A stretch of 64,000 nucleotides of DNA, from contig JAEEHS010000007.1 in the NCBI GenBank assembly GCA_016281015.1, positions 30,829 to 94,828 on the forward strand, given 5' to 3'. The notes beneath the pieces are model-generated. The model had not been told where the DNA came from, searched no databases, and saw nothing but the letters and a program-made list of their open reading frames with translations. Below, piece after piece: positions 1-64,000 of this stretch. A program made the position numbers and the translations under genes. The first letter of the stretch is position 1; each line of letters opens with the position of its first letter. This DNA is from Bacteroidales bacterium. Its GTDB lineage: Bacteria > Bacteroidota > Bacteroidia > Bacteroidales > UBA932.

Positions 1-299
1 CCGGGGTCGCGGATGCAGTCAAGGGCCAGGTAAAGCCCTCTTCCGGGCATCTTGCCCTGGTGGAGGTCCGCCGGTTTCCGGACCACGGCCAGCACCGGAG
101 AAGGGGAGGCAAGCGAAGAAATCCGGGACATGGCCACTTCGCCGATGGCGGCCCGGCGCCATACCTGGACCACCTCCAGAGGAGAGGCTTCCGCCTCGGC
201 GACCATCTTCTCGCCTTCTACGACAAATAGCCCCTGCTCGTCGCGGAACTTCTTCTGCGAGAGTGACTTGATAAACTTTATTTCAGCTGCCGATATCAA
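1..299 (-). CDS. TrmH/SpoU-family RNA methyltransferase, N-terminal part (runs off window edge)
   Basis: Minus-strand translation ...ISAAEIKFIKSLSQKKFRDEQGLFVVEGEKMVAEAEASPLEVVQVW... is typical of the SpoU substrate-binding N-terminus. Likely TTG start at 299, overlapping the speA stop. Confidence 0.75.
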   Translation of the reverse strand, partial: MISAAEIKFIKSLSQKKFRDEQGLFVVEGEKMVAEAEASPLEVVQVWRRAAIGEVAMSRISSLASPSPVLAVVRKPADLHQGKMPGRGLYLALDCIRDP

Positions 300-1693
300 T
301 ATCCAAGAAGTTTAAGCATCGAGGCGGCAGACTGTTCTTCGGCAAACACCCTGGTCACCAGGTGCCCTTCCTTGTCGCGGTCGATGAGAATGTGTTTCGG
401 AGACGGCTGCAGGCAGTGTTTGATGCCGCCGTAGCCGGAAATGGCTTCCTGATAGGCTCCCGTATGGAAAAAGCCGATATAGAGACTTTCCCGCCGGGAA
501 CGGATGGTCGGAAGGAAAATGGCGTTCGCGTGATAATCCGCATTGTAGAAATCCTGGCTGTCGCAGGTCAGTCCGCCCAGGAAAACCCGCTGGTACTCGT
601 CGTTCCACTTGTTGATCGGCAGCAGGATAAAGCGCTGGTTCAGTCCCCAGGTATCCGGCAGGCAGGTCATGAAGGAATTGTCAATCATATACCACTTCTC
701 CCGGTCGTTCTGCTGCTTGATGTCCAGGATCTTGAAAATTGTCGCTCCGCTTTCTCCCACGGTAAAGCTGCCGAACTCGGTGAAAATGTCCGGTTCTTCG
801 ATGCCCATCGCATTGCAGTTCACCTTGATCTGGTTGATGATCTCTTCAACCATATACTCATAGTCGAAATCCATCGCCAGGGAGGTCTTGTTCGGAAGTC
901 CGCCACCAATATTCAAGCTGTCCAGTTCCGGGCAGATGGCTTTCAGCTCACAATAGACCTTCACGCATTTGGACAGTTCGTTCCAGTAGTAGGCGGTGTC
1001 ACGGATGCCCGTGTTGATGAAGAAATGCAGCATCTTCAAATGGAAGTTCGGATGCTTGGCGATGTTGTCTTTGTAGAATCTGACGATGTCGCTGTAGCGG
1101 ATGCCGAGCCGCGAGGTGTAGAAATCGAAGTTCGGTTCCTCTTCGGAGGCGATGCGGATCCCGAGATAGGTTTCTTCATCAATCAGGTCCGCCAGATCCT
1201 CGAATTCATTCTTGTTGTCCAGCACGGGGATAATCTTTTTCCATCCTTCCTTGCGCATCTTGGCGATGTTTTCCACATACTGCGGCCGTTTGAAGCCGTT
1301 GCAGATAATATAGAGGTCCTCTTTTGTGACCGAGCCGTCTTTTTCCAGGGCTTCAATCAGGTCCAGGTCATAGGCGGAAGAGGTCTCCAGGTGGATGTCG
1401 TTGCGGAGGGCCTCATGGAGGACAAAGGCAAACTGGGAACTCTTGGTGCAGTAGCTGTAATGGTAGTCGCCCTGGTAGTCCGCTTTGGCCATGGCCACCT
1501 TGAACAGGCGCTTGGCGCGTTGGATCTGGGAGGAGATCTTCGGCAAATACGTCAGCTTCAGCGGCGTGCCGTAACGATCGATGATTTCCATCAGATCGAT
1601 GTCGTTGAACATCAAATTCCCGTCGACGACCATGAATTCATCCTGCGGGAAGTCGAACGTCTGTTCGACCAGGTCGATGTACTTGTTCTTCAT
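296..1693 (-). CDS. speA: PLP-dependent arginine decarboxylase (biosynthetic, SpeA-like)
   Basis: 465-aa ORF with group IV decarboxylase features (YSYCTKSSQFAFVLHEAL, LNIGGGLP, EFGSFTVGESG, CDSQDFY). Confidence 0.85.
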   Translation of the reverse strand: MKNKYIDLVEQTFDFPQDEFMVVDGNLMFNDIDLMEIIDRYGTPLKLTYLPKISSQIQRAKRLFKVAMAKADYQGDYHYSYCTKSSQFAFVLHEALRNDIHLETSSAYDLDLIEALEKDGSVTKEDLYIICNGFKRPQYVENIAKMRKEGWKKIIPVLDNKNEFEDLADLIDEETYLGIRIASEEEPNFDFYTSRLGIRYSDIVRFYKDNIAKHPNFHLKMLHFFINTGIRDTAYYWNELSKCVKVYCELKAICPELDSLNIGGGLPNKTSLAMDFDYEYMVEEIINQIKVNCNAMGIEEPDIFTEFGSFTVGESGATIFKILDIKQQNDREKWYMIDNSFMTCLPDTWGLNQRFILLPINKWNDEYQRVFLGGLTCDSQDFYNADYHANAIFLPTIRSRRESLYIGFFHTGAYQEAISGYGGIKHCLQPSPKHILIDRDKEGHLVTRVFAEEQSAASMLKLLGY

Positions 1694-1779
1694 TTCAGCC
1701 TAGCATAAAAAATCAATCCATTTTATAAAAGTATGCAAATATAACGAAAAAATGCGGGGAAAATGTTAATTTTGCAAGA

Positions 1780-3990
1780 ATGAATGGCAGAAATATCATC
1801 TTGGGTCTCCTTGCGGGGATTGTGGCTGTCTCCTGCAGTACGACGCGCTCCCTCAGTGACGGAGAGTATCGTCTGGCGAAGAACACCGTTCAGGCGGATG
1901 ATCCTGCCTTCCGAACCTCCCAGCTGAGTTCCTATATCCGGCAGAAACCGAACAGCTCCCTCCTGTTCGACTGGAACCCCTTCCTGTCCATCTACAACTG
2001 GTCCGGCCACAAGACAGACGGCCTGGCCGGCTTTTTCCGCAAGATCGGTGAAGCGCCGGTGGTCTATAATCCCGCCATGGTGGACGAGAGCATCCGGAAC
2101 ATGGAAACGCACCTGACCTACCTCGGCTATTACGGCTCTACGGTGGACAGCCGCGTGGAGGTGAAAGGTCGCAAAGTATATGTCCATTATTTTGTCACGC
2201 TCGGCCGGCGTTACAAAATCCGCTCGGTGGATTTCGAGATTCCCTCTTACGGAAGTTTCGCCGATGATTACGAACGGGACCGGAAGAATGTGACGGTCAA
2301 GGCAGGGGAGTGGCTGAGCGAATCGCTCCTGGAAAAAGAATCCGACCGAAGCGCCCGCTATTTCCGGAACATCGGTTACTATGGCTTCGACAAGCGTTTC
2401 TTCTTCTTCGAGGCAGACACCCTGCAGACCCCGGGGGAGGCCGACCTGCGTATCGCCATCCGGGATTATGGACGGGATGACAATCCTGCCAACGCGACCG
2501 AGCACCAGAAGTATACCATCGGCCGCGTTCGGGTCTCCCACCCCGAGAATGTCCACATCCGTCCCTCCATCATCGAGAACCTGAATGTCCTGCGCCCCGG
2601 CGAGACCTACAGCGAAAGCCGTGTCAACCTGGCCTATACCCGACTATCGAACCTCAATGTGTTCAACAGCATCAATATCACGACGACTCCCGGCGCGGAC
2701 CAGACCGTCGACTGCGACATCAACATGACCACCGGCGGCATCCATGGCTTCAAAGCCAAACTCGAAGCCTCCGTCAACTCCACGGGACTGATTGGTATCT
2801 CCCCGCAGGTCAATTACTTCCATCGGAATATTTTCCGAGGCGGAGAGCAGCTCAACCTCTCGGTCAAAGGCAATTTCCAGTTCAAGCCCAAGACCGACAT
2901 CCGTTCCAATGAGATCAGCCTTTCGAGCAGCATCCGTTTCCCGAAATTCATCGGACTCCCGAACCGGGTGTTCAAAAGCCAGAACATCCCGCGGACGGAC
3001 ATCTCTCTCGCGTTCAGCTACCAGGACCGTCCGGAATACCGCAGGACCATCATCTCGGCCGCATTCGGTTATTCCGGCATCCTCTGGCAGAAGTTCAATT
3101 ACCAGTTCTATCCTTTCCAGGGGAATATTGTCCGCCTCTTCGACATGGACCAGGACTTCCTGTTACGGACCCTGTCGAATCCCTTCCTGGCCAATGCCTA
3201 CAGCGACCACTTCGATCTCGGAATCGGGGGAATCCTGTATTTTACCACGGATCCCAGTCCGCTGCCCCAATCCTCTTTCCGCTATTACCGCCTGTCCTTT
3301 GACCTGTCCGGCAATCTGCTGAGCCTGTTCAACTCAGCCATGCCGACCGACAACTTTGGCAACCATACCATCTGGAACATACCTTACTCCCAGTACGTCC
3401 GGGCTGAATTCCAATTTGCCCAGACACTCCGTTTCGGCCGCGACGAGAAGCATGCCATTGCCTGGAGAGTACTCGCCGGGGCCGGCTATGCCTACGGCAA
3501 TTCTACTTCCATGCCGTTTGAAAAGCAGTTCTATGCCGGTGGCGCCAACTCGATGCGAGGCTGGCAGGCCCGTGCGCTGGGGCCCGGCACGGAAAAGCCC
3601 CTCTACGTCTTTACCATTCCGAGCCAGGCGGGAGAAATGAAACTGGAAGCCAATCTGGAATACCGTTTCCCGCTCTTCTGGAAACTGGAAGGAGCGCTCT
3701 TCGCCGATGCCGGCAATATCTGGGATATCCACGACTGGCTGAAAGACTATCCCGAACTGGAGGCGCTCACGGGCGTATCAGCCTTCCGATTCAACGCCCA
3801 GCTGCCTGAGACCATCGCCTTGGACTGGGGCGTCGGGATCCGCCTGAACCTGAATTTCCTTGTCGCCCGGATTGACATGGGCATGCGGCTCCACGACCCG
3901 CAGCGCGAGCGGGGGGACCGCTGGGTGGGGCCCCGGCAGTGGTTCCCCAGCAACTACGCCCTGCACTTCGGCGTCGGCTATCCTTTCTGA
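1780..3990 (+). CDS. BamA/TamA-family outer membrane protein (POTRA plus surface-antigen barrel), lipoprotein-type signal
   Basis: 736 aa; SCSTTRSLSDGEYRL N-terminus, POTRA-like repeats, C-terminal barrel FYAGGANSMRGWQARALGPG and DWGVGIRLN, terminal aromatic residue. Confidence 0.85.
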   Translation: MNGRNIILGLLAGIVAVSCSTTRSLSDGEYRLAKNTVQADDPAFRTSQLSSYIRQKPNSSLLFDWNPFLSIYNWSGHKTDGLAGFFRKIGEAPVVYNPAMVDESIRNMETHLTYLGYYGSTVDSRVEVKGRKVYVHYFVTLGRRYKIRSVDFEIPSYGSFADDYERDRKNVTVKAGEWLSESLLEKESDRSARYFRNIGYYGFDKRFFFFEADTLQTPGEADLRIAIRDYGRDDNPANATEHQKYTIGRVRVSHPENVHIRPSIIENLNVLRPGETYSESRVNLAYTRLSNLNVFNSINITTTPGADQTVDCDINMTTGGIHGFKAKLEASVNSTGLIGISPQVNYFHRNIFRGGEQLNLSVKGNFQFKPKTDIRSNEISLSSSIRFPKFIGLPNRVFKSQNIPRTDISLAFSYQDRPEYRRTIISAAFGYSGILWQKFNYQFYPFQGNIVRLFDMDQDFLLRTLSNPFLANAYSDHFDLGIGGILYFTTDPSPLPQSSFRYYRLSFDLSGNLLSLFNSAMPTDNFGNHTIWNIPYSQYVRAEFQFAQTLRFGRDEKHAIAWRVLAGAGYAYGNSTSMPFEKQFYAGGANSMRGWQARALGPGTEKPLYVFTIPSQAGEMKLEANLEYRFPLFWKLEGALFADAGNIWDIHDWLKDYPELEALTGVSAFRFNAQLPETIALDWGVGIRLNLNFLVARIDMGMRLHDPQRERGDRWVGPRQWFPSNYALHFGVGYPF

Positions 3991-5279
3991 TAATATTTCG
4001 GCCAGCAGGCCTCGAGATAGGCACGGAGAACGTTTTCGTGCTTGTTCGGCTGCGGATGATAGAACACCCGCCCGCGCAGCGCATCGGGCAGGAATTCCAT
4101 GTCGACGAAATGCCCCGGATAATCATGGGCATACTTGTACCCGTCGCTGTAGCCCAGGTCCTTCATCAGGGAGGTCGGGGCATTCCGGATCGGGAGGGGG
4201 ACCGGCAGGTTGCCGGATTTCTTCACTTCGGCAAGCGCCTCTTCGAGCGCCATGTAAGAGCCATTGCTCTTGGGGGAGGAGGCCAGATACACCGTTGTCT
4301 CGGCCAGCGGGATCCGCCCCTCCGGCATGCCGATCTTGGACACCACCTCGAAACAGGCATTGGCGAGCAGCAGGGCATTCGGATTGGCCAGCCCCACGTC
4401 TTCAGCGGCCGAAAGGCAGAGCCGGCGGGCGATAAACAGGGGATCCTCCCCGCCGTCAATCATCCGCGCCAGGTAATAGATGGCCGCGTTGGGATCCGAC
4501 CCGCGGATACTCTTGATGAAGGCCGAGATAATGTCGTAATGCATCTCACCGTCCTTGTCATAGATGGCCATGTTCTCCTGGATAGAGGAGGTAACCGATT
4601 CATTGTCAATGACAATGGGAGAGTGTCCAGCGAGGGAGTCCACCACGATTTCCAACACATTCAGCAGTTTCCGGGCATCCCCGCCGCTGTAGCGCATCAG
4701 GGCCTCGGTCTCCTGTAGTTCAATGGGCTTGTCCTTCAGCAGGACATCCTCCCGGAGTGCGCGGTCCAGCAGGGCTTGCAAATCCTCTTTTTCCAGCGAT
4801 TTCAGCACGAAGACCTGGCAGCGGGACAGCAGGGGAGTGATCACTTCGAAAGAGGGATTCTCCGTCGTGGCTCCGATGAGGACGATGATCCCCGTCTCCA
4901 CGGCTCCGAGCAGGGCATCCTGCTGGGCTTTGTTGAATCGGTGGATTTCATCGATAAACAGAATGGGCGCTCCTTTTTGGCTGAAAAGCGAGTTGCTCCG
5001 GGCCTTTTCGAAGACTTCACGGACTTCTTTGACGCCCGAGGTGACCGCCGACAGGGTAAAGAAATCCCGGTCGAGGGTCTGGGCGATGATATGGGCCAGG
5101 GTGGTCTTCCCGACACCGGGAGGGCCCCATAGGATGAAAGAAGAGAGATTGCCGCTTTCAATCATCTTGCGCAGCACACAGCCTTCACCGACCAGGTGGC
5201 GCTGACCGACATAGTCGGAGAGCGAACGGGGACGCATGCGCTCCGGCAGGGGAGGCAGTAGCTGGGAAGACGCACTCAT
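3978..5279 (-). CDS. rarA: Replication-associated recombination protein A (AAA+ ATPase)
   Basis: MSASSQLLPPLPERMRPRSLSDYVGQRHLVG...GPPGVGKTT...FIDEIHRFNKAQQDALL. Start trimmed to the internal Met because the upstream extension lacks homology. Confidence 0.9.
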   Translation of the reverse strand: MSASSQLLPPLPERMRPRSLSDYVGQRHLVGEGCVLRKMIESGNLSSFILWGPPGVGKTTLAHIIAQTLDRDFFTLSAVTSGVKEVREVFEKARSNSLFSQKGAPILFIDEIHRFNKAQQDALLGAVETGIIVLIGATTENPSFEVITPLLSRCQVFVLKSLEKEDLQALLDRALREDVLLKDKPIELQETEALMRYSGGDARKLLNVLEIVVDSLAGHSPIVIDNESVTSSIQENMAIYDKDGEMHYDIISAFIKSIRGSDPNAAIYYLARMIDGGEDPLFIARRLCLSAAEDVGLANPNALLLANACFEVVSKIGMPEGRIPLAETTVYLASSPKSNGSYMALEEALAEVKKSGNLPVPLPIRNAPTSLMKDLGYSDGYKYAHDYPGHFVDMEFLPDALRGRVFYHPQPNKHENVLRAYLEACWPKYYQKG

Positions 5280-5284
5280 ATCAC

Positions 5285-6415
5285 TTAAATATCCTTGGTA
5301 AAGACACGCCGGCGGCGTTTGAATTCTTTCTCGTAAAGGTTCCACAGATTCTGGACCTTGTTGTTGGTCTCCATTTCCGCATTGGATTCGCCATATTTGA
5401 ATCCGCCCTCGATCAGGCTTGGAATCAAGTCGTTGAACAGCAGGGCATGGACCCCGCGGTTGCGCCACTCGGGATCGACGGCAATCAGCATCATTTCCAG
5501 CGCCTCCTCGTGCTTCAGATACATGGAGCGGATGAGATACCACCATCCCAGCGGGAAGAGATAGCCGCGGCCTTTCTGGACGGCATGGGCGATGGAGGGC
5601 ATATTCACGGCCAGGGCAATCAGTTTTCCATCCTTGTCTTCGACCAGCGTGACATATTTCAAGTCCAGCAAGCTCAGGTAGGTCTTGACATACTGGTCAA
5701 TCACTTCGTCCGGAAGTACCGTATAATCAAACAGTTCGCAATACGTCCGGTTCACCAGGTCGAAAATTTTCCGGCCATAGTGCTCGTGCAGGACCTCGCG
5801 CTTGTTGATCTTCCGGAGACGGACACCGTAGCGCTCTTTCAGGATGCCGCAGGCCCTGACGACTTTGTCGGGGACCTGAGCGGGAACATAGACCCGGTAT
5901 TCCAGCCAGTCGTTCGCCTTCCCGAAGCCCATCGCCTCGAAATGGGCGCCATAATAGGGGTAATTGTATTTCAGCGCATAGGAGGAGATGTCGTCAAAAC
6001 CTTCGATGACACAGCCTTCGTTGTCAAAATCCGTAAAGCCCAGGGGGCCGGTGATCCGGGTCATGCCATGCGCTTTTCCAAAAGCGATCACCGCCTCGAT
6101 CAGAGCCTGGGAAACCTCGCGGTCATCGATGAAATCGATCCAGCCGAACCGCACCTCGGCCTGCTTCCAGTGTTCATTGGCAATCCGGTTGATAATCGCC
6201 ACGACCCGCCCGGCGAGTTTTCCGTCCTTGTAGGCCAGGAATCTCGCGGAAAGGGAATAGTTGCCCATCGGGTTTTTCTTCGGATTGAGCGCCGTCATTT
6301 CATCCGAAAAGAGGCTGGGAACAAAATAAGGGCAGTCTTTATAAAGTTCCAAGGGGAACTTGACAAAGCGGCGGAGATCCCGTCGCGATTGAACTTGTTT
6401 GATGGTTACAGCCAT
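5285..6415 (-). CDS. GNAT-fold N-acetyltransferase-like protein
   Basis: MAVTIKQVQSRRDLRRFVKFPLELYKDCPYFVPSLFSDEM...GPLGFTDFDNEGCVIEGF; widespread Bacteroidales GNAT-like family. Confidence 0.6.
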   Translation of the reverse strand: MAVTIKQVQSRRDLRRFVKFPLELYKDCPYFVPSLFSDEMTALNPKKNPMGNYSLSARFLAYKDGKLAGRVVAIINRIANEHWKQAEVRFGWIDFIDDREVSQALIEAVIAFGKAHGMTRITGPLGFTDFDNEGCVIEGFDDISSYALKYNYPYYGAHFEAMGFGKANDWLEYRVYVPAQVPDKVVRACGILKERYGVRLRKINKREVLHEHYGRKIFDLVNRTYCELFDYTVLPDEVIDQYVKTYLSLLDLKYVTLVEDKDGKLIALAVNMPSIAHAVQKGRGYLFPLGWWYLIRSMYLKHEEALEMMLIAVDPEWRNRGVHALLFNDLIPSLIEGGFKYGESNAEMETNNKVQNLWNLYEKEFKRRRRVFTKDI

Positions 6416-6469
6416 TCTGTGTTTTTCGTTAAAGGTCCACAAAGTTACATTTTTCCGCTCAAATAACAA

Positions 6470-6500
6470 AAAACCGGCCCGCCATCGGCAGACCGGTTTT
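6470..6500 (-). terminator. Rho-independent terminator for the 6521-7420 gene
   Basis: Minus-strand read AAAACCGG-TCT-GCC-GAT-GGC-GGG-CCGGTTTT followed by a T run. Confidence 0.75.
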
Positions 6501-6520
6501 ATCATAAATGGGAAGCATCC

Positions 6521-7420
6521 TTATTGGGTCACAGGAACCAGCAGCAGTTGGACTGTTGCCTTGTACTCTTCTTCCTTCTTGGATACGCCGCTGGCGGCCA
6601 GTTCCACCAGGACGCGACCCTTCTGGATATCCAGAGAGATCTTGCCCTCGGCAGCGCCGTTGAAAATCGGGTTGTCACCTTCATCTTTGACATCCAGTTC
6701 ATAAGCAAACTTACCGGCATTGTCGATGCTGAACTCACCCTTGTAAGCAGGCTTTCCGGTAAAGGTGATGACGATGTTGCCAAAAGAGTCAAGCTCAAGG
6801 GTCTTGACGACATAACCGGTGAAATCATAGTCGAATTCCAGTTCGCCGGTATTCTTCATGTATTCAGCAATCTTCGGAAGGTCGCAGCCATCTTCGGAAT
6901 GGGCGCCGGCGAGTTTGTCGTTGTTGGGAAGCTGGACGGAAATCGTGGTCTGTTTCACGGCGAACTTGCGGGCAATGCCGGTCAGAAGGACCGGGTTCGT
7001 CGTCATCTTGACTTTCGGAGTCGCGGTGGCGGTATAGGTCACGCCGTTGTGCTTGACCGTGACAGAGTAAACGGGAGAGGCTTTCTTTTCCACAATCTCA
7101 ACCTCGAACTGATCGACACCGTCCTTCATCGTCCACTTATTGGCATTCACCTCGACACAAGGACCGGAGTAGCAGGTCTTCTCGCCATTCTTCTCGGCCG
7201 TGATGGCGAGGGTATTGTCATCCGTACGGGTCACATCGGTGAAAATCTCGTCTTCGGGTTTCGGAGGAGTGGCCGGCTGGTCCAGCGTATAGGAGACCGC
7301 TTTCTCAGCAGTCGGGACCGGCTTGTTCAGGTCAACGACCGCAGCGTCGTCATTTTTCTTGTTGCAGGCAAGGGGAAGAAGGAGCATTGCCGCCGCGAGA
7401 ATAACAAAATACTTTTTCAT
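6521..7420 (-). CDS. Hypothetical lipoprotein
   Basis: Signal peptide with lipobox MKKYFVILAAAMLLLPLACNKK; 299 aa, no clear family. Confidence 0.7.
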   Translation of the reverse strand: MKKYFVILAAAMLLLPLACNKKNDDAAVVDLNKPVPTAEKAVSYTLDQPATPPKPEDEIFTDVTRTDDNTLAITAEKNGEKTCYSGPCVEVNANKWTMKDGVDQFEVEIVEKKASPVYSVTVKHNGVTYTATATPKVKMTTNPVLLTGIARKFAVKQTTISVQLPNNDKLAGAHSEDGCDLPKIAEYMKNTGELEFDYDFTGYVVKTLELDSFGNIVITFTGKPAYKGEFSIDNAGKFAYELDVKDEGDNPIFNGAAEGKISLDIQKGRVLVELAASGVSKKEEEYKATVQLLLVPVTQ

Positions 7421-7441
7421 AACGTTATGGTTTTTAATGAA

Positions 7442-8347
7442 TTAAATAATCTTGATAAAGAGGGAGAAACGCATCATCGGTGCAATCGGAAGCTTGTTCA
7501 GCCAGGGATAAACCTTGTCTGCAATGCCCATCACCGAATCTTTATTATCCTGAGAGACCGATTCGAGGATATTGGCGAGGTCATCCCGTTCTACGGAATA
7601 CCAGTGCGCTTCGTCATAGGCTTCGAACTTGGAAGGGGAGTAGCCCATGACATTGACGGTATAATTGCCGCAATAGATCACGCCGAGATCGAAATTGAAC
7701 GAAACGCGGCTTCCGGCAAACGGACGGCCGAAACCGATGCCAAGATACGGGTAGACCGAAGGAAGTTTGGTATTGGCCAGGGGCTTTCCCATGGCCAGGC
7801 TCGCACGGAGGTAGCCCTCCGTGTCCGTCGTAATGATATAACGCTGGTTGCCTTCGCTGTCCTTGACTTCCAGGCCGGTTTTTCCATAGTCGTTCTTTGC
7901 AGGGGCCCAGCTTCCACCGGTCTGATGCTCCAGCGGAACCGGCTGAGCGGTTGAAATATTGATCAGGCCGTCATTTCCCTTCAATCCGAAATAGCCACCG
8001 GCAGTAATATGGAAATTGCCGCTGGAGAAAGGATAATAGTCCACGAGAAGGTGGATATTGTCAAAATTCGGATGGACATTGAGGGAAATGTCGCCGTTTG
8101 CCCGATAGTTGTTCATCAATTTCACCTCATTCAGGGTGAAGGTCTTGGACTTGTAGGTATAGGGGACAAACGAGAAGCCGGCACGGACCTGAAGGAAAGA
8201 AAGATAGGGCTGAATCGCGAGGTCGACACCGACACCGTCCAGACCGAGTTCCGGTGCTACGCCGATATGGATTCCATTATCTTGGGCATAGACTGCCTGG
8301 GAGAGAAAGAGGGCGCCCGAGAGGATTGCTGTCAGAATTTTTTTCAT
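7442..8347 (-). CDS. Hypothetical secreted/outer-membrane protein
   Basis: Signal peptide MKKILTAILSGALFLSQAVYAQDNG; beta-rich, aromatic/Gly pattern; lies directly upstream of the lipoprotein gene. Confidence 0.65.
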   Translation of the reverse strand: MKKILTAILSGALFLSQAVYAQDNGIHIGVAPELGLDGVGVDLAIQPYLSFLQVRAGFSFVPYTYKSKTFTLNEVKLMNNYRANGDISLNVHPNFDNIHLLVDYYPFSSGNFHITAGGYFGLKGNDGLINISTAQPVPLEHQTGGSWAPAKNDYGKTGLEVKDSEGNQRYIITTDTEGYLRASLAMGKPLANTKLPSVYPYLGIGFGRPFAGSRVSFNFDLGVIYCGNYTVNVMGYSPSKFEAYDEAHWYSVERDDLANILESVSQDNKDSVMGIADKVYPWLNKLPIAPMMRFSLFIKII

Positions 8348-8431
8348 AAGTTTGTTTCTTCTTATATATCAGATGCAAATTTAGCAAAAAAAAAGATAAC
8401 TTCAAATCAATCATTTAAAAACTTTTCCATG

Positions 8432-9424
8432 TTACTTAACATAATATAAATTGTATAACAAATATTGGATAAAAGATTTTTTGTCCATTTGATCAAAATA
8501 CTCTGATATCTTGTCCGGAACCCGCTCCTGAAGCGCCCGAGGCGTGTACGGGCATCCATTCAGTTGTATTTCCAGCGCAGCAGTCGAAACATTCCCGAGA
8601 AAATCACCGCTGAAACGTAGATCACTGATTCGGCCATTATTCACGGAAAAGTCGGCGCGGACCGTACCACAGTCGAATTTTTGGATGCAAGCGAAATCTG
8701 TCTTCGGAGAACGGCCGAAAATCCACGACTCGGAACGGAATTTCTCGGCAGATAGACGCTCAATTTCTTCCTTAGAAGTATCTGGAAGCACGATTTCGTC
8801 ATCATTTTGGGCCAGAATCCGGTGTAAATCCTTCTGAAAATCCCTGATTGTCATCCCTTCGGGCAGATGATCTGCCAAATTGGCCACCCGGCTGCGGACA
8901 GAAGCAATCCCCGAGGTGGATAATTTACTTCCCGGCGTGCTTAATGCTTTTGTAAGTACCTCTATATCAACGCGAAACATTAATGTTCCATGGACCATCA
9001 AGCGGTCTTTCCAGAGGCGTTTGGCGTATCCCGAGCATTTGCGCCCATCCAGGAGGATATCGTTACGGCCACTCATCTCTACCGGAAGGCCCATCTGACG
9101 GAGCGCATCCGCCACCAGACGGGCATAAGCCGGATAATCTCTCTCCAGGTCGCGGGTGCGGCCGACAATCGTGTAGTTCAGATTGCCGAGGTCGTGATAG
9201 ACGGCTCCCCCGCCGGTTACCCGCCGCGCAAGCGCAATCCCCTGCTCTTCCAAATACGGAAGATTCACTTCCGCATAAGCGCTCTGGTTCTCCCCGATGA
9301 TGACGGAAGGACGGTTCTGCCAAAGGTAGAACACGGGCTCCGGCACCTCGAAGCGTTCCAGCACATACTGGTCGAACGCCATGTTGTAGTGCGGATCCGT
9401 CGATGTGAGGGTCAAATACTTCAT
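8432..9424 (-). CDS. lplA: Lipoate-protein ligase
   Basis: ARRVTGGGAVYHDLGNLNYTIV and SGRNDILLDGRKCSGYAKRLWKDRLMVHGTLMF are LplA signatures. Confidence 0.9.
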   Translation of the reverse strand: MKYLTLTSTDPHYNMAFDQYVLERFEVPEPVFYLWQNRPSVIIGENQSAYAEVNLPYLEEQGIALARRVTGGGAVYHDLGNLNYTIVGRTRDLERDYPAYARLVADALRQMGLPVEMSGRNDILLDGRKCSGYAKRLWKDRLMVHGTLMFRVDIEVLTKALSTPGSKLSTSGIASVRSRVANLADHLPEGMTIRDFQKDLHRILAQNDDEIVLPDTSKEEIERLSAEKFRSESWIFGRSPKTDFACIQKFDCGTVRADFSVNNGRISDLRFSGDFLGNVSTAALEIQLNGCPYTPRALQERVPDKISEYFDQMDKKSFIQYLLYNLYYVK

Positions 9425-9452
9425 CCATTCACAAAGATACGCGAAAACTTTC

Positions 9453-9460
9453 TATCTTTG
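9453..9460 (+). promoter_or_regulatory. Bacteroidetes -7 box TATCTTTG
   Basis: TAnnTTTG consensus, 7 nt upstream of the ATG at 9468. Confidence 0.5.
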
Positions 9461-9467
9461 CAAGTCC

Positions 9468-10139
9468 ATGTACCGGAAATGGCTCATATTCTTCTGCCTT
9501 TCGCTGTTGTCCATGACGGCAGCGGCCCAGAGCGTCCTCCAGCTGAAGGAGGCCCGGATCAGCGTGAGAAGCGCCCGGGCCCGCCATCTGCTGCCGCATT
9601 ACGGTCTTCCCGAGCGCGCGGACGGGCAGATGGACGGATTCATCCGCCTGCATCAAGGACGCTGGCAGGGGGCTGACACGCGGGAGGACCCGCCGAAATG
9701 GTACGCGCTGGACCTCCACCCCGATACGCTCCGCTGTCCCGAGCTGCTCGTCCCGGTCTGGGAAGAGGCCCGGAAATGGGCCGCGGAGAAGCCCCATTCC
9801 CCTACGACTGTAGTCTATGGACCCTGGCGGGACGGATGGTTCCTGGCTCTTTGCCGACGGACACAGAGCGCCCTCGGCTGGAAATCCATCGCCTTTATCG
9901 TTCCTGCGGCCGGCTGTCCGCCCGGCAGTGTCTACCAGGTCTCCGCATCTGTGAACCGGATCGAGGCACAAAGCGGCTACAACCTCTTCACCACCCTCCC
10001 CTCCCACCTCCAGGATATTGTCGAAGAGATGACTTCCGCTGAACTATTCTGTCCATTTCAGGAGTTTGATTCACAGGAACTTCCAGAGCGTGACCTGGAT
10101 CTGGAGTTTGACTATGAGCACGAGTATGACTTGGAGTAG
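9468..10139 (+). CDS. Hypothetical secreted protein
   Basis: MYRKWLIFFCLSLLSMTAAAQS signal peptide; ORF trimmed from 9405; acidic C-terminus. Confidence 0.65.
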   Translation: MYRKWLIFFCLSLLSMTAAAQSVLQLKEARISVRSARARHLLPHYGLPERADGQMDGFIRLHQGRWQGADTREDPPKWYALDLHPDTLRCPELLVPVWEEARKWAAEKPHSPTTVVYGPWRDGWFLALCRRTQSALGWKSIAFIVPAAGCPPGSVYQVSASVNRIEAQSGYNLFTTLPSHLQDIVEEMTSAELFCPFQEFDSQELPERDLDLEFDYEHEYDLE

Positions 10140-10182
10140 TGGGGATTTCTTTGTATCTTTGTAAGATTGAACAGTAGAAATC

Positions 10183-11604
10183 ATGTCGAGACGACGCATA
10201 GACCTCCTGCTGGAGAACGTAAGCATTGAAGCCGTAGCGGCCGAGGGAAAAGCCCTCGCCCATGTGGACGGCATGGTGGCGTTCGTGGATTTTGCCGTTC
10301 CGGGAGACGTGGTGGACATCCGGGTTCTCAAAAAGAAGAAGAATTACATGGAAGGTCGGATCGAACGACTCGTCTCCCCTTCCCCTGACCGTCTGGAACC
10401 CTTCTGTGCGCATTTCGGAGTCTGTGGGGGATGCCGCTGGCAGCCGCTCCCCTATCCGATGCAACTCGAGGCCAAGCGTCAGCAGGTCGAGGACCAGCTT
10501 GTGCGCATCGGGCATCTCAATGTCCCCGAAATCCGCCCGACCCTCCCTTCCGAAAAGACGCGTTATTACCGTAACAAGCTGGAATACAGTGCCTCTGCGA
10601 AGCGATGGGTCCTCAGCGGCGAGGATCCTGACGGTATTCCGGCCGAAGACAGAATGGGACTGGGGTTTCATGTCGGGAAGTTTTTCGACAAAGTACTCGA
10701 TATCAAGCAGTGCCACCTCCAGCGGGAGCCCTCCAATGCCATTCGGCTCTTTATCAAGGACTTCTGCGTCTGCAACGGCTATCCGTTTTATGATATACGG
10801 GAGAACCGGGGATACTTTCGCGGCGTCTTTGTCCGGACCAACGAAGCGGGCGAGGTCATGCTCATCGTGTGCTTCGGCTATGAGGACAAAGAGCGGCGGG
10901 AAGCCCTGCTGGATGCCCTCCTCGCCCGTTTCCCGGAGATTGTCTCCCTGTATTACGTCGTCAATGAGAAAGTGAACGACTCCATCTCCGACCAGGAATG
11001 CATCCTCTATAAGGGCGAAAGCGCCATCTACGAGACCATGGAAGGACTTCGATTCCGCATCGGCCCCAAGTCCTTCTATCAGACCAATTCCCCGCAGGCT
11101 TACCGCCTGTACAGCGTCGCCCGCGATTTTGCCGCGCTGAGCGGCGTGGAAACCGTTTACGACCTCTACACCGGTACCGGGACCATTGCTCAGTTCGTCT
11201 CCGGGAAGGCCGCCAAGGTCGTCGGGATCGAATATGTTCCGGAGGCGATCGAGGACGCAAAGGCGAATGCCGAGGCCAATGGTATCCGGAACTGTGTTTT
11301 CTATGCCGGCGACATGAAAGATGTGCTGAACAGCCGCTTTATTGCGGAAAACGGCCGTCCGGATGTCGTTATCCTGGATCCTCCGCGTGCCGGAATTCAC
11401 CCGGACGTCGCAAAGGTCATCCTGGAAGCCGCCCCGGAGCGGATGGTCTATGTCAGTTGCAATCCGGCCTCACAGGCCCGTGACCTGGCGGTTTTTGCCG
11501 CCGACTACGATATTACGGCCGTGCAGCCGGTCGACATGTTTCCACACACGATGCACGTCGAAAACGTTGTTGCGCTCCGTAGAAAAACAAAAGAAGAAGC
11601 ATGA
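10183..11604 (+). CDS. rlmD: 23S rRNA (uracil-5-)-methyltransferase, RumA/RlmD family
   Basis: CAHFGVCGGCRWQ cluster, YDLYTGTGTIAQF, DPPRAGIHPDV, YVSCNPASQARDL. Confidence 0.9.
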   Translation: MSRRRIDLLLENVSIEAVAAEGKALAHVDGMVAFVDFAVPGDVVDIRVLKKKKNYMEGRIERLVSPSPDRLEPFCAHFGVCGGCRWQPLPYPMQLEAKRQQVEDQLVRIGHLNVPEIRPTLPSEKTRYYRNKLEYSASAKRWVLSGEDPDGIPAEDRMGLGFHVGKFFDKVLDIKQCHLQREPSNAIRLFIKDFCVCNGYPFYDIRENRGYFRGVFVRTNEAGEVMLIVCFGYEDKERREALLDALLARFPEIVSLYYVVNEKVNDSISDQECILYKGESAIYETMEGLRFRIGPKSFYQTNSPQAYRLYSVARDFAALSGVETVYDLYTGTGTIAQFVSGKAAKVVGIEYVPEAIEDAKANAEANGIRNCVFYAGDMKDVLNSRFIAENGRPDVVILDPPRAGIHPDVAKVILEAAPERMVYVSCNPASQARDLAVFAADYDITAVQPVDMFPHTMHVENVVALRRKTKEEA

Positions 11605-12557
11605 TACTGGATATTGTATGGCTGATCCTCGGGCTTGCCCTGATCGTCTACGGGGCCGACTGGCTGGTTGACGGAGCATCTTCCCTGGCGCGAAGGTGGG
11701 GGCTCAGCGAATTTGTGATCGGACTGACCATCGTCGGCATGGGCACATCGGCCCCGGAGATGGTTGTCAGTGTGATCGGCGCCATTCAAGGCAACGCCGA
11801 TGTCGCCGTGGGAAATGTTATCGGGTCCAATATCTTCAATGTCCTGCTGATTCTTGGTATCACCGCTCTGATTCTCCCCATTCCGGTCACACGGGAAAAC
11901 ATCCGGCGGGACGTCCCGCTGAATCTCTTCGTGACGGGCCTGCTGATCCTTCTGGGCATGAAGCTGTCCATTTTCAGCATCGGAGAGAATCTGCTTTCCC
12001 GATGGGACGGGGCGCTCTTCCTGCTTCTTTTCATCGCCTATATGGTATTTTGCTTCCGCAGCGGGAAAACGGAGGAATCCTCTTCCGTTGATGTCCCCGG
12101 ACGGAAACTATGGGTGTCCCTCCTGATGGTTGCCGGCGGACTGGGCGCGCTGATTCTCGGTGGCCGCCTTTTTGTTGATAACGCGACCGATATCGCCCGC
12201 CTCCTCGGCGTCAGCGACAAATTCATCGCCGTTACCATCCTGGCCGGCGGCACTTCCCTTCCGGAACTGGCCACCTGCATCGCTGCGGCCATCAAGAAAA
12301 AAGGACAGTTGGCGCTTGGAAACGTCATCGGTTCCAATCTGTTCAATATCCTGCTGATTCTCGGCACTTCCGCCGTCATTACTCCGCTCTCTTTCCAGGA
12401 CATCGACTGGGTGGACCTGAGCGCCCTCGCCCTGTCCGCCCTGTATCTGGGAACCAGCGTGATCGTCGGACGCCGCCGCGTGGTCGACCGCCTGGACGGT
12501 GTACTCTTTTTCCTGACCTGGATAGCCTATATGGCTTATTTGATTATTACGCTCTAA
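11601..12557 (+). CDS. Calcium/sodium antiporter (YrbG-like)
   Basis: Duplicated NCX alpha repeats GMGTSAPEMVVS/GNVIGSNIFN and AGGTSLPELAT/GNVIGSNLFN. Confidence 0.9.
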   Translation: MILDIVWLILGLALIVYGADWLVDGASSLARRWGLSEFVIGLTIVGMGTSAPEMVVSVIGAIQGNADVAVGNVIGSNIFNVLLILGITALILPIPVTRENIRRDVPLNLFVTGLLILLGMKLSIFSIGENLLSRWDGALFLLLFIAYMVFCFRSGKTEESSSVDVPGRKLWVSLLMVAGGLGALILGGRLFVDNATDIARLLGVSDKFIAVTILAGGTSLPELATCIAAAIKKKGQLALGNVIGSNLFNILLILGTSAVITPLSFQDIDWVDLSALALSALYLGTSVIVGRRRVVDRLDGVLFFLTWIAYMAYLIITL

Positions 12558-12558
12558 G

Positions 12559-13497
12559 ATGATGATGAACCATATCCTGCAGGCGGCAGCGCCTGAACAG
12601 ATCGCCGGGCAGATGTCTGCGGACTCGCTGAAAGCCCATTCCATCCAGCTGGTGGATACTTTAAAAAACACGCCGCCCAATGAACTGCTCGCCCTTCTCG
12701 GACAGCAGGCCATCCAGTTCGGCCTGAAGGTGCTCGCCGCCCTGTTGATCTATCTGGTCGGCGCCTGGATGGTCAAACTGGTCCGCCGGATGCTGCGCCG
12801 CGGTTTTGAAAAGAAAAAGACGGAAAAGACCATTTCCGGTTTTGTGGAAAGTCTGGTGACCATCCTGCTCTGGGTTGTCATCATCGTCCTGACCATCAGC
12901 ACCCTGGGAATCAATACCACTTCCCTGGCCGCCCTGCTGGCGGCGGGCGGCATGGCCATCGGTATGGCGCTGAGCGGCACGGTCCAGAATTTTGCCGGCG
13001 GACTGATGCTGCTGATTTTCAAGCCCTTCAAGGCCGGTGATTTCATCGAGGCGCAAGGTTTTTCCGGTTTTGTCAAGGAAATCAATATCGTGTCCACGAA
13101 ACTGATCACGACCGACAACCGGCTCGTTATCCTGCCCAACGGCGCCCTGTCCAACGGCAATATCAACAACTACAGCGCCCACCCCCTTCGCCGGGTCGAC
13201 CTGACGATCAGCGTCAAGTACGGTACTGATGTCGCGGACGTGAAGGCAGCTGTCCTGGAAATCCTTTCGGAGAACCCGTCCGTTCTGAACGCCGGGACCC
13301 CGGGAGCGGCGGATCCTTTCGTAGCACTGATGGCAATGAAGGACAGCAGCGTGGAATTCGTGGTACGGGCCTGGGTCCAGGCGGGAGATTACTGGAGCAC
13401 GTATTTCTCCCTCAATGAGGCAATCTACACGCTATTACCTGCGAAATATGGGATTCAGTTCCCGTTTCCGCAGCTCGACGTGCATATTCAAGCGTAA
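12559..13497 (+). CDS. MscS-family mechanosensitive ion channel
   Basis: AAGGMAIGMALSGTVQNFAGGLMLLIFKPFKAGDFIEAQGFSGFVKEINIVSTKLITTDNRLVILPNG. Confidence 0.9.
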   Translation: MMMNHILQAAAPEQIAGQMSADSLKAHSIQLVDTLKNTPPNELLALLGQQAIQFGLKVLAALLIYLVGAWMVKLVRRMLRRGFEKKKTEKTISGFVESLVTILLWVVIIVLTISTLGINTTSLAALLAAGGMAIGMALSGTVQNFAGGLMLLIFKPFKAGDFIEAQGFSGFVKEINIVSTKLITTDNRLVILPNGALSNGNINNYSAHPLRRVDLTISVKYGTDVADVKAAVLEILSENPSVLNAGTPGAADPFVALMAMKDSSVEFVVRAWVQAGDYWSTYFSLNEAIYTLLPAKYGIQFPFPQLDVHIQA

Positions 13498-13500
13498 AGT

Positions 13501-14652
13501 CTATCCTTCGGCTTCGAAGGCTTCCTTGGACGCGACCGGATTCCCGTAAATGTGGAGGAAAATGTCGCTGAGCTCCTTTCGGTCGAGTTCCGGCTCCGCA
13601 TACGCCATCTGCCGCTGCATATACTCCTTGAAAGCCTTCTCGTCGTCCTCGCTGTAACGGTCCGCATACTTCTTCGTCCCGTTCATCAGGTCGTAGGCCA
13701 GGTAGTTGGTCTTCCACAGGCGGTAGCCCTGGATAATCCGGCGGTCGATGGCATGGCGGATACGCTGGTAGCGGTCGTTCTTGTCGCACTCTGCCGCCTC
13801 CCGGATTTCCGCCTCGGTCAGCGGATCGCCGAAATTCAGGTGGACATTGCCCTTGGGCTGGCGGATGCCGACCATGATGCTCTGCAGGTCCTCGTTCTCC
13901 GTCTTGACATATTTCTGGCGGCGGGAAATCATCACTTCCCGTGCCTTCAGAATATCGCAAGGCTCATATTCATAGGAGATACTCAGCGGTACGATGTTCA
14001 GTTCCAGGAAGTTCTGTACAAAATCCTTCGTCCCGCTCATGTCAAACATCTTCAGGAGGCCCTGCTCCGTAACATCCATCCCATCTTTGGTACGGCCCTG
14101 GCGCTGGGCGATCCAGACCGAACTGTCGCCGGAGGTAATCGTCTGGCGGATATACTCTGAAAGATGCTGGGAAGACAGGTACAGTTCCCGGGCGGAGATG
14201 CCGCGGATCACCTTGATCATCCGGTTGGAACGGATCAGCAGTTCCACGCTTTTGTGGGAAAGCAGGTTGTCCCCGACGCAGATCTGGGTCGTCGGGAGAT
14301 TGTTCCGGTGAAGGATAATCTGCAGGAAGGCCGGATCCAGGATGATGTCCCGGTGGTTGGACATGGCCAGGTACTTGCCCGGGATGGACTCCAGTTTCGA
14401 CAGGCCGTCATAAGAGAAATTATGGACCGAATGTGTAATCACCCATTCAATCGCAAAGGACATCACCTGCTTCTGGAATTCATCCACCGTATGAATCTCG
14501 CGCAAAATGTCACGGAGGTACGTCTCCGGCTGGTCGCGGAAGATGTATTTGGAAATCCAGGGGACATTCGGATGGTTCGCCAGGCGCGACAGGGCGGCGG
14601 CGGCTTCTTCATCGGTGAACGGAGCAATATCGTTGAACTGATTCTGGTCCAT
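13501..14652 (-). CDS. PlsC-like glycerol/lysophospholipid acyltransferase
   Basis: AMSNHRDIILDPAF (NHxxxxD), VWIAQRQGRTKDG; 383 aa. Confidence 0.75.
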   Translation of the reverse strand: MDQNQFNDIAPFTDEEAAAALSRLANHPNVPWISKYIFRDQPETYLRDILREIHTVDEFQKQVMSFAIEWVITHSVHNFSYDGLSKLESIPGKYLAMSNHRDIILDPAFLQIILHRNNLPTTQICVGDNLLSHKSVELLIRSNRMIKVIRGISARELYLSSQHLSEYIRQTITSGDSSVWIAQRQGRTKDGMDVTEQGLLKMFDMSGTKDFVQNFLELNIVPLSISYEYEPCDILKAREVMISRRQKYVKTENEDLQSIMVGIRQPKGNVHLNFGDPLTEAEIREAAECDKNDRYQRIRHAIDRRIIQGYRLWKTNYLAYDLMNGTKKYADRYSEDDEKAFKEYMQRQMAYAEPELDRKELSDIFLHIYGNPVASKEAFEAEG

Positions 14653-14706
14653 ATATCTTGTCAGTTTTATCGTACAAATGTAAGGATTTTGCCTCTCAAA
14701 AGCAAA

Positions 14707-15915
14707 TCATCTGCGCTCCAGGAGGGAACTGTCCCCATAGCTGAGAAAACGGAAGTCATGGGAGAGCGCATAATCATAGATGGTTTTCCAGTCCCCGTCC
14801 ACGAAGGAGGAAACCAGCAGCAAGAGCGTGGATTCGCTCTGGTGGAAATTCGTAATCATCTTGTTGACCAGCCGCCAGGGAAAACCGGGCACGATGATGA
14901 TCCGGGTACCGACCTGCAGCGTGTCCTTCCCCTCCTGGTCCAGGCAACGGAGTATCGCCTCCAGGGCCTCTTCTGTCGTATAAGAATAGGTACGCGTATA
15001 GGGTGCCCACTGCGCGACATCTTCCGGATGACCCGCCTCCAGACAGCTGACACCGACATAGTACAGGGATTCCAGGGTCCGGACGGAAGTGGTTCCGACC
15101 GCGACGACCGGTCCCCGGCGGTGCAGGAGCTTTTCCACGAGGCTGCGCGTCACCACAAAAGGCTCCCGATGCATCGGATGCTCCGAAACAAGTGAGGTTT
15201 TGACCGGAAGGAAAGTGCCTGCGCCGACATGCAGACAAACGGTCTCGGTATCGATCCCCTTGGAACGAAGTTCATCCAGCACTCGTTCCGTGAAATGGAG
15301 TCCGGCCGTGGGTGCCGCCACAGAGCCCCGCTCACGGGCATACAGGGTCTGATAACGCTCGATATCAATCGCTTCGGACGCGCGGTTGAGATAGGGCGGA
15401 ATCGGAATCGTTCCGGAAAGCTCGAGTACCTTTGAGAAAGGAGCGCCACCTTCCCAGTTGAAACGGACCGTACCGGTCTGTCCCTCCCGGTTCAGCAGAC
15501 GGGCCTGCAAGTGCATCTCGGCGATGTCACTCCGCAAATCCGGGTTGTACAGATCCAGGACATCCTCTTTCCAGCGCTTGGCATTGCCGATCACGCATTT
15601 CCAACTGCAGGCGCCCCTCTGGGCAAAATTCGTGTTGTATTCCGCCGGTTCTGCCGGTTCCAGGCAAAATACTTCAATATGGGCACCGGTCGGACGCTGA
15701 AAATGAAGCCGGGCAGGGACCACCTTCGTATCGTTGAAAACCATCAGTGCGTCTTTGGGCAGAAGATCCGGCAAGTTTCTGAAAACGGTTTCTTCCACGC
15801 GGCCGGCTTTGTAATGTAAGAGTTTCGAGGAGTCCCGTTCTGAGAGCGGATATTTGGCAATCCGCTGCTCATCGAGCGGATACTTGTAGTCTTCAATGTG
15901 AATCTCAGGAATCAT
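14707..15915 (-). CDS. queA: tRNA preQ1(34) S-adenosylmethionine ribosyltransferase-isomerase
   Basis: YPLDEQRIAKYPLSERDSSKLL...FNDTKVVPARL...AAPTAGLHFTE...NFHQSESTLLLLVSSF. Confidence 0.93.
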   Translation of the reverse strand: MIPEIHIEDYKYPLDEQRIAKYPLSERDSSKLLHYKAGRVEETVFRNLPDLLPKDALMVFNDTKVVPARLHFQRPTGAHIEVFCLEPAEPAEYNTNFAQRGACSWKCVIGNAKRWKEDVLDLYNPDLRSDIAEMHLQARLLNREGQTGTVRFNWEGGAPFSKVLELSGTIPIPPYLNRASEAIDIERYQTLYARERGSVAAPTAGLHFTERVLDELRSKGIDTETVCLHVGAGTFLPVKTSLVSEHPMHREPFVVTRSLVEKLLHRRGPVVAVGTTSVRTLESLYYVGVSCLEAGHPEDVAQWAPYTRTYSYTTEEALEAILRCLDQEGKDTLQVGTRIIIVPGFPWRLVNKMITNFHQSESTLLLLVSSFVDGDWKTIYDYALSHDFRFLSYGDSSLLERR

Positions 15916-16366
15916 CGCTAAAATGCCCATATTTCAATTATCGCTGCGAAGATAAGGATTTCCTTGGAATTATGGAACATCGTTCGTCAGAACAAAAATC
16001 AGCATTTCCGAAATTCACATAATTGCATCGGGTTTACAAATGTTTTGTTAATATTTGTAAACAAATCCCCGCAAGATAAATGAAGAGCGAATAAATGTCA
16101 TTTGGCGCCCGATATCAATAATAAATATATTTATAAACTATAGCTAAATTTCAGACAATCAGATATTTATAAGTATTATCTAAAGTAAGGCAAAAATACA
16201 TATTCGCCAGATGAGTAAGCAGTGCTCAAAAATCAGCAAAAATATATTTTGATAAATCAATATCTATCTAATAATCAATATATCTATATCGTTTATATAT
16301 ATTTATACTTCATGTTTTGGCGTCGCTTATGGATCCATCTCTCCCCTTCCCCAGCGTCGGATTTCA

Positions 16367-16398
16367 TTTGTTTTCTTCCATCGAATTCGTTACATTTG
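16367..16398 (+). promoter_or_regulatory. Bacteroidetes-type promoter TTTG-N20-TACATTTG
   Basis: TTTG at 16367-16370 and TAnnTTTG at 16391-16398, upstream of the HTH gene ATG at 16419. Confidence 0.55.
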
Positions 16399-16418
16399 TA
16401 AAAAGATTATTTGCAACA

Positions 16419-16736
16419 ATGAATAAGCGTCTTTTACAGTTTTTGCAGGCGGAAAACATCTCCCAGGCGCAACTGGCGGATACCTTGTCTGTAGCCCGCG
16501 GCAGTGTTTCGCACATCTTGTCTGGCAGAAACCGGCCCGGCTTTGATTTTATAGAAAGTCTCCTGCTCCACTACCCTTCCTTGAACTTGGACTGGCTGAT
16601 TACAGGAAAAGGGAGGATGTATCGGGAAGAAGCAGAAGACTCCCCGCAAATTAACATCCCTTCAGGAAGCAAAGTCAGCAAGATTATGGTTTTCTATGAT
16701 GATGGAACCTTCGAAGAGTTCCATAAAAACGGATAA
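16419..16736 (+). CDS. Cro/C1-type helix-turn-helix transcriptional regulator
   Basis: MNKRLLQFLQAENISQAQLADTLSVARGSVSHILSGRNRPGFDFIESLLLHYPSLNLDWLITGKGRMY. Confidence 0.8.
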   Translation: MNKRLLQFLQAENISQAQLADTLSVARGSVSHILSGRNRPGFDFIESLLLHYPSLNLDWLITGKGRMYREEAEDSPQINIPSGSKVSKIMVFYDDGTFEEFHKNG

Positions 16737-16756
16737 TTTCGTATCTTTGTCCTGTC

Positions 16757-17350
16757 ATGTGGTTCAGAAAAGCGCATAATCTTCCCCTTGAGAAATCGTT
16801 ATTCGGTCTCCACTTCGCTCATCCACTCGATTTTGCGACTCTCGCGCCGTCAAAAGAGGAGCTCCTCAAGGCCGCAGCCAAGGGGAAACGCATTCGTTTT
16901 CTGGAACTTACAGAAGACGTAGAACATTTATTTTCACTTCTTTACGACTTCACGGACCTGGTCGTCATTCCGACTTCCGCTTTTGAGCGTGTAGACGCGC
17001 CGGACCTGTACGAAACGCTGGATGCCATTTTGTCCACACGCTTGCTTTACGACCACCGGATTCCCCTGGTCCTCCGGATTGCTCCCGGACAGGACGAGAA
17101 GGAACTCGATCAGATGATTGCCTATTGCCGGCTTAGTGGCATCGATGGCCTTCTGGTGCCGGGACTGGGGAATCTTCGCTACGTGCTCTCAGCCACCCAG
17201 GGGCGCATTCCCTTGCTCTCTTACGCTCATTTGGAGACCCCGGAAGATGCTGCAGAACGCCTCCGGGAAGGGGCTGTCCTGGTAGATAGCAGCGGAAAGA
17301 AACCAACTTGGATCCGGGAAGCACTTCAAATCATTGCCAATCATGATTGA
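16757..17350 (+). CDS. Dihydroorotate-dehydrogenase-like TIM-barrel protein (short/degenerate)
   Basis: IPLVLRIAPGQDEKELDQMIAYCRLSGIDGLLVPG resembles the DHODH barrel; 197 aa, and the DHODH substrate/FMN motifs are not evident. Confidence 0.45.
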   Translation: MWFRKAHNLPLEKSLFGLHFAHPLDFATLAPSKEELLKAAAKGKRIRFLELTEDVEHLFSLLYDFTDLVVIPTSAFERVDAPDLYETLDAILSTRLLYDHRIPLVLRIAPGQDEKELDQMIAYCRLSGIDGLLVPGLGNLRYVLSATQGRIPLLSYAHLETPEDAAERLREGAVLVDSSGKKPTWIREALQIIANHD

Positions 17351-18614
17351 GGCTTCAGTATGTACGATCGGAGATGAAATTCTGATCGGTCAGGTAGTCG
17401 ACACCAACTCTGCCCACATTGCCCGCGCTCTGGGAGAAACCGGCATCCGTGTCCGCAGGATGCTGTCCATCGGCGACCAGCGGGAACAAATACGCGACAG
17501 CTTGCTTAATGAGCTCAGAATGAGCGATGTAGTTATTACTACAGGCGGCCTGGGACCCACCAAGGATGACATTACAAAAGCAGTCCTTGCGGAGATTTCC
17601 GGCAGTAAGACATACGTTGAAAACGCAGAACAGCTCGCTATCGTGTACCGGATCCTGCATGGACGCGGACTGGAAGTGTTGCCGAATAATAAGGCGCAGG
17701 CGCTGGTTCCGGACCGGTGCGAGGTGATTCCCAACCCCCTTGGAACGGCTCCGGTGATGGTTTTCCGCTTTACCGAGCAGGAAGTCGGACATCCGGCAGC
17801 GCTCTATGCCCTTCCAGGCGTCCCCTATGAAGCAGTCGGCATCCTTCCGAAAGTGATGGATGATATCCGGACCCATTTTGAACTCTCCGACATCCACCAC
17901 CGGAACCTGATGGTCTATGGACTGGCTGAATCCGCTCTGTCTGAATTGATTGCACCATGGGAAGACGCCCTTCCAAAGGATATCCACCTGGCTTATCTGC
18001 CCAATCCCCTGACGGGAATCCGTCTGCGTCTTTCCATATATGGAGGCCGTAAAGAAGAAGAACTTCAACGGATTGAAGAACAAATTACCCGCTTGAAAGC
18101 CATTCTCGGCAACCGGATATACTCTTACCAGGATGATTCTCTGGAAGAAACGCTCGGCCGCATGCTGAAGGCTGCCGGAAAGACCCTGAGTGCCGCGGAA
18201 AGCTGTACAGGCGGTGAAATCTCACATCTGATCACATCGGTTGCCGGCAGTTCCGCCTATTATCTGGGTTCCGTCACTTCCTACGCCATTTCTGTCAAAG
18301 AAACTGTACTGGGGGTTCCCCCGGAAATCATCGAGCAGTATGGCGTCGTCAGCAGTGAGGTCGCTGCAGCCATGGCGGAGGGCGTCCGCCGTCTGACCGG
18401 AAGCGATTATTCGGTTGCAACCACCGGTTTGGCGGGCCCGGGTGGTGACGAGAAGAACCCCGTCGGAACAGTATGGATTGCCGTCAGCGGACCGGAGGGA
18501 ACCCGTACGGTCTCAAAGTGTTACAAGAACGACCGCAAACGCAATATTGAGCGTTTTGCGGCCGCTGCATTGGACTTTTTAAGGCTCTATTTGATTGAAA
18601 CAAAAATGTTATAA
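17334..18614 (+). CDS. cinA: CinA-family protein (competence/damage-inducible, nicotinamide-nucleotide amidase)
   Basis: GDEILIGQVVDTNSAHIARALGETGI...TGGLGPTKDD...SAAESCTGG...TTGLAGPGG. Confidence 0.92.
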   Translation: MPIMIEASVCTIGDEILIGQVVDTNSAHIARALGETGIRVRRMLSIGDQREQIRDSLLNELRMSDVVITTGGLGPTKDDITKAVLAEISGSKTYVENAEQLAIVYRILHGRGLEVLPNNKAQALVPDRCEVIPNPLGTAPVMVFRFTEQEVGHPAALYALPGVPYEAVGILPKVMDDIRTHFELSDIHHRNLMVYGLAESALSELIAPWEDALPKDIHLAYLPNPLTGIRLRLSIYGGRKEEELQRIEEQITRLKAILGNRIYSYQDDSLEETLGRMLKAAGKTLSAAESCTGGEISHLITSVAGSSAYYLGSVTSYAISVKETVLGVPPEIIEQYGVVSSEVAAAMAEGVRRLTGSDYSVATTGLAGPGGDEKNPVGTVWIAVSGPEGTRTVSKCYKNDRKRNIERFAAAALDFLRLYLIETKML

Positions 18615-18639
18615 GTTAAAACATTATTGTTTCCCAACC

Positions 18640-19596
18640 TTATTCAGAGCACTTTACAATTCTATCGAAAACAGAAAGCAGATTTTCTCCTCCAATGAGG
18701 GAAATCTGCTTTTCTGTATAGCCGCGATGCCTCATTTCGTCAAAAACGAGGGGCAGGCAGCCGATATTTTCCATCCCTTCGGGCGTCACTTCGATCCCGT
18801 CGAAGTCTGTTCCGATGCCGACATGCTGATCCCCGCAGATGGAAACAGCATGATCGATATGGTCCACGATTTCGCACACACCCGGCCGCCGCCGCTGTGG
18901 ATCATCCACCAGAAAGTAGGGGTAAAAATTGATGCCGACATAACCGTCCTTTTCCGCAAGGGCCTTCAACATGTCGTCGGTCAAGTTGCGGCGGTGGCCA
19001 CAAAGTGCGCGGCAGCAGGAATGGGTTGCGACAATCGGCGAGCGTGACAAGTCGATGCAGTCCCAAAAGGTCTGGTCAGAAGCATGGGACAGATCCACCA
19101 TCATGCCGAGCTGGTTCATCCGTGCGACGACTTCCCGCCCGAAGGGGCTCAGTCCTCCCCAGCGTTTCCCTTCCGCTGCACTGTCGGCGAGCGCGTTATC
19201 TCCGTTGTGGGTCAAGGTCAGATAACGGACACCAAGGGCGTAAAAAGCCTCGAGGAGTTCCATGGATTCCTGGATCGGCGAACCATTCTCCATCCCAAGC
19301 AGGATGGAGATCCGGCCTTCGGAGAGATTCTTTCGGACGTCCTGCGGCGTGAAGGCCCATGCCACCGAGTCCGCGGCCTGGCGGACAAAGGAAGAAACGG
19401 CCCCGGCCATTTCCAGGGCATGCCTGGTTGCGGCGTCCGCCCTTGTCTCTGCCGGAGTGTACAAGGCAAAAAAGGCGGCATGGACACCGCCCTTTTTCAT
19501 TTTGGACAAATCTACCTGCTGATCCTGCCGGCTAGAAAACAGATCCCGTCCGCGCAGGAGCTCGGACGGGGTATCCAAATGAGAATCAAAGACCAT
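18640..19596 (-). CDS. Membrane dipeptidase, peptidase family M19
   Basis: FDSHLDTPSELL...LLGMENG...LTLTHNGDN...DLSHASDQTFWDCIDLSRSPIVATHSCCRALCGHRRNLTD. Confidence 0.9.
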   Translation of the reverse strand: MVFDSHLDTPSELLRGRDLFSSRQDQQVDLSKMKKGGVHAAFFALYTPAETRADAATRHALEMAGAVSSFVRQAADSVAWAFTPQDVRKNLSEGRISILLGMENGSPIQESMELLEAFYALGVRYLTLTHNGDNALADSAAEGKRWGGLSPFGREVVARMNQLGMMVDLSHASDQTFWDCIDLSRSPIVATHSCCRALCGHRRNLTDDMLKALAEKDGYVGINFYPYFLVDDPQRRRPGVCEIVDHIDHAVSICGDQHVGIGTDFDGIEVTPEGMENIGCLPLVFDEMRHRGYTEKQISLIGGENLLSVFDRIVKCSE

Positions 19597-20603
19597 TACT
19601 TCGTGCCGTAAGGGGCCAGCGTGGATTTGATCACCTTTCCGATGCGGAATTCAGGCGTCCCGGTATAATAGAGGGCACTGCCGCCACTCAAGGTCACATC
19701 CAGAATGCCGCTGACAGCGACGATAAGATCCGAACTGCCGGCACAGTTCGCTTCGACATCCCTGGACTGGAGGCTCATGGCATCCACATGGGCATTTCGG
19801 GAGGTTTTCACCTGCATTTTCTCGGAAACGGCGCCGCTCAGGTTGAGTTTCGCAGATCCCTCCGCCGAGATGAACGCTTTCTGGGTGGTGCCATCCAGAC
19901 TGAGCTGGGAGGTCGCCGCTGAAGAAAGATTCATGCTGTCCGTAGAAACTTGAGCCGAGACCAAAGCCGCATTGGCTGTATTGATGGCCAGTTCCCGGGC
20001 GGTAGCAGTCAACTTGATGCTGGAATTGCCGTCAGCAATCAGTTCTGCAGAGCCTTCCACATTCAAGTCCAGCACGGCCTGGGCATTCTTATGGAGGATC
20101 AAATAGGCCGTACGGGCATTGACCGTCAGGCTTTTGAGAACGGATTTATCCGAAAGGGTCAAAGTGAACTTGTCCGCATTGAAAACTTCCGTACCCGTAA
20201 CGGTGGCATTGTCAGACAAGGTGATGGCCTCCAGTTCCGGCAACGAGATAACCGCACGGAACACGGGTGCAATCGCGTTTTTGCCTTTATAGAGTTTCTT
20301 CACTTCCTTCGGAACGGACTTGACGTCGTAGGAAAGGTGAAGGGTGCGGGATTTTACATATTTTTCAACATAGGGAGCCAGTTCCTTGTCTACCGTGAGC
20401 CGCATCCCGTAGGTTCCCTTGACCAAGGTCACCTCAAAATTGTCTTCCACATCGATGGAGTTGAATTCCGAAAGCGGAATCTCTTTGTCCTCCAATTGGG
20501 CCGCCAGCGTTTGGGCGCCGGCGGGGAAAACGAAGCCCATACCGAAAGCAATCATTACGATAACTACTTTCAAAGAATTGCTGATCAACTTTTTCATATT
20601 CAA
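19596..20603 (-). CDS. DUF2807 (GIN-domain, putative auto-transporter adhesin head) secreted protein
   Basis: Signal peptide, then repetitive FNSIDVEDNFEVTLVKG...LTLSDKSVLKSL...SGGSALYYTG beta-helix-like pattern. Confidence 0.75.
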   Translation of the reverse strand: MNMKKLISNSLKVVIVMIAFGMGFVFPAGAQTLAAQLEDKEIPLSEFNSIDVEDNFEVTLVKGTYGMRLTVDKELAPYVEKYVKSRTLHLSYDVKSVPKEVKKLYKGKNAIAPVFRAVISLPELEAITLSDNATVTGTEVFNADKFTLTLSDKSVLKSLTVNARTAYLILHKNAQAVLDLNVEGSAELIADGNSSIKLTATARELAINTANAALVSAQVSTDSMNLSSAATSQLSLDGTTQKAFISAEGSAKLNLSGAVSEKMQVKTSRNAHVDAMSLQSRDVEANCAGSSDLIVAVSGILDVTLSGGSALYYTGTPEFRIGKVIKSTLAPYGTK

Positions 20604-20610
20604 TTAATAT

Positions 20611-22533
20611 TTATATGTCCAACTGTTCCGACAGTTCGCCCCATTCCTGGAAGAAGGCATCCCTGTCACGCTGCTGCTCCAAATACTCCCGTGTCAACTC
20701 CAAAATATCGTCATTATTTCCGGGATTTGCAAGTTTTTTCTCAATTTCAGCCATCCTCGCTTCCCGGCGGGAAATCTCTTTTTCGAGATAGTCTACCCGT
20801 GTGCGCAGTTTCCGCTGCTGCTTTGTATCGCTTTTGCGGACGGCATACTCCTCTTGGGCGGCACTTTTCTTCTGCGGGGCTTTTTCAGCCGGGGTATAAC
20901 GCCGCTCCAACTCCTGCAGGTTTTCCAGTTTCCGTTTTTCAAGGAAGTCGGATACGCTCCCCAGGTGCTCCTTGACCCGACCGTCCCGGAATTCATACAA
21001 CTTGTCCACAAGCCCCTCCAGGAAGCCCCGGTCATGAGATACAACAATCAGCGTGCCATCGAATTGACGGAGAGCTTCTTTGAGGATGTCCTTGGAGCGA
21101 ATATCCATGTGGTTGGTCGGTTCATCCAGCGCCAGTACATTGTATGGTTGGAGCATCAGCTTGGCCATGCCGAGCCGGGCCCGCTCCCCGCCGGACAGTA
21201 CCGAGACCTTCTTGTCAATATCCTCTCCTTTGAACAGAAACGCCCCCAGGATATCCCTGAGCCGTGTCCGGATGTCGCCTGTCGCAATCCGGTCCAGGGT
21301 ACCGAACACCGTTTCGTTCTTGTCCAGGATATCTTCCTGGTTCTGGGCGTAATAGCCGATATGGACATTGTGTCCGATGCGGGCCTCGCCGGAAATGGGA
21401 GCCAACTCCCCTGTCATGACGCGCATCAGGGTGGTTTTCCCCTCGCCGTTCCGGCCGATGAGGGCCACTTTCTCCCCGCGCTTGATTTCAATCCCTGCAT
21501 GGGAGAACACGACTTTCCCGGGATAGCCGACCGTCAGGTCCTCTCCTTTGAAGACCACGTCACCGGAGCGTTCCGCAGGAGGAAACCTCAGGCTGATCTT
21601 TGCCCAGTCCGTCTCATCGATTTCAATGCGGTCGAGCCGCTCCAGCGCTTTGATACGGGACTGGACCTGGTTGGATTTGGTCGGTTTATAACGGAAACGG
21701 TTGATGAAATCTTCTGTCTTCTCAATCATCCGCTGCTGGTTCTCATAGGCGGCCGTCTGCTGCGCAATCCGTTCGGCCCTCAGTGCAACATATTGACTGT
21801 AAGGGACTTTATAATCATGGATATGTCCCAGCAGGATTTCTACCGTCCGCGAAGTCACGGTATCCAGGAACTTTCGGTCATGGGAGACCAGAAGAACTGC
21901 ACCGCGATAACTCTTCAGATAATCCTCGAACCACTCAATGGATTCGATGTCCAGATGGTTGGTCGGTTCGTCCAGCAGCAGTACGTCCGGACGGGAAAGG
22001 AGCACCTTGGCCAGTTCGATACGCATGTTCCATCCCTGGCTGAACGTTTCCGTGCGGCGTTCCAGTTCTTCCGTCTTGAATCCAAGCCCGGCCAGTGTCC
22101 GCTCCGCCTGGACCCGGGGCGATTCCCCGCTCTCCAGCGAAAGACGGTCATTGATTTCGTTCAATCGCGCAATCAAACGGGCATAATCATCTGATTCATA
22201 GTCTGTTCTCTCCCCTAGCTGATTCGTAATCCGCTCCAGTTCGGCCTCCATTCCATGCAGGTGATCAAAGACGGTCATCACCTCATCGATGACGCTGCGT
22301 CCCTTGTTGTGCTGCATGATTTGCGGCAGATAGCCGATCTGAAGGCCGGAAGGCATGTCGATATGTCCGCTGGTCGGAGACTGCTCCCCGGTGAGGAGTT
22401 TCATCAAGGTTGATTTACCGGCACCGTTCTTCCCCACCAGGGCGATATGCTCGTTCTCGCTGATGTGGAAGCTGATATTGTCCAGCAGCGTAAAACCGCC
22501 GAAGGCCACCGTTACGTTATTGATCGCTATCAT
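20611..22533 (-). CDS. ABC-F family ATPase
   Basis: Two ABC cassettes (GKNGAGKSTLMKLL, LLDEPTNHLDI; GRNGEGKTTLMRVM, LSGGERARLGMAKLML, ALDEPTNHMDI) plus a coiled-coil C-terminus. Confidence 0.92.
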   Translation of the reverse strand: MIAINNVTVAFGGFTLLDNISFHISENEHIALVGKNGAGKSTLMKLLTGEQSPTSGHIDMPSGLQIGYLPQIMQHNKGRSVIDEVMTVFDHLHGMEAELERITNQLGERTDYESDDYARLIARLNEINDRLSLESGESPRVQAERTLAGLGFKTEELERRTETFSQGWNMRIELAKVLLSRPDVLLLDEPTNHLDIESIEWFEDYLKSYRGAVLLVSHDRKFLDTVTSRTVEILLGHIHDYKVPYSQYVALRAERIAQQTAAYENQQRMIEKTEDFINRFRYKPTKSNQVQSRIKALERLDRIEIDETDWAKISLRFPPAERSGDVVFKGEDLTVGYPGKVVFSHAGIEIKRGEKVALIGRNGEGKTTLMRVMTGELAPISGEARIGHNVHIGYYAQNQEDILDKNETVFGTLDRIATGDIRTRLRDILGAFLFKGEDIDKKVSVLSGGERARLGMAKLMLQPYNVLALDEPTNHMDIRSKDILKEALRQFDGTLIVVSHDRGFLEGLVDKLYEFRDGRVKEHLGSVSDFLEKRKLENLQELERRYTPAEKAPQKKSAAQEEYAVRKSDTKQQRKLRTRVDYLEKEISRREARMAEIEKKLANPGNNDDILELTREYLEQQRDRDAFFQEWGELSEQLDI

Positions 22534-23272
22534 GATGGTCTCGACAGACTAAGATGGAGAATTCGTACAGTCCATAGAGCGGGACAGCCAGGACAAACAT
22601 GGACACAGGATCGCTCGGCGTAATGAAGGCGGCAAGCAGGAGAATCACGACAAAAGCGTGTTTCCGGTACTTGCGAAGGGTGTCCTTGCCGACAAGTCCG
22701 AGGCTCGACAGGACCAGGATCACGGTCGGGAACTCGAAAATCAGCCCGACCAGAAATACCATGGAGGTGAAAAGCGAGATGTATGAGGAAAGGGATATCG
22801 TGTTCTGGACCGTCTCGCTGACCGAATAGTTCATGAAAAACATCAGACAGACCGGCAGGACAAGCAGATATCCGACAGCAACGCCCAGATAGAACAGCCC
22901 TGAGGACAAGCCGAAGGCCGTCCGGACTGCCTTTTTCTCCTGCTCATAAAGGGCCGGCGCAATAAAGCGCCAGATTTCCCAGATCAGATACGGGAAAGCG
23001 AGGACCACCCCGCAGAGCACGGCCATCTTCAGATGGACAAAGAACTGGGCGGTGACTTCGATATTTACCAGTTGCATCCGAAAGTCCAGGTGAAGCCACC
23101 GGTAGAGCGGGAAATCTGCCGTCGTCGGGTAGAGTACCGCCCGAAACAGATGCTCCGGAATGAACAGGAAGCCCACGGAGAGGAGTACCACCGCCAGTAC
23201 CGAACGGAACAGCGTTCCCCTCAGTACTTCCAGATGGTCCCAGAAGGACATTTCGCCTTCTATCGGAGCCAC
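22517..23272 (-). CDS. tatC: Sec-independent translocase TatC
   Basis: MSFWDHLEVLRGTLFRS...PYLIWEIWRFIAPALYEQEKK...FEFPTVIL...PSDPVSM. Confidence 0.92.
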   Translation of the reverse strand: MAPIEGEMSFWDHLEVLRGTLFRSVLAVVLLSVGFLFIPEHLFRAVLYPTTADFPLYRWLHLDFRMQLVNIEVTAQFFVHLKMAVLCGVVLAFPYLIWEIWRFIAPALYEQEKKAVRTAFGLSSGLFYLGVAVGYLLVLPVCLMFFMNYSVSETVQNTISLSSYISLFTSMVFLVGLIFEFPTVILVLSSLGLVGKDTLRKYRKHAFVVILLLAAFITPSDPVSMFVLAVPLYGLYEFSILVCRDHHDSDQ

Positions 23273-23458
23273 TTACTCTTTTTTGTAATTATCGTCCTTG
23301 TCGATTTCCTTCTCGACTTCGTTGATCCCTTCCTTGAAACTCTTGACACCTTTGCCAAGGCCTTTCATGAGTTCGGGGATCTTCTTTCCGCCGAACAGCA
23401 GGAGCACCACCAGTACGATGGCGACAATCTCCCAGGTTCCCAAAAACAATGGATACAT
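23273..23458 (-). CDS. tatA: Twin-arginine translocase TatA/E
   Basis: [36 protein letters not shown]. Confidence 0.9.
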
Positions 23459-23463
23459 AGTGA

Positions 23464-23877
23464 TCAGTCGTTATTGTGTTCTTCAAAAATCCGGCATACC
23501 GCCTCGGGACAACGGACCGGCCGGAACGTCTTGCTGTCAATGAAGCCCAGCACCACTTCGCCTTCCGCACAAAGTTCGCCGCGCTGGTTCCGGACCGTCT
23601 GATGGATGACCATCTTGGCAAGCGGAGGGCGCGTCACCTCGGCCGTCGCCGTCAGCACATCTCCCATCCGGGCCGGATGACGGAAGTGACACTCCACCGA
23701 GACGATCGGGACAAAGATTCCCAGCTGTTTTTCACACTCCTGAATCGGGAATCCCAGCTCGACCAGCATCTGGCTCCGGGCATTCTCGAAGTAGCGGATG
23801 TAGTTCGAGTGATGGACCACTCCCATCAGGTCGGTTTCATAGTACCGAACAGGAAAACTTGTCTCAAAAACAGCCAT
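23464..23877 (-). CDS. Acyl-CoA thioesterase, YbgC/4HBT hotdog family
   Basis: [36 protein letters not shown]. Confidence 0.88.
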
Positions 23878-23919
23878 AACAAAAAAGTTATATCATTAAA
23901 CTATTTTGTTTCTCTTGCT

Positions 23920-26577
23920 CTATTTCAGCGCTTTTAGTTGCGACTCAATGATTTCAATGCGAGAGAGGGCATCCGCCTCTTTTTTGCGCTCGTTGTCGAT
24001 GACGGCAGCAGGTGCATTCGCGACAAAACGCTCGTTGGAAAGTTTTTTCCGCACACCTGCGAGGAAGTTTTGCTGGTAGGCAAGGTCTTTTTCGAGTTTC
24101 GCAATTTCCTCGTCGGCATTGACAAGACCTTCCAGGAGGACAAAGCCTTCATAGGTCCTTACCAGCAGGCTGATGCCCTGCCCCTGACCGAACTCGGATA
24201 CCAGCCTTACCGCCGCGTTGGAGAGTTTCTCGACCAGCGGAATGACCCCCTCGGGATAACCGCTCTTCAGCAGCAAGGTCAACGGCTCCTTGGGAGCGAT
24301 ATTCTTCTGGGCACGGACACCCCGCACGGCATTGACTGTCTCAAAGGCAATGGCGAAATCGGTCAGGACCGCTTCATCCGCTTTCTCGACAGAGGGCGCG
24401 GCGGCATACATGATGGTCTCCCCTTCTGCGCGCGGCGAAAGATCCTGCCAGAGTTCTTCCGTAATGAACGGCATGACCGGATGGATCAGTTTCAGCAGCG
24501 CCTCGAAATACGATAGCGTCGCAGCGTGGGTCGCCGCATCGGTCGGAGCGGCTTTCCCATCCACGAAGGCGGGTTTGACAGCCTCCAGATACCAGGAGCA
24601 GAAGTCATCCCAGAACAGGCGGTAGATGGTCATCAGGGCCTCGGAAATGCGGAATTTGCCGTAGCAGTCTTCCACGATGGCGACCGTTTCCTTCAATTTT
24701 TCTCCGAACCAACGGACGGCGGCAGCGCTCACTGGGCTCTGGGGAGCCTTCTCGTCCACAGAGAAGCCCTTGACCAGGCGGTATGCGTTCCAGATTTTGT
24801 TGCAGAAGGCAGCTCCTTGCTGAATCTGAGCCTCATCATAGAAAATGTCGTTTCCGGCCGATGAGCAGAGCAGCATGCCGATACGAACGGCATCCGCTCC
24901 ATACTGTTCGATCAGTTTCAGCGGATCCGGGGAATTCCCCAGGGTCTTGGACATCTTCCGACCAATCTTGTCCCGGACAATACCGGTAAAATAGACATTG
25001 GAGAAAGGTTCACGGCCCATAAACTCCTCGCCGGCCATGATCATGCGGGCCACCCAGAAGAAAATGATATCCGGTCCGGTCACCAGATCGCTGGTCGGAT
25101 AATAATAGGCCAGGTCTTTGTTCGGCTGGTGATCCGGGTGGCCGGGCATATCGGGATCAAAGACCGAAATCGGCCAGAGCCAGGAACTGAACCAGGTATC
25201 TAGCACGTCTTCATCCTGATGAAGGTCCTCTGCCTTGATATCCGGACAGATAGCCTGGGCTGCCTTAAGTGCCGCTTCAGCATTGGGTTCAACGACGACG
25301 CGGCCATCCGGAAGGTACCAGGCCGGGATCCGCTGTCCCCACCAGAGCTGGCGGGAGATACACCAGTCGCGGGCATTCTCCATCCAGTGACGGTAGGTAT
25401 TGACATACTTCTCGGGGATGAAGCGGGTCCGGCCGCTGTCCACGGTCTCCATCGCCATCTGGGCGAGTTCGCTCATCTTCAGGAACCACTGGGCGCTGAG
25501 ACGCGGTTCGATGACGGCATTTGTCCGTTCGGAATAACCGACCGGGGACGTATACTGCTCGACCTTTTCAAGGTTTCCCGCCTCCTCCAGCATCTTGACG
25601 ATCTTCTTGCGGGCGACAAAACGGTCTTCCCCGACAAGAATCTGTGCCTTTTCGTTCAAGCGGCCGTGCTCATCGATGATGTCGAGCACCTCCAGGTTGT
25701 GCCTCAGACCGATTTCATAGTCATGGACATCATGGGCCGGCGTCACTTTCAGGCAACCGGTTCCAAAGTCCATCTCGACATAATCGTCCTCGATGACCGG
25801 AATCTCCCGATTGATCAGCGGGATGAGCACTTTCTTCCCGCGAAGATGGTGGTGGCGCTCATCGGCAGGGTTGACGCAGATGGCCGCATCCGCCATAATG
25901 GTTTCCGGACGGGTCGTGGCGATCACCAGATACGCATCGGTCGGATTCCCTTTCCCGTCGGAGATATAATAACGCAGGTGATAGAAATGGCTCTGGGTAT
26001 CTTTGTGGATGACTTCATCGTCACTGACGGCCGTCAGCGCCTCCGGGTCCCAGTTGACCATCCGGACGCCTTTATAAATCCATCCTTTCTTGTAGAAATA
26101 GACGAAGGTGTTGATAACAGCCTCGGACAGAGCCGGTTCCATGGTAAAACGGGTCCGGTCCCAGTCGCAGGAGCAGCCAAGCTTGCGCAACTGTTTCAGA
26201 ATAATCCCGCCATGTTCCTCCTTCCACTGCCAGGCATGGGTGAGGAACTCCTCGCGGGTCAGGTCTTCCTTCCGGATGCCCTGCTCCTTGAGCCGTGCGA
26301 CGACCTTGGACTCCGTGGCGATGGACGCATGGTCCGTTCCCGGCACCCAGCAGGCATTTTTTCCATGCATGCGGGCATTACGGATCAGGACATCGTTCAG
26401 GGTATTGTTCAGGACATGGCCCATGTGAAGGATGTCGGTCACGTTGGGCGGCGGAATCACGATGGTGTAAGGCTCTTTCTCGTTGGGTTCACTGTGGAAG
26501 AATTTGTGGTCCAGCCAGTAGGCATACCACTTGTCTTCCACTTCGGCGGCATTGTACTTTGCTGCTAATTCCTTCAT
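23920..26577 (-). CDS. valS: Valyl-tRNA synthetase
   Basis: PPPNVTDILHMGHVLNNTLND...KMSKTLGNSPDPLKLIEQYGADAVR; C-terminal coiled coil. Confidence 0.95.
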   Translation of the reverse strand: MKELAAKYNAAEVEDKWYAYWLDHKFFHSEPNEKEPYTIVIPPPNVTDILHMGHVLNNTLNDVLIRNARMHGKNACWVPGTDHASIATESKVVARLKEQGIRKEDLTREEFLTHAWQWKEEHGGIILKQLRKLGCSCDWDRTRFTMEPALSEAVINTFVYFYKKGWIYKGVRMVNWDPEALTAVSDDEVIHKDTQSHFYHLRYYISDGKGNPTDAYLVIATTRPETIMADAAICVNPADERHHHLRGKKVLIPLINREIPVIEDDYVEMDFGTGCLKVTPAHDVHDYEIGLRHNLEVLDIIDEHGRLNEKAQILVGEDRFVARKKIVKMLEEAGNLEKVEQYTSPVGYSERTNAVIEPRLSAQWFLKMSELAQMAMETVDSGRTRFIPEKYVNTYRHWMENARDWCISRQLWWGQRIPAWYLPDGRVVVEPNAEAALKAAQAICPDIKAEDLHQDEDVLDTWFSSWLWPISVFDPDMPGHPDHQPNKDLAYYYPTSDLVTGPDIIFFWVARMIMAGEEFMGREPFSNVYFTGIVRDKIGRKMSKTLGNSPDPLKLIEQYGADAVRIGMLLCSSAGNDIFYDEAQIQQGAAFCNKIWNAYRLVKGFSVDEKAPQSPVSAAAVRWFGEKLKETVAIVEDCYGKFRISEALMTIYRLFWDDFCSWYLEAVKPAFVDGKAAPTDAATHAATLSYFEALLKLIHPVMPFITEELWQDLSPRAEGETIMYAAAPSVEKADEAVLTDFAIAFETVNAVRGVRAQKNIAPKEPLTLLLKSGYPEGVIPLVEKLSNAAVRLVSEFGQGQGISLLVRTYEGFVLLEGLVNADEEIAKLEKDLAYQQNFLAGVRKKLSNERFVANAPAAVIDNERKKEADALSRIEIIESQLKALK

Positions 26578-26670
26578 ATCTTTATCTTTTCTATGTTCCT
26601 TTGTTCAATCTTACAAAAATACGGATTTTTTCGTAATTTTGCAGTACAAAACGGTATAAAAAGAAAGACT

Positions 26671-27018
26671 ATGGATAACAAGCAGCCGCAAGGCCCCCAG
26701 CTCCAACTGGAAATCAATCCCCAGCTGACGAAAGTCTCTTACTCGAACCTCGCCATCATCTCCCATTCCCGGAGCGAGTTTGTCATTGACCTGGCATCCA
26801 ACCTGCCCGGCATGCCCAAGGCCCTGGTGGAGAGCCGGACCATCATGACTCCCGAGCACGCCAAACGCCTGATGAATGCCTTGTTCGACAACGTATCCAA
26901 GTATGAGGCTCAGTTCGGTGTCATCGACCTCAGCGGCGGACAGGGCCCGAAACCGCAGGGCGGAGCCACGTTCGACCTCGGCTCTTTTGGCCCTTTCGGC
27001 GGTGGAAGCAAATCCTGA
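26671..27018 (+). CDS. DUF3467 domain protein
   Basis: PQLQLEINPQLTKVSYSNLAIISHSRSEFVIDLASNLPGMPKALVESRTIMTPEHAKRLMNAL. Confidence 0.85.
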   Translation: MDNKQPQGPQLQLEINPQLTKVSYSNLAIISHSRSEFVIDLASNLPGMPKALVESRTIMTPEHAKRLMNALFDNVSKYEAQFGVIDLSGGQGPKPQGGATFDLGSFGPFGGGSKS

Positions 27019-27019
27019 G

Positions 27020-27544
27020 ATGACGGATATCCTGAAAATCAAGGCTTTTGCCTTCGATGTCGATGGTGTGGCCACGGACGGCGACATCCTCTGTAACCCG
27101 GACGGCGATCTTCTCCGCACCTATGATGCCAAGGACGGTTTCGGCATCCGGATGGCCTGCATGAACGGCTATCCGGTGGCCGTCATTACCGGCGGCCGTT
27201 CGGAAAGTATCCTTAAACGCATGCTCACGAGCGGCGTTCGTCCGGAAAATGTCTATCTCGGTTCCCGGAACAAAATCGAGGATTTCATGGACTTCTGTTC
27301 CCGCGTCCATCTGCAGCCGGATGAGGTCATGTACTTCGGAGACGATATCCCGGATATCGAAGTCATGCAGGCCTGCGGCTGCGGAGTATGCCCCAGCGAT
27401 GCCATGGAGGATGTCCGTGCCATCGCAGATATCGTGTCTCCCCGGCCGGGCGGAAAAGGCTGCCTGAGGCACGCGATGGAACAGGTCATGAAAGCCCAGG
27501 GACGCTGGAATTTCGATTCGCTCCTCTATAAAAAACTCTTCTGA
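27020..27544 (+). CDS. kdsC: 3-deoxy-D-manno-octulosonate 8-phosphate phosphatase (KdsC-type HAD)
   Basis: IKAFAFDVDGVATDGDILCNPDGDLLRTYDAKDGFGIRMACMNGYPVAVITGG...YFGDDIPDIEVMQACG. Confidence 0.88.
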   Translation: MTDILKIKAFAFDVDGVATDGDILCNPDGDLLRTYDAKDGFGIRMACMNGYPVAVITGGRSESILKRMLTSGVRPENVYLGSRNKIEDFMDFCSRVHLQPDEVMYFGDDIPDIEVMQACGCGVCPSDAMEDVRAIADIVSPRPGGKGCLRHAMEQVMKAQGRWNFDSLLYKKLF

Positions 27545-28149
27545 TGGATCTTCACGGAAAGCATGTCATCCTGGGCAGCGGATCTCCGAGACGCCAGGAG
27601 CTTATGAAGCTCCTGGATATTGATTTTGAAGTAGATACAAATAATGACTTCAAGGAGTCCTTTGGGCCGGAAGTTCCCTACGACCAGGTCCCCCGCCTCA
27701 TGTCGGAAGGAAAGTCTCGCGGCTTTCACCGCCCCCTCGAAGCGAATGAAATCCTCATCACCGCCGACACGATGGTCATCCTTCCGCCGGAAGGCGGCCG
27801 CAAGGGCGAGATTCTCGGCAAGCCCCATGACCGGGAAGACGCATGCCGGATGCTACGCGACCTGTCCGGCCGAAAGCACCACGTAACGACGGCTGTCACC
27901 CTGCGGACCGGACGGAAGACGGAGACCTTCATGGACACGACCCAGGTCTGGTTCAAAGCACTCAGCGAAGAGGAAATCTCCTATTACATAGACCATTACA
28001 AGCCCTACGACAAGGCCGGGGCCTACGCCATCCAGGAATGGATCGGCGCCGTCGGCATCTCGCGGATTGACGGTTCTTATTTCAATGTCGTGGGGTTCCC
28101 CGTCCAGCGGGTCTACGAAGAGCTCGTCAGGCTTGCAGCTTCTTTTTGA
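27544..28149 (+). CDS. maf: Maf-like nucleotide pyrophosphatase
   Basis: HVILGSGSPRRQELMKLLDIDFEV...ITADTMVIL...YDKAGAYAIQEWIGAVGISRIDGSYFNVVGFP. Confidence 0.93.
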   Translation: MDLHGKHVILGSGSPRRQELMKLLDIDFEVDTNNDFKESFGPEVPYDQVPRLMSEGKSRGFHRPLEANEILITADTMVILPPEGGRKGEILGKPHDREDACRMLRDLSGRKHHVTTAVTLRTGRKTETFMDTTQVWFKALSEEEISYYIDHYKPYDKAGAYAIQEWIGAVGISRIDGSYFNVVGFPVQRVYEELVRLAASF

Positions 28150-29083
28150 GACAGCGGATCATATCGACGGTCATGGAATCCAGATCGTAGGTCGGTTTCC
28201 AGTCCCATTCCCTTCGCGCACAGCTGTCGTCCATGCTGTCGGGCCAGGAATTGGCAATCGCCTGCCGGACCGGATCCACCTCATAGCGGACTTTCAGGCC
28301 GGGAATATACTCCCGGATCTTGGCGAACAGGGTTTCCGGCTCGAAACTCATGGACGCGATATTGAAGGAGTTGCGGTGAACCAGGCGGGAGGGATCCGCT
28401 TCCAGCAGGTCCACGGCCGCCTGCAGCGCATCCGGCATGTACATCATGTCCATGTACGTCCCCGGTGCGATCGGGCAGACGAACTCCTCCCCTTTCACAG
28501 CCGAATAGTACACCTCGACGGCATAGTCGGTCGTGCCGCCGCCCGGCAGGGTGACATTGGATATCAAGCCGGGAAAACGGACGGAACGGGTATCCACGCC
28601 GTATTTATGGAAATAATAATCGCTCAGAAGTTCCGTGGCGACTTTCGTTACGCCATACATGGAACGCGGACGCTGGATGGTGTCCTGCGGCGTCCCCACA
28701 TGCGGGGTTTCCGGGCCGAACGACCCGATGGACGAAGGGGTAAAAACCGCACAGCCTTTCTCACGGGCCACTTCCAGAATGTTCAGAAGGCCGTTCATCT
28801 GGATATCCCAGGCCAGGAGCGGTTTCTTCTCAGCGACAGCGGAAAGCAACGCAGCCAAGTTGTAAATGGTGTCGATCCGGTACTTGCTAACGATCTCGGC
28901 GAGGGCCTTGGCATCCCGGACATCGGCCACTTCGGCCGGTCCGCTTTCCAGCAGTTCCCCTTTCGGCTCCGCCCCGGGTATATAACCGGCAACAACCGTA
29001 CTGCCGTCGATTTCCCGGCGGATTTTCATGGTCAGTTCCGATCCGATCTGCCCGGTAGAACCGATAACGAGTACATTCTTCAT
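28127..29083 (-). CDS. SDR-type L-threonine 3-dehydrogenase
   Basis: MKNVLVIGSTGQIGSELT...FTPSSIGSFGPETPHVGTPQDTIQRPRSMYGVTKVATELLSDYY; adjacent to kbl. Confidence 0.85.
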   Translation of the reverse strand: MKNVLVIGSTGQIGSELTMKIRREIDGSTVVAGYIPGAEPKGELLESGPAEVADVRDAKALAEIVSKYRIDTIYNLAALLSAVAEKKPLLAWDIQMNGLLNILEVAREKGCAVFTPSSIGSFGPETPHVGTPQDTIQRPRSMYGVTKVATELLSDYYFHKYGVDTRSVRFPGLISNVTLPGGGTTDYAVEVYYSAVKGEEFVCPIAPGTYMDMMYMPDALQAAVDLLEADPSRLVHRNSFNIASMSFEPETLFAKIREYIPGLKVRYEVDPVRQAIANSWPDSMDDSCARREWDWKPTYDLDSMTVDMIRCLKKKLQA

Positions 29084-29194
29084 TCCCGATGTGATTAGCA
29101 AGGCAAATTTAGTGAATTTTCAGAAAAGATATGCATTATCCCGAGAAAATCCATAAATTTGAAAACAGAAACTAACTAACCATCCATAATTATT

Positions 29195-30382
29195 ATGTAC
29201 GGAAAATTCCAAACTTATCTTCAGAATGAGCTGCGCGCCATCGAGGGGGCCGGACTTTATAAGAAAGAACGCATCATCGCTTCGCCCCAGGGAGCGGAAA
29301 TCACCCTGGAGGATGGCAGCAAGGCATTGAACTTCTGCGCGAACAACTATCTGGGGCTCGCCGACAGTGAGCGCCTCGTCGCCGCCGCTGAGAAAGCCAT
29401 GAAACAGCGTGGCTACGGTATGTCCTCGGTCCGCTTCATCTGCGGCACCCAGGACCTTCACCGGCAACTGGAGAAAGCGGTGGCCGCCTATTTCCATACC
29501 GATGACGCAATCCTCTATGCCGCCTGCTTTGACGCCAACGGCGGAGTCTTCGAGCCCTTGTTGACCGCAGAGGATGCCATCATTTCGGACTCCCTGAACC
29601 ACGCCTCCATCATCGACGGCGTCCGCCTGTGCAAGGCCCAGCGCTTCCGCTATGCCAATGCCGACATGGCGGACCTGGAAGAGAAGCTGAAGGAGGCCCA
29701 GAGCTGCCGCTTCCGCATCATTGTCACAGACGGGGTTTTCTCCATGGACGGCAATGTCGCCCCGATGGACAAAATCTGCGACCTCGCCGAAAAATATGAT
29801 GCCATGGTGATGGTCGATGAAAGCCACAGCGCTGGCGTCGTCGGAGCGACGGGACACGGCGTAGCCGAACAGTTCGGCGTCTACGGACGGATCGATATCT
29901 TCACCGGCACCCTCGGCAAAGCCTTCGGCGGTGCTGTCGGCGGTTTCACGACCGGCCGTCAGGAAATTATCGACATGCTGCGCCAGCGCAGCCGTCCTTA
30001 CCTGTTCTCCAACTCCATCCCGCCGATGATCGCCGCCGCCGGTATTGAAATGTTCAAGATGCTCGGGGAATCGGACGAACTCCATGCCCGCCTTCAGGAG
30101 AATGTCAATCACTTCCGCGACAAGATGCTCGCTGCCGGCTTCGACATCAAGCCGACCCAGAGCGCCATCTGCGCGGTCATGCTCTATGATGCGCCCCTTT
30201 CCCAGAAATTCGCGGCGAAAATGGCCCAGGAGGGCATTTTTGTCACCGGTTTCTACTACCCCGTGGTCCCGAAAGGACAGGCCCGGATCCGGGTCCAGCT
30301 CTCGGCCGCCCACAAGAAGGAGCACCTGGACAAAGCCATCGCCGCTTTTATCAAAGTCGGCAAAGAACTTGGAGTCATTTAG
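29195..30382 (+). CDS. kbl: Glycine C-acetyltransferase (2-amino-3-ketobutyrate CoA ligase)
   Basis: Near-consensus Kbl: KEERIIxSPQGAEITxxDGSxxLNFCANNYLGLA, FICGTQDLHRQLE, LNHASIIDGVRLCKA, GTLGKAFGGAVGGF, VTGFYYPVVPKGQARIR. Confidence 0.93.
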   Translation: MYGKFQTYLQNELRAIEGAGLYKKERIIASPQGAEITLEDGSKALNFCANNYLGLADSERLVAAAEKAMKQRGYGMSSVRFICGTQDLHRQLEKAVAAYFHTDDAILYAACFDANGGVFEPLLTAEDAIISDSLNHASIIDGVRLCKAQRFRYANADMADLEEKLKEAQSCRFRIIVTDGVFSMDGNVAPMDKICDLAEKYDAMVMVDESHSAGVVGATGHGVAEQFGVYGRIDIFTGTLGKAFGGAVGGFTTGRQEIIDMLRQRSRPYLFSNSIPPMIAAAGIEMFKMLGESDELHARLQENVNHFRDKMLAAGFDIKPTQSAICAVMLYDAPLSQKFAAKMAQEGIFVTGFYYPVVPKGQARIRVQLSAAHKKEHLDKAIAAFIKVGKELGVI

Positions 30383-30463
30383 TAAATCGTCCATATTGCT
30401 TACAATTTGTAACTGATATTTACAAATAATTGCAGCAATCGTTTGTACACAGGGCGAACAAGC

Positions 30464-30501
30464 ATTAGGATTGGCACACGGCTGCCAATCCTAATTTTTT
30501 T
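30464..30501 (+). terminator. Rho-independent terminator downstream of kbl
   Basis: Perfect 13-bp stem ATTAGGATTGGCA/TGCCAATCCTAAT, 6-nt loop CACGGC, followed by TTTTTT. Confidence 0.9.
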
Positions 30502-30577
30502 AATTACTTTTATTTGACTAATAATCAGCGACTTATAAAAATCTTAAAAAAATTTCAAAAAAATCTTTTGAAAAAAA

Positions 30578-30608
30578 TTTGCAAATTCAAAAAATTGACG
30601 TACCTTTG
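30578..30608 (+). promoter_or_regulatory. Bacteroidetes-type promoter TTTG-N19-TACCTTTG
   Basis: TTTG 30578-30581, TAccTTTG 30601-30608, with A-rich sequence upstream. Confidence 0.7.
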
Positions 30609-30614
30609 TATCCG

Positions 30615-30727
30615 GATTGAGGGAGTGAGGTTCTCTCACCTGCTCAGTCTATTGGTTATTAGTTTTAGTGTTATTAATTATGTGGTTAGTGAGAGCGTCC
30701 GCCTGTGAAGGCCGACACTCTTTTTTT
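30615..30727 (+). ncRNA. Candidate attenuator leader / small RNA ending in a terminator hairpin
   Basis: Starts after the promoter at 30578-30608. Stems GTGAG/CTCAC (30625-30629/30635-30639) and CTCTCAC/GTGAGAG (30633-30639/30689-30695) compete with terminator GAGcGTCcGCCT-GTGA-AGGCcGACaCTC plus T7 (30693-30727). Confidence 0.5.
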
Positions 30728-30786
30728 GCATATATTCCAATTATGTTGTAATTTAGTCCCATGATACAACGTACTAAAACCCAGAT

Positions 30787-31764
30787 ATGAAAAAGATCAT
30801 CCCTCCCGTAGACAAGGCGCTCCTCAAGGCGGAGCTAACGCCAAAGAACCTGTTCCGCGCCACGAACCGGGCTGGAAACGAACTCTACATCGTCGGTCCG
30901 GAATCCGTCAACGTCATCCGGGAAATCGGCCGTCTCCGTGAGATTGCCTTCCGCAACGACGGAGGCGGAACCGGGCAAGCGCTGGATATTGACAAATTCG
31001 ACACCGACCCGGCTTACGGCTACAAGCAGTTGGTCCTTTGGGATCCCACACGCGAGGAAATCATCGGCGGATACCGCTTCTGCATCTGCGACGAGGCTGT
31101 CTTCGACCGCTTCGGTCAGCCCATCCTGACCTCCTCGCACATGTTCCACTTCAGCCGGAAGTTTATCCAGAACTATCTTCCCCATACCGTGGAACTGGGA
31201 CGCAGTTTCATCTCTGTTGAATACCAGAGTTCCAAAAGCGGCGCCAAGGGCCTGTATGCCCTCGACAATCTCTTTGACGGCCTGGTGTCCCTCAGGGCAG
31301 CCTATGCCCCGCGCGTGAAATACTATTTCGGAAAAATGACCATCTATCCGAGCTATCCCGAGGAGGCCCGCGAGATGATCATGTATTTCCTGAAGAAGTA
31401 TTTCGGAAAGAACGCGGACCTGATTGATATCCGGAAAGAGGTGAAAATCAGCAATCCACGCCGCTTCTCGAAAATCTTTCATGGCAGTAATTACAAGGAA
31501 GACTACAAGACCCTGAAGACGGAAGTGCTGAAATTCGGCGTCAGCATTCCTCCGCTGGTCAATTCCTATATGAACCTGTCTCCTTCTATGATTTACTTCG
31601 GTACGGGCATCAACGACGAGTTCGCCGATGTGCTGGACTCCGGCATCCTGATTTCCTATGACGGATTGTATCCGGAGAAAATCGTCCGCCATGCCGAATC
31701 CTTCCTCAAAGAAAGCCTGAGGGCTTTCCGAAACAGGCTGAGACGTTTGCAACGGAAGAAATAA
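30787..31764 (+). CDS. OlsB/GlsB-like GNAT N-acyltransferase (putative hemolysin family; candidate amino-acid lipid synthesis)
   Basis: Bacteroidales acyltransferase pattern YIVGPESVNVIREIGRLREIAFRNDGGGTG...FHFSRKFIQNYLPHTVELGRSFISVEYQ. Confidence 0.65.
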   Translation: MKKIIPPVDKALLKAELTPKNLFRATNRAGNELYIVGPESVNVIREIGRLREIAFRNDGGGTGQALDIDKFDTDPAYGYKQLVLWDPTREEIIGGYRFCICDEAVFDRFGQPILTSSHMFHFSRKFIQNYLPHTVELGRSFISVEYQSSKSGAKGLYALDNLFDGLVSLRAAYAPRVKYYFGKMTIYPSYPEEAREMIMYFLKKYFGKNADLIDIRKEVKISNPRRFSKIFHGSNYKEDYKTLKTEVLKFGVSIPPLVNSYMNLSPSMIYFGTGINDEFADVLDSGILISYDGLYPEKIVRHAESFLKESLRAFRNRLRRLQRKK

Positions 31765-31808
31765 TCCCATTTTTTTCGTATCTTTGTCTCCCTTATTTAT
31801 TGGATTCA

Positions 31809-32513
31809 ATGGAAGAAAAAAAACAAGCAGCGAGAATTCAGACCTCGATTCTGAATGGTTTAGAGAAAAAAATTCTGGTATGGATGGCAGAGCGTATGCC
31901 CCGCTGGGTCACCTCTGACATGTTGACTTTCATCGGTTTTGTCGGTGCCTGTGTCATCGCGACCGGCTATGCCCTTTCCAACTTGAGCCTCCAATGGCTC
32001 TGGCTCTCTTCTTTCGGCTTTTTGCTGAACTGGTTCGGTGATTCGATGGACGGATCGCTCGCCCGCGTCAGGAATACCCAGCGCAAGACTTACGGCTTTT
32101 TCATCGACCACAATGTCGATGTCATCAATGAGACTATCATGTTTGTGGGCGTGGGGATGAGCCCGCTCATCAACCTGAGCTTTGCCATGCTCGCCCTGGT
32201 CGCCTACTTCATGCTGAGCGTTTATGTCTACATCGACTGCCACCTCAAAGGCGAGATGAAACTGACCTACGGCGGTCTCGGGCCCACGGAATTCCGCCTG
32301 CTCGTCGTCCTGGTCAACACCTTGTACATCTTTATCCCCTGGCTGACCGAATGGAAGGTGGAAATGACGATTTTCCACAACGAGTTCCAGGTCGGACTGA
32401 TGGATTATGTCGCCGTGGCGGTTTCCTTCCTGATCTTCGGTTTCTACCTGGTCAGTTTCTTCAAGGACGCCAAGTATTTCGCGAGAATAGATCCTCCTAA
32501 AAAACAGGAATAA
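31809..32513 (+). CDS. CDP-alcohol phosphatidyltransferase family protein
   Basis: Motif GDSMDGSLARVRNTQRKTYGFFIDHNVD matches DxxDGxxAR...GxxxDxxxD; multiple TM segments. Confidence 0.85.
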   Translation: MEEKKQAARIQTSILNGLEKKILVWMAERMPRWVTSDMLTFIGFVGACVIATGYALSNLSLQWLWLSSFGFLLNWFGDSMDGSLARVRNTQRKTYGFFIDHNVDVINETIMFVGVGMSPLINLSFAMLALVAYFMLSVYVYIDCHLKGEMKLTYGGLGPTEFRLLVVLVNTLYIFIPWLTEWKVEMTIFHNEFQVGLMDYVAVAVSFLIFGFYLVSFFKDAKYFARIDPPKKQE

Positions 32514-33382
32514 TGCCCGTCATCACCCCGGAAGAAGCCTCTCGCCTTTCCCCTGTCTTCAAAGGCCGGGCCGGGCGGCTTTTGTTCCGGGCGGGTCTGG
32601 CTCTGACCGGCATCGGAAAGGTCAACGACCTCTATGACCGGGTCCAGCAGCGCGGCTGTGCCCCCGGACCGGACTTTGCCAAAGGAATCCTGGACGATGC
32701 CGGCGTCGATTTCGCCATCGGCCATCCCGAGCGGCTGGAGCAGCTCCCCTCCGGCGCGTTCATTACCATCTCCAACCACATCTACGGCCATCTGGACGGC
32801 ATCTGCCTCGTGGATCTCGTCGGCCATGTCCGTCCCAAGGCCAAGGTGCTGGTCAACCAGCTCCTGATGTGGATCCGGGACCTGAGCGGGAGTTTCATTT
32901 CCGTCGACCCCAAGACAAACGCCTCGACCGGCGTTTCCGCGACGTCCGTCAACGGAATCAAAGCCGCCCTGGAGCAGCTCCACTCCGGCGAGCCGCTCTG
33001 TCTCTTCCCCTCCGGCGCCGTTGCCGACCTGAGGCCCCGGGACCGCTGGCGCATCAGCGAACGCGCGTGGCAGGATTCCGCCATCCGGCTGATCCAGCGC
33101 GCCCGCGTTCCCGTCATCCCCATCCGTTTTCCGGACCGGAATTCCAACTTCTATTACGGTCTCGGCCTGATCGACTACCGCGTCCGTTTTGCCCGGCTCT
33201 TCCACGAAGTGTTCAACAAACGCGGCACCCACCCCCGGGTCGTCATCGGGACGACCATTTCGCCGGAAGAGCTGGCCGCCCACAAGGACTTGAACGAATG
33301 TAAAGCCTTCCTTCGCAGCAGCGTGTACGACATGCCGCTGCCCGAAGAATATACCTTACGAAGCGAATTATGGAAAAAGTAA
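32513..33382 (+). CDS. PlsC/GlsA-like O-acyltransferase
   Basis: ITISNHIYGHLDGICLVDL (NHxxxxD), LCLFPSGAVADLR; overlaps the upstream stop (TAATG). Confidence 0.7.
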   Translation: MPVITPEEASRLSPVFKGRAGRLLFRAGLALTGIGKVNDLYDRVQQRGCAPGPDFAKGILDDAGVDFAIGHPERLEQLPSGAFITISNHIYGHLDGICLVDLVGHVRPKAKVLVNQLLMWIRDLSGSFISVDPKTNASTGVSATSVNGIKAALEQLHSGEPLCLFPSGAVADLRPRDRWRISERAWQDSAIRLIQRARVPVIPIRFPDRNSNFYYGLGLIDYRVRFARLFHEVFNKRGTHPRVVIGTTISPEELAAHKDLNECKAFLRSSVYDMPLPEEYTLRSELWKK

Positions 33383-34167
33383 AAATTGTACTTCTGACAG
33401 GCGGCAGCAGCGGTATCGGTGCAGCAACGGCGAAACTCCTCGCCGCTTCCGGCATGAAGGTCTATGCCGGAAGCCGCCGCGGCACGACCGAGAAACCCGC
33501 GCCCGGCGTGATTCCCATCCGCATGGACGTCAATGACGAGGCGTCTGTCAAGGCCGCCGTCGCGGAAGTCATTTCCCGGGAAGGACGCCTGGACGCCCTG
33601 ATCTGCAATGCCGGGAACGGGATCTACGGCCCGGTGGAGGGTTCCACGGTGGAGGATGCGCGCTATCAGTTTGAAACGACCTATTTCGGCTCCCTCCGCT
33701 GTATCCAGGCCTGTCTGGGGCAGATGCGTGCCCAGGGATTTGGCCGCATCATCACCGTCACCTCTGTGATGGCCATCCTGCCGCTCCCCTTCCAGGGCTT
33801 CTATTCCTCGGTAAAAGCCGCCATGCTCTCGCTCTCCGAGAGTTTGTCCCTGGAACTGGAAGGCAGCGGCATCCAGTGCTGCAGTATCCTTCCTGGCGAC
33901 GTGAAGACCGGCTTTACCGCAGCCCGCAAACAGGCTCTGATCCCTCCCGCCTACCAGGAATGGGCAGACAGGAATTTGAGGAAAATCGAAAAAGATGAAC
34001 AAGGCGGGATGGAGCCGGAGGTGATCGGCCGCGCCATCCTGAGGCAGCTTCGGCGCCGCAAGATGCGGGTCCGCTACATTCCCCGGATCGACTATGGCCT
34101 TGTCGGCATCCTGGTCCGCATCGTCCCCGAATCCCTGAAACTCTGGATTATCAGGAAGTTATACTAA
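33370..34167 (+). CDS. Short-chain dehydrogenase/reductase
   Basis: LLTGGSSGIGAATAKLL...ICNAGNGIYGPVEG...YSSVKAAMLSLSE (YxxxK). Confidence 0.88.
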   Translation: MEKVKIVLLTGGSSGIGAATAKLLAASGMKVYAGSRRGTTEKPAPGVIPIRMDVNDEASVKAAVAEVISREGRLDALICNAGNGIYGPVEGSTVEDARYQFETTYFGSLRCIQACLGQMRAQGFGRIITVTSVMAILPLPFQGFYSSVKAAMLSLSESLSLELEGSGIQCCSILPGDVKTGFTAARKQALIPPAYQEWADRNLRKIEKDEQGGMEPEVIGRAILRQLRRRKMRVRYIPRIDYGLVGILVRIVPESLKLWIIRKLY

Positions 34168-34168
34168 A

Positions 34169-36634
34169 ATGAAACGCCTCGGGCTCATCTTCTTCCTCTT
34201 TGTCTGTGTCGCCGGTTCGGCGCAGACAACCCGTATCAAAGGTCATGTGACCGATGCGGAGACGGGAGAAGACGTGCCCTTTGCCGGTGTGTATTTCGAC
34301 GGGACGACCATCGGCATCTCCACCGACCTGGAAGGCAATTTCTCTCTGGAGACCCGTTCCCGGGAGATTACCACCCTGACGGCCCATCTGCTGGGCTATC
34401 TCCCCCAGACGGTCCCCGTGCAGGTCGGTTCTTTCTCCGAAATCAATTTCGCGCTGCAAAAGGACCTGAACCAGCTCAATGCCGCCATGGTCAAGCCCGA
34501 CGACCGCTACATCCGCTCCATCCTCTCCCAGATTGATGCCGCCCGGGAGCGGCACAATCCCGAACGCGGTCCCGACTGGAGTGCAGACCTGTACAGTCGG
34601 ATGGAACTGGACGCGACCAACATGGAGGATCTGCTGAGCCTCGGGATTTTCAAGGACCGGCTCAAATTCATCCTGGATTACAAGGACACATCCGCCATCA
34701 CCGGCAAGTCTTTTATTCCCATCCTCCTGTCCGAGAACCAGTCCAGGAAATACCATGTCCATCCGGACATCAACAAGGAAGTCATGCTCGCGAGCCGCAT
34801 TTCCGGCGTGGAACAGGACAACATCCTCCGGCAGTTCACGGGGGCCTACCTCCTGAAAGCCAATTTCTACGACAGCACCATCCATATCTACAACCTGGAT
34901 GTTCCTTCGCCGGCCGCCGCAGCCGGACGTCCTTTTTACAATTATTACCTGGTGGACAGCCTCCAGGTAGACGGCCGCAAGACCTACACCCTCCGCTTCC
35001 ATCCCAAGAAACTCGTGACTTCGCCGGTGCTGGACGGCGAAATGACCATCGATGCCGAGGACTTCGCCATCCGATCGGTCCATGCCTCCCTGGCAAACCA
35101 GGCCAATGTCAACTGGGTCCGGCACATCAACATGGACATCGAGAACCAGCGGCTGGAAAGCGGGAAATGGTTCTTCAAGGACGAACGCCTGTTCCTGGAC
35201 CTGGCCGTGCGGCTGGACGACAATTCAAAGATAGTTTCCTTCCTGGCCCGGCGCCAGCTCAACTACGGCGAACCGACCTACCAGAAAGTCACCGACCCGA
35301 AAATCCTCGGAAACAGCGACCCGGTCATCATGACCGGCGTCGAGGAGCGGGACACCACCTATTGGAACAGTGTCCGTCCCTATGAACTGTCCGAGCGCGA
35401 AAAAGGCGTATTCAAGATGGTGGACCGGATCCAGGAGAGCCGGGCCTACAAATGGATCTACCACATCTCCGAGATGTTCGTGACGGGGTTTTTGGAGAAC
35501 AAGAAAATCGGCCTCGCCTACGGTCCCTGGGCACGGACCGTCACGTTCAACGGCACGGAGGGCCTCCGCCTGCAGGTCGGCGGCAAGACGACCAAGGAAT
35601 TCTCCAAGTTCATCCGGCTATACGGCTATCTGGGCTATGGTTTCAAGGACAAACGCTTCAAATACGACTCCTCCGTGGAACTGATTTTCCGGAGGGACAA
35701 GACGCGGAAACTGACCCTCTCGGCCCGCAACGACTTTGAGCAGCTCGGGCGCGGAAGCGGCATCTTCGGCGAGGAGAATATCTTCAATTCCCTCTTCGCC
35801 CAGGGCAGTTACGACCGGCGGAGCCTGGCCCGCCAGTTCACGGCGAAGTACGAGCACGAGTGGACCACGAATTTCAATAACTACCTCAGTATCCGGAATT
35901 TCCGCCTCTATGCCAACGACGAAGTACCGCTGATCCGTCCGGACGGCACCGCCGTGGAGAGTTTCTCTGTCAATGAGGTCCATTACAACGCCCGTTTCTC
36001 CTGGGAAGAGCGGATCAACCGCGGCTTTTTCGTCAAGTCCGAAATCTTTACCCGGCTTCCCATCGTAACGCTGGACGTGGCCGGCGCGATCAACGGCATT
36101 ACGAAAGAGGACTTCCGCTATCTCCGAAGCGAACTGACCTTCGACTGGCGGATTCCGGCCGGCGCGCTCGGCTTCGGCATGGCCCATCTGAACGGCGGCG
36201 CCATTTTCGGCTCTGTTCCCTATCCCCTCCTCAAGCTTCATGAAGGCAACCAGACGATGTTCCTGGACAAAGCCGCCTTCTCCTGCATGGACTATTATGA
36301 ATTCGCTTCGGACCGCTGGGTGACGGCCTTCTATGAGCACAATTTCAACGGTTTCTTCCTCGGGAAGATTCCCGGGGTGCGGAAACTGGACCTTCGTGAG
36401 ATCGTGACCGTCCGCGGCGCCTGGGGCACCATTACCCCGCAGAACAAGGAGAACGCTCCCTATCGCCTGATGGAGCGGACCAGCGCCCTGGAAACGCCTT
36501 ATTTCGAAGTGGGTGTGGGACTTGGCAACATCCTGAGGATGCTCAGGGTAGACTGCTTCTGGCGGCTCAACCACAAGCGGGAGAATCCGAAAGAGAATTT
36601 CGCCTTCAACATCGGCCTCGACATGGCCTTCTAA
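34169..36634 (+). CDS. DUF5686/carboxypeptidase-like regulatory-domain outer membrane protein
   Basis: Signal peptide, CarboxypepD_reg-like N-terminus (TTRIKGHVTDAETGEDVPFAGVYFDGTTIGISTDLEGNFSL), large beta-barrel-like C-terminus ending in F. Confidence 0.8.
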   Translation: MKRLGLIFFLFVCVAGSAQTTRIKGHVTDAETGEDVPFAGVYFDGTTIGISTDLEGNFSLETRSREITTLTAHLLGYLPQTVPVQVGSFSEINFALQKDLNQLNAAMVKPDDRYIRSILSQIDAARERHNPERGPDWSADLYSRMELDATNMEDLLSLGIFKDRLKFILDYKDTSAITGKSFIPILLSENQSRKYHVHPDINKEVMLASRISGVEQDNILRQFTGAYLLKANFYDSTIHIYNLDVPSPAAAAGRPFYNYYLVDSLQVDGRKTYTLRFHPKKLVTSPVLDGEMTIDAEDFAIRSVHASLANQANVNWVRHINMDIENQRLESGKWFFKDERLFLDLAVRLDDNSKIVSFLARRQLNYGEPTYQKVTDPKILGNSDPVIMTGVEERDTTYWNSVRPYELSEREKGVFKMVDRIQESRAYKWIYHISEMFVTGFLENKKIGLAYGPWARTVTFNGTEGLRLQVGGKTTKEFSKFIRLYGYLGYGFKDKRFKYDSSVELIFRRDKTRKLTLSARNDFEQLGRGSGIFGEENIFNSLFAQGSYDRRSLARQFTAKYEHEWTTNFNNYLSIRNFRLYANDEVPLIRPDGTAVESFSVNEVHYNARFSWEERINRGFFVKSEIFTRLPIVTLDVAGAINGITKEDFRYLRSELTFDWRIPAGALGFGMAHLNGGAIFGSVPYPLLKLHEGNQTMFLDKAAFSCMDYYEFASDRWVTAFYEHNFNGFFLGKIPGVRKLDLREIVTVRGAWGTITPQNKENAPYRLMERTSALETPYFEVGVGLGNILRMLRVDCFWRLNHKRENPKENFAFNIGLDMAF

Positions 36635-36638
36635 GGGA

Positions 36639-37286
36639 TTATTCCCAGGAAATCACGGTCAGAACGGTCCCCTCCACCCGGAACCGCAGGTCCCGTCCCT
36701 GGAAAGGCATGCCATAAACTTTGTCGCTGCGGTGCTGGCAGGCCGGGCGCGGATCCATCGAGAGCACCCGTTCCAGCACAGGCTTCGCCTCCTCCGGAAA
36801 GCCCTCCGGGAAAACGACTTGCAGCGCCCTCTCCGGGGCTCCGCAGACAAAGCCCTGCCGGGCCTCCGGGAAGCTGTCGGCATAGACCAGATAGGGCTTG
36901 ATGTCATAGATGGGGGTTCCGTCCATCAAATCCGCTCCCCGGACGACGAGATCCAGTCCGTCCACCCTGAGCAGTTCCACCGAGGAAAGCCCCAGCGGAT
37001 TGGGCCGGAAGGGAGAACGGGTCGCCCAGACGCCCATCCTTTCGTTGCCGCCGAGCCGGGGCGGACGGACCGTAGGCTGCCACTCCCCTTTCGTGTCCCG
37101 GTTGGCGGAAAAGCCCCAGATCAGCCACAGCCGGTCAAAGCCCTCCAGGCCCCGAAGCGCCTCCTTCTCGCGGAAGGCGGGTTCGAAAACGATCCGCCCC
37201 TCCACCGGAACGAGGGAACTCTGACGGGGAATACCGAATTTGGAGGAAAACGGTCCCCGGTAATATGCCACGGGAGTCAGGGTCAT
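36639..37286 (-). CDS. trmO: tRNA (N6-threonylcarbamoyladenosine(37)-N6)-methyltransferase, TrmO family
   Basis: VAYYRGPFSSKFGIPRQSSLVP...FDRLWLIWGFS...GVWATRSPFRPNPLGLSSVELL...DGTPIYDIKPYL. Confidence 0.9.
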   Translation of the reverse strand: MTLTPVAYYRGPFSSKFGIPRQSSLVPVEGRIVFEPAFREKEALRGLEGFDRLWLIWGFSANRDTKGEWQPTVRPPRLGGNERMGVWATRSPFRPNPLGLSSVELLRVDGLDLVVRGADLMDGTPIYDIKPYLVYADSFPEARQGFVCGAPERALQVVFPEGFPEEAKPVLERVLSMDPRPACQHRSDKVYGMPFQGRDLRFRVEGTVLTVISWE

Positions 37287-38143
37287 TATTGTTTGAAACG
37301 TCGCCGCTCGGCAAAAGAACCGAAGACGACAAAACAAGCATCGTCCGGCACCAGGTTCATCCAGACGACGGTAGAACGCTTCTTCAACTTATAGTCCAGG
37401 GGCCGGATCTCCCCGGTGTCCGGATTCCAAAGCAGCGGAACGCGCCCGACCGTACGGAAACGAATCTTTGCCCTTCCGGAAAAGACGCCCTCGTTGCATA
37501 GGTAGTAGATCTCTATATTCGGCAGATGGCGGTGTTCCATCCGGATGTCCGGAACCCGGGTCTTCATGTCAGGCCGTGCGCCAATGGACTTGAGGATGGA
37601 ATAGAGTTTCCGTCCGGACTGGACATTGCCCGACATCCAGACTTTTTCTACCGTCCGGTGAAAGACCACGCTGTCCGCTCCGCCCAGCGGCTCATCCGGT
37701 TTCACTCCGGTAATCACGGCGCCGACAGAGGCCAGGGTGGAGAGTTTGTTCATCAGCGGAAGGCTCATCCTGTGGTCCTGGAGGTACAGAAGACGGGCAT
37801 TCAGTCCGCCATCCGTGTACAAGCGGGTCCCTTTGATCTGAAGGGAATCCAGAATCATGTCCCGGCTGACATACTGGAAGGCATATCCATACGGAATCTC
37901 TGGCGGGGCGATGGCCGCATCGTCCACTTCCCCGGCAAAAACCAGCACGTCCGCCACCGGAAGTCCCTGAGACAGCATGAATTGCGTCCGGAGGGATGAA
38001 AGGGAGTCCGGAATGGACCGGAAGTTCGCTTTCAAGCTCGAAAGCGCCTTTTCAGAGGCCGCGATATCGATATATTCGAAACGGTGGCGCCCGCATCCGC
38101 AGGCAAACAGGAGCAGAATCAGAAATGGATAAATTTTTTTCAT
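37286..38143 (-). CDS. Lipoprotein resembling the C-terminal part of GH106-type rhamnosidases
   Basis: MKKIYPFLILLLFACGCG lipobox; motifs LPLMNKLSTLASVGAVITGVKP and IEIYYLCNEGVFSGRAKIRFRTVGRVPLLWNPDTGEIRPL. Confidence 0.5.
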   Translation of the reverse strand: MKKIYPFLILLLFACGCGRHRFEYIDIAASEKALSSLKANFRSIPDSLSSLRTQFMLSQGLPVADVLVFAGEVDDAAIAPPEIPYGYAFQYVSRDMILDSLQIKGTRLYTDGGLNARLLYLQDHRMSLPLMNKLSTLASVGAVITGVKPDEPLGGADSVVFHRTVEKVWMSGNVQSGRKLYSILKSIGARPDMKTRVPDIRMEHRHLPNIEIYYLCNEGVFSGRAKIRFRTVGRVPLLWNPDTGEIRPLDYKLKKRSTVVWMNLVPDDACFVVFGSFAERRRFKQ

Positions 38144-38210
38144 TCCATGCACGATAAGGCATGCAAAATTACACAAATTATCCGTATTTTTGTATGTTAA
38201 TACAAATGGA

Positions 38211-38846
38211 ATGAAAGAATTCTGGAAAAAAGTCCTGGTAAGGCTCGGCGTCGTCGCCGTCGTTTTGGCCATTCTCGCCGCCGCCTTCGGTATCGGCATC
38301 TGGTGGGTCAAGAAACAGAACCCGCAGAGCACGGTCAAGGCCAGCACCGTGAAAGCCAAGGTGGTCACGGAATCGCTGGGCTTTTACAATGGGAAAGACA
38401 AGGTGGACGGGACCGTCTACCGGCCGCAGGATGGCGGAAAGGATCTTCCCTGCATCATCTACTGCCAGAGTCTGACGCACGGGGACCGCTGGTGCCGGGA
38501 TCTGGCCGCGCGGGGTTTCGTGACCTATGCTTTCGATCTGGGAGATGGGGAAAAATCCCGTGTCCAGGCGGTCAAGACAGCGGTGAACACCCTGCGGGAG
38601 AACCGTTTCACGGATAAGAGGCGCGTATTCCTGCTCGCGGAAGGGAACGGCTGTCCGACGGCCTGTGCGGCGGCCTTCGACCTGCCGGACAAGACGGCCG
38701 GATTGATGCTCGTCTCTCCGGGCTTCAATCCCCTGGAGACCTTCCCCAAAGCCCGGCGCTACCGGAAGCAGATTCTGGTGGTCGACTCTTCCCTCGGGCT
38801 CAGCGCCAATCTGGACGAAATCATCGCCTATACCCAGAGCCGCTAA
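38211..38846 (+). CDS. Small alpha/beta-hydrolase-like membrane-anchored protein
   Basis: N-terminal TM, DLPCIIYCQSLTHGDRWCRDLAARGFVTYAFDLGDGE; promoter box TATTTTTG at 38185. Confidence 0.5.
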   Translation: MKEFWKKVLVRLGVVAVVLAILAAAFGIGIWWVKKQNPQSTVKASTVKAKVVTESLGFYNGKDKVDGTVYRPQDGGKDLPCIIYCQSLTHGDRWCRDLAARGFVTYAFDLGDGEKSRVQAVKTAVNTLRENRFTDKRRVFLLAEGNGCPTACAAAFDLPDKTAGLMLVSPGFNPLETFPKARRYRKQILVVDSSLGLSANLDEIIAYTQSR

Positions 38847-40045
38847 TTCGGATGCCGGCCGTGGCAGCGGGCATAACGAAGGCCGCTGCCGCAGGGACAG
38901 GGATCATCGGGCGCCACATGCGGCACCATGAAAGGAAACTCATCCAGGAACTGCGTATATCCCTCTGAAACAGTTGGTTCCGGCATGGACCAGACAGGCT
39001 GGCCCTCCTCGTAAGGAATCTCGGGCGGACCCTCCTTCGGTATGTCATACGCGAGAAGGCCGGTCTCGGAAGCGCTATGCCCTTTGAGGGCCCATCTCGG
39101 AATACTGTTTACATAATCCCGTACGGCTTTCATATACAAGTCGTAGGTATGGGGCTCTTTCCGGCGATACTCTTCCATATCGACCACCCGGAACACCGAA
39201 TCCTCCGTCTGGGGCAGCTGCGCCTCGATCCAGAAATCATATTCCGTCTGCACCAGTTCGAAACCGTCGAAACCCAAGCGATGGAGCATGCTGACGAAGG
39301 CGGCCCCTTCGGGGGTCTTCAAACCGATGGTGAAATACGGCGCACCGGCGCCGGCCTCCAGCGCTTCCTGCCAGGTAAACGGGGCGTAATCGAGTGAGCG
39401 GGCATGAGAGAGGCGCAGTTTGAACACATCTTCCGCCTCCATCAGGCAGGGCGAACAGAGATAGTCTCCCCGCTCATCGGTAAAGCGGTTCCCTTTGACC
39501 AGGGGTGAATTCTTCAGCGTCCGGACAAGCGATTCATAGTCCGACTCGTGCTCCGCATCGTAATAGTCCATCATCAGGTCCACGAACTGGTCCGTCGGAA
39601 GGACGCCGTAGAGATTCAGATAACCCAGCGCCACCCGCTCCAACTGGAAACGGCCGCTCTGCTCTGCCGTATGGATGGCCTTCTCAATATGCGGAGCCAC
39701 GATATCATAGACCTCCCTGCGAAGCCAGACTTTGTGAGTACGCTGGTCGGAATCATCGAAATCCACCAGGCCGCTGACCTCCAGTACGGAAGGATAGTCT
39801 GCATAATCCATCATCTGGACCGTGTCCGGGCCGGCATGGACCAATTGCCGGAGCAGACGGGCATCCCGCTCCAGAAGAAGCGACAGCCAGCGCTGCGGAC
39901 TCTTTGTCAGATAGGAGGTGAGCCGCTCCACCATTTCTGTCTTCTTCATCCGGGGCCTCAGATTCCCGCCGAGCAGGTCTCCCAGGTCCTCGAGTTCCAC
40001 CTTCTGGAACTCCTCCAACACACTACGGATGGTCCTTTCTTTCAT
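38843..40045 (-). CDS. SEC-C motif protein of unknown function
   Basis: C-terminal DDPCPCGSGLRYARCHGRHPN SEC-C zinc motif; N-terminal helical region. Confidence 0.75.
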   Translation of the reverse strand: MKERTIRSVLEEFQKVELEDLGDLLGGNLRPRMKKTEMVERLTSYLTKSPQRWLSLLLERDARLLRQLVHAGPDTVQMMDYADYPSVLEVSGLVDFDDSDQRTHKVWLRREVYDIVAPHIEKAIHTAEQSGRFQLERVALGYLNLYGVLPTDQFVDLMMDYYDAEHESDYESLVRTLKNSPLVKGNRFTDERGDYLCSPCLMEAEDVFKLRLSHARSLDYAPFTWQEALEAGAGAPYFTIGLKTPEGAAFVSMLHRLGFDGFELVQTEYDFWIEAQLPQTEDSVFRVVDMEEYRRKEPHTYDLYMKAVRDYVNSIPRWALKGHSASETGLLAYDIPKEGPPEIPYEEGQPVWSMPEPTVSEGYTQFLDEFPFMVPHVAPDDPCPCGSGLRYARCHGRHPN

Positions 40046-40052
40046 TTTTCTT

Positions 40053-41390
40053 CTATGCGTTTGCTGCCGCCTGTAGTACTTCGCCCAAGGTCGGATGGGC
40101 ATGAATCACAGCCTGGAAGTCCTCCAGGGTCGCTTTCCTTGCGATCAGCGCCGATACTTCCTGAACGATGTCCGCACTGTGGGGGCCGAAAAGATGACAA
40201 CCCAGGATTTCGCCGCTCTCCGCATCCACAATCAGTTTGCACATGCCGTCGGTCTCCCCCATCGCAACGGCCTTGCCGTTGGCACGGAAAAAGGACTTGA
40301 GGCAGCGGATGTTCCGCCCCTCGCAGTCGGCCTCCGTCGCACCGGCCATGGCCGCTTCCGGGACCGTAAAAACGGCCGCTGGAACCACGGAAAGGTCGAT
40401 TTTGTCTACGGGACCTTCGACGGGCTGCCCGGCGGCGAGGTGATGCAGCGCCCGGCGTCCCTGGAAGGTCGCCGCATGGGCCAGCATCATCCCACCCGTG
40501 AGGTCTCCGACTGCATAAACGGAAGGAAGCGAGGTCTGCATATAATCGTTGACCGTTACGCCACGCCGCGTATAGGCAATGCCCACTTCGTCCAGATTCA
40601 GGGAATCGAGGTTCGGCCTGCGGCCGACGGCCATTAGGACCCGATCCGCCTCGACCGAAAGGAGCCGGTCCTTCTGCTGGTAGCGGACTTCATAGGCATT
40701 CCCTGAGCGGAGTACAGCCTGGACCGAAGCGGAAGTTTCAATCGAAATGCCGCGTTTGGAAAGGCTTTGTTTCAACCTTTTGGCGATATCTTCATCAAAA
40801 CGGGGAAGAACTGTCTTACAGAACTCGAGCACCGTCACTTCACTGCCGAAAGAGCGGTAGATGGAGGCGAATTCCAAGCCGATGACCCCGCCCCCGATGA
40901 CAGCCAGGCGTTTCGGTGGTTCCCCCAGCGAGAGCATCTCGGTGGATGTGACGCATAGCTCCGCCCCCTCGATGGGAAGCGATGCGGAAACGGAGCCCGT
41001 CGCGAGCAGGATGGCGTCAGAGACAATTTCCTGCCCGTTCACCACGACTGTATGGCCGTCCTTCAGCGAGGCCCGGCCGCGGATGACCTCGACCTTTTTC
41101 AAAAGCAGTTCTATCCCCTGCTGCAGCTGGGCGACGACCGCATCCTTGCGGGCCATCACTTTCTGAAAATCAATGCTGCAGCTGGCCTCGATGCCGAATT
41201 CCCCCGCCGAACGGATTTCGTCCACGAGAGACGCCGCCCGGCAGAGCGCCTTGGTCGGGATACAGCCTTCATTCAGGCAGGTCCCCCCCAAAGGCCCTTC
41301 CGTTACCAGCGTCACTTCCATGCCGAGGCGGACTGCCTCGACGGCCGTCTCATACCCGCCCGGACCGCCTCCGATGATGGTCAGTTTCAT
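40053..41390 (-). CDS. lpd: Dihydrolipoyl dehydrogenase
   Basis: [47 protein letters not shown]-terminal [11 protein letters not shown]. Confidence 0.93.
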
Positions 41391-42781
41391 GCGTCCTGGA
41401 ATGTAAGGATGGGACTACGGGCCGCCGTAGTTTCGTCTGGACGGGAAACCGGCGTGGTGTGCGGGGCTTCCTGCAGAAGGGTCGGATCTTCCGCCGCTTC
41501 CTCGGCGATCCGGCGCATCACGGCGATGAACGCGTCAATGGTCTCCTTCGACTCCGTCTCCGTCGGCTCAATCATCAGAGCCTGATGGAACAGCAGCGGG
41601 AAATAAATCGTCGGCGCATGGAAACCGAAGTCCAAAAGGCGCTTCGCCACATCGAGGGTCGTGGCGCCGGGAACCTCGTCATGGGCCCCATCGTTCACCA
41701 GTCCGTCAAAGACAAATTCGTGCTTGCAGACACCCTCAATGGGGAGTTTGTACACATCTTTCAGGCATTCCTTGATATAATTGGCAGAAAGGACGGCATA
41801 CTCGCCCACTTTCGCGAGATGCTCCCGCCCCAGCATCAGGATATAGGCATATGCCCGCAGGATGACGCCGAAGTTTCCATGCCAAGCCGACACGCGGATC
41901 TGGTCCAGGCAAGGGACGAGCGGAGCCGCTACGCCCACCGGGCCGCTGCCAGGTCCACCGCCGCCATGCGGCGTGGAGAAGGTCTTGTGCAGGTTCAGGT
42001 GCATGATGTCAAAGCCCATATCCCCGGGGCGTACCAGGCCCATCAGCGGGTTCATGTTGGCCCCGTCGTAATACATCAGGCCACCGACCCCATGGACCAG
42101 GGCGGCAATCTCCTCAATCTGGGTCTCGAAGAGGCCGAGGGTATTGGGATTGGTCATCATCATGCCGGCGACATGCTCGTCCAGCAGGCCTTTCAGCGCC
42201 TCCACGTCCACCCGGCCGTTGGAGAGCGATTTCACTTCGACGACCTCCAATCCGGCAACCGCCGCGGAGGCCGGGTTCGTGCCATGGGCACTGTCCGGAA
42301 CGATGACTTTCGTACGGGCGTTGTCCCCCCGGTTCAGATGATACTGGCGCATCAGCATCAGACCGGTCAGTTCTCCATGGGCCCCGGCGCAGGGAGCGAA
42401 AGTGAATCTCGATAGGCCGGTAATCTCCGCGAGGGCTTTGTCCATCTCCTCAAGGACCTTTTCCGCACCGGGAGCGCTCTGCAGCGGATGCAATCCGGCA
42501 AAGGCAGGCATCGCGGCCACTTCTTCGTTGATCTTGGGATTGTATTTCATCGTACAGCTCCCGAGCGGATAGAAGCCGCTGTCCACACCGAAATTCATCT
42601 GGGAAAGCAGGGTGTAATGCCGCACGACCTCCGGTTCGCTCACCTCGGGAAGGGCAGGAGCTTGTCGGCGGCACAGCCCCTGAGGCAGTCCTTCCGCCTT
42701 CGGGAAGGCATTCGCCGGGAGGGTGTACCCCACTCGTCCGGGCTTCGAACATTCGAATATCAGTTTGTCGTAATATTTCAT
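41387..42781 (-). CDS. gcvPB: Glycine dehydrogenase (decarboxylating) subunit 2
   Basis: [18 protein letters not shown]...[16 protein letters not shown]...[24 protein letters not shown]. Confidence 0.95.
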
Positions 42782-42784
42782 ATC

Positions 42785-44113
42785 CTAGCCCTCCTTGACA
42801 CATTGAACCAGCGCATCCACTTCTTCGCGGCTGCGTTTTTCGGTGACACAGAAACTCACATAGCCCTCTTCTGTGCAGAGGGCGGCAAAAAAGCCTGCCT
42901 TCTGGAGGCGTTCCTGCAAGCGCGCCGGCGCCTCCTTCGGCTTCAGGACGAACTCCTTGAGGAAGGCTTTCCCCGGGAAGGGGTCCTCGAACTTGCCGCT
43001 TAAGAGAAGCTGCTCCTTGAGGTAATGGGCCCCGTCATAACTGAGGCGGTTGACTTCCTTGAGACCTTCCGGGCCCATAAGAGACAGGTACACCGTCACC
43101 CAGAGCGCCATCAGGGACTCGTTGGAACAGATGTTCGAGGTGGCTTTCTCGCGTTTGATGTGCTGCTCACGGGCCTGGAGCGTGAGGACATAGGCCCTAC
43201 GCCCCTGCTTGTCCAGGGTCTGTCCGACGATGCGGCCCGGCATCTTGCGCATATACTCTTTTTTCACGGCCATGAAACCAAGGTAGGGTCCGCCGTAGCA
43301 GAGCGGAATGCCGAGCGACTGGCCGTCTCCGACGGCAATGTCCGCCCCCCATTCAGCGGGGGTCCTGAGGACCGCCAGGGCGGACGGGTCGCAGTACTGG
43401 ACCATCAGCGCTCCGGCGCCATGGATCATCTCCGCATAGCCTTCATGGTCCTCGACCAGTCCGTAGCGGTTGATCTGGGGTAGAATCACGCCGGCGACGT
43501 CACCGGAGGCGAGCGCCGCCCGAAGGCAGCCCGGACAGGTCCTTCCGTCCATCACGGGGACGCGGCCAATCTCTACGCCATGGAAACGGGCATAGGTCTC
43601 CACTACGTCCAGCACCTGCGGCAACAGTCCCTCGGAGAGGAGGACACGACTACGCTTGCGAACCGACGCCACGCACATTTTCATCGCCTCCGCCGCGGCC
43701 GTCGCTCCGTCATAGAGGGAAGCATTCGATACATCCAACCCCGTCAAGGCGCAGATCATGCTCTGGTATTCAAAAATATAGCGCAGCGTTCCCTGTGATA
43801 TTTCACACTGGTAGGGCGTATAGGCGGTCAGGAACTCCGAACGGGAGGTAATATACGGGATGACCGACGGCGTATAATGGTCATACGCCCCGGCCCCGGC
43901 GAACACCGTCAGTTTCGGGTTCATGGAAGCGAGCCGTTCAAACCACTCCCGGACTTCCTGCTCGGAAAGGGCCTCCCCCAGCGCGCACGTATGCTTGCGG
44001 AAGAACTGCTCCGGCACATCCGCATAGAGCGCATCGGTGTCTTTCACTCCAATCCGCTCCAGCATCGCCCGGACATCTTCCTCGGTATGGGGAAAATAGG
44101 CGAACTGGCTCAT
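42785..44113 (-). CDS. gcvPA: Glycine dehydrogenase (decarboxylating) subunit 1
   Basis: YFPHTEEDVRAMLERIGV...FLTAYTPYQCEISQGTLRYIFEYQSMICALTGLDVSNASLYDGATAAAEA. Confidence 0.95.
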   Translation of the reverse strand: MSQFAYFPHTEEDVRAMLERIGVKDTDALYADVPEQFFRKHTCALGEALSEQEVREWFERLASMNPKLTVFAGAGAYDHYTPSVIPYITSRSEFLTAYTPYQCEISQGTLRYIFEYQSMICALTGLDVSNASLYDGATAAAEAMKMCVASVRKRSRVLLSEGLLPQVLDVVETYARFHGVEIGRVPVMDGRTCPGCLRAALASGDVAGVILPQINRYGLVEDHEGYAEMIHGAGALMVQYCDPSALAVLRTPAEWGADIAVGDGQSLGIPLCYGGPYLGFMAVKKEYMRKMPGRIVGQTLDKQGRRAYVLTLQAREQHIKREKATSNICSNESLMALWVTVYLSLMGPEGLKEVNRLSYDGAHYLKEQLLLSGKFEDPFPGKAFLKEFVLKPKEAPARLQERLQKAGFFAALCTEEGYVSFCVTEKRSREEVDALVQCVKEG

Positions 44114-44114
44114 C

Positions 44115-44495
44115 TTATTCTCCGATCATGGCTTTGTAAGCGGCCGCATCCATCAAGGCATCCAGCTCGGAAGCATCCGACATCTCTACCTTGATGATCC
44201 AGGCGGCGAAAGCGTCCTCATTGACCTTTTCAGGGGCATCCTCCAGTTCCTCGTTCACTTCGACCACCTTGCCGGAGACCGGGCAATAGAGGTCGCTGGA
44301 AGCCTTGACGCTCTCCAGGGCGCCGAAATCCTCACCCGCCTCGAACGAGTCGTCCACGTCCGGAACATCCACATAGGTGATGTCCCCCATTTCTTTCTGG
44401 GCGAAATCCGTGACGCCGATCACAGCGACGTTGCCTTCCACCTTGACCCACTCGTGGGATTCGGAATACTTGAGTCCTTCGATAATCTTGCTCAT
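44115..44495 (-). CDS. gcvH: Glycine cleavage system H protein
   Basis: [66 protein letters not shown] (lipoyl-Lys in ESVKA). Confidence 0.96.
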
Positions 44496-44504
44496 GATAA
44501 TTGG

Positions 44505-45620
44505 TTATTTCTTATAGTTAGTCTGATAAAAACGTTTCTTGACGACCTTCCCGGGGAAGGTTTTCTTGCGGATCCGGATCTGCAGGGGCGTATCCAGGGC
44601 AGCGTATGCACTGCCGACAAGGGCGAAGCAGATGCTCTTGTCCAGGGAAATCGAATGATAGCCCGTCGTTACCACGCCAACTTCCTCTCCCTGAAGCGTT
44701 TCCACCGGATACCCGGCCCGGGGAACGGCCTTGTCCTCGATCTCGATCCCGACGAGTTTCCGCTCGCAGCCTTCGGTCTTCTGCCGCAGCAGGGCGTCCC
44801 GGCCAATGAAGTCCTTGTCCAACTTGCAGAACATCCCGAGACCGGCCATGACCGGGGAGATTTCCGGACTCAGTTCATCCCCGTACAGCGGAAGGCCTGC
44901 CTCAAAACGGAGCGTATCCCGGCAGCCCAGTCCACAAGGCTGGACCCCCTCCGCGAGGAAGCGGTCCCATAGTTCCACGATACCTTCCGGGGCGGAGTAA
45001 ATCTCGAAACCATCCTCTCCGGTGTAGCCCGTGCGGCTCAGGATCAGGCGTTTCCCTTTGTATGAAAGGTTGCAGAAGGTGTAAAAGCCGAGCTTTGCGG
45101 CTTCCGCTGCGCCCAGCACGTCGATCACGTACCGCTCCGCTTCCGGGCCCTGGACGGCGACCTGTCCCCAGGCCGCGCTTTCGTTTCGCACCCGGCAGTC
45201 AAATCCTTTCACCTGCTCCTGGATCCAGGCAAAATCCTTGTCGATATTGGCCGCATTGACGACCAATAGGTAATGGTCCGGCTCGAACTCCCGGTAGACC
45301 AGCAGATCGTCCACGACGCCGCCGTCCGGATAGCACATCATCCCGTAGAGGACCTTGCCAGGCTCCATGCCCCGGATTTCATTGGTAAAGATATGGTTTA
45401 CAAAGCGTTCGGCATCTCTCCCATCGACAAAGATTTCGCCCATGTGCGATACGTCGAAAATGCCCGCCTTCTCCCGGACGGCAAGGTGCTCGGTAATGAT
45501 GGAACCATACTGGATCGGCATGTCAAAGCCCGCGAAGGGACTCATTTTTGCCCCGAGGGCAACATGCCGCTCATGCAGGCAGGTCCGCTGCAATGGCTCC
45601 TGTTGTTGGTTTTCAGTCAT
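44505..45620 (-). CDS. gcvT: Aminomethyltransferase (glycine cleavage T protein)
   Basis: RTCLHERHVALGAKMSPFAGFDMPIQYGSIITEHLAVREKAGIFDVSHMGEI. Confidence 0.95.
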   Translation of the reverse strand: MTENQQQEPLQRTCLHERHVALGAKMSPFAGFDMPIQYGSIITEHLAVREKAGIFDVSHMGEIFVDGRDAERFVNHIFTNEIRGMEPGKVLYGMMCYPDGGVVDDLLVYREFEPDHYLLVVNAANIDKDFAWIQEQVKGFDCRVRNESAAWGQVAVQGPEAERYVIDVLGAAEAAKLGFYTFCNLSYKGKRLILSRTGYTGEDGFEIYSAPEGIVELWDRFLAEGVQPCGLGCRDTLRFEAGLPLYGDELSPEISPVMAGLGMFCKLDKDFIGRDALLRQKTEGCERKLVGIEIEDKAVPRAGYPVETLQGEEVGVVTTGYHSISLDKSICFALVGSAYAALDTPLQIRIRKKTFPGKVVKKRFYQTNYKK

Positions 45621-46332
45621 AGTTATAATCACTTATAAAGGCCTGTATGGCCCTATTGGTTTTCAAATTCACGCCAAAGTCCTCCGCGTGGCCGCCTTTC
45701 GCCCCGCTCAGTTCGCCGCAGATGTCCATTCCAATTACCTCCGCCCCGCTCTCAAACACCGTCCGGAGCATCTCCAGCACCTGAGGAAGCCGCAATTCCC
45801 CCTGGCTCCAGTTCGTCCGCGCATCCGCAAGGTCCATCACATCCTTGTCCAGCGAAACATACACCCTTTCGGGCGCGGTCTCCCGGAAAACCGACCGGAA
45901 TTCCTCCACTGTCTGAATCGCTCCTTCCGGCCCCACCGCGATCACCCCTTCCAGCGCCGGGCAGTCCCGCCTCAGGTCCCGGACCCATCCCCCGCAGCTG
46001 AGAATCTCCCCCAGCGCCGGGGCCTGGTCATCCGGATGATGGTCCAGAAGAACCAGAGTGAAAGGCTCCTTTTCCCTTTCGGCGAAGAGTTTCGACAGAT
46101 AGTGATAATCTCCGCCATCTATCCAGCGGACCCGCTCCCTGCAGGAAGCAAAGCACTTCCGCAAATACGTCTCCGCCTCAGGGTCGCAATAACACTCCGT
46201 CCCTTCCAGCGTCCGGAAGTCCAGGCGTACAACGTCATACCCTGCCGCCTGGAGTGCCTCGGGGAAACCTTCTTCCCCGTACACGCCGCTGAGATCCGCG
46301 ATGAGCACCTTTCCTTTCACCTCTACAACCAC
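45613..46332 (-). CDS. Arginase/ureohydrolase-family protein
   Basis: LVLLDHHPDD (DxHxD-like) and VYVSLDKDVMDL (SxDxDxxD) metal motifs, WIDGGDYHYLSK; overlaps the gcvT start. Confidence 0.75.
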   Translation of the reverse strand: MVVEVKGKVLIADLSGVYGEEGFPEALQAAGYDVVRLDFRTLEGTECYCDPEAETYLRKCFASCRERVRWIDGGDYHYLSKLFAEREKEPFTLVLLDHHPDDQAPALGEILSCGGWVRDLRRDCPALEGVIAVGPEGAIQTVEEFRSVFRETAPERVYVSLDKDVMDLADARTNWSQGELRLPQVLEMLRTVFESGAEVIGMDICGELSGAKGGHAEDFGVNLKTNRAIQAFISDYNYD

Positions 46333-48029
46333 AGCATGGCACGCACCGGCAGCGGGTCGCTCTTTCTTCCGTCAGTCGCACTCGGACCGGCTGTCCATAC
46401 ATGGGCAAAATCCGTCTTGTTGCCGACACCGCTGCTATAGGGCCACTGCGTCGACGTCCAGAATGTCAGGTATACGCCAGAGGCATCCTTCATACCGTTC
46501 GCAGACAGCGCAAATTCTTTTTCAAGGGCTCCTGTAAAGTAGGTAGTCTCTTCCTGCATATCGAAGATGCCCGGGAGGAACCAGCCGCTGGCGGAGGTCC
46601 CGACAGGATGGGTCTGGGCATACTGCCTGACCCTTTCGGCCGCCGTAATCTTTTGAGAGGCCTCCACCTTATCACTGTATTCGAGCAGGTTCAAATACTG
46701 GACATGGCCCCAGGCTACGTTGGAGACGCCCTTATCCTTGATATTGTAGGACACTTCCGACCATTTGCAGGGCTCTCCAGCATTCTCTTTCGCCATGACA
46801 AGGCCATGATATCTTCTGCCGTCCATCATAAAGCCCGGGAGACTCTGCCTGGACCTGGCTCCGCCGAGGAACTCCTGGCCTTCTGAGGGTAACTCTGAGC
46901 GGACCAGGACGCCGATGTACTCTTCACCCGACTCAGGCGCCGGTTCTTTGGGCGTCTTTTTATCCCCGCCATCGAAGCGGATCGTCTGGCGACGGCCGCA
47001 GTCGGAAGCACGGAAAGTCCCGTCGGATGCCTTGTAATAGATGTAGTCCCCCGGCTTGGGCATGGACGCCGTGTATCGGTCCATATACACCGGAATCTCT
47101 TTTTTGATCTTCTTGCCGGACGCCGTCAAGGTCACGGGGAAACAAGCGGGATCGTCTTTTACGAAGGTGAATGTCACGGAATAAGTCCACTCCCCATCCA
47201 GCGTTGCCGTCTTACAGGTGAAATAGTAACCATTCCCTCCCGAAAGCACCAGGTCCTGGGGCGCCTGGGCCGGAAGGACTTTGAAGCGACGCGTCGTTAC
47301 GTGCCCGGCGACCAGATGGACTTCAGGTCCCCATTGATCCTCATCTTCCATGACAATCTCCTGCGGGGCCCAGATGGTCTTGACCGGCAGCTCCGCATAA
47401 ACCTCAGTCGGTTTGGTGGCCACTTCGCAGCGGAGACGGGCCGTTCCGTTCCCTTTCAATCCCGTCACTTTGCCATCCCCATCCAGCGAAATCATGTCGT
47501 TCCCTTCCAGAATTTTCCAATTGAGCTGGGCCTCGACAATCTTGTTGTCTTCGTTCCGGACCGTCGCCTTCACCTGGATGGTCTCGCCGCTTCCTACGGT
47601 GAGGGTACCGCCGGAGAGGCCGCTCGTCGCCGAAAGGCTGATGGATTTGATGGCCGCTGCTACGGTAATGTTTACCTTCGCCGACGAGCCGGGACCATAC
47701 TTCGGACGGATGGTCAGGACGGCACTGCCTTTCTCCAAGGGCTTGACTGACAGCTCGTTGTCCAAAGCCGTCACTTCCACGATGCCTTCCGGGTCCACGT
47801 CCAGTCGCGCAAAGCGGCGAAGGGAAGCGTCTGCGGGATCGGTCTCAACCGGCAGGCGGACCGTCCCGCCATCCACGGCCAGGACCAGATTATTCCCCAC
47901 CTTGAATGACGAAATCTCGATCTCCTGCGGCTGATTATCTTCGTTATTCCCAGCCGCTTCCGTCCGGGGCTCCTTCCCGCAGGAAAGCACCAGGGAAAGG
48001 ATCAAGGGAAGTAAAACTATCTTTTTCAT
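46323..48029 (-). CDS. Lipoprotein with Ig-like domains and a FISUMP/DUF1566-like C-terminus
   Basis: MKKIVLLPLILSLVLSCGKE lipobox; SLSATSGLSGGTLTVGSGETIQVKATV; GWFLPGIFDMQEETTYFTG...FWTSTQWPYSSG. Confidence 0.65.
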   Translation of the reverse strand: MKKIVLLPLILSLVLSCGKEPRTEAAGNNEDNQPQEIEISSFKVGNNLVLAVDGGTVRLPVETDPADASLRRFARLDVDPEGIVEVTALDNELSVKPLEKGSAVLTIRPKYGPGSSAKVNITVAAAIKSISLSATSGLSGGTLTVGSGETIQVKATVRNEDNKIVEAQLNWKILEGNDMISLDGDGKVTGLKGNGTARLRCEVATKPTEVYAELPVKTIWAPQEIVMEDEDQWGPEVHLVAGHVTTRRFKVLPAQAPQDLVLSGGNGYYFTCKTATLDGEWTYSVTFTFVKDDPACFPVTLTASGKKIKKEIPVYMDRYTASMPKPGDYIYYKASDGTFRASDCGRRQTIRFDGGDKKTPKEPAPESGEEYIGVLVRSELPSEGQEFLGGARSRQSLPGFMMDGRRYHGLVMAKENAGEPCKWSEVSYNIKDKGVSNVAWGHVQYLNLLEYSDKVEASQKITAAERVRQYAQTHPVGTSASGWFLPGIFDMQEETTYFTGALEKEFALSANGMKDASGVYLTFWTSTQWPYSSGVGNKTDFAHVWTAGPSATDGRKSDPLPVRAMLWL

Positions 48030-48243
48030 GGCGGCTACGCTTTATTTTTCCGAAAGATAAGGATTAATTCCGTATTTTTTGCCATTATGCTATATTTTTC
48101 TTTTATTTGTAAAGAGTAAATGTGTTGCCATGTATTCCATCTACGAAATTAGGACTAACATTGATCTTAGTGGGCAATCACCCTTAATTCTTGATCAGTT
48201 TTCCGTTTTACGAATTATTGGCGGCAGTATTAGGATACGCGAC

Positions 48244-51200
48244 ATGAAACATTCTGCGCTATATATCTTTCTTTGTATTTTCTGTATTTCTGCCTGTACG
48301 GGTAGTCAGCCCGATTCTCAGCAGCCCAGCGTTTCAGAGAATTATTTCATTCCGTCGTCAGCTGACGCGAATCCTTTCTGTAAGAACTGGATCCCGGAAG
48401 AAGAAATCATGGTTTTCCCTATGGGAAAATTCAAATATGAGTCAACTGATAATGCAGGCCGCCTGAGAAGCGTTTCCGGTAACTTGCCCGAGAGCACATC
48501 CGAGGTGTGGGCCATCAGCCCATCCAATCCTTCGGACAGGTTTCATGAGGGGAGACTGACGACAACGATTCCATCCATACAATCGGCCGGGCAGCAATGT
48601 ACAGCACCTTTTGCAGCGCATAGTACGGATCGGAACCTTGCTTTTTACTGCCTGTGCGGTGCTATTCACTTCCAAGTGGAAAAGAATGGTGTCGACTCGA
48701 TTTCTTTCAAGTCAGCCGCAGGCGAGGCGCTCTCCGGAATGGCCGTGTTTTCATTCAATGGACAGAATCTTCCTTCCTATCACGACGTTCCGTCTCAGGA
48801 GGAATCCGATTCCGTCCTTGTGAAAGCACCAGCCGGTGGATTCTTGGAAGGAAAAGACTACTACGCTTTTTGCCGTCCCCAGGTTTTATCAAAGGGACTG
48901 ATTGCTACGGTTTATACCGGACAATCGCAGCAAATACTTTCTTTTCCTGATGTCACATCTGTCAGTCGCGCCACTCTTTCCGACCCCATTGTCATACAAC
49001 GGAAAGAGGAGTTGAATCCCGTCTCCATCATTTCTTTCGCGGATGCCCGGATGAAGGCAGACTGCGTGGCCGCCCTTGATAAGGACCATGACGGCGAGGT
49101 GTCCGTGGCGGAAGCCGCTGCTGTCACCTCACTGGAAGGCATCTTCAAAAGCCAGTTGTACACCTCTTTCGATGAGTTCCGCTACTTCACCGGCATCAAA
49201 GCTATACCGGACAACTTCTTTTCGGGCTGGATTATGCTCAAAAGCATCTCTTTTCCGGACGGATTAAGCACCATCGGCAAGAATGCGTTCCTCCGATGCG
49301 GTGAACTGGAGGCCATAACATTCGGACATGGACTAACGTTCATCGATCAATATGCTTTCTCCCAATGTCCAAAACTAAAGACTGCGCATATTCCTTCCCT
49401 GCGTGACTGGCTGGCCATCCAGTTTGCCTTTGACACCCTAACGCTGCGCGACCTATATCTTGCCAGGAACGGGTCTCCTTTCGTAACCAGCGAAGAAGGT
49501 CATCTTTATGTCGATGGGCAAGAGATTACTGTCGCCGATATTCCAGCAGGGCAAAAGATAATCCATAACCTTGCTTTCTTCAACTGCAAGGAAATCACGA
49601 CCGTCATCCTCCCTGGCGGACTGGAAGAAACCGGATACATGGCTTTCAGTGGATGTGACAAACTCACAAGAGCGGAAATACAAGATATTCGTGATTACCT
49701 GTCCATTGACTTCTCGAAATCATCGATCTTTTCATCAAACAGAACAGGAGACATCGTCTTGAATGGGCAGGTACTTAAAGACCTGGTCGTCCCGGAAGGT
49801 TGTACCACCATTTTCAGCAACGCATTTTCAAATTCGAGTATAACCTCCGTCAAGTTCCCGGACAGTCTCCAACGAATCGAAGACAGCGCGTTCGCTCATT
49901 GCAAGAGTCTAGAATCCATCGATTTCGGGAAATCAACGCCGAACGTTGGTGGCCTGGCATTTTACTTATGCACCGCAGTCTCCCGCGTCTATACCTCCTC
50001 CCTGGAATGCTGGCTGTCCATCCAGTTCGAGACCACTGGCAGCCACCCTTTCGACTCCATCCAGTACGGCCACCTCTATGTCAACGGTTCCCTCTTGACG
50101 CACGCGCAGATTCCGGAAGGGATTACTACCATTCCCAAATTCGCGTTCGAGAATTGCACGGACCTCACTCGGGTATCCATCCCGAAGAGCTTAACCACTG
50201 TTAATAACATTGCTTTCAAAGGATGCGTGAACCTCAAAGAAGTTGACATGAAAACGGCTGAACAATGGCTCAAGATTACCTACATTGACCATTTCTTTAG
50301 TGGAAGCAGAGACGGACATATCCTCGTCAATGGACAAGAAGTCAAAGAATTTGTCGTCCCGGCCCAGACAACGAGTATTCCATCCATTTGCTTCGCCTAC
50401 TGCAAAGGAATCACGGCCCTCAAGATGGAACCGACCTATCCCCCAACCCGCGGCAAGGACTGTTTCGCGGATACCTCGTTCCCCATCTATGTGTGGGAGC
50501 CCTGTCTTGAGCTGTATAAAACGCAATGGGAAGATATCGCTGACCGAATCGTAGGTATCCCGGTGGAAGGCGGTGGCGGAGATTCCGGTGGCACAGATAT
50601 AGCTGGAATCATTTCTTTCGCGGATACCCGGATGAAGGCAGACTGCGTGGCCGCCCTTGATAAGGACCAGGACGGCGAGGTCTCTGTTACGGAAGCCGCT
50701 GCCGCTACCTCGCTGGAAGGCATCTTCAAAAGCCAGTTGTACACCTCTTTTGATGAGTTCCGCTATTTCACCGGCATCAAGGCTATACCGGACAACTTCT
50801 TTTCGGGTTGGATTATGCTCAAAAGCATCTCTTTTCCGGACGGATTGAGCACCATCGGCAAGAATGCTTTCCTCCGATGCGGTGAACTGGAGGCCATAAC
50901 ATTCGGACATGGACTAACGTTCGTCGACCTAAAAGCCTTCTCCCAATGTCCGAAACTGAAAACAGCCCATATTCCTTCCCTGAGTGACTGGTTGGCCATC
51001 CAGTTCGCCTTTAGCACCCAGCTTGGGAACGGATCTCCATTCGCAACCAGCCAGGAGGGTCATCTTTATGTCAACGGGCAAGAGATTACTGTGGCCGATA
51101 TTCCGGCAGGACAGAAGAAAATCCATAACCTTGCTTTCTTCAACTGCAAGGAAATCACGACCGTCATCCTCCCTGGCGGACTGGAAGAAACCGGATACAT

Positions 51201-52131
51201 GGCTTTCAGCGGATGTGACAAACTCACAAGAGCGGAAATACAAGATATTCGTGATTACTTGTCCATTGACTTCTCGGGATCACCTCTCTTCTCATCGAGC
51301 GGAATAGGAGACATCGTCTTGAATGGGCAGGTACTTAAAGACCTGGTCGTCCCGGAAGGTTGTACCACCATTTTCAGCGACGCATTTTCATATTCGAGTA
51401 TAACCTCCGTCAAGTTCCCGGACAGTCTCAAGCGGATAGAAGCCTACGCGTTCAATCGCTGCAAGAGTCTCGAATCCATCGATTTCGGGAAATCAACGCC
51501 GTATGTGTTTTACGGGGCATTTTACTTATGCACCGCAGTCTCCCGCGTCTATACCTCCTCCCTGGAATGTTGGCTGTCCATCACGTTCGAAGCCAGTGGC
51601 AGCCACCCTTTCGACTTCGTCCAGAACGGCCATCTCTATGTCAACGGTACCCTCTTGACGCACGCGCAGATTCCGGAAGGGATTACTACCGTTCCCAAAT
51701 TCGCGTTCGAGAATTGCACGGACCTCACCCGGGTATCCATCCCGAAGAGCTTAACCACTGTTAATGACATTGCTTTCAGCGGATGCGTGAACCTCAAAGA
51801 AGTTGACATGAAAACGGCTGAACAATGGCTCAAGATTACCTACATTGACCATTTCTTTAGTGGAAGCAGAGACGGACATATCCTCGTTAATGGACAAGAA
51901 ATCAAAGAGTTTGTCGTCCCGGCCGGGACAACGAGTATTCCACCCTATTGCTTCTATAGCTGTAAAGGACTCACATCCCTCAAGATGGAACCGACCTATC
52001 CCCCGACCCGTGGCAAAGGCTGCTTCACGAATACGTCGTTTCCCATCCATGTGTGGGAGCCTTGTCTCGAACATTATAAAACGCAATGGGAAGATATCGC
52101 TGACCGAATCGTAGGTATGCCGATTGAATAA
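48244..52131 (+). CDS. Surface lipoprotein: fimbrillin-like N-terminus, two EF-hand-like loops, tandemly duplicated BspA-type LRR arrays
   Basis: MKHSALYIFLCIFCISACTG lipobox; two copies of DKD(H/Q)DGEVSV(A/T)EAAA; LRR_5 pattern (ITTVILPGGLEETGYMAFSGCDKLTRAEI). Confidence 0.85.
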   Translation: MKHSALYIFLCIFCISACTGSQPDSQQPSVSENYFIPSSADANPFCKNWIPEEEIMVFPMGKFKYESTDNAGRLRSVSGNLPESTSEVWAISPSNPSDRFHEGRLTTTIPSIQSAGQQCTAPFAAHSTDRNLAFYCLCGAIHFQVEKNGVDSISFKSAAGEALSGMAVFSFNGQNLPSYHDVPSQEESDSVLVKAPAGGFLEGKDYYAFCRPQVLSKGLIATVYTGQSQQILSFPDVTSVSRATLSDPIVIQRKEELNPVSIISFADARMKADCVAALDKDHDGEVSVAEAAAVTSLEGIFKSQLYTSFDEFRYFTGIKAIPDNFFSGWIMLKSISFPDGLSTIGKNAFLRCGELEAITFGHGLTFIDQYAFSQCPKLKTAHIPSLRDWLAIQFAFDTLTLRDLYLARNGSPFVTSEEGHLYVDGQEITVADIPAGQKIIHNLAFFNCKEITTVILPGGLEETGYMAFSGCDKLTRAEIQDIRDYLSIDFSKSSIFSSNRTGDIVLNGQVLKDLVVPEGCTTIFSNAFSNSSITSVKFPDSLQRIEDSAFAHCKSLESIDFGKSTPNVGGLAFYLCTAVSRVYTSSLECWLSIQFETTGSHPFDSIQYGHLYVNGSLLTHAQIPEGITTIPKFAFENCTDLTRVSIPKSLTTVNNIAFKGCVNLKEVDMKTAEQWLKITYIDHFFSGSRDGHILVNGQEVKEFVVPAQTTSIPSICFAYCKGITALKMEPTYPPTRGKDCFADTSFPIYVWEPCLELYKTQWEDIADRIVGIPVEGGGGDSGGTDIAGIISFADTRMKADCVAALDKDQDGEVSVTEAAAATSLEGIFKSQLYTSFDEFRYFTGIKAIPDNFFSGWIMLKSISFPDGLSTIGKNAFLRCGELEAITFGHGLTFVDLKAFSQCPKLKTAHIPSLSDWLAIQFAFSTQLGNGSPFATSQEGHLYVNGQEITVADIPAGQKKIHNLAFFNCKEITTVILPGGLEETGYMAFSGCDKLTRAEIQDIRDYLSIDFSGSPLFSSSGIGDIVLNGQVLKDLVVPEGCTTIFSDAFSYSSITSVKFPDSLKRIEAYAFNRCKSLESIDFGKSTPYVFYGAFYLCTAVSRVYTSSLECWLSITFEASGSHPFDFVQNGHLYVNGTLLTHAQIPEGITTVPKFAFENCTDLTRVSIPKSLTTVNDIAFSGCVNLKEVDMKTAEQWLKITYIDHFFSGSRDGHILVNGQEIKEFVVPAGTTSIPPYCFYSCKGLTSLKMEPTYPPTRGKGCFTNTSFPIHVWEPCLEHYKTQWEDIADRIVGMPIE
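49027..50578 (+). repeat. Tandem duplication, unit 1 (direct repeat of 50608-52128)
   Basis: Starts ATCATTTCTTTCGCGGAT. Offset to unit 2 is 1581 bp at the start and 1560 bp at the end (net 21-bp in-frame difference near 49435-49480). Confidence 0.95.
50608..52128 (+). repeat. Tandem duplication, unit 2
   Basis: Near-identical to unit 1; e.g. 51121-51240 differs from 49561-49680 by 1 base in 120. Confidence 0.95.
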
Positions 52132-52173
52132 TCGGCGAAAAAATAATAACTTTGCACTACTAAACCCAAACCT

Positions 52174-53058
52174 ATGCAAGAAAGAAAAAGAAACTGGAAG
52201 GACAGAAAGGACGGATGGTATCTGAGCGGGCTGGATTCGATGCATGTGATGATGCCGTACCTGTTCGGGCCCCGGAGTATCAATGAGGCCGTCCTCGGCG
52301 AAGTCGTGGACCTCACGGAGGTGGACAAATACCTCTCGGAAAAGAATGCCGCCGGTCCTGATTTCAAATACACCTGGTTCCATGTCATCGCCGCAGTCCT
52401 GGCGAAGACCATCCTGCTCCGTCCGAAGATGAACTGGTTCATTTCCGGACACCGTTATTATGAGCGGAAACAGATCGAAGTGGCCTTCAACGTCAAGCGC
52501 CAGTTCGCCGACGAGTCGGAAGAAGCCATGGCCAAATTCACCCTGGATCCGGAAGGAGGCTCCCCGTTGGAGCAGGTCCATGACTATGTGAAGCATTTTG
52601 TCCGCAAGGTCCGCGTCGAAGACAAGACGGAAGGGATAACCAATTCCCTGGAGATTGTCAAGAACCTCCCGCGGCCCCTTTTCCGCCTCATGGCCTGGTC
52701 CCTGAGAAAACTGGAATACCATGGACTTTATCCCCAGGCGCTCGCCAAGGATGACCCCAGCTATTCCAGCGTTTACCTGACGAACCTCGGGAGCATCAAG
52801 ATGAACGCCGACTACCACCATCTTTTCGACTGGGGCACGGTCTCCTTTTTCGTCACCATCGGCGAAAAGAAGCTCCGGCCCTTCTGGCAAGAAGACGGAA
52901 CGGCAGAGCTTCGAAACACCATCAAACTCGGCATGACTGTGGACGAACGCATCGCCGACGGCTATTATTTCGCAAAAACCCTCCGGCTGATGCGTTATCT
53001 CTTCGCCCATCCCCACTTGCTGGACGAGCCCGCATCCACCCCGGTAGAATTCGAATAA
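52174..53058 (+). CDS. 2-oxoacid dehydrogenase E2-catalytic/CAT-fold acyltransferase-like protein (no lipoyl domain)
   Basis: TNLGSIKMNADYHHLFDWGTVSFFVTIGEKKLRP...DERIADGYYFAKTLRLMRYLFAHPHLL; promoter box TAACTTTG at 52147. Confidence 0.7.
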   Translation: MQERKRNWKDRKDGWYLSGLDSMHVMMPYLFGPRSINEAVLGEVVDLTEVDKYLSEKNAAGPDFKYTWFHVIAAVLAKTILLRPKMNWFISGHRYYERKQIEVAFNVKRQFADESEEAMAKFTLDPEGGSPLEQVHDYVKHFVRKVRVEDKTEGITNSLEIVKNLPRPLFRLMAWSLRKLEYHGLYPQALAKDDPSYSSVYLTNLGSIKMNADYHHLFDWGTVSFFVTIGEKKLRPFWQEDGTAELRNTIKLGMTVDERIADGYYFAKTLRLMRYLFAHPHLLDEPASTPVEFE

Positions 53059-53070
53059 CACCACTTCACT

Positions 53071-54762
53071 ATGACCTTTAACCTGGAAAATGTGGCGACT
53101 CCCTGGCTCAGCCATTACGGAGAAGTGCCTTTTCACCTCAATTACAGCGACTCTTCCATGGCCGATACCGTGCTGGACACGGCGGCCGCCAATCCCGACT
53201 TCCCGGCGCTTTCTTTCATGGGGCGGAAGATTCCCTACAAGCGCATGGCCGCCGAAATCGACCGGACGGCTCGCGCTTTCCATCATATCGGCGTCCGGCC
53301 GGGCATGCGCGTTCTGGTCTGTATGCCGAACGTACCACAGGCCATCTACTGCCTATACGGGCTGAACCGGATCGGCGCCATCGCCTCGATGGTCCATCCC
53401 CTTTCAGCCATCGGCGAGATCGCCTACTACCTCAGGGAAGCCGAGTGCGACTATGCTGTAACGCTGGACCAGTTCTATGCGAAGTTTCTGGAAGTCCAGC
53501 AGGAGTATCCCCTCGGACGCCTGGTTATCGCCAAGGTTTCGGACGAGCTTCCCTTCCCGCTTAGCATTATACAAAAAGTTTTGACCGAAAGAAAGTTCCC
53601 AAAGGTCAAAGCAAGTAATGCTTTATATTGGACAGACTTCATCAAGGGCGGTGAGGCGGTCAAGGAGGATATCTTTGTCCACAAGGATCCGCTCACCGAA
53701 GCCGTCGTCCTGTTCTCGGGCGGCACGACCGGAGTCACCAAAGGCATCATGCTGTCCGACTTGAATTTCAACGCACTGGCGCGACAGACGGAGGCGATGT
53801 GCCACGAGACGGTCCGCCACGCCAAGATGCTGGCTGCCATGCCGGTGTTCCATGGATTCGGGCTCGGCGTCTGTATCCACACGATGATGGTCTGTGGCGG
53901 TACCTCCATCCTGGTTCCCCGCTTCAATGTCAAGAGCTACGCCCAGCTCATCAAGAAAACCCGGCCCAACTTCATTGCCGGCGTCCCGACGCTGTTTGAA
54001 GCCATTACGCGGAACCGCTACCTGGACGGGGCCGACCTGAGCTGCCTGAAGGGCGTTTTTTCCGGCGGCGATTCGCTGACCATCGAGCTGAAAAAGAAAT
54101 TCGACAAGTTCCTCGCCGAACACAATGCCTCCGTCCGCGTCCGGGAAGGATATGGCACGACGGAATGTGTGACGGCTTGCTGCCTGACCCCCTACAACAA
54201 AGAAAAGGAAGGCAGCATCGGTCTCCCTTATCCGGACACCTATTTCAAGATCTGCAAGGTCGGTTCGCAGGAGGAAGTTCCTTTCGGCGAAGAAGGTGAG
54301 ATCTGCCTAACGGGTCCCTCCCGCATGATCGGCTACATCCACCATGAGGAAGAGAATGCCGCGACGCTGCAGACCCATCCGGACGGCCACATCTGGCTCC
54401 ATACCGGGGACCTCGGCGTGATGGACGAGGAAGGATTCGTCTATTTCCGCCAGCGGATCAAACGGATGATCGTCACGAGCGGCTACAATGTCTATCCGTC
54501 CCAGATCGAAAACATCCTGGAGGGCCACCCCGCGGTCCAGCGCAGCTGCGTCATCGGGGTTCCCGATCCGTACAAGATGCAGAAAGTCAAGGCCTTCCTG
54601 GTATTGAAGGACGGCGAGCACGATACGCCAGAGCTGCGCGAGGACATCATGGACTACTGCAAAAAGCACATCGCCAAATATGCCCTTCCTGCAGAAATAG
54701 AAATACGTGACTCCCTGCCGACGACCCTCGTCGGAAAGGTTGCGTACACCAAGTTGCAGTAA
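53071..54762 (+). CDS. AMP-dependent synthetase/acyl-CoA ligase
   Basis: VVLFSGGTTGVTKGIMLSDLNF, EGYGTTECVT, WLHTGDLGVMDEEGFVYFRQRIKRMIVTSGYNVYPSQIE, TLVGKVAYTKL. Confidence 0.93.
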   Translation: MTFNLENVATPWLSHYGEVPFHLNYSDSSMADTVLDTAAANPDFPALSFMGRKIPYKRMAAEIDRTARAFHHIGVRPGMRVLVCMPNVPQAIYCLYGLNRIGAIASMVHPLSAIGEIAYYLREAECDYAVTLDQFYAKFLEVQQEYPLGRLVIAKVSDELPFPLSIIQKVLTERKFPKVKASNALYWTDFIKGGEAVKEDIFVHKDPLTEAVVLFSGGTTGVTKGIMLSDLNFNALARQTEAMCHETVRHAKMLAAMPVFHGFGLGVCIHTMMVCGGTSILVPRFNVKSYAQLIKKTRPNFIAGVPTLFEAITRNRYLDGADLSCLKGVFSGGDSLTIELKKKFDKFLAEHNASVRVREGYGTTECVTACCLTPYNKEKEGSIGLPYPDTYFKICKVGSQEEVPFGEEGEICLTGPSRMIGYIHHEEENAATLQTHPDGHIWLHTGDLGVMDEEGFVYFRQRIKRMIVTSGYNVYPSQIENILEGHPAVQRSCVIGVPDPYKMQKVKAFLVLKDGEHDTPELREDIMDYCKKHIAKYALPAEIEIRDSLPTTLVGKVAYTKLQ

Positions 54763-55427
54763 TGTCCATCGGCGTCCATACGACCCGTCTCACCGAACCG
54801 CTCGTTACCGGCTGGGAGAGCATGTACAGACTGATTCGGCAGGTCGGTCTTCTCCCCTTTTTCGAGAATCCCATTCCGGGCTTTTCCCTGGAAGAGCACA
54901 CGGATGCAGAGCATTGGTTCACGGATGAAAGCCTGGGTCCATGGGATTGGAAAATCGACTGCCTCCAGACCGGAGATATTGTCTACGGGAAGTATCTCTG
55001 GGGCGGAAAGGCGGCCTTTTCGACTCCTTCCGTTTACCGGGAGCTGATGAATTACCGGCGATCGCTGCCGAAATACGCCCCGTCAGCGCAGCTTCAGCCC
55101 ATCCTGGACTTTCTCGCGGAGAACGGTGCCATCTCCATCACCGAAGTGCGCCGGCTGATGGGCGTCAAAAAAAGCGCGGCTGACGCGATGATGACCCGGC
55201 TCCAGATGGGGACGCGGGTCGTTACGGGCGATATCACGCGGGTGTACCGGGGCAGCGACCTCCATTACAATGGCTGGCAGCGGAGCTCCTTCTGTGCTCC
55301 TGACGACCTGTATGACGACATGCGCTCTTCCCGCTCGCCTCAGGATTCTTACGCCTGGCTTTGCGACCTGGTTCGCCGAGTCGCCGGCGACGTTCCGGAC
55401 AAAGTCCTTCTCAAACTGCTCGGCTGA
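54762..55427 (+). CDS. Winged-helix protein, AlkZ/YcaQ-related
   Basis: AISITEVRRLMGVKKSAADAMMTRLQMGTRVVTGD wHTH-like segment; start overlaps the ligase stop (TAATG). Confidence 0.5.
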   Translation: MSIGVHTTRLTEPLVTGWESMYRLIRQVGLLPFFENPIPGFSLEEHTDAEHWFTDESLGPWDWKIDCLQTGDIVYGKYLWGGKAAFSTPSVYRELMNYRRSLPKYAPSAQLQPILDFLAENGAISITEVRRLMGVKKSAADAMMTRLQMGTRVVTGDITRVYRGSDLHYNGWQRSSFCAPDDLYDDMRSSRSPQDSYAWLCDLVRRVAGDVPDKVLLKLLG

Positions 55428-55451
55428 TACGAGTCTCCTTATCATATAAAA

Positions 55452-55561
55452 ACACAAATCATCCGACTGATTGCTGAAGGAAAGACGACTCCGAACATAG
55501 CAGCCGCTCTGGGCCTGGCAGCCCTGGTGCTGTCAAGAAAATGCTCGGTGAAGTAAAATAG
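55452..55561 (+). pseudogene. Remnant of a LuxR/GerE HTH domain
   Basis: TQIIRLIAEGKTTPNIAAALGL, then a frame shift to VKKMLGEVK (cf. GerE ...IIRLIAEGKTxxEIAxxLxLSxxTVxxHRKxML). Confidence 0.5.
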
Positions 55562-55587
55562 CGGCACCATCCCGTGCCGGGCTTTTT
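55562..55587 (+). terminator. Terminator-like hairpin after the LuxR remnant
   Basis: CGGCAC-CATCCC-GTGCCG, then GGC-TTTTT. Confidence 0.5.
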
Positions 55588-55729
55588 GTGTCCGACGGAG
55601 CCGTTCCGGTAGATGAGCACGGCAAGCCTTATGCTCATTGCTCGCTCTCCAGCTATGGAGCACTTCGGCCTCAATACTTTACCAGATCCCTCCTCCTCGA
55701 TAATCTTCACATCTGCTGACAGACCAATC

Positions 55730-56275
55730 TCAGTATTTCATCTTTTTTAGATCAAAATACATAAGTACAGTTTCATCGGATTCTAATGGAGGTGCAAGTA
55801 TCTGAAATCCATTCTTTATATAGAATCCGACAGCCTCCTTAAGTGCATCAACGGTGACAAAACGACAACCGGAAATCCTGTTCTCCAACAAGGTCTGCTT
55901 GATATAATTGATGGATATTCTCCCAAAGGATTGTCCTTCGTAATCTTTTGACACGGCGAGCCGACCAATTTTAACAGCAGGATAGGATTGTCTACGTTTG
56001 GCATTTGGAATCTCCCTGGAAAGCCGATTCCACACTGTTTTGTCAGAAAGGTCCCTCTCGACCTTGTCATTTAGCAATGAAAAATAGGCCACGGTTTTGC
56101 CCATGACATCATCTTCAAAGACATATGTCTCAGCCAGTAATTCCAGTGCGTGGTGTCTAGCATTGGGGATGTTAGTATCTTCTTCCAGAAGGAAGTCGTT
56201 CAAAAGATCTACCCTGCAATCGAAAGGCTTTACTTGTTCCGCATTTGGATTGAATTTCTTCAGTGTAATAGCCAT
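55730..56275 (-). CDS. GNAT acetyltransferase (TacT-like toxin candidate)
   Basis: FDCRVDLLNDFLLEEDTNIPNARHH...YPAVKIGRLAVSKDYEGQSFGRISINYIKQ...CRFVTVDALKEAVGFYIKNGFQIL. Confidence 0.8.
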   Translation of the reverse strand: MAITLKKFNPNAEQVKPFDCRVDLLNDFLLEEDTNIPNARHHALELLAETYVFEDDVMGKTVAYFSLLNDKVERDLSDKTVWNRLSREIPNAKRRQSYPAVKIGRLAVSKDYEGQSFGRISINYIKQTLLENRISGCRFVTVDALKEAVGFYIKNGFQILAPPLESDETVLMYFDLKKMKY

Positions 56276-56279
56276 ATTT

Positions 56280-56432
56280 CTAAAACGCCGCGATACTCTT
56301 ACACCATTCGTAATCTTTTTGTGCCTGTGCTTTCTCCTCCTCGGAAACCGGCACGACATTATGCACCGCTTTCTCAAAGCGGTAAGCATCTTCTCCGGTA
56401 AGAACCGGGGTCTCTTTTATCGGTTTCGCCAT
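56280..56432 (-). CDS. 50-aa small protein, candidate antitoxin/partner of the GNAT
   Basis: MAKPIKETPVLTGEDAYRFEKAVHNVVPVSEEEKAQAQKDYEWCKSIAAF; stop is 4 bp upstream of the GNAT start; absent from the ORF track because it is under 60 aa. Confidence 0.65.
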   Translation of the reverse strand: MAKPIKETPVLTGEDAYRFEKAVHNVVPVSEEEKAQAQKDYEWCKSIAAF

Positions 56433-56602
56433 ACCTATTTAACTTTGTAAAAAAGAACTATATTAAAACTGCTATTGGGCCTTAAGCGCAAATGAGTTCC
56501 TGATTGATGAATGTCCGAGCTTGTATCGTGTCTTCAAACAACTTCAAAAGCACTTCTGCAAATATACAAAAAGTTTGAATTGGACAAAGCAGAAAGATAA
56601 AA

Positions 56603-56709
56603 AAAGACTATTGCGATTCGCTGGCGGGCACGGGTCAGGAGAACGCGATACGCGTTAATCATATACTTTGGGTTCTCCCGGGATTCCATTTATTCTTCTC
56701 GTTGAACTT
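56603..56709 (-). pseudogene. Remnant of a DUF2075/SF1-helicase C-terminus
   Basis: Minus-strand KFNEKNKWNPGR | (frameshift) NPKYMINAYRVLLTRARQRIAIV; helicase motif VI-like YRVLLTRARQ. Confidence 0.5.
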
Positions 56710-56867
56710 ATTGAACCCCCGGAGCCGTGCTCATTCCTCGCTCTCATGGGCGGAGAAATAATCTCAAGTCACTTTAATTTAGTGCGCAAGACCAATGTCT
56801 TGATAATCTCAGGTAATTCAGCTGAAAATAATTAAATTTGCATGATTAAGCTGCAAATAACATATTC

Positions 56868-58836
56868 ATGGAGAAGTTAACTACGCGGAAACTCGTTGAT
56901 GGATACCATAGGGCATTCATTGACTCTACGCGTGAATCCGATCCAGCCTTTTCTCCCAGCCTCGTATCGAATTCTCATGGAAGGAAGGTTCTGACTGTCA
57001 TCGAGAAAGAAATGAAAGGTTGCGACGATTTGTTTATCAGTGTGGCCTTTATCACGATGGGTGGGATTGCACCACTGCTGGGAACGCTGAAAGACCTGGA
57101 GAAACAAGGTACCCGAGGACGCATCCTGACTACCGACTACTTGATGTTTAGTGACCCAAGAGCTCTGGATAAACTCGCATCACTGAGTAATCTAGACGTC
57201 AGAGTATTCAAGACGGGAGAAAATAACGTGGGCTTCCACACCAAAGGTTATATGTTCCATAACGGGGACAATCTTCGTATAATAGTTGGAAGTTCAAACC
57301 TTACTCAAGATGCAATTACCAAAAACCATGAGTGGAATACCCGTTTAGTTTCTTCCATGAATGGTGCTTATGCCAAAGACATCGAGGCCGAGTTTAACGA
57401 TCTATGGGAATCATCTGTCTGCTATGAAGAATATCGTGACGAATACGCCGGCCTTTACTGTAGATATCTTCAATGAGGGCGTAGATGTCCCTGAAATCAA
57501 TCAGGTTATATTGCTACGTCCCACTGAATCTCCCATTATTTTTGTCCAGCAACTTGGTCGTGGACTTCGCAAAGCCGAAGGAAAAGAGTTTGTCATCGTC
57601 CTTGACTTTATTGGGAATTATCAGACCAACTACATGATCCCCATTGCACTCTCTGGGGATAGAACAGGCAATAAGGATAATATCCGACGCTCCCTGATGG
57701 AGGGGAATAACATAATCAAGGGATCCTCTACTATCTATTTCGACGAAATAGCGCGCGAGCGGATTTATAAATCCATCGATGCTGCGGACCTTAATCAAAT
57801 CCGCCTGCTGAAGAAAGAATATCAGTCCCTGAAGTATAAACTTGGGCGTATCCCTCATCTTAAGGAGTTCGATGAAATGGGAGAATTGGATCCGCTCCGT
57901 ATCATTGATAAGAAAGGGTCTTACGAAGCTTTCCTTCGGGATTATGAAGATGATTTCACGGTAAAATGGTCCGATAAGCAATACCAGTTTTTGGAGTTTA
58001 TATCCCGAAAGTTTGCTTCCGGGATGCGAATCCATGAACTGGCCCTGCTTCGTATTCTGATTGATGAGTCCGAGCTCGCCGATTTGTGGGAGACGTTGCT
58101 TTTAAATCGTTATGGAATTACTCTTGATGAGGCAGCGAGAAATAATGTCGCCGCTGTTTTACGAGGCGATTTCTTCCGTGGAGAGCGCTTTCATGTCTGC
58201 TTGGCAGAGCAAAAAGAAGGGCGGTTCTTCCTTTCCGATTTGTTCGCAAAAGCTCTTATTGACGACACATTCAAAGCAGCTGTTCGAGAGTTGCTCGAAT
58301 TTGGCATTTACCGTTATAAGCGGGACTATGCCAAGCCCTATAATGGCACTCAGTTTAATTTGTATAAGAAATATACTTACTCAGAAGTATGTTGGTTGCT
58401 CGGATGGAAAAAGGAGGAGGTCTCCTTGAATATTGGCGGTTACAAATACGACTCATACTCAAAGACTTATCCCGTTTTCATCAATTACGAGAAAGACGAG
58501 GATATTACCGCCACTACACGTTATGAGGACAGATTTACAGATCCATCCTCGTTAACTGCCATTTCAAAAAGCCGTAGAACGGTAGAATCCGATGATGTTC
58601 AAAATGCCGTCCATAGCGAAGAGCGAGGTATTCTTATGCCACTATTTGTAAGAAAAAACAAAGACGATCAGTCGTCAAAAGATTTTTATTTCATGGGTAC
58701 TATGCGTCACAATGGTCACCTCCATCAATTTGTGATGAATGATACAGATGACGTTACTGCCGTTGAAATTGGCTATAAACTTGATACACCGGTCGAAAGC
58801 AATTTATACGAGTATATTACGGAACAATCACTATGA
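56868..58836 (+). pseudogene. PLD-nuclease / DEAD-DEAH helicase / DUF3427 gene with internal deletion and frameshift
   Basis: 56868-57476 encodes the PLD part (FHTKGYMFHNGDNLRIIVGSSNLTQDA). From ~57440 a different frame encodes only helicase motifs V-VI (FTVDIFNEGVDVPEINQVILLRPTESPIIFVQQLGRGLRKAEGKEF) plus DUF3427. No Walker A or DEAD/DEAH box lies between. Confidence 0.8.
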
Positions 58837-59261
58837 AACAAATCGAAGTCGTTGCTGCAATCATACGCAAAGGAGATAAGGTTTTTGCAACGCAGCGTGG
58901 ATATGGAGAATTCAAAGATTGGTGGGAATTCCCCGGCGGAAAAATGGAAAAAGGGGAAACGCCGGAGCAGGCGCTCGTTCGTGAGATTCACGAAGAATTG
59001 GATGCAAGTATCAGAGTAGACAAGTTTTTGTACACTGTCGAATGGGATTACCCTACATTCCATCTTACTATGCATTGTTATATGTCCTCTTTGCTTGACG
59101 AAGCCCTTCATTTAAACGAGCATGAGGCTGCAAGGTGGCTGGGAAAAGAAGACCTCCATTCTGTCAACTGGCTTCCAGCCGACGAGATTCTTCTGCCTTT
59201 GATTGCTAAAGAATTAGACTGTAAAAAAGAGGCAGGAAAGACGGCCTCAGAGCGTTATTAA
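58833..59261 (+). CDS. NUDIX (deoxy)nucleoside triphosphate pyrophosphohydrolase, MutT-like
   Basis: WWEFPGGKMEKGETPEQALVREIHEELD = NUDIX box; ATGA overlap with the upstream gene. Confidence 0.92.
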   Translation: MKQIEVVAAIIRKGDKVFATQRGYGEFKDWWEFPGGKMEKGETPEQALVREIHEELDASIRVDKFLYTVEWDYPTFHLTMHCYMSSLLDEALHLNEHEAARWLGKEDLHSVNWLPADEILLPLIAKELDCKKEAGKTASERY

Positions 59262-59696
59262 CATGGCCTCACATCCTTCGAGGAGGTCCTGGAAGGTTTC
59301 TTCAAAATCGCCTGTGTACCAGGGGTCGGCGACGTCTCGGCCCACGCCGGTATAGGACATCATCAGGTGGATCTTCCCTTCCGGGTCCATCGGTATGATC
59401 CTTCGGATCAGCCGGAGGTTGGAAGCGTCCATGCAGATGATGCGGTCGAAGCGCTCATAATCGGATGGAACAACCCGCCGGGCCCGTTTTCCGGGATCGA
59501 ACCAGACGCCATGCTGGGCCAGGCAGCGTTTTGCGGGTGGATAAATGGGGTTCCCCCTTTCTTCATCCGATACGGCGGCAGACTCAATATAGAAGCGTTC
59601 GCCAAGCCCCCTGGACTTGACAAGCGCCTTGAGAATGAACTCGGCCATGGGACTGCGGCAGATATTACCATGGCAGACAAAAAGGATCCGTTTCAT
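59247..59696 (-). CDS. Low-molecular-weight protein tyrosine phosphatase
   Basis: MKRILFVCHGNICRSPMAEFIL (CxGNxCRS), DPWYTGDF. Confidence 0.93.
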   Translation of the reverse strand: MKRILFVCHGNICRSPMAEFILKALVKSRGLGERFYIESAAVSDEERGNPIYPPAKRCLAQHGVWFDPGKRARRVVPSDYERFDRIICMDASNLRLIRRIIPMDPEGKIHLMMSYTGVGRDVADPWYTGDFEETFQDLLEGCEAMLITL

Positions 59697-59813
59697 ATTA
59701 ACGGGACAAAGATAATCACTTTTTCTTAATCGGGCCAGCCCTTCTTCTTGTGCTGATCATGAACATACGCGACGGAAGGCTCTACAAGGGCAATTCCAGC
59801 TACAGCGCTGCTG

Positions 59814-60854
59814 TCACTGCATCTGCCGGATCCTGACATCGATCCCCTCTAGGGCCGCAGGGATTCCGCTGATGTCGGTCTTGCTGTAGTGGTATGGGAT
59901 GAGCACCTTGGGCCGGATGACTTTTGCCGCGCTGATGCACTGCTCGGGAGTCATGGTAAAGGGCTGGTTCACAGGCAGAAACGCCACGTCGATGTCGGTC
60001 AGGCCGGCCATCTGAGGGACATCCTCGGTATCGCCGGCGATGTAGATGCGGAGGCCGTCCATCGTCAGCACATAACCGTTGCCGTTCCCTTTCGGATGGA
60101 ACTTTTCCCGTCCCGGCGTGGTATTGTATGCAGGAACGGCTTCCAGTATGATATCTTCGGGAAACACGCAGCTTTCCCCGTTTCCGATCACCTCTCCCCT
60201 GCCGATCATGTCACGGCTCTTCTGATTGAGGATGAGTCGGGTCTTTTCTCCCGTGAGGGTCGCGATGGTGGCGTCTTCGAGGTGGTCGGGGTGCTCGTGG
60301 GTCACCAGGATATAGTCCGCCTTGGGGAACTCCGTTGCATAATCGGTGTGTTTGCCGTATTCCGCCACGGGGTCCACTTGAATGGAAAGCCCTTTATAGC
60401 GGATTTCCAGGGACCCGTGCTTGATAAGGGTGATGTCCACGGGAAGGCCTCCGTCCGTCAAGAAGCGCTCAAGCTCATATTTTGCAAGCGGTTTTCCCGC
60501 TTCCGTCCATGCGAGATATCCCCCCAGCAGATTCGAGACGGCATATCCCCTCTTTTGCAGGGCCTTTGCCGCCTCCGCACTCCGGCGTCCGGAGCGGCAA
60601 TAGACGAAGACAGGATCCTCTTTCCGCAATTGCTTTTCGGCCATTTCTAGAAATCCGGCAGCCTTCCAGTCGATATTGACCGCAAGGGCCAGGTGTCCTT
60701 CGGCGTATTCTTCCGGGGTGCGGACATCAATAAGCTGGACGGATGGATCTTCTGCGAGTCTTTTTTCGAATTCATCCACGGAAAGGTTTCCATATCCCTT
60801 GCAGGAAAAAATGGAAAAGAACATCAGGGCCAGGGCATTCAGGGATTGTTTCAT
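59814..60854 (-). CDS. Lipoprotein with N-terminal rhodanese and C-terminal metallo-beta-lactamase-fold domains
   Basis: VQLIDVRTPEEYAEGHLALAVNID...VFVYCRSGRRSAEAAKAL, then ILVTHEHPDHLED...RIYIAGDTEDVPQM...LIPYHYSKTD. Confidence 0.85.
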   Translation of the reverse strand: MKQSLNALALMFFSIFSCKGYGNLSVDEFEKRLAEDPSVQLIDVRTPEEYAEGHLALAVNIDWKAAGFLEMAEKQLRKEDPVFVYCRSGRRSAEAAKALQKRGYAVSNLLGGYLAWTEAGKPLAKYELERFLTDGGLPVDITLIKHGSLEIRYKGLSIQVDPVAEYGKHTDYATEFPKADYILVTHEHPDHLEDATIATLTGEKTRLILNQKSRDMIGRGEVIGNGESCVFPEDIILEAVPAYNTTPGREKFHPKGNGNGYVLTMDGLRIYIAGDTEDVPQMAGLTDIDVAFLPVNQPFTMTPEQCISAAKVIRPKVLIPYHYSKTDISGIPAALEGIDVRIRQMQ

Positions 60855-60856
60855 AT

Positions 60857-62110
60857 CTACCTATGGTCAATAAAAGCGGTGACTAGTTTGAAAACGGGCT
60901 CATAGCTGTCCCAGCAGACGGTTTTGCGATTGTCGGACGGGGTGTGGTAGTGCGGGAAGGCGTGCCCTTCCTTGTTTTCCAGGAAGATGCATGGCACCCC
61001 GCGGACGGCAAAGGGATAGTGGTCGCTATTGGCGGCCAGGGCCCCGCGATTGAGCGCCTCAAACAGGTGCAGCTCCTGGTTCAGCTTCTCGAACCTGGGG
61101 TACTCTCCCATTCCGGCATCGCTCAACTCACAGTACAGGACAGGGTTGTCGTCTCCGATCATATCAATATTGAAAAGGTATCTGATCTGGCTCAGCGGCA
61201 CGAGGGGATGCTCTGCGAAGTAAGTGGAGCCCCGCAGGTTGGCATCCTCTCCGGAGAAGGCCACGAAATACATATCGAAGGCTGGCCGATGAGTGGCATA
61301 GTGCCTGGCCAGGGTCAAGACAGTCGCCGTACCGGAGGCGTTGTCATTGGCTCCGGGATAATACACTTTCCGGCCCAGATTGCCCAGATGGTCATAATGG
61401 GCCGTAAAGACATAACAGGAGTCGTGCCTCTCCCCCTCCACTTTGGCCACCACGTTAAAGAGTTCATAATCATTGAGAAACTCATTCTCAACGTTTAGTT
61501 TTACGCGCTTCACGTTTTCTATGGCCTCCGGCGTCACCCAGTCGATGGGCTTGTCCACCACCTTCTCTCCGTATGCCTTGAAGAACTTGATGGGAGCCTC
61601 CCAGGTCAATAGAAGGCCGGCGTTGGGGCACTCCCCTGCTTTCTGAAGCTTCGAAAACACTTTGCGATGCTTGTAGGTGAACCAGAAATCGCAACACACC
61701 AGGCAGCCGGCGTTCTCCGCTTTGGCCAAATCGGCCAGAAGCTTATCCCCATCGAAGTTCAGCGTATCCACGTGATACACAGGGAATTCCCCCTTGACTC
61801 CAGGCGAATACTCCCGCATGGAGAAATCCACCCCTGCGCGGAGTTTCTTCCTATCGGCCCACATTTCCATGGCTCCGGGAAAAGTGTTGATGTCGATGGA
61901 AAAGGGCTGGAGCGTCACTTCATCCACCCCGGCTTTCCGGAATTCCCTTTCCAGATATTTCCCGGCCTTGTTGGCACCTCCGCGGGCATAGCCGCGCCCC
62001 TGGTACCTGGAACTGCTGAGCTCTTTGACTGCCCGCTTGAAATACGGCAGGTCCTGCGCATTCAGTTGGAATGCGACCAGTGAAATAAAGATAATAAGCA
62101 ACTTCTTCAT
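60857..62110 (-). CDS. M28-family zinc peptidase (secreted)
   Basis: Signal peptide; VFTAHYDHLG, YPGANDNASGTATVL, FVAFSGEDANLRGS, ANSDHYPFAVRGVPCIFL. Confidence 0.9.
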   Translation of the reverse strand: MKKLLIIFISLVAFQLNAQDLPYFKRAVKELSSSRYQGRGYARGGANKAGKYLEREFRKAGVDEVTLQPFSIDINTFPGAMEMWADRKKLRAGVDFSMREYSPGVKGEFPVYHVDTLNFDGDKLLADLAKAENAGCLVCCDFWFTYKHRKVFSKLQKAGECPNAGLLLTWEAPIKFFKAYGEKVVDKPIDWVTPEAIENVKRVKLNVENEFLNDYELFNVVAKVEGERHDSCYVFTAHYDHLGNLGRKVYYPGANDNASGTATVLTLARHYATHRPAFDMYFVAFSGEDANLRGSTYFAEHPLVPLSQIRYLFNIDMIGDDNPVLYCELSDAGMGEYPRFEKLNQELHLFEALNRGALAANSDHYPFAVRGVPCIFLENKEGHAFPHYHTPSDNRKTVCWDSYEPVFKLVTAFIDHR

Positions 62111-62181
62111 AGGATGGTAAAGATAATCGGTATTTTATAAAATATCAATCGTTTTGTAACAATTGTCACTATTTCTTGCGC

Positions 62182-62352
62182 ATGGTGCCATATGTGGCTG
62201 GGATTAACCGTCTGCCGGCCGTGCCCGTGCTCACCGGTCCATCTGACTGGACCGGTCACTCCGACTACAAGTCGATGAAGCCCTACATCGACATCGCCGA
62301 AAAAGCCAAGACCGATGCGATGGATGCCATGGAAAAAGCATTAGGCGAATAA
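62182..62352 (+). other. Orphan 56-aa ORF, possible 3' remnant of a larger gene
   Basis: MVPYVAGINRLPAVPVLTGPSDWTGHSDYKSMKPYIDIAEKAKTDAMDAMEKALGE*; coding-like composition, no recognised family. Confidence 0.35.
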
Positions 62353-62365
62353 ATTATCGGCAAAT

Positions 62366-62396
62366 TTTGTGATTTTTGCCGAAAATTGTATCTTTG
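62366..62396 (+). promoter_or_regulatory. Bacteroidetes-type promoter TTTG-N19-TATCTTTG
   Basis: TTTG 62366-62369, TATCTTTG 62389-62396, upstream of the ATG at 62421. Confidence 0.65.
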
Positions 62397-62420
62397 CAAT
62401 AGAATCTGACTACTCCAAAG

Positions 62421-63146
62421 ATGACGATTGAAGAGCAAATAATTGCATACGCAAAAGGCCAGGACTCCTTCACGGTCTCTCAGCTCCAAAACGAGCTGGG
62501 AGATACGCTGAATCTGGACCGACCCCGCCTCAACTGGTATCTGTCCAGACTTGCAGATGAGAAAAAACTCATTCGCATCGCACGTGGGACCTATCAGACG
62601 GCAGAAGGAAAGCGTATCTTTGCGCCCGTTCCCAGTGAAGAAGCAACAATGCTTTTCAATCAGTTCCACGAGCAGTTCCCGGAAATCGGCAAATGCGTCT
62701 ATGAGGGCCCCTGGTTCTTCCAGTTCATGCACCATGTCGCCTCCAACCAAATCACTTACATAGAGGTGGAGAAAGACATTGCCGAAACCGTCTTTCACCA
62801 ACTCCAAGACCAGGGCAAGACCGTCTACATACGTCCAGACAAAGACCTGATATACAACTATATCGACCTTAAAACCCCGGCCATATTCGTAAAGAACCTC
62901 ACCTCAGAATCCCCGCTGCAGCGCATATCCGACGTGCAAATCCCCACCTTGGAGAAGCTCCTCGTAGACATGTACTGTGATTCGGACTTCTACTACCTAC
63001 AAGGCAGCGAGTACTACCACATCATGCACTACGCCCGTTCCCGCTACGCCATCAACCTCTCACGCCTGCAGCGCTATGCCCGCAGGCGCAATGCCGATAA
63101 CAAAATAATCCCCATCTTCGAAAACTGCCTTTATGATATCGACTGA
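62421..63146 (+). CDS. AbiEi-like/DUF6577 antitoxin-type wHTH protein
   Basis: LDRPRLNWYLSRLADEKKLIRIARGTYQTAEG wHTH N-terminus; immediately precedes an AbiEii-like coding frame. Confidence 0.7.
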   Translation: MTIEEQIIAYAKGQDSFTVSQLQNELGDTLNLDRPRLNWYLSRLADEKKLIRIARGTYQTAEGKRIFAPVPSEEATMLFNQFHEQFPEIGKCVYEGPWFFQFMHHVASNQITYIEVEKDIAETVFHQLQDQGKTVYIRPDKDLIYNYIDLKTPAIFVKNLTSESPLQRISDVQIPTLEKLLVDMYCDSDFYYLQGSEYYHIMHYARSRYAINLSRLQRYARRRNADNKIIPIFENCLYDID

Positions 63147-64000
63147 TTCTCAAGGACTCCCTGAACAGGCTCAGTATAGATGTCGATGTCATCTGCCCTC
63201 CAGGAGAACAAATCCAAAACTATCTCAAAGGCCTGGATGCGCACGGGTTCACAAACATTATCCCTGTCCGCACAGAGCACGGCGGGAAAAAGCTCCCTGC
63301 CAGCCATTACAAGAGTTTCTACGAACTGACCTTCGGAACGGAGAAGATTGACGATGCATTCATCCGTCTGGACGTCCTTTATGAAGAGAATCCTTACACC
63401 AATACCCAGAAGCTCCCCATAGACAGTCCTTTCCTCAAGCAGGAAGGAGCGCCGCTAAAGGTCACGGTGCCTGCAAAAGAAGACATCCTAGGCGACAAAC
63501 TCACAGCCTTCGGTCCCAACTCCATTGGAATTCCGTACTACAAAGAAGAACGTGACGGGAATATGCGCCGATGCTCTCTGGAAATCATCAAGCAGCTTTT
63601 TGACATCAGCCGGCTCTTCGAGGTTGTCGATGACTTCAAGCCTACGTACCATTCTTTCCTGAAGGTCTCCAACGTCGAATTGGGCTACCGGGGAATGGAA
63701 GGCCAGATAACCAAATACTTTGATGATGTCCGGGAATCAGCGCTCTGCCTGTCAACCAGAGGACAGATCGGAGATGGACGCTTTGAGGAGTTCCAGGACG
63801 GCATTACGCGCATTAAGAACTTCATGTACCAGCGCAATTACTATATCGAGCAGGCCGCGGTGGATGCTGCCAAGGTTGCCTATCTGGCTACGTGTTTCCA
63901 GAACGGAATTACGGATATCCGGAAATTCAACAGGGAAACAGATCTCCATGTCATGGAAATCTTCAGCAAGATGCCAAGTCCACTGCAACGTTTCCGGAAA
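63133..64000 (+). pseudogene. AbiEii/AbiGii-type nucleotidyltransferase toxin, N-terminally deleted and frameshifted (runs off window)
   Basis: MISTD start at 63133, then a +1 frame (from ~63146) reading LKDSLNRLSIDVDVICPPGEQIQNYLKGL...VTVPAKEDILGDKLTAFGPNSIGIPY...ALCLSTRGQIGDG to 64000. The KGG(S/T) motif expected before RLSIDVD is missing. Confidence 0.75.

Follow-up and report, generated by a model that had tools for sequence, protein, structure and literature searches.

A candidate free-standing small-RNA gene with an invariant core in Candidatus Cryptobacteroides

In the 64,000-nt stretch of DNA analysed here (the window), a promoter and an intrinsic terminator delimit a short transcription unit just upstream of a lipid-synthesis gene that starts at position 30787. 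An earlier note on this DNA had described the unit as an "attenuator-like leader RNA (or small RNA)"; the question is whether this RNA governs the gene that follows it or is a gene in its own right. On comparison with relatives, we assign a probability of about 0.8 to the reading that this is a free-standing gene for a small RNA. The genus concerned, Candidatus Cryptobacteroides, is large, lives in gut and rumen and is for the most part uncultured. A literature search returned no paper naming both Candidatus Cryptobacteroides and sRNA.

Anatomy and structure of the transcription unit

The features of the locus, in window coordinates, are the following.

30464-30501, + strand: terminator of the upstream gene (29195-30382), parting that gene from the small RNA
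30578-30608, + strand: promoter of the small RNA, of the sigma-ABfr (Bacteroidota housekeeping) type, TTTG-N19-TACCTTTG, by motif match; kept ahead of the copies in relatives
30609-30727, + strand: small RNA gene of ~115-119 nt, from its fold and its conservation across relatives
30615-30649, + strand: 5' hairpin, GATTGAG (30615-30621) with CTCAGTC (30643-30649), and an inner GTGAG/CTCAC stem; from compensatory changes
30654-30688, + strand: invariant single-stranded core GGTTATTAGTTTTAGTGTTATTAATTATGTGGTTA, 35 nt, C-free, presumably the functional or seed region; from identity across copies
30691-30727, + strand: intrinsic terminator hairpin and T-run, from fold and compensatory changes
30725-30756, + strand: candidate promoter of its own for the 30787 gene, TTTG-N20-TAATTTAG, with one mismatch in the -7 element; consensus match only
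30787-31764, + strand: GNAT-type acyltransferase gene (PF13444), outside the small-RNA unit and usually not beside the RNA in relatives

Both the promoter and the terminator had been placed correctly in the earlier note. Exact matches to TTTG-N19-TACCTTTG number four in the window, against 0.06 expected, and the terminator, with its stem at ~30691-30722 and its T-run at 30721-30727, folds stably (-17.1 kcal/mol for 30685-30728, z -3.6 against shuffled sequences). The RNA would start near 30609-30615 and reach its 3' end at the T-run. As a whole, the 114-nt RNA folds at -35.3 kcal/mol (z -3.3 against shuffles), and its minimum-energy structure has the 5' hairpin and the terminator at its two ends, with a U/G-rich, mostly unpaired stretch between them. 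The strongest stem is GATTGAG/CTCAGTC; neither this stem, nor the 35-nt core, nor the site at 30725-30756 had figured in the earlier description. The latter site overlaps the T-run of the small-RNA terminator and lies between that terminator and the 30787 gene.

The earlier note had also proposed a switch based on a 7-bp antiterminator, and the segments that it named are all there: GTGAG at 30625-30629, CTCTCAC at 30633-30639 and GTGAGAG at 30689-30695, the last two being perfect 7-bp complements. By itself such a pairing is weak evidence, because we estimate that ~0.3 perfect 7-bp complements are expected by chance in any 110-nt RNA, and it is absent from the minimum-energy fold. Covariation was assessed on alignment A1, composed of 49 divergent copies. 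The 5' hairpin and the terminator together showed 137 doubly changed pairs, compared to 46 after shuffling and with none of 500 shuffles as high, the relatedness of the copies making these shuffle statistics overstate independence; the signal is abolished by sliding the pairing partners. Specifically, the GATTGAG/CTCAGTC stem displays double-sided compensatory changes at all 7 pairs, while in the terminator 93% of cells are paired and 9 of the 10 pairs have compensatory changes; covariation support for the inner GTGAG/CTCAC stem is modest. When the 7-bp pairing was checked in the homologous loci, no covariation was found (0.067 versus 0.064 shuffled, with 142 of 500 shuffles as high), which is the outcome that the earlier note had itself set down as speaking against the pairing as a conserved switch. 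A covariance model of the Cryptobacteroides RNA (R1), whose training set includes the window element, matches that element with an E value of 1e-22.

Genomic context, distribution and upstream control

When 120 relatives were searched with the whole region (241 nt), matches of 75-92% identity were obtained in nearly every same-genus genome, and these run from the promoter to the terminator (query positions 1-168 of 241). The 30787-type gene was located in a separate search and lies apart from the RNA: in the relative G019 the RNA maps to C15:10271 (-) and the gene to 24637 (+), and in several others the two are ~3-4 kb apart and in opposite directions. In addition, the next downstream gene is on the opposite strand, hence convergent, in 78 of the 116 promoter-type copies. 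Since the match ends at the terminator and the neighbours change or are mostly convergent, we regard the RNA as an independent gene.

These observations bear directly on the proposal of an attenuator or riboswitch that acts in cis on the 30787 lipid-synthesis gene, CTCTCAC opening the terminator by pairing with GTGAGAG. What speaks in its favour is that the gene, on the same strand, begins 60 bp past a unit with promoter, terminator and a perfect alternative pairing of 7 bp; however, the pairing does not covary, conservation ends at the terminator, the 30787-type gene is kilobases off or elsewhere in relatives, and the next gene is convergent in most promoter-type copies. Moreover, the copies linked to tRNA-Cys and those in which the RNA starts at the core (see below) have no antiterminator strand, and no Rfam riboswitch or leader family matches the window at gathering cut-offs. 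At the family level a leader of this kind fails the tests of a co-directional neighbour and of a covarying antiterminator, and we consider it very improbable. The small-RNA half of the earlier title thus stands, while the attenuator half falls on the missing covariation and on a unit that ends at its terminator. Readthrough from the small RNA into the 30787 gene may occur in the source genome. On the upstream side, window positions 28127-30382 hold divergent epimerase-type (tdh-like) and aminotransferase-type (kbl-like) genes, which are found near the small RNA in many relatives.

All but seven of the 168 distinct copies (161) have an identical 35-nt core. A genus survey of 400 Candidatus Cryptobacteroides genomes with a 38-nt middle pattern (<=3 mismatches), the genomes surveyed being mostly metagenome assemblies, detected the core pattern in 329 (137 of the 150 of good quality), compared to 0 for the reversed control. 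Genomes of the genus have 1-4 copies each, the source genome (G000) one. Among 393 genomes of the order, the core was found only in the three that belong to the same genus, and 3-mismatch matches outside the genus were no more frequent than with the reversed control. The invariance of a 35-nt core in hundreds of species suggests that the RNA is a central regulator.

What precedes this core varies. In most copies a TAnnTTTG promoter precedes it by 43-58 nt, with the hairpin between; in seven copies the promoter lies 13 nt ahead, so that the RNA begins at the core; sixteen copies sit behind a tRNA-Cys gene, the core beginning ~8 nt past the tRNA; and eight or nine carry a sigma-54 site, TGGCAC-N4/6-TTG(C/A), a pattern with 2 occurrences among 1242 ordinary upstream regions. 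RpoN is encoded in the source genome and in 18 of the 21 genomes searched. The upstream parts are seen from these arrangements to be swappable, the core being served by a sigma-ABfr promoter and hairpin, a promoter leading straight into it, a sigma-54 site or a tRNA-Cys trailer. At one locus (L320), two convergent copies, at 1200-1234 (+) and 3913-3947 (-), each have the promoter leading directly into the core, with a common terminator and differing upstream sequence. An inverted pair of copies at L321 was discarded as a contig-end artefact.

Similar designs are known elsewhere. The Qrr sRNAs of Vibrio are several paralogues that share an invariant ~32-nt core and are under sigma-54 control; they resemble the Cryptobacteroides RNA in these respects, but are unrelated in sequence, depend on Hfq, act on quorum-sensing targets and belong to another phylum. 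Likewise, 3'ETS-leuZ of E. coli is a regulatory RNA made from a tRNA 3' trailer, and the tRNA-Cys copies are comparable in this; the Cryptobacteroides trailer, however, is a complete sRNA module that is also found with its own promoter.

Probable kinship to FopS and proposed mode of action

FopS (Rfam RF04319) of Bacteroides thetaiotaomicron is a multicopy family of paralogous sRNAs, with 12-15 copies, in which a conserved, near-invariant single-stranded 5' stretch is followed by a rho-independent terminator; FopS tunes sugar-uptake genes, repressing SusC-like mRNAs at their start codons, is bound by the RRM protein RbpB and has been described as conserved within Bacteroidaceae (PMC11697453). 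The window RNA has this layout of an unstructured conserved stretch and then an intrinsic terminator, and several paralogues per genome are found in the genus, though a single one in the source genome. The likeness extends to a C-poor core, to promoters that are mostly of the sigma-ABfr type and to the occurrence of copies in viral contigs. The differences are these: the Cryptobacteroides core is without TTTTTCAT on its 5' side and is extended by a terminal ATTATGTGGTTAG, a covarying 5' hairpin or a tRNA-Cys is added in front, copies number 1-4 rather than 12-15, some of them are sigma-54-driven, and the score of the window RNA with RF04319 is far under the gathering cut-off (18.2 bits versus 56). 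The FopS R1 core GTGTTTTTCATGGTATTAGATTTAAGGTTAA was not found in the Cryptobacteroides RNA, in which only TGG-TATTAGATTTAAGGTTAATAA aligns (20/25); the resemblance of the core to FopS is borderline, with p 0.016 (strict) or 0.28 (lax) and a profile p of 0.036. The window RNA was not recovered by a search with model R2 (FopS and sister-genus RNAs), nor was FopS itself detected with the RF04319 model in 37 Cryptobacteroides genomes. Other weak Rfam matches, to GibS (on the wrong strand) and to the L20 leader, were rejected.

Matches to the RF04319 model occur in nine families of the order, in six genomes above the cut-off, and sub-threshold FopS homologues are present in 16 of the 26 genera of the family to which Cryptobacteroides belongs. 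The 20 sister-genus homologues inspected (L337-L356), drawn from the best-scoring, reach 31-39 bits with the FopS model, below the cut-off of 56; all have the core TTTTTCAT(AG)GTTAAGTTTTTAGGTTAA before the terminator and 13 have a sigma-54 site. Their sigma-54 representatives share with the Cryptobacteroides RNA the core plus terminator, a sigma-54 site shortly upstream and the motif AGTTTTAGGTTA, but differ in that score and in retaining TTTTTCAT. An intermediate core, ATATGGTTTTTAGTTTTAGGTTATTAG, was encountered in genus g215, which is weakly matched by the Cryptobacteroides RNA model through two sigma-54-driven copies; it is similar to the Cryptobacteroides core with p 0.0005. Judging from these sequences, the Cryptobacteroides RNA may work like FopS and is probably the diverged FopS counterpart of its genus; we do not call it a FopS, because the direct similarity is borderline and R2 misses the RNA. 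FopS-type sRNAs are indicated across Bacteroidales families, beyond Bacteroidaceae, and appear largely wired to sigma-54 in the family of Cryptobacteroides, where the role of this factor is, to our knowledge, little studied. The Rfam family RF04319 itself appears too narrow, diverged sister-genus homologues falling below its cut-off.

In the mechanism that we propose, the RNA would act in trans from an autonomous gene and be one of several sibling sRNAs in Candidatus Cryptobacteroides. It would be ~115 nt long, with a 5' hairpin for protection, then the unstructured 35-nt core without C, and last the terminator hairpin. The core would either pair with G-poor sequences around the translation starts of mRNAs or bind an RNA-binding protein, and translation would thereby be set much as it is by Bacteroides FopS. 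FopS-like mRNA pairing seems to us evenly balanced between being and not being the mechanism. In the source genome, contiguous core complementarity of >=8 nt was found at the starts of 19 genes versus 20.4 expected, and in the pooled loci complementarity at gene starts showed no excess over shuffled cores; a targeting variant with RNAduplex let large loops through and was uninformative. Some weak signals may be taken as leads only. AATAACC/ATAACCA are among the more overrepresented words near start codons in the pooled loci (14 and 15 versus 6-8); SusC-like starts show slightly better complementarity than those of other genes (p 0.03), with two of the 22 reaching p<=0.05 on their own and the two best at p 0.005 and 0.027; and tdh starts rank best of 16 gene families in core complementarity, unevenly and with different core parts in different lineages. 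As glycine-pathway targets, kbl, tdh and gcvH were set aside, kbl being average among families and tdh inconsistent between lineages in the core part, and the top single target candidates fail correction, the one exception lying ahead of a reading frame that is itself doubtful.

The core might instead act as a sponge, its repeated GGTTATTAG / TGTTATTAA / TGGTTAGT units titrating an RNA-binding protein and not mRNAs, a reading that we hold to be doubtful, yet worth keeping in view. It agrees with the invariance of the full 35 nt, repeats included, and with the lack of complementarity enrichment at gene starts; indeed, as the invariance goes beyond the usual seed length, the partner may be a protein or another fixed RNA. 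Nevertheless, the units are only partly alike, an RRM_1 search gave zero matches in the source genome (84% complete), and the FopS-like layout accounts equally for an unstructured core. A leader peptide or small protein is hardly credible: open frames are visible in the core on inspection, but no codon position of the core varies, length-changing indels occur on both of its sides, and no start codon or frame is common to the copies.

Phage integrases beside the core

Three IMG/VR viral contigs contain the exact core (L295:6140-6171, - strand; L296:5567-5598; L297:809-840), within unrelated flanks, so that the core alone is common to them. In all three a tyrosine integrase gene adjoins the core, giving the block of host/phage identity beside an integrase gene that would mark an attachment site, and each core is then followed by its own terminator hairpin. 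No core match was found in the annotated phages searched. In three fetched host loci, two of them from the same genome, an integrase lies next to the copy, accompanied by a MATE transporter gene and by a further, convergent copy with a sigma-54 site; most copies have no integrase nearby. This arrangement suggests that the core may double as an attachment site in some temperate phages, which would supply a replacement 3' end.

Taken further, the same viral and host neighbourhoods could mean that the core is kept mainly as a DNA site for tyrosine-integrase attachment, its RNA features being incidental. This we judge highly improbable: promoter, compensatory 5' hairpin and terminator accompany the core in host genomes, and most host copies are without a nearby integrase. 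Integrases commonly target conserved RNA genes, and RNA function is therefore expected to have come first. A regulatory RNA under exchangeable control that also serves as an integration site for temperate phages, with the phage terminator restoring the gene upon integration and with a FopS-like ancestor that sigma-54 already controlled in this family, is a composite that we put forward tentatively, expecting it rather to fail in some part than to hold as a whole. Both the coupling of a sibling sRNA to tRNA-Cys and its place beside phage integrases lend themselves to direct tests.

The FopS core was seen between apparent terminase genes in viral contigs L308, L312, L313 and L314, and beside a ParA-type gene in the plasmid-like contig L307 (names from reading the translations); the attachment-site idea was rejected for the viral FopS copies, as their neighbours are structural or plasmid-type genes and not integrases. 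Finally, L319 (3222-5746) and L188 (715-5252), from two genomes, show the same order of a sigma-54 copy of the small RNA, a convergent MATE transporter gene, a tyrosine recombinase gene and a second copy of the small RNA.
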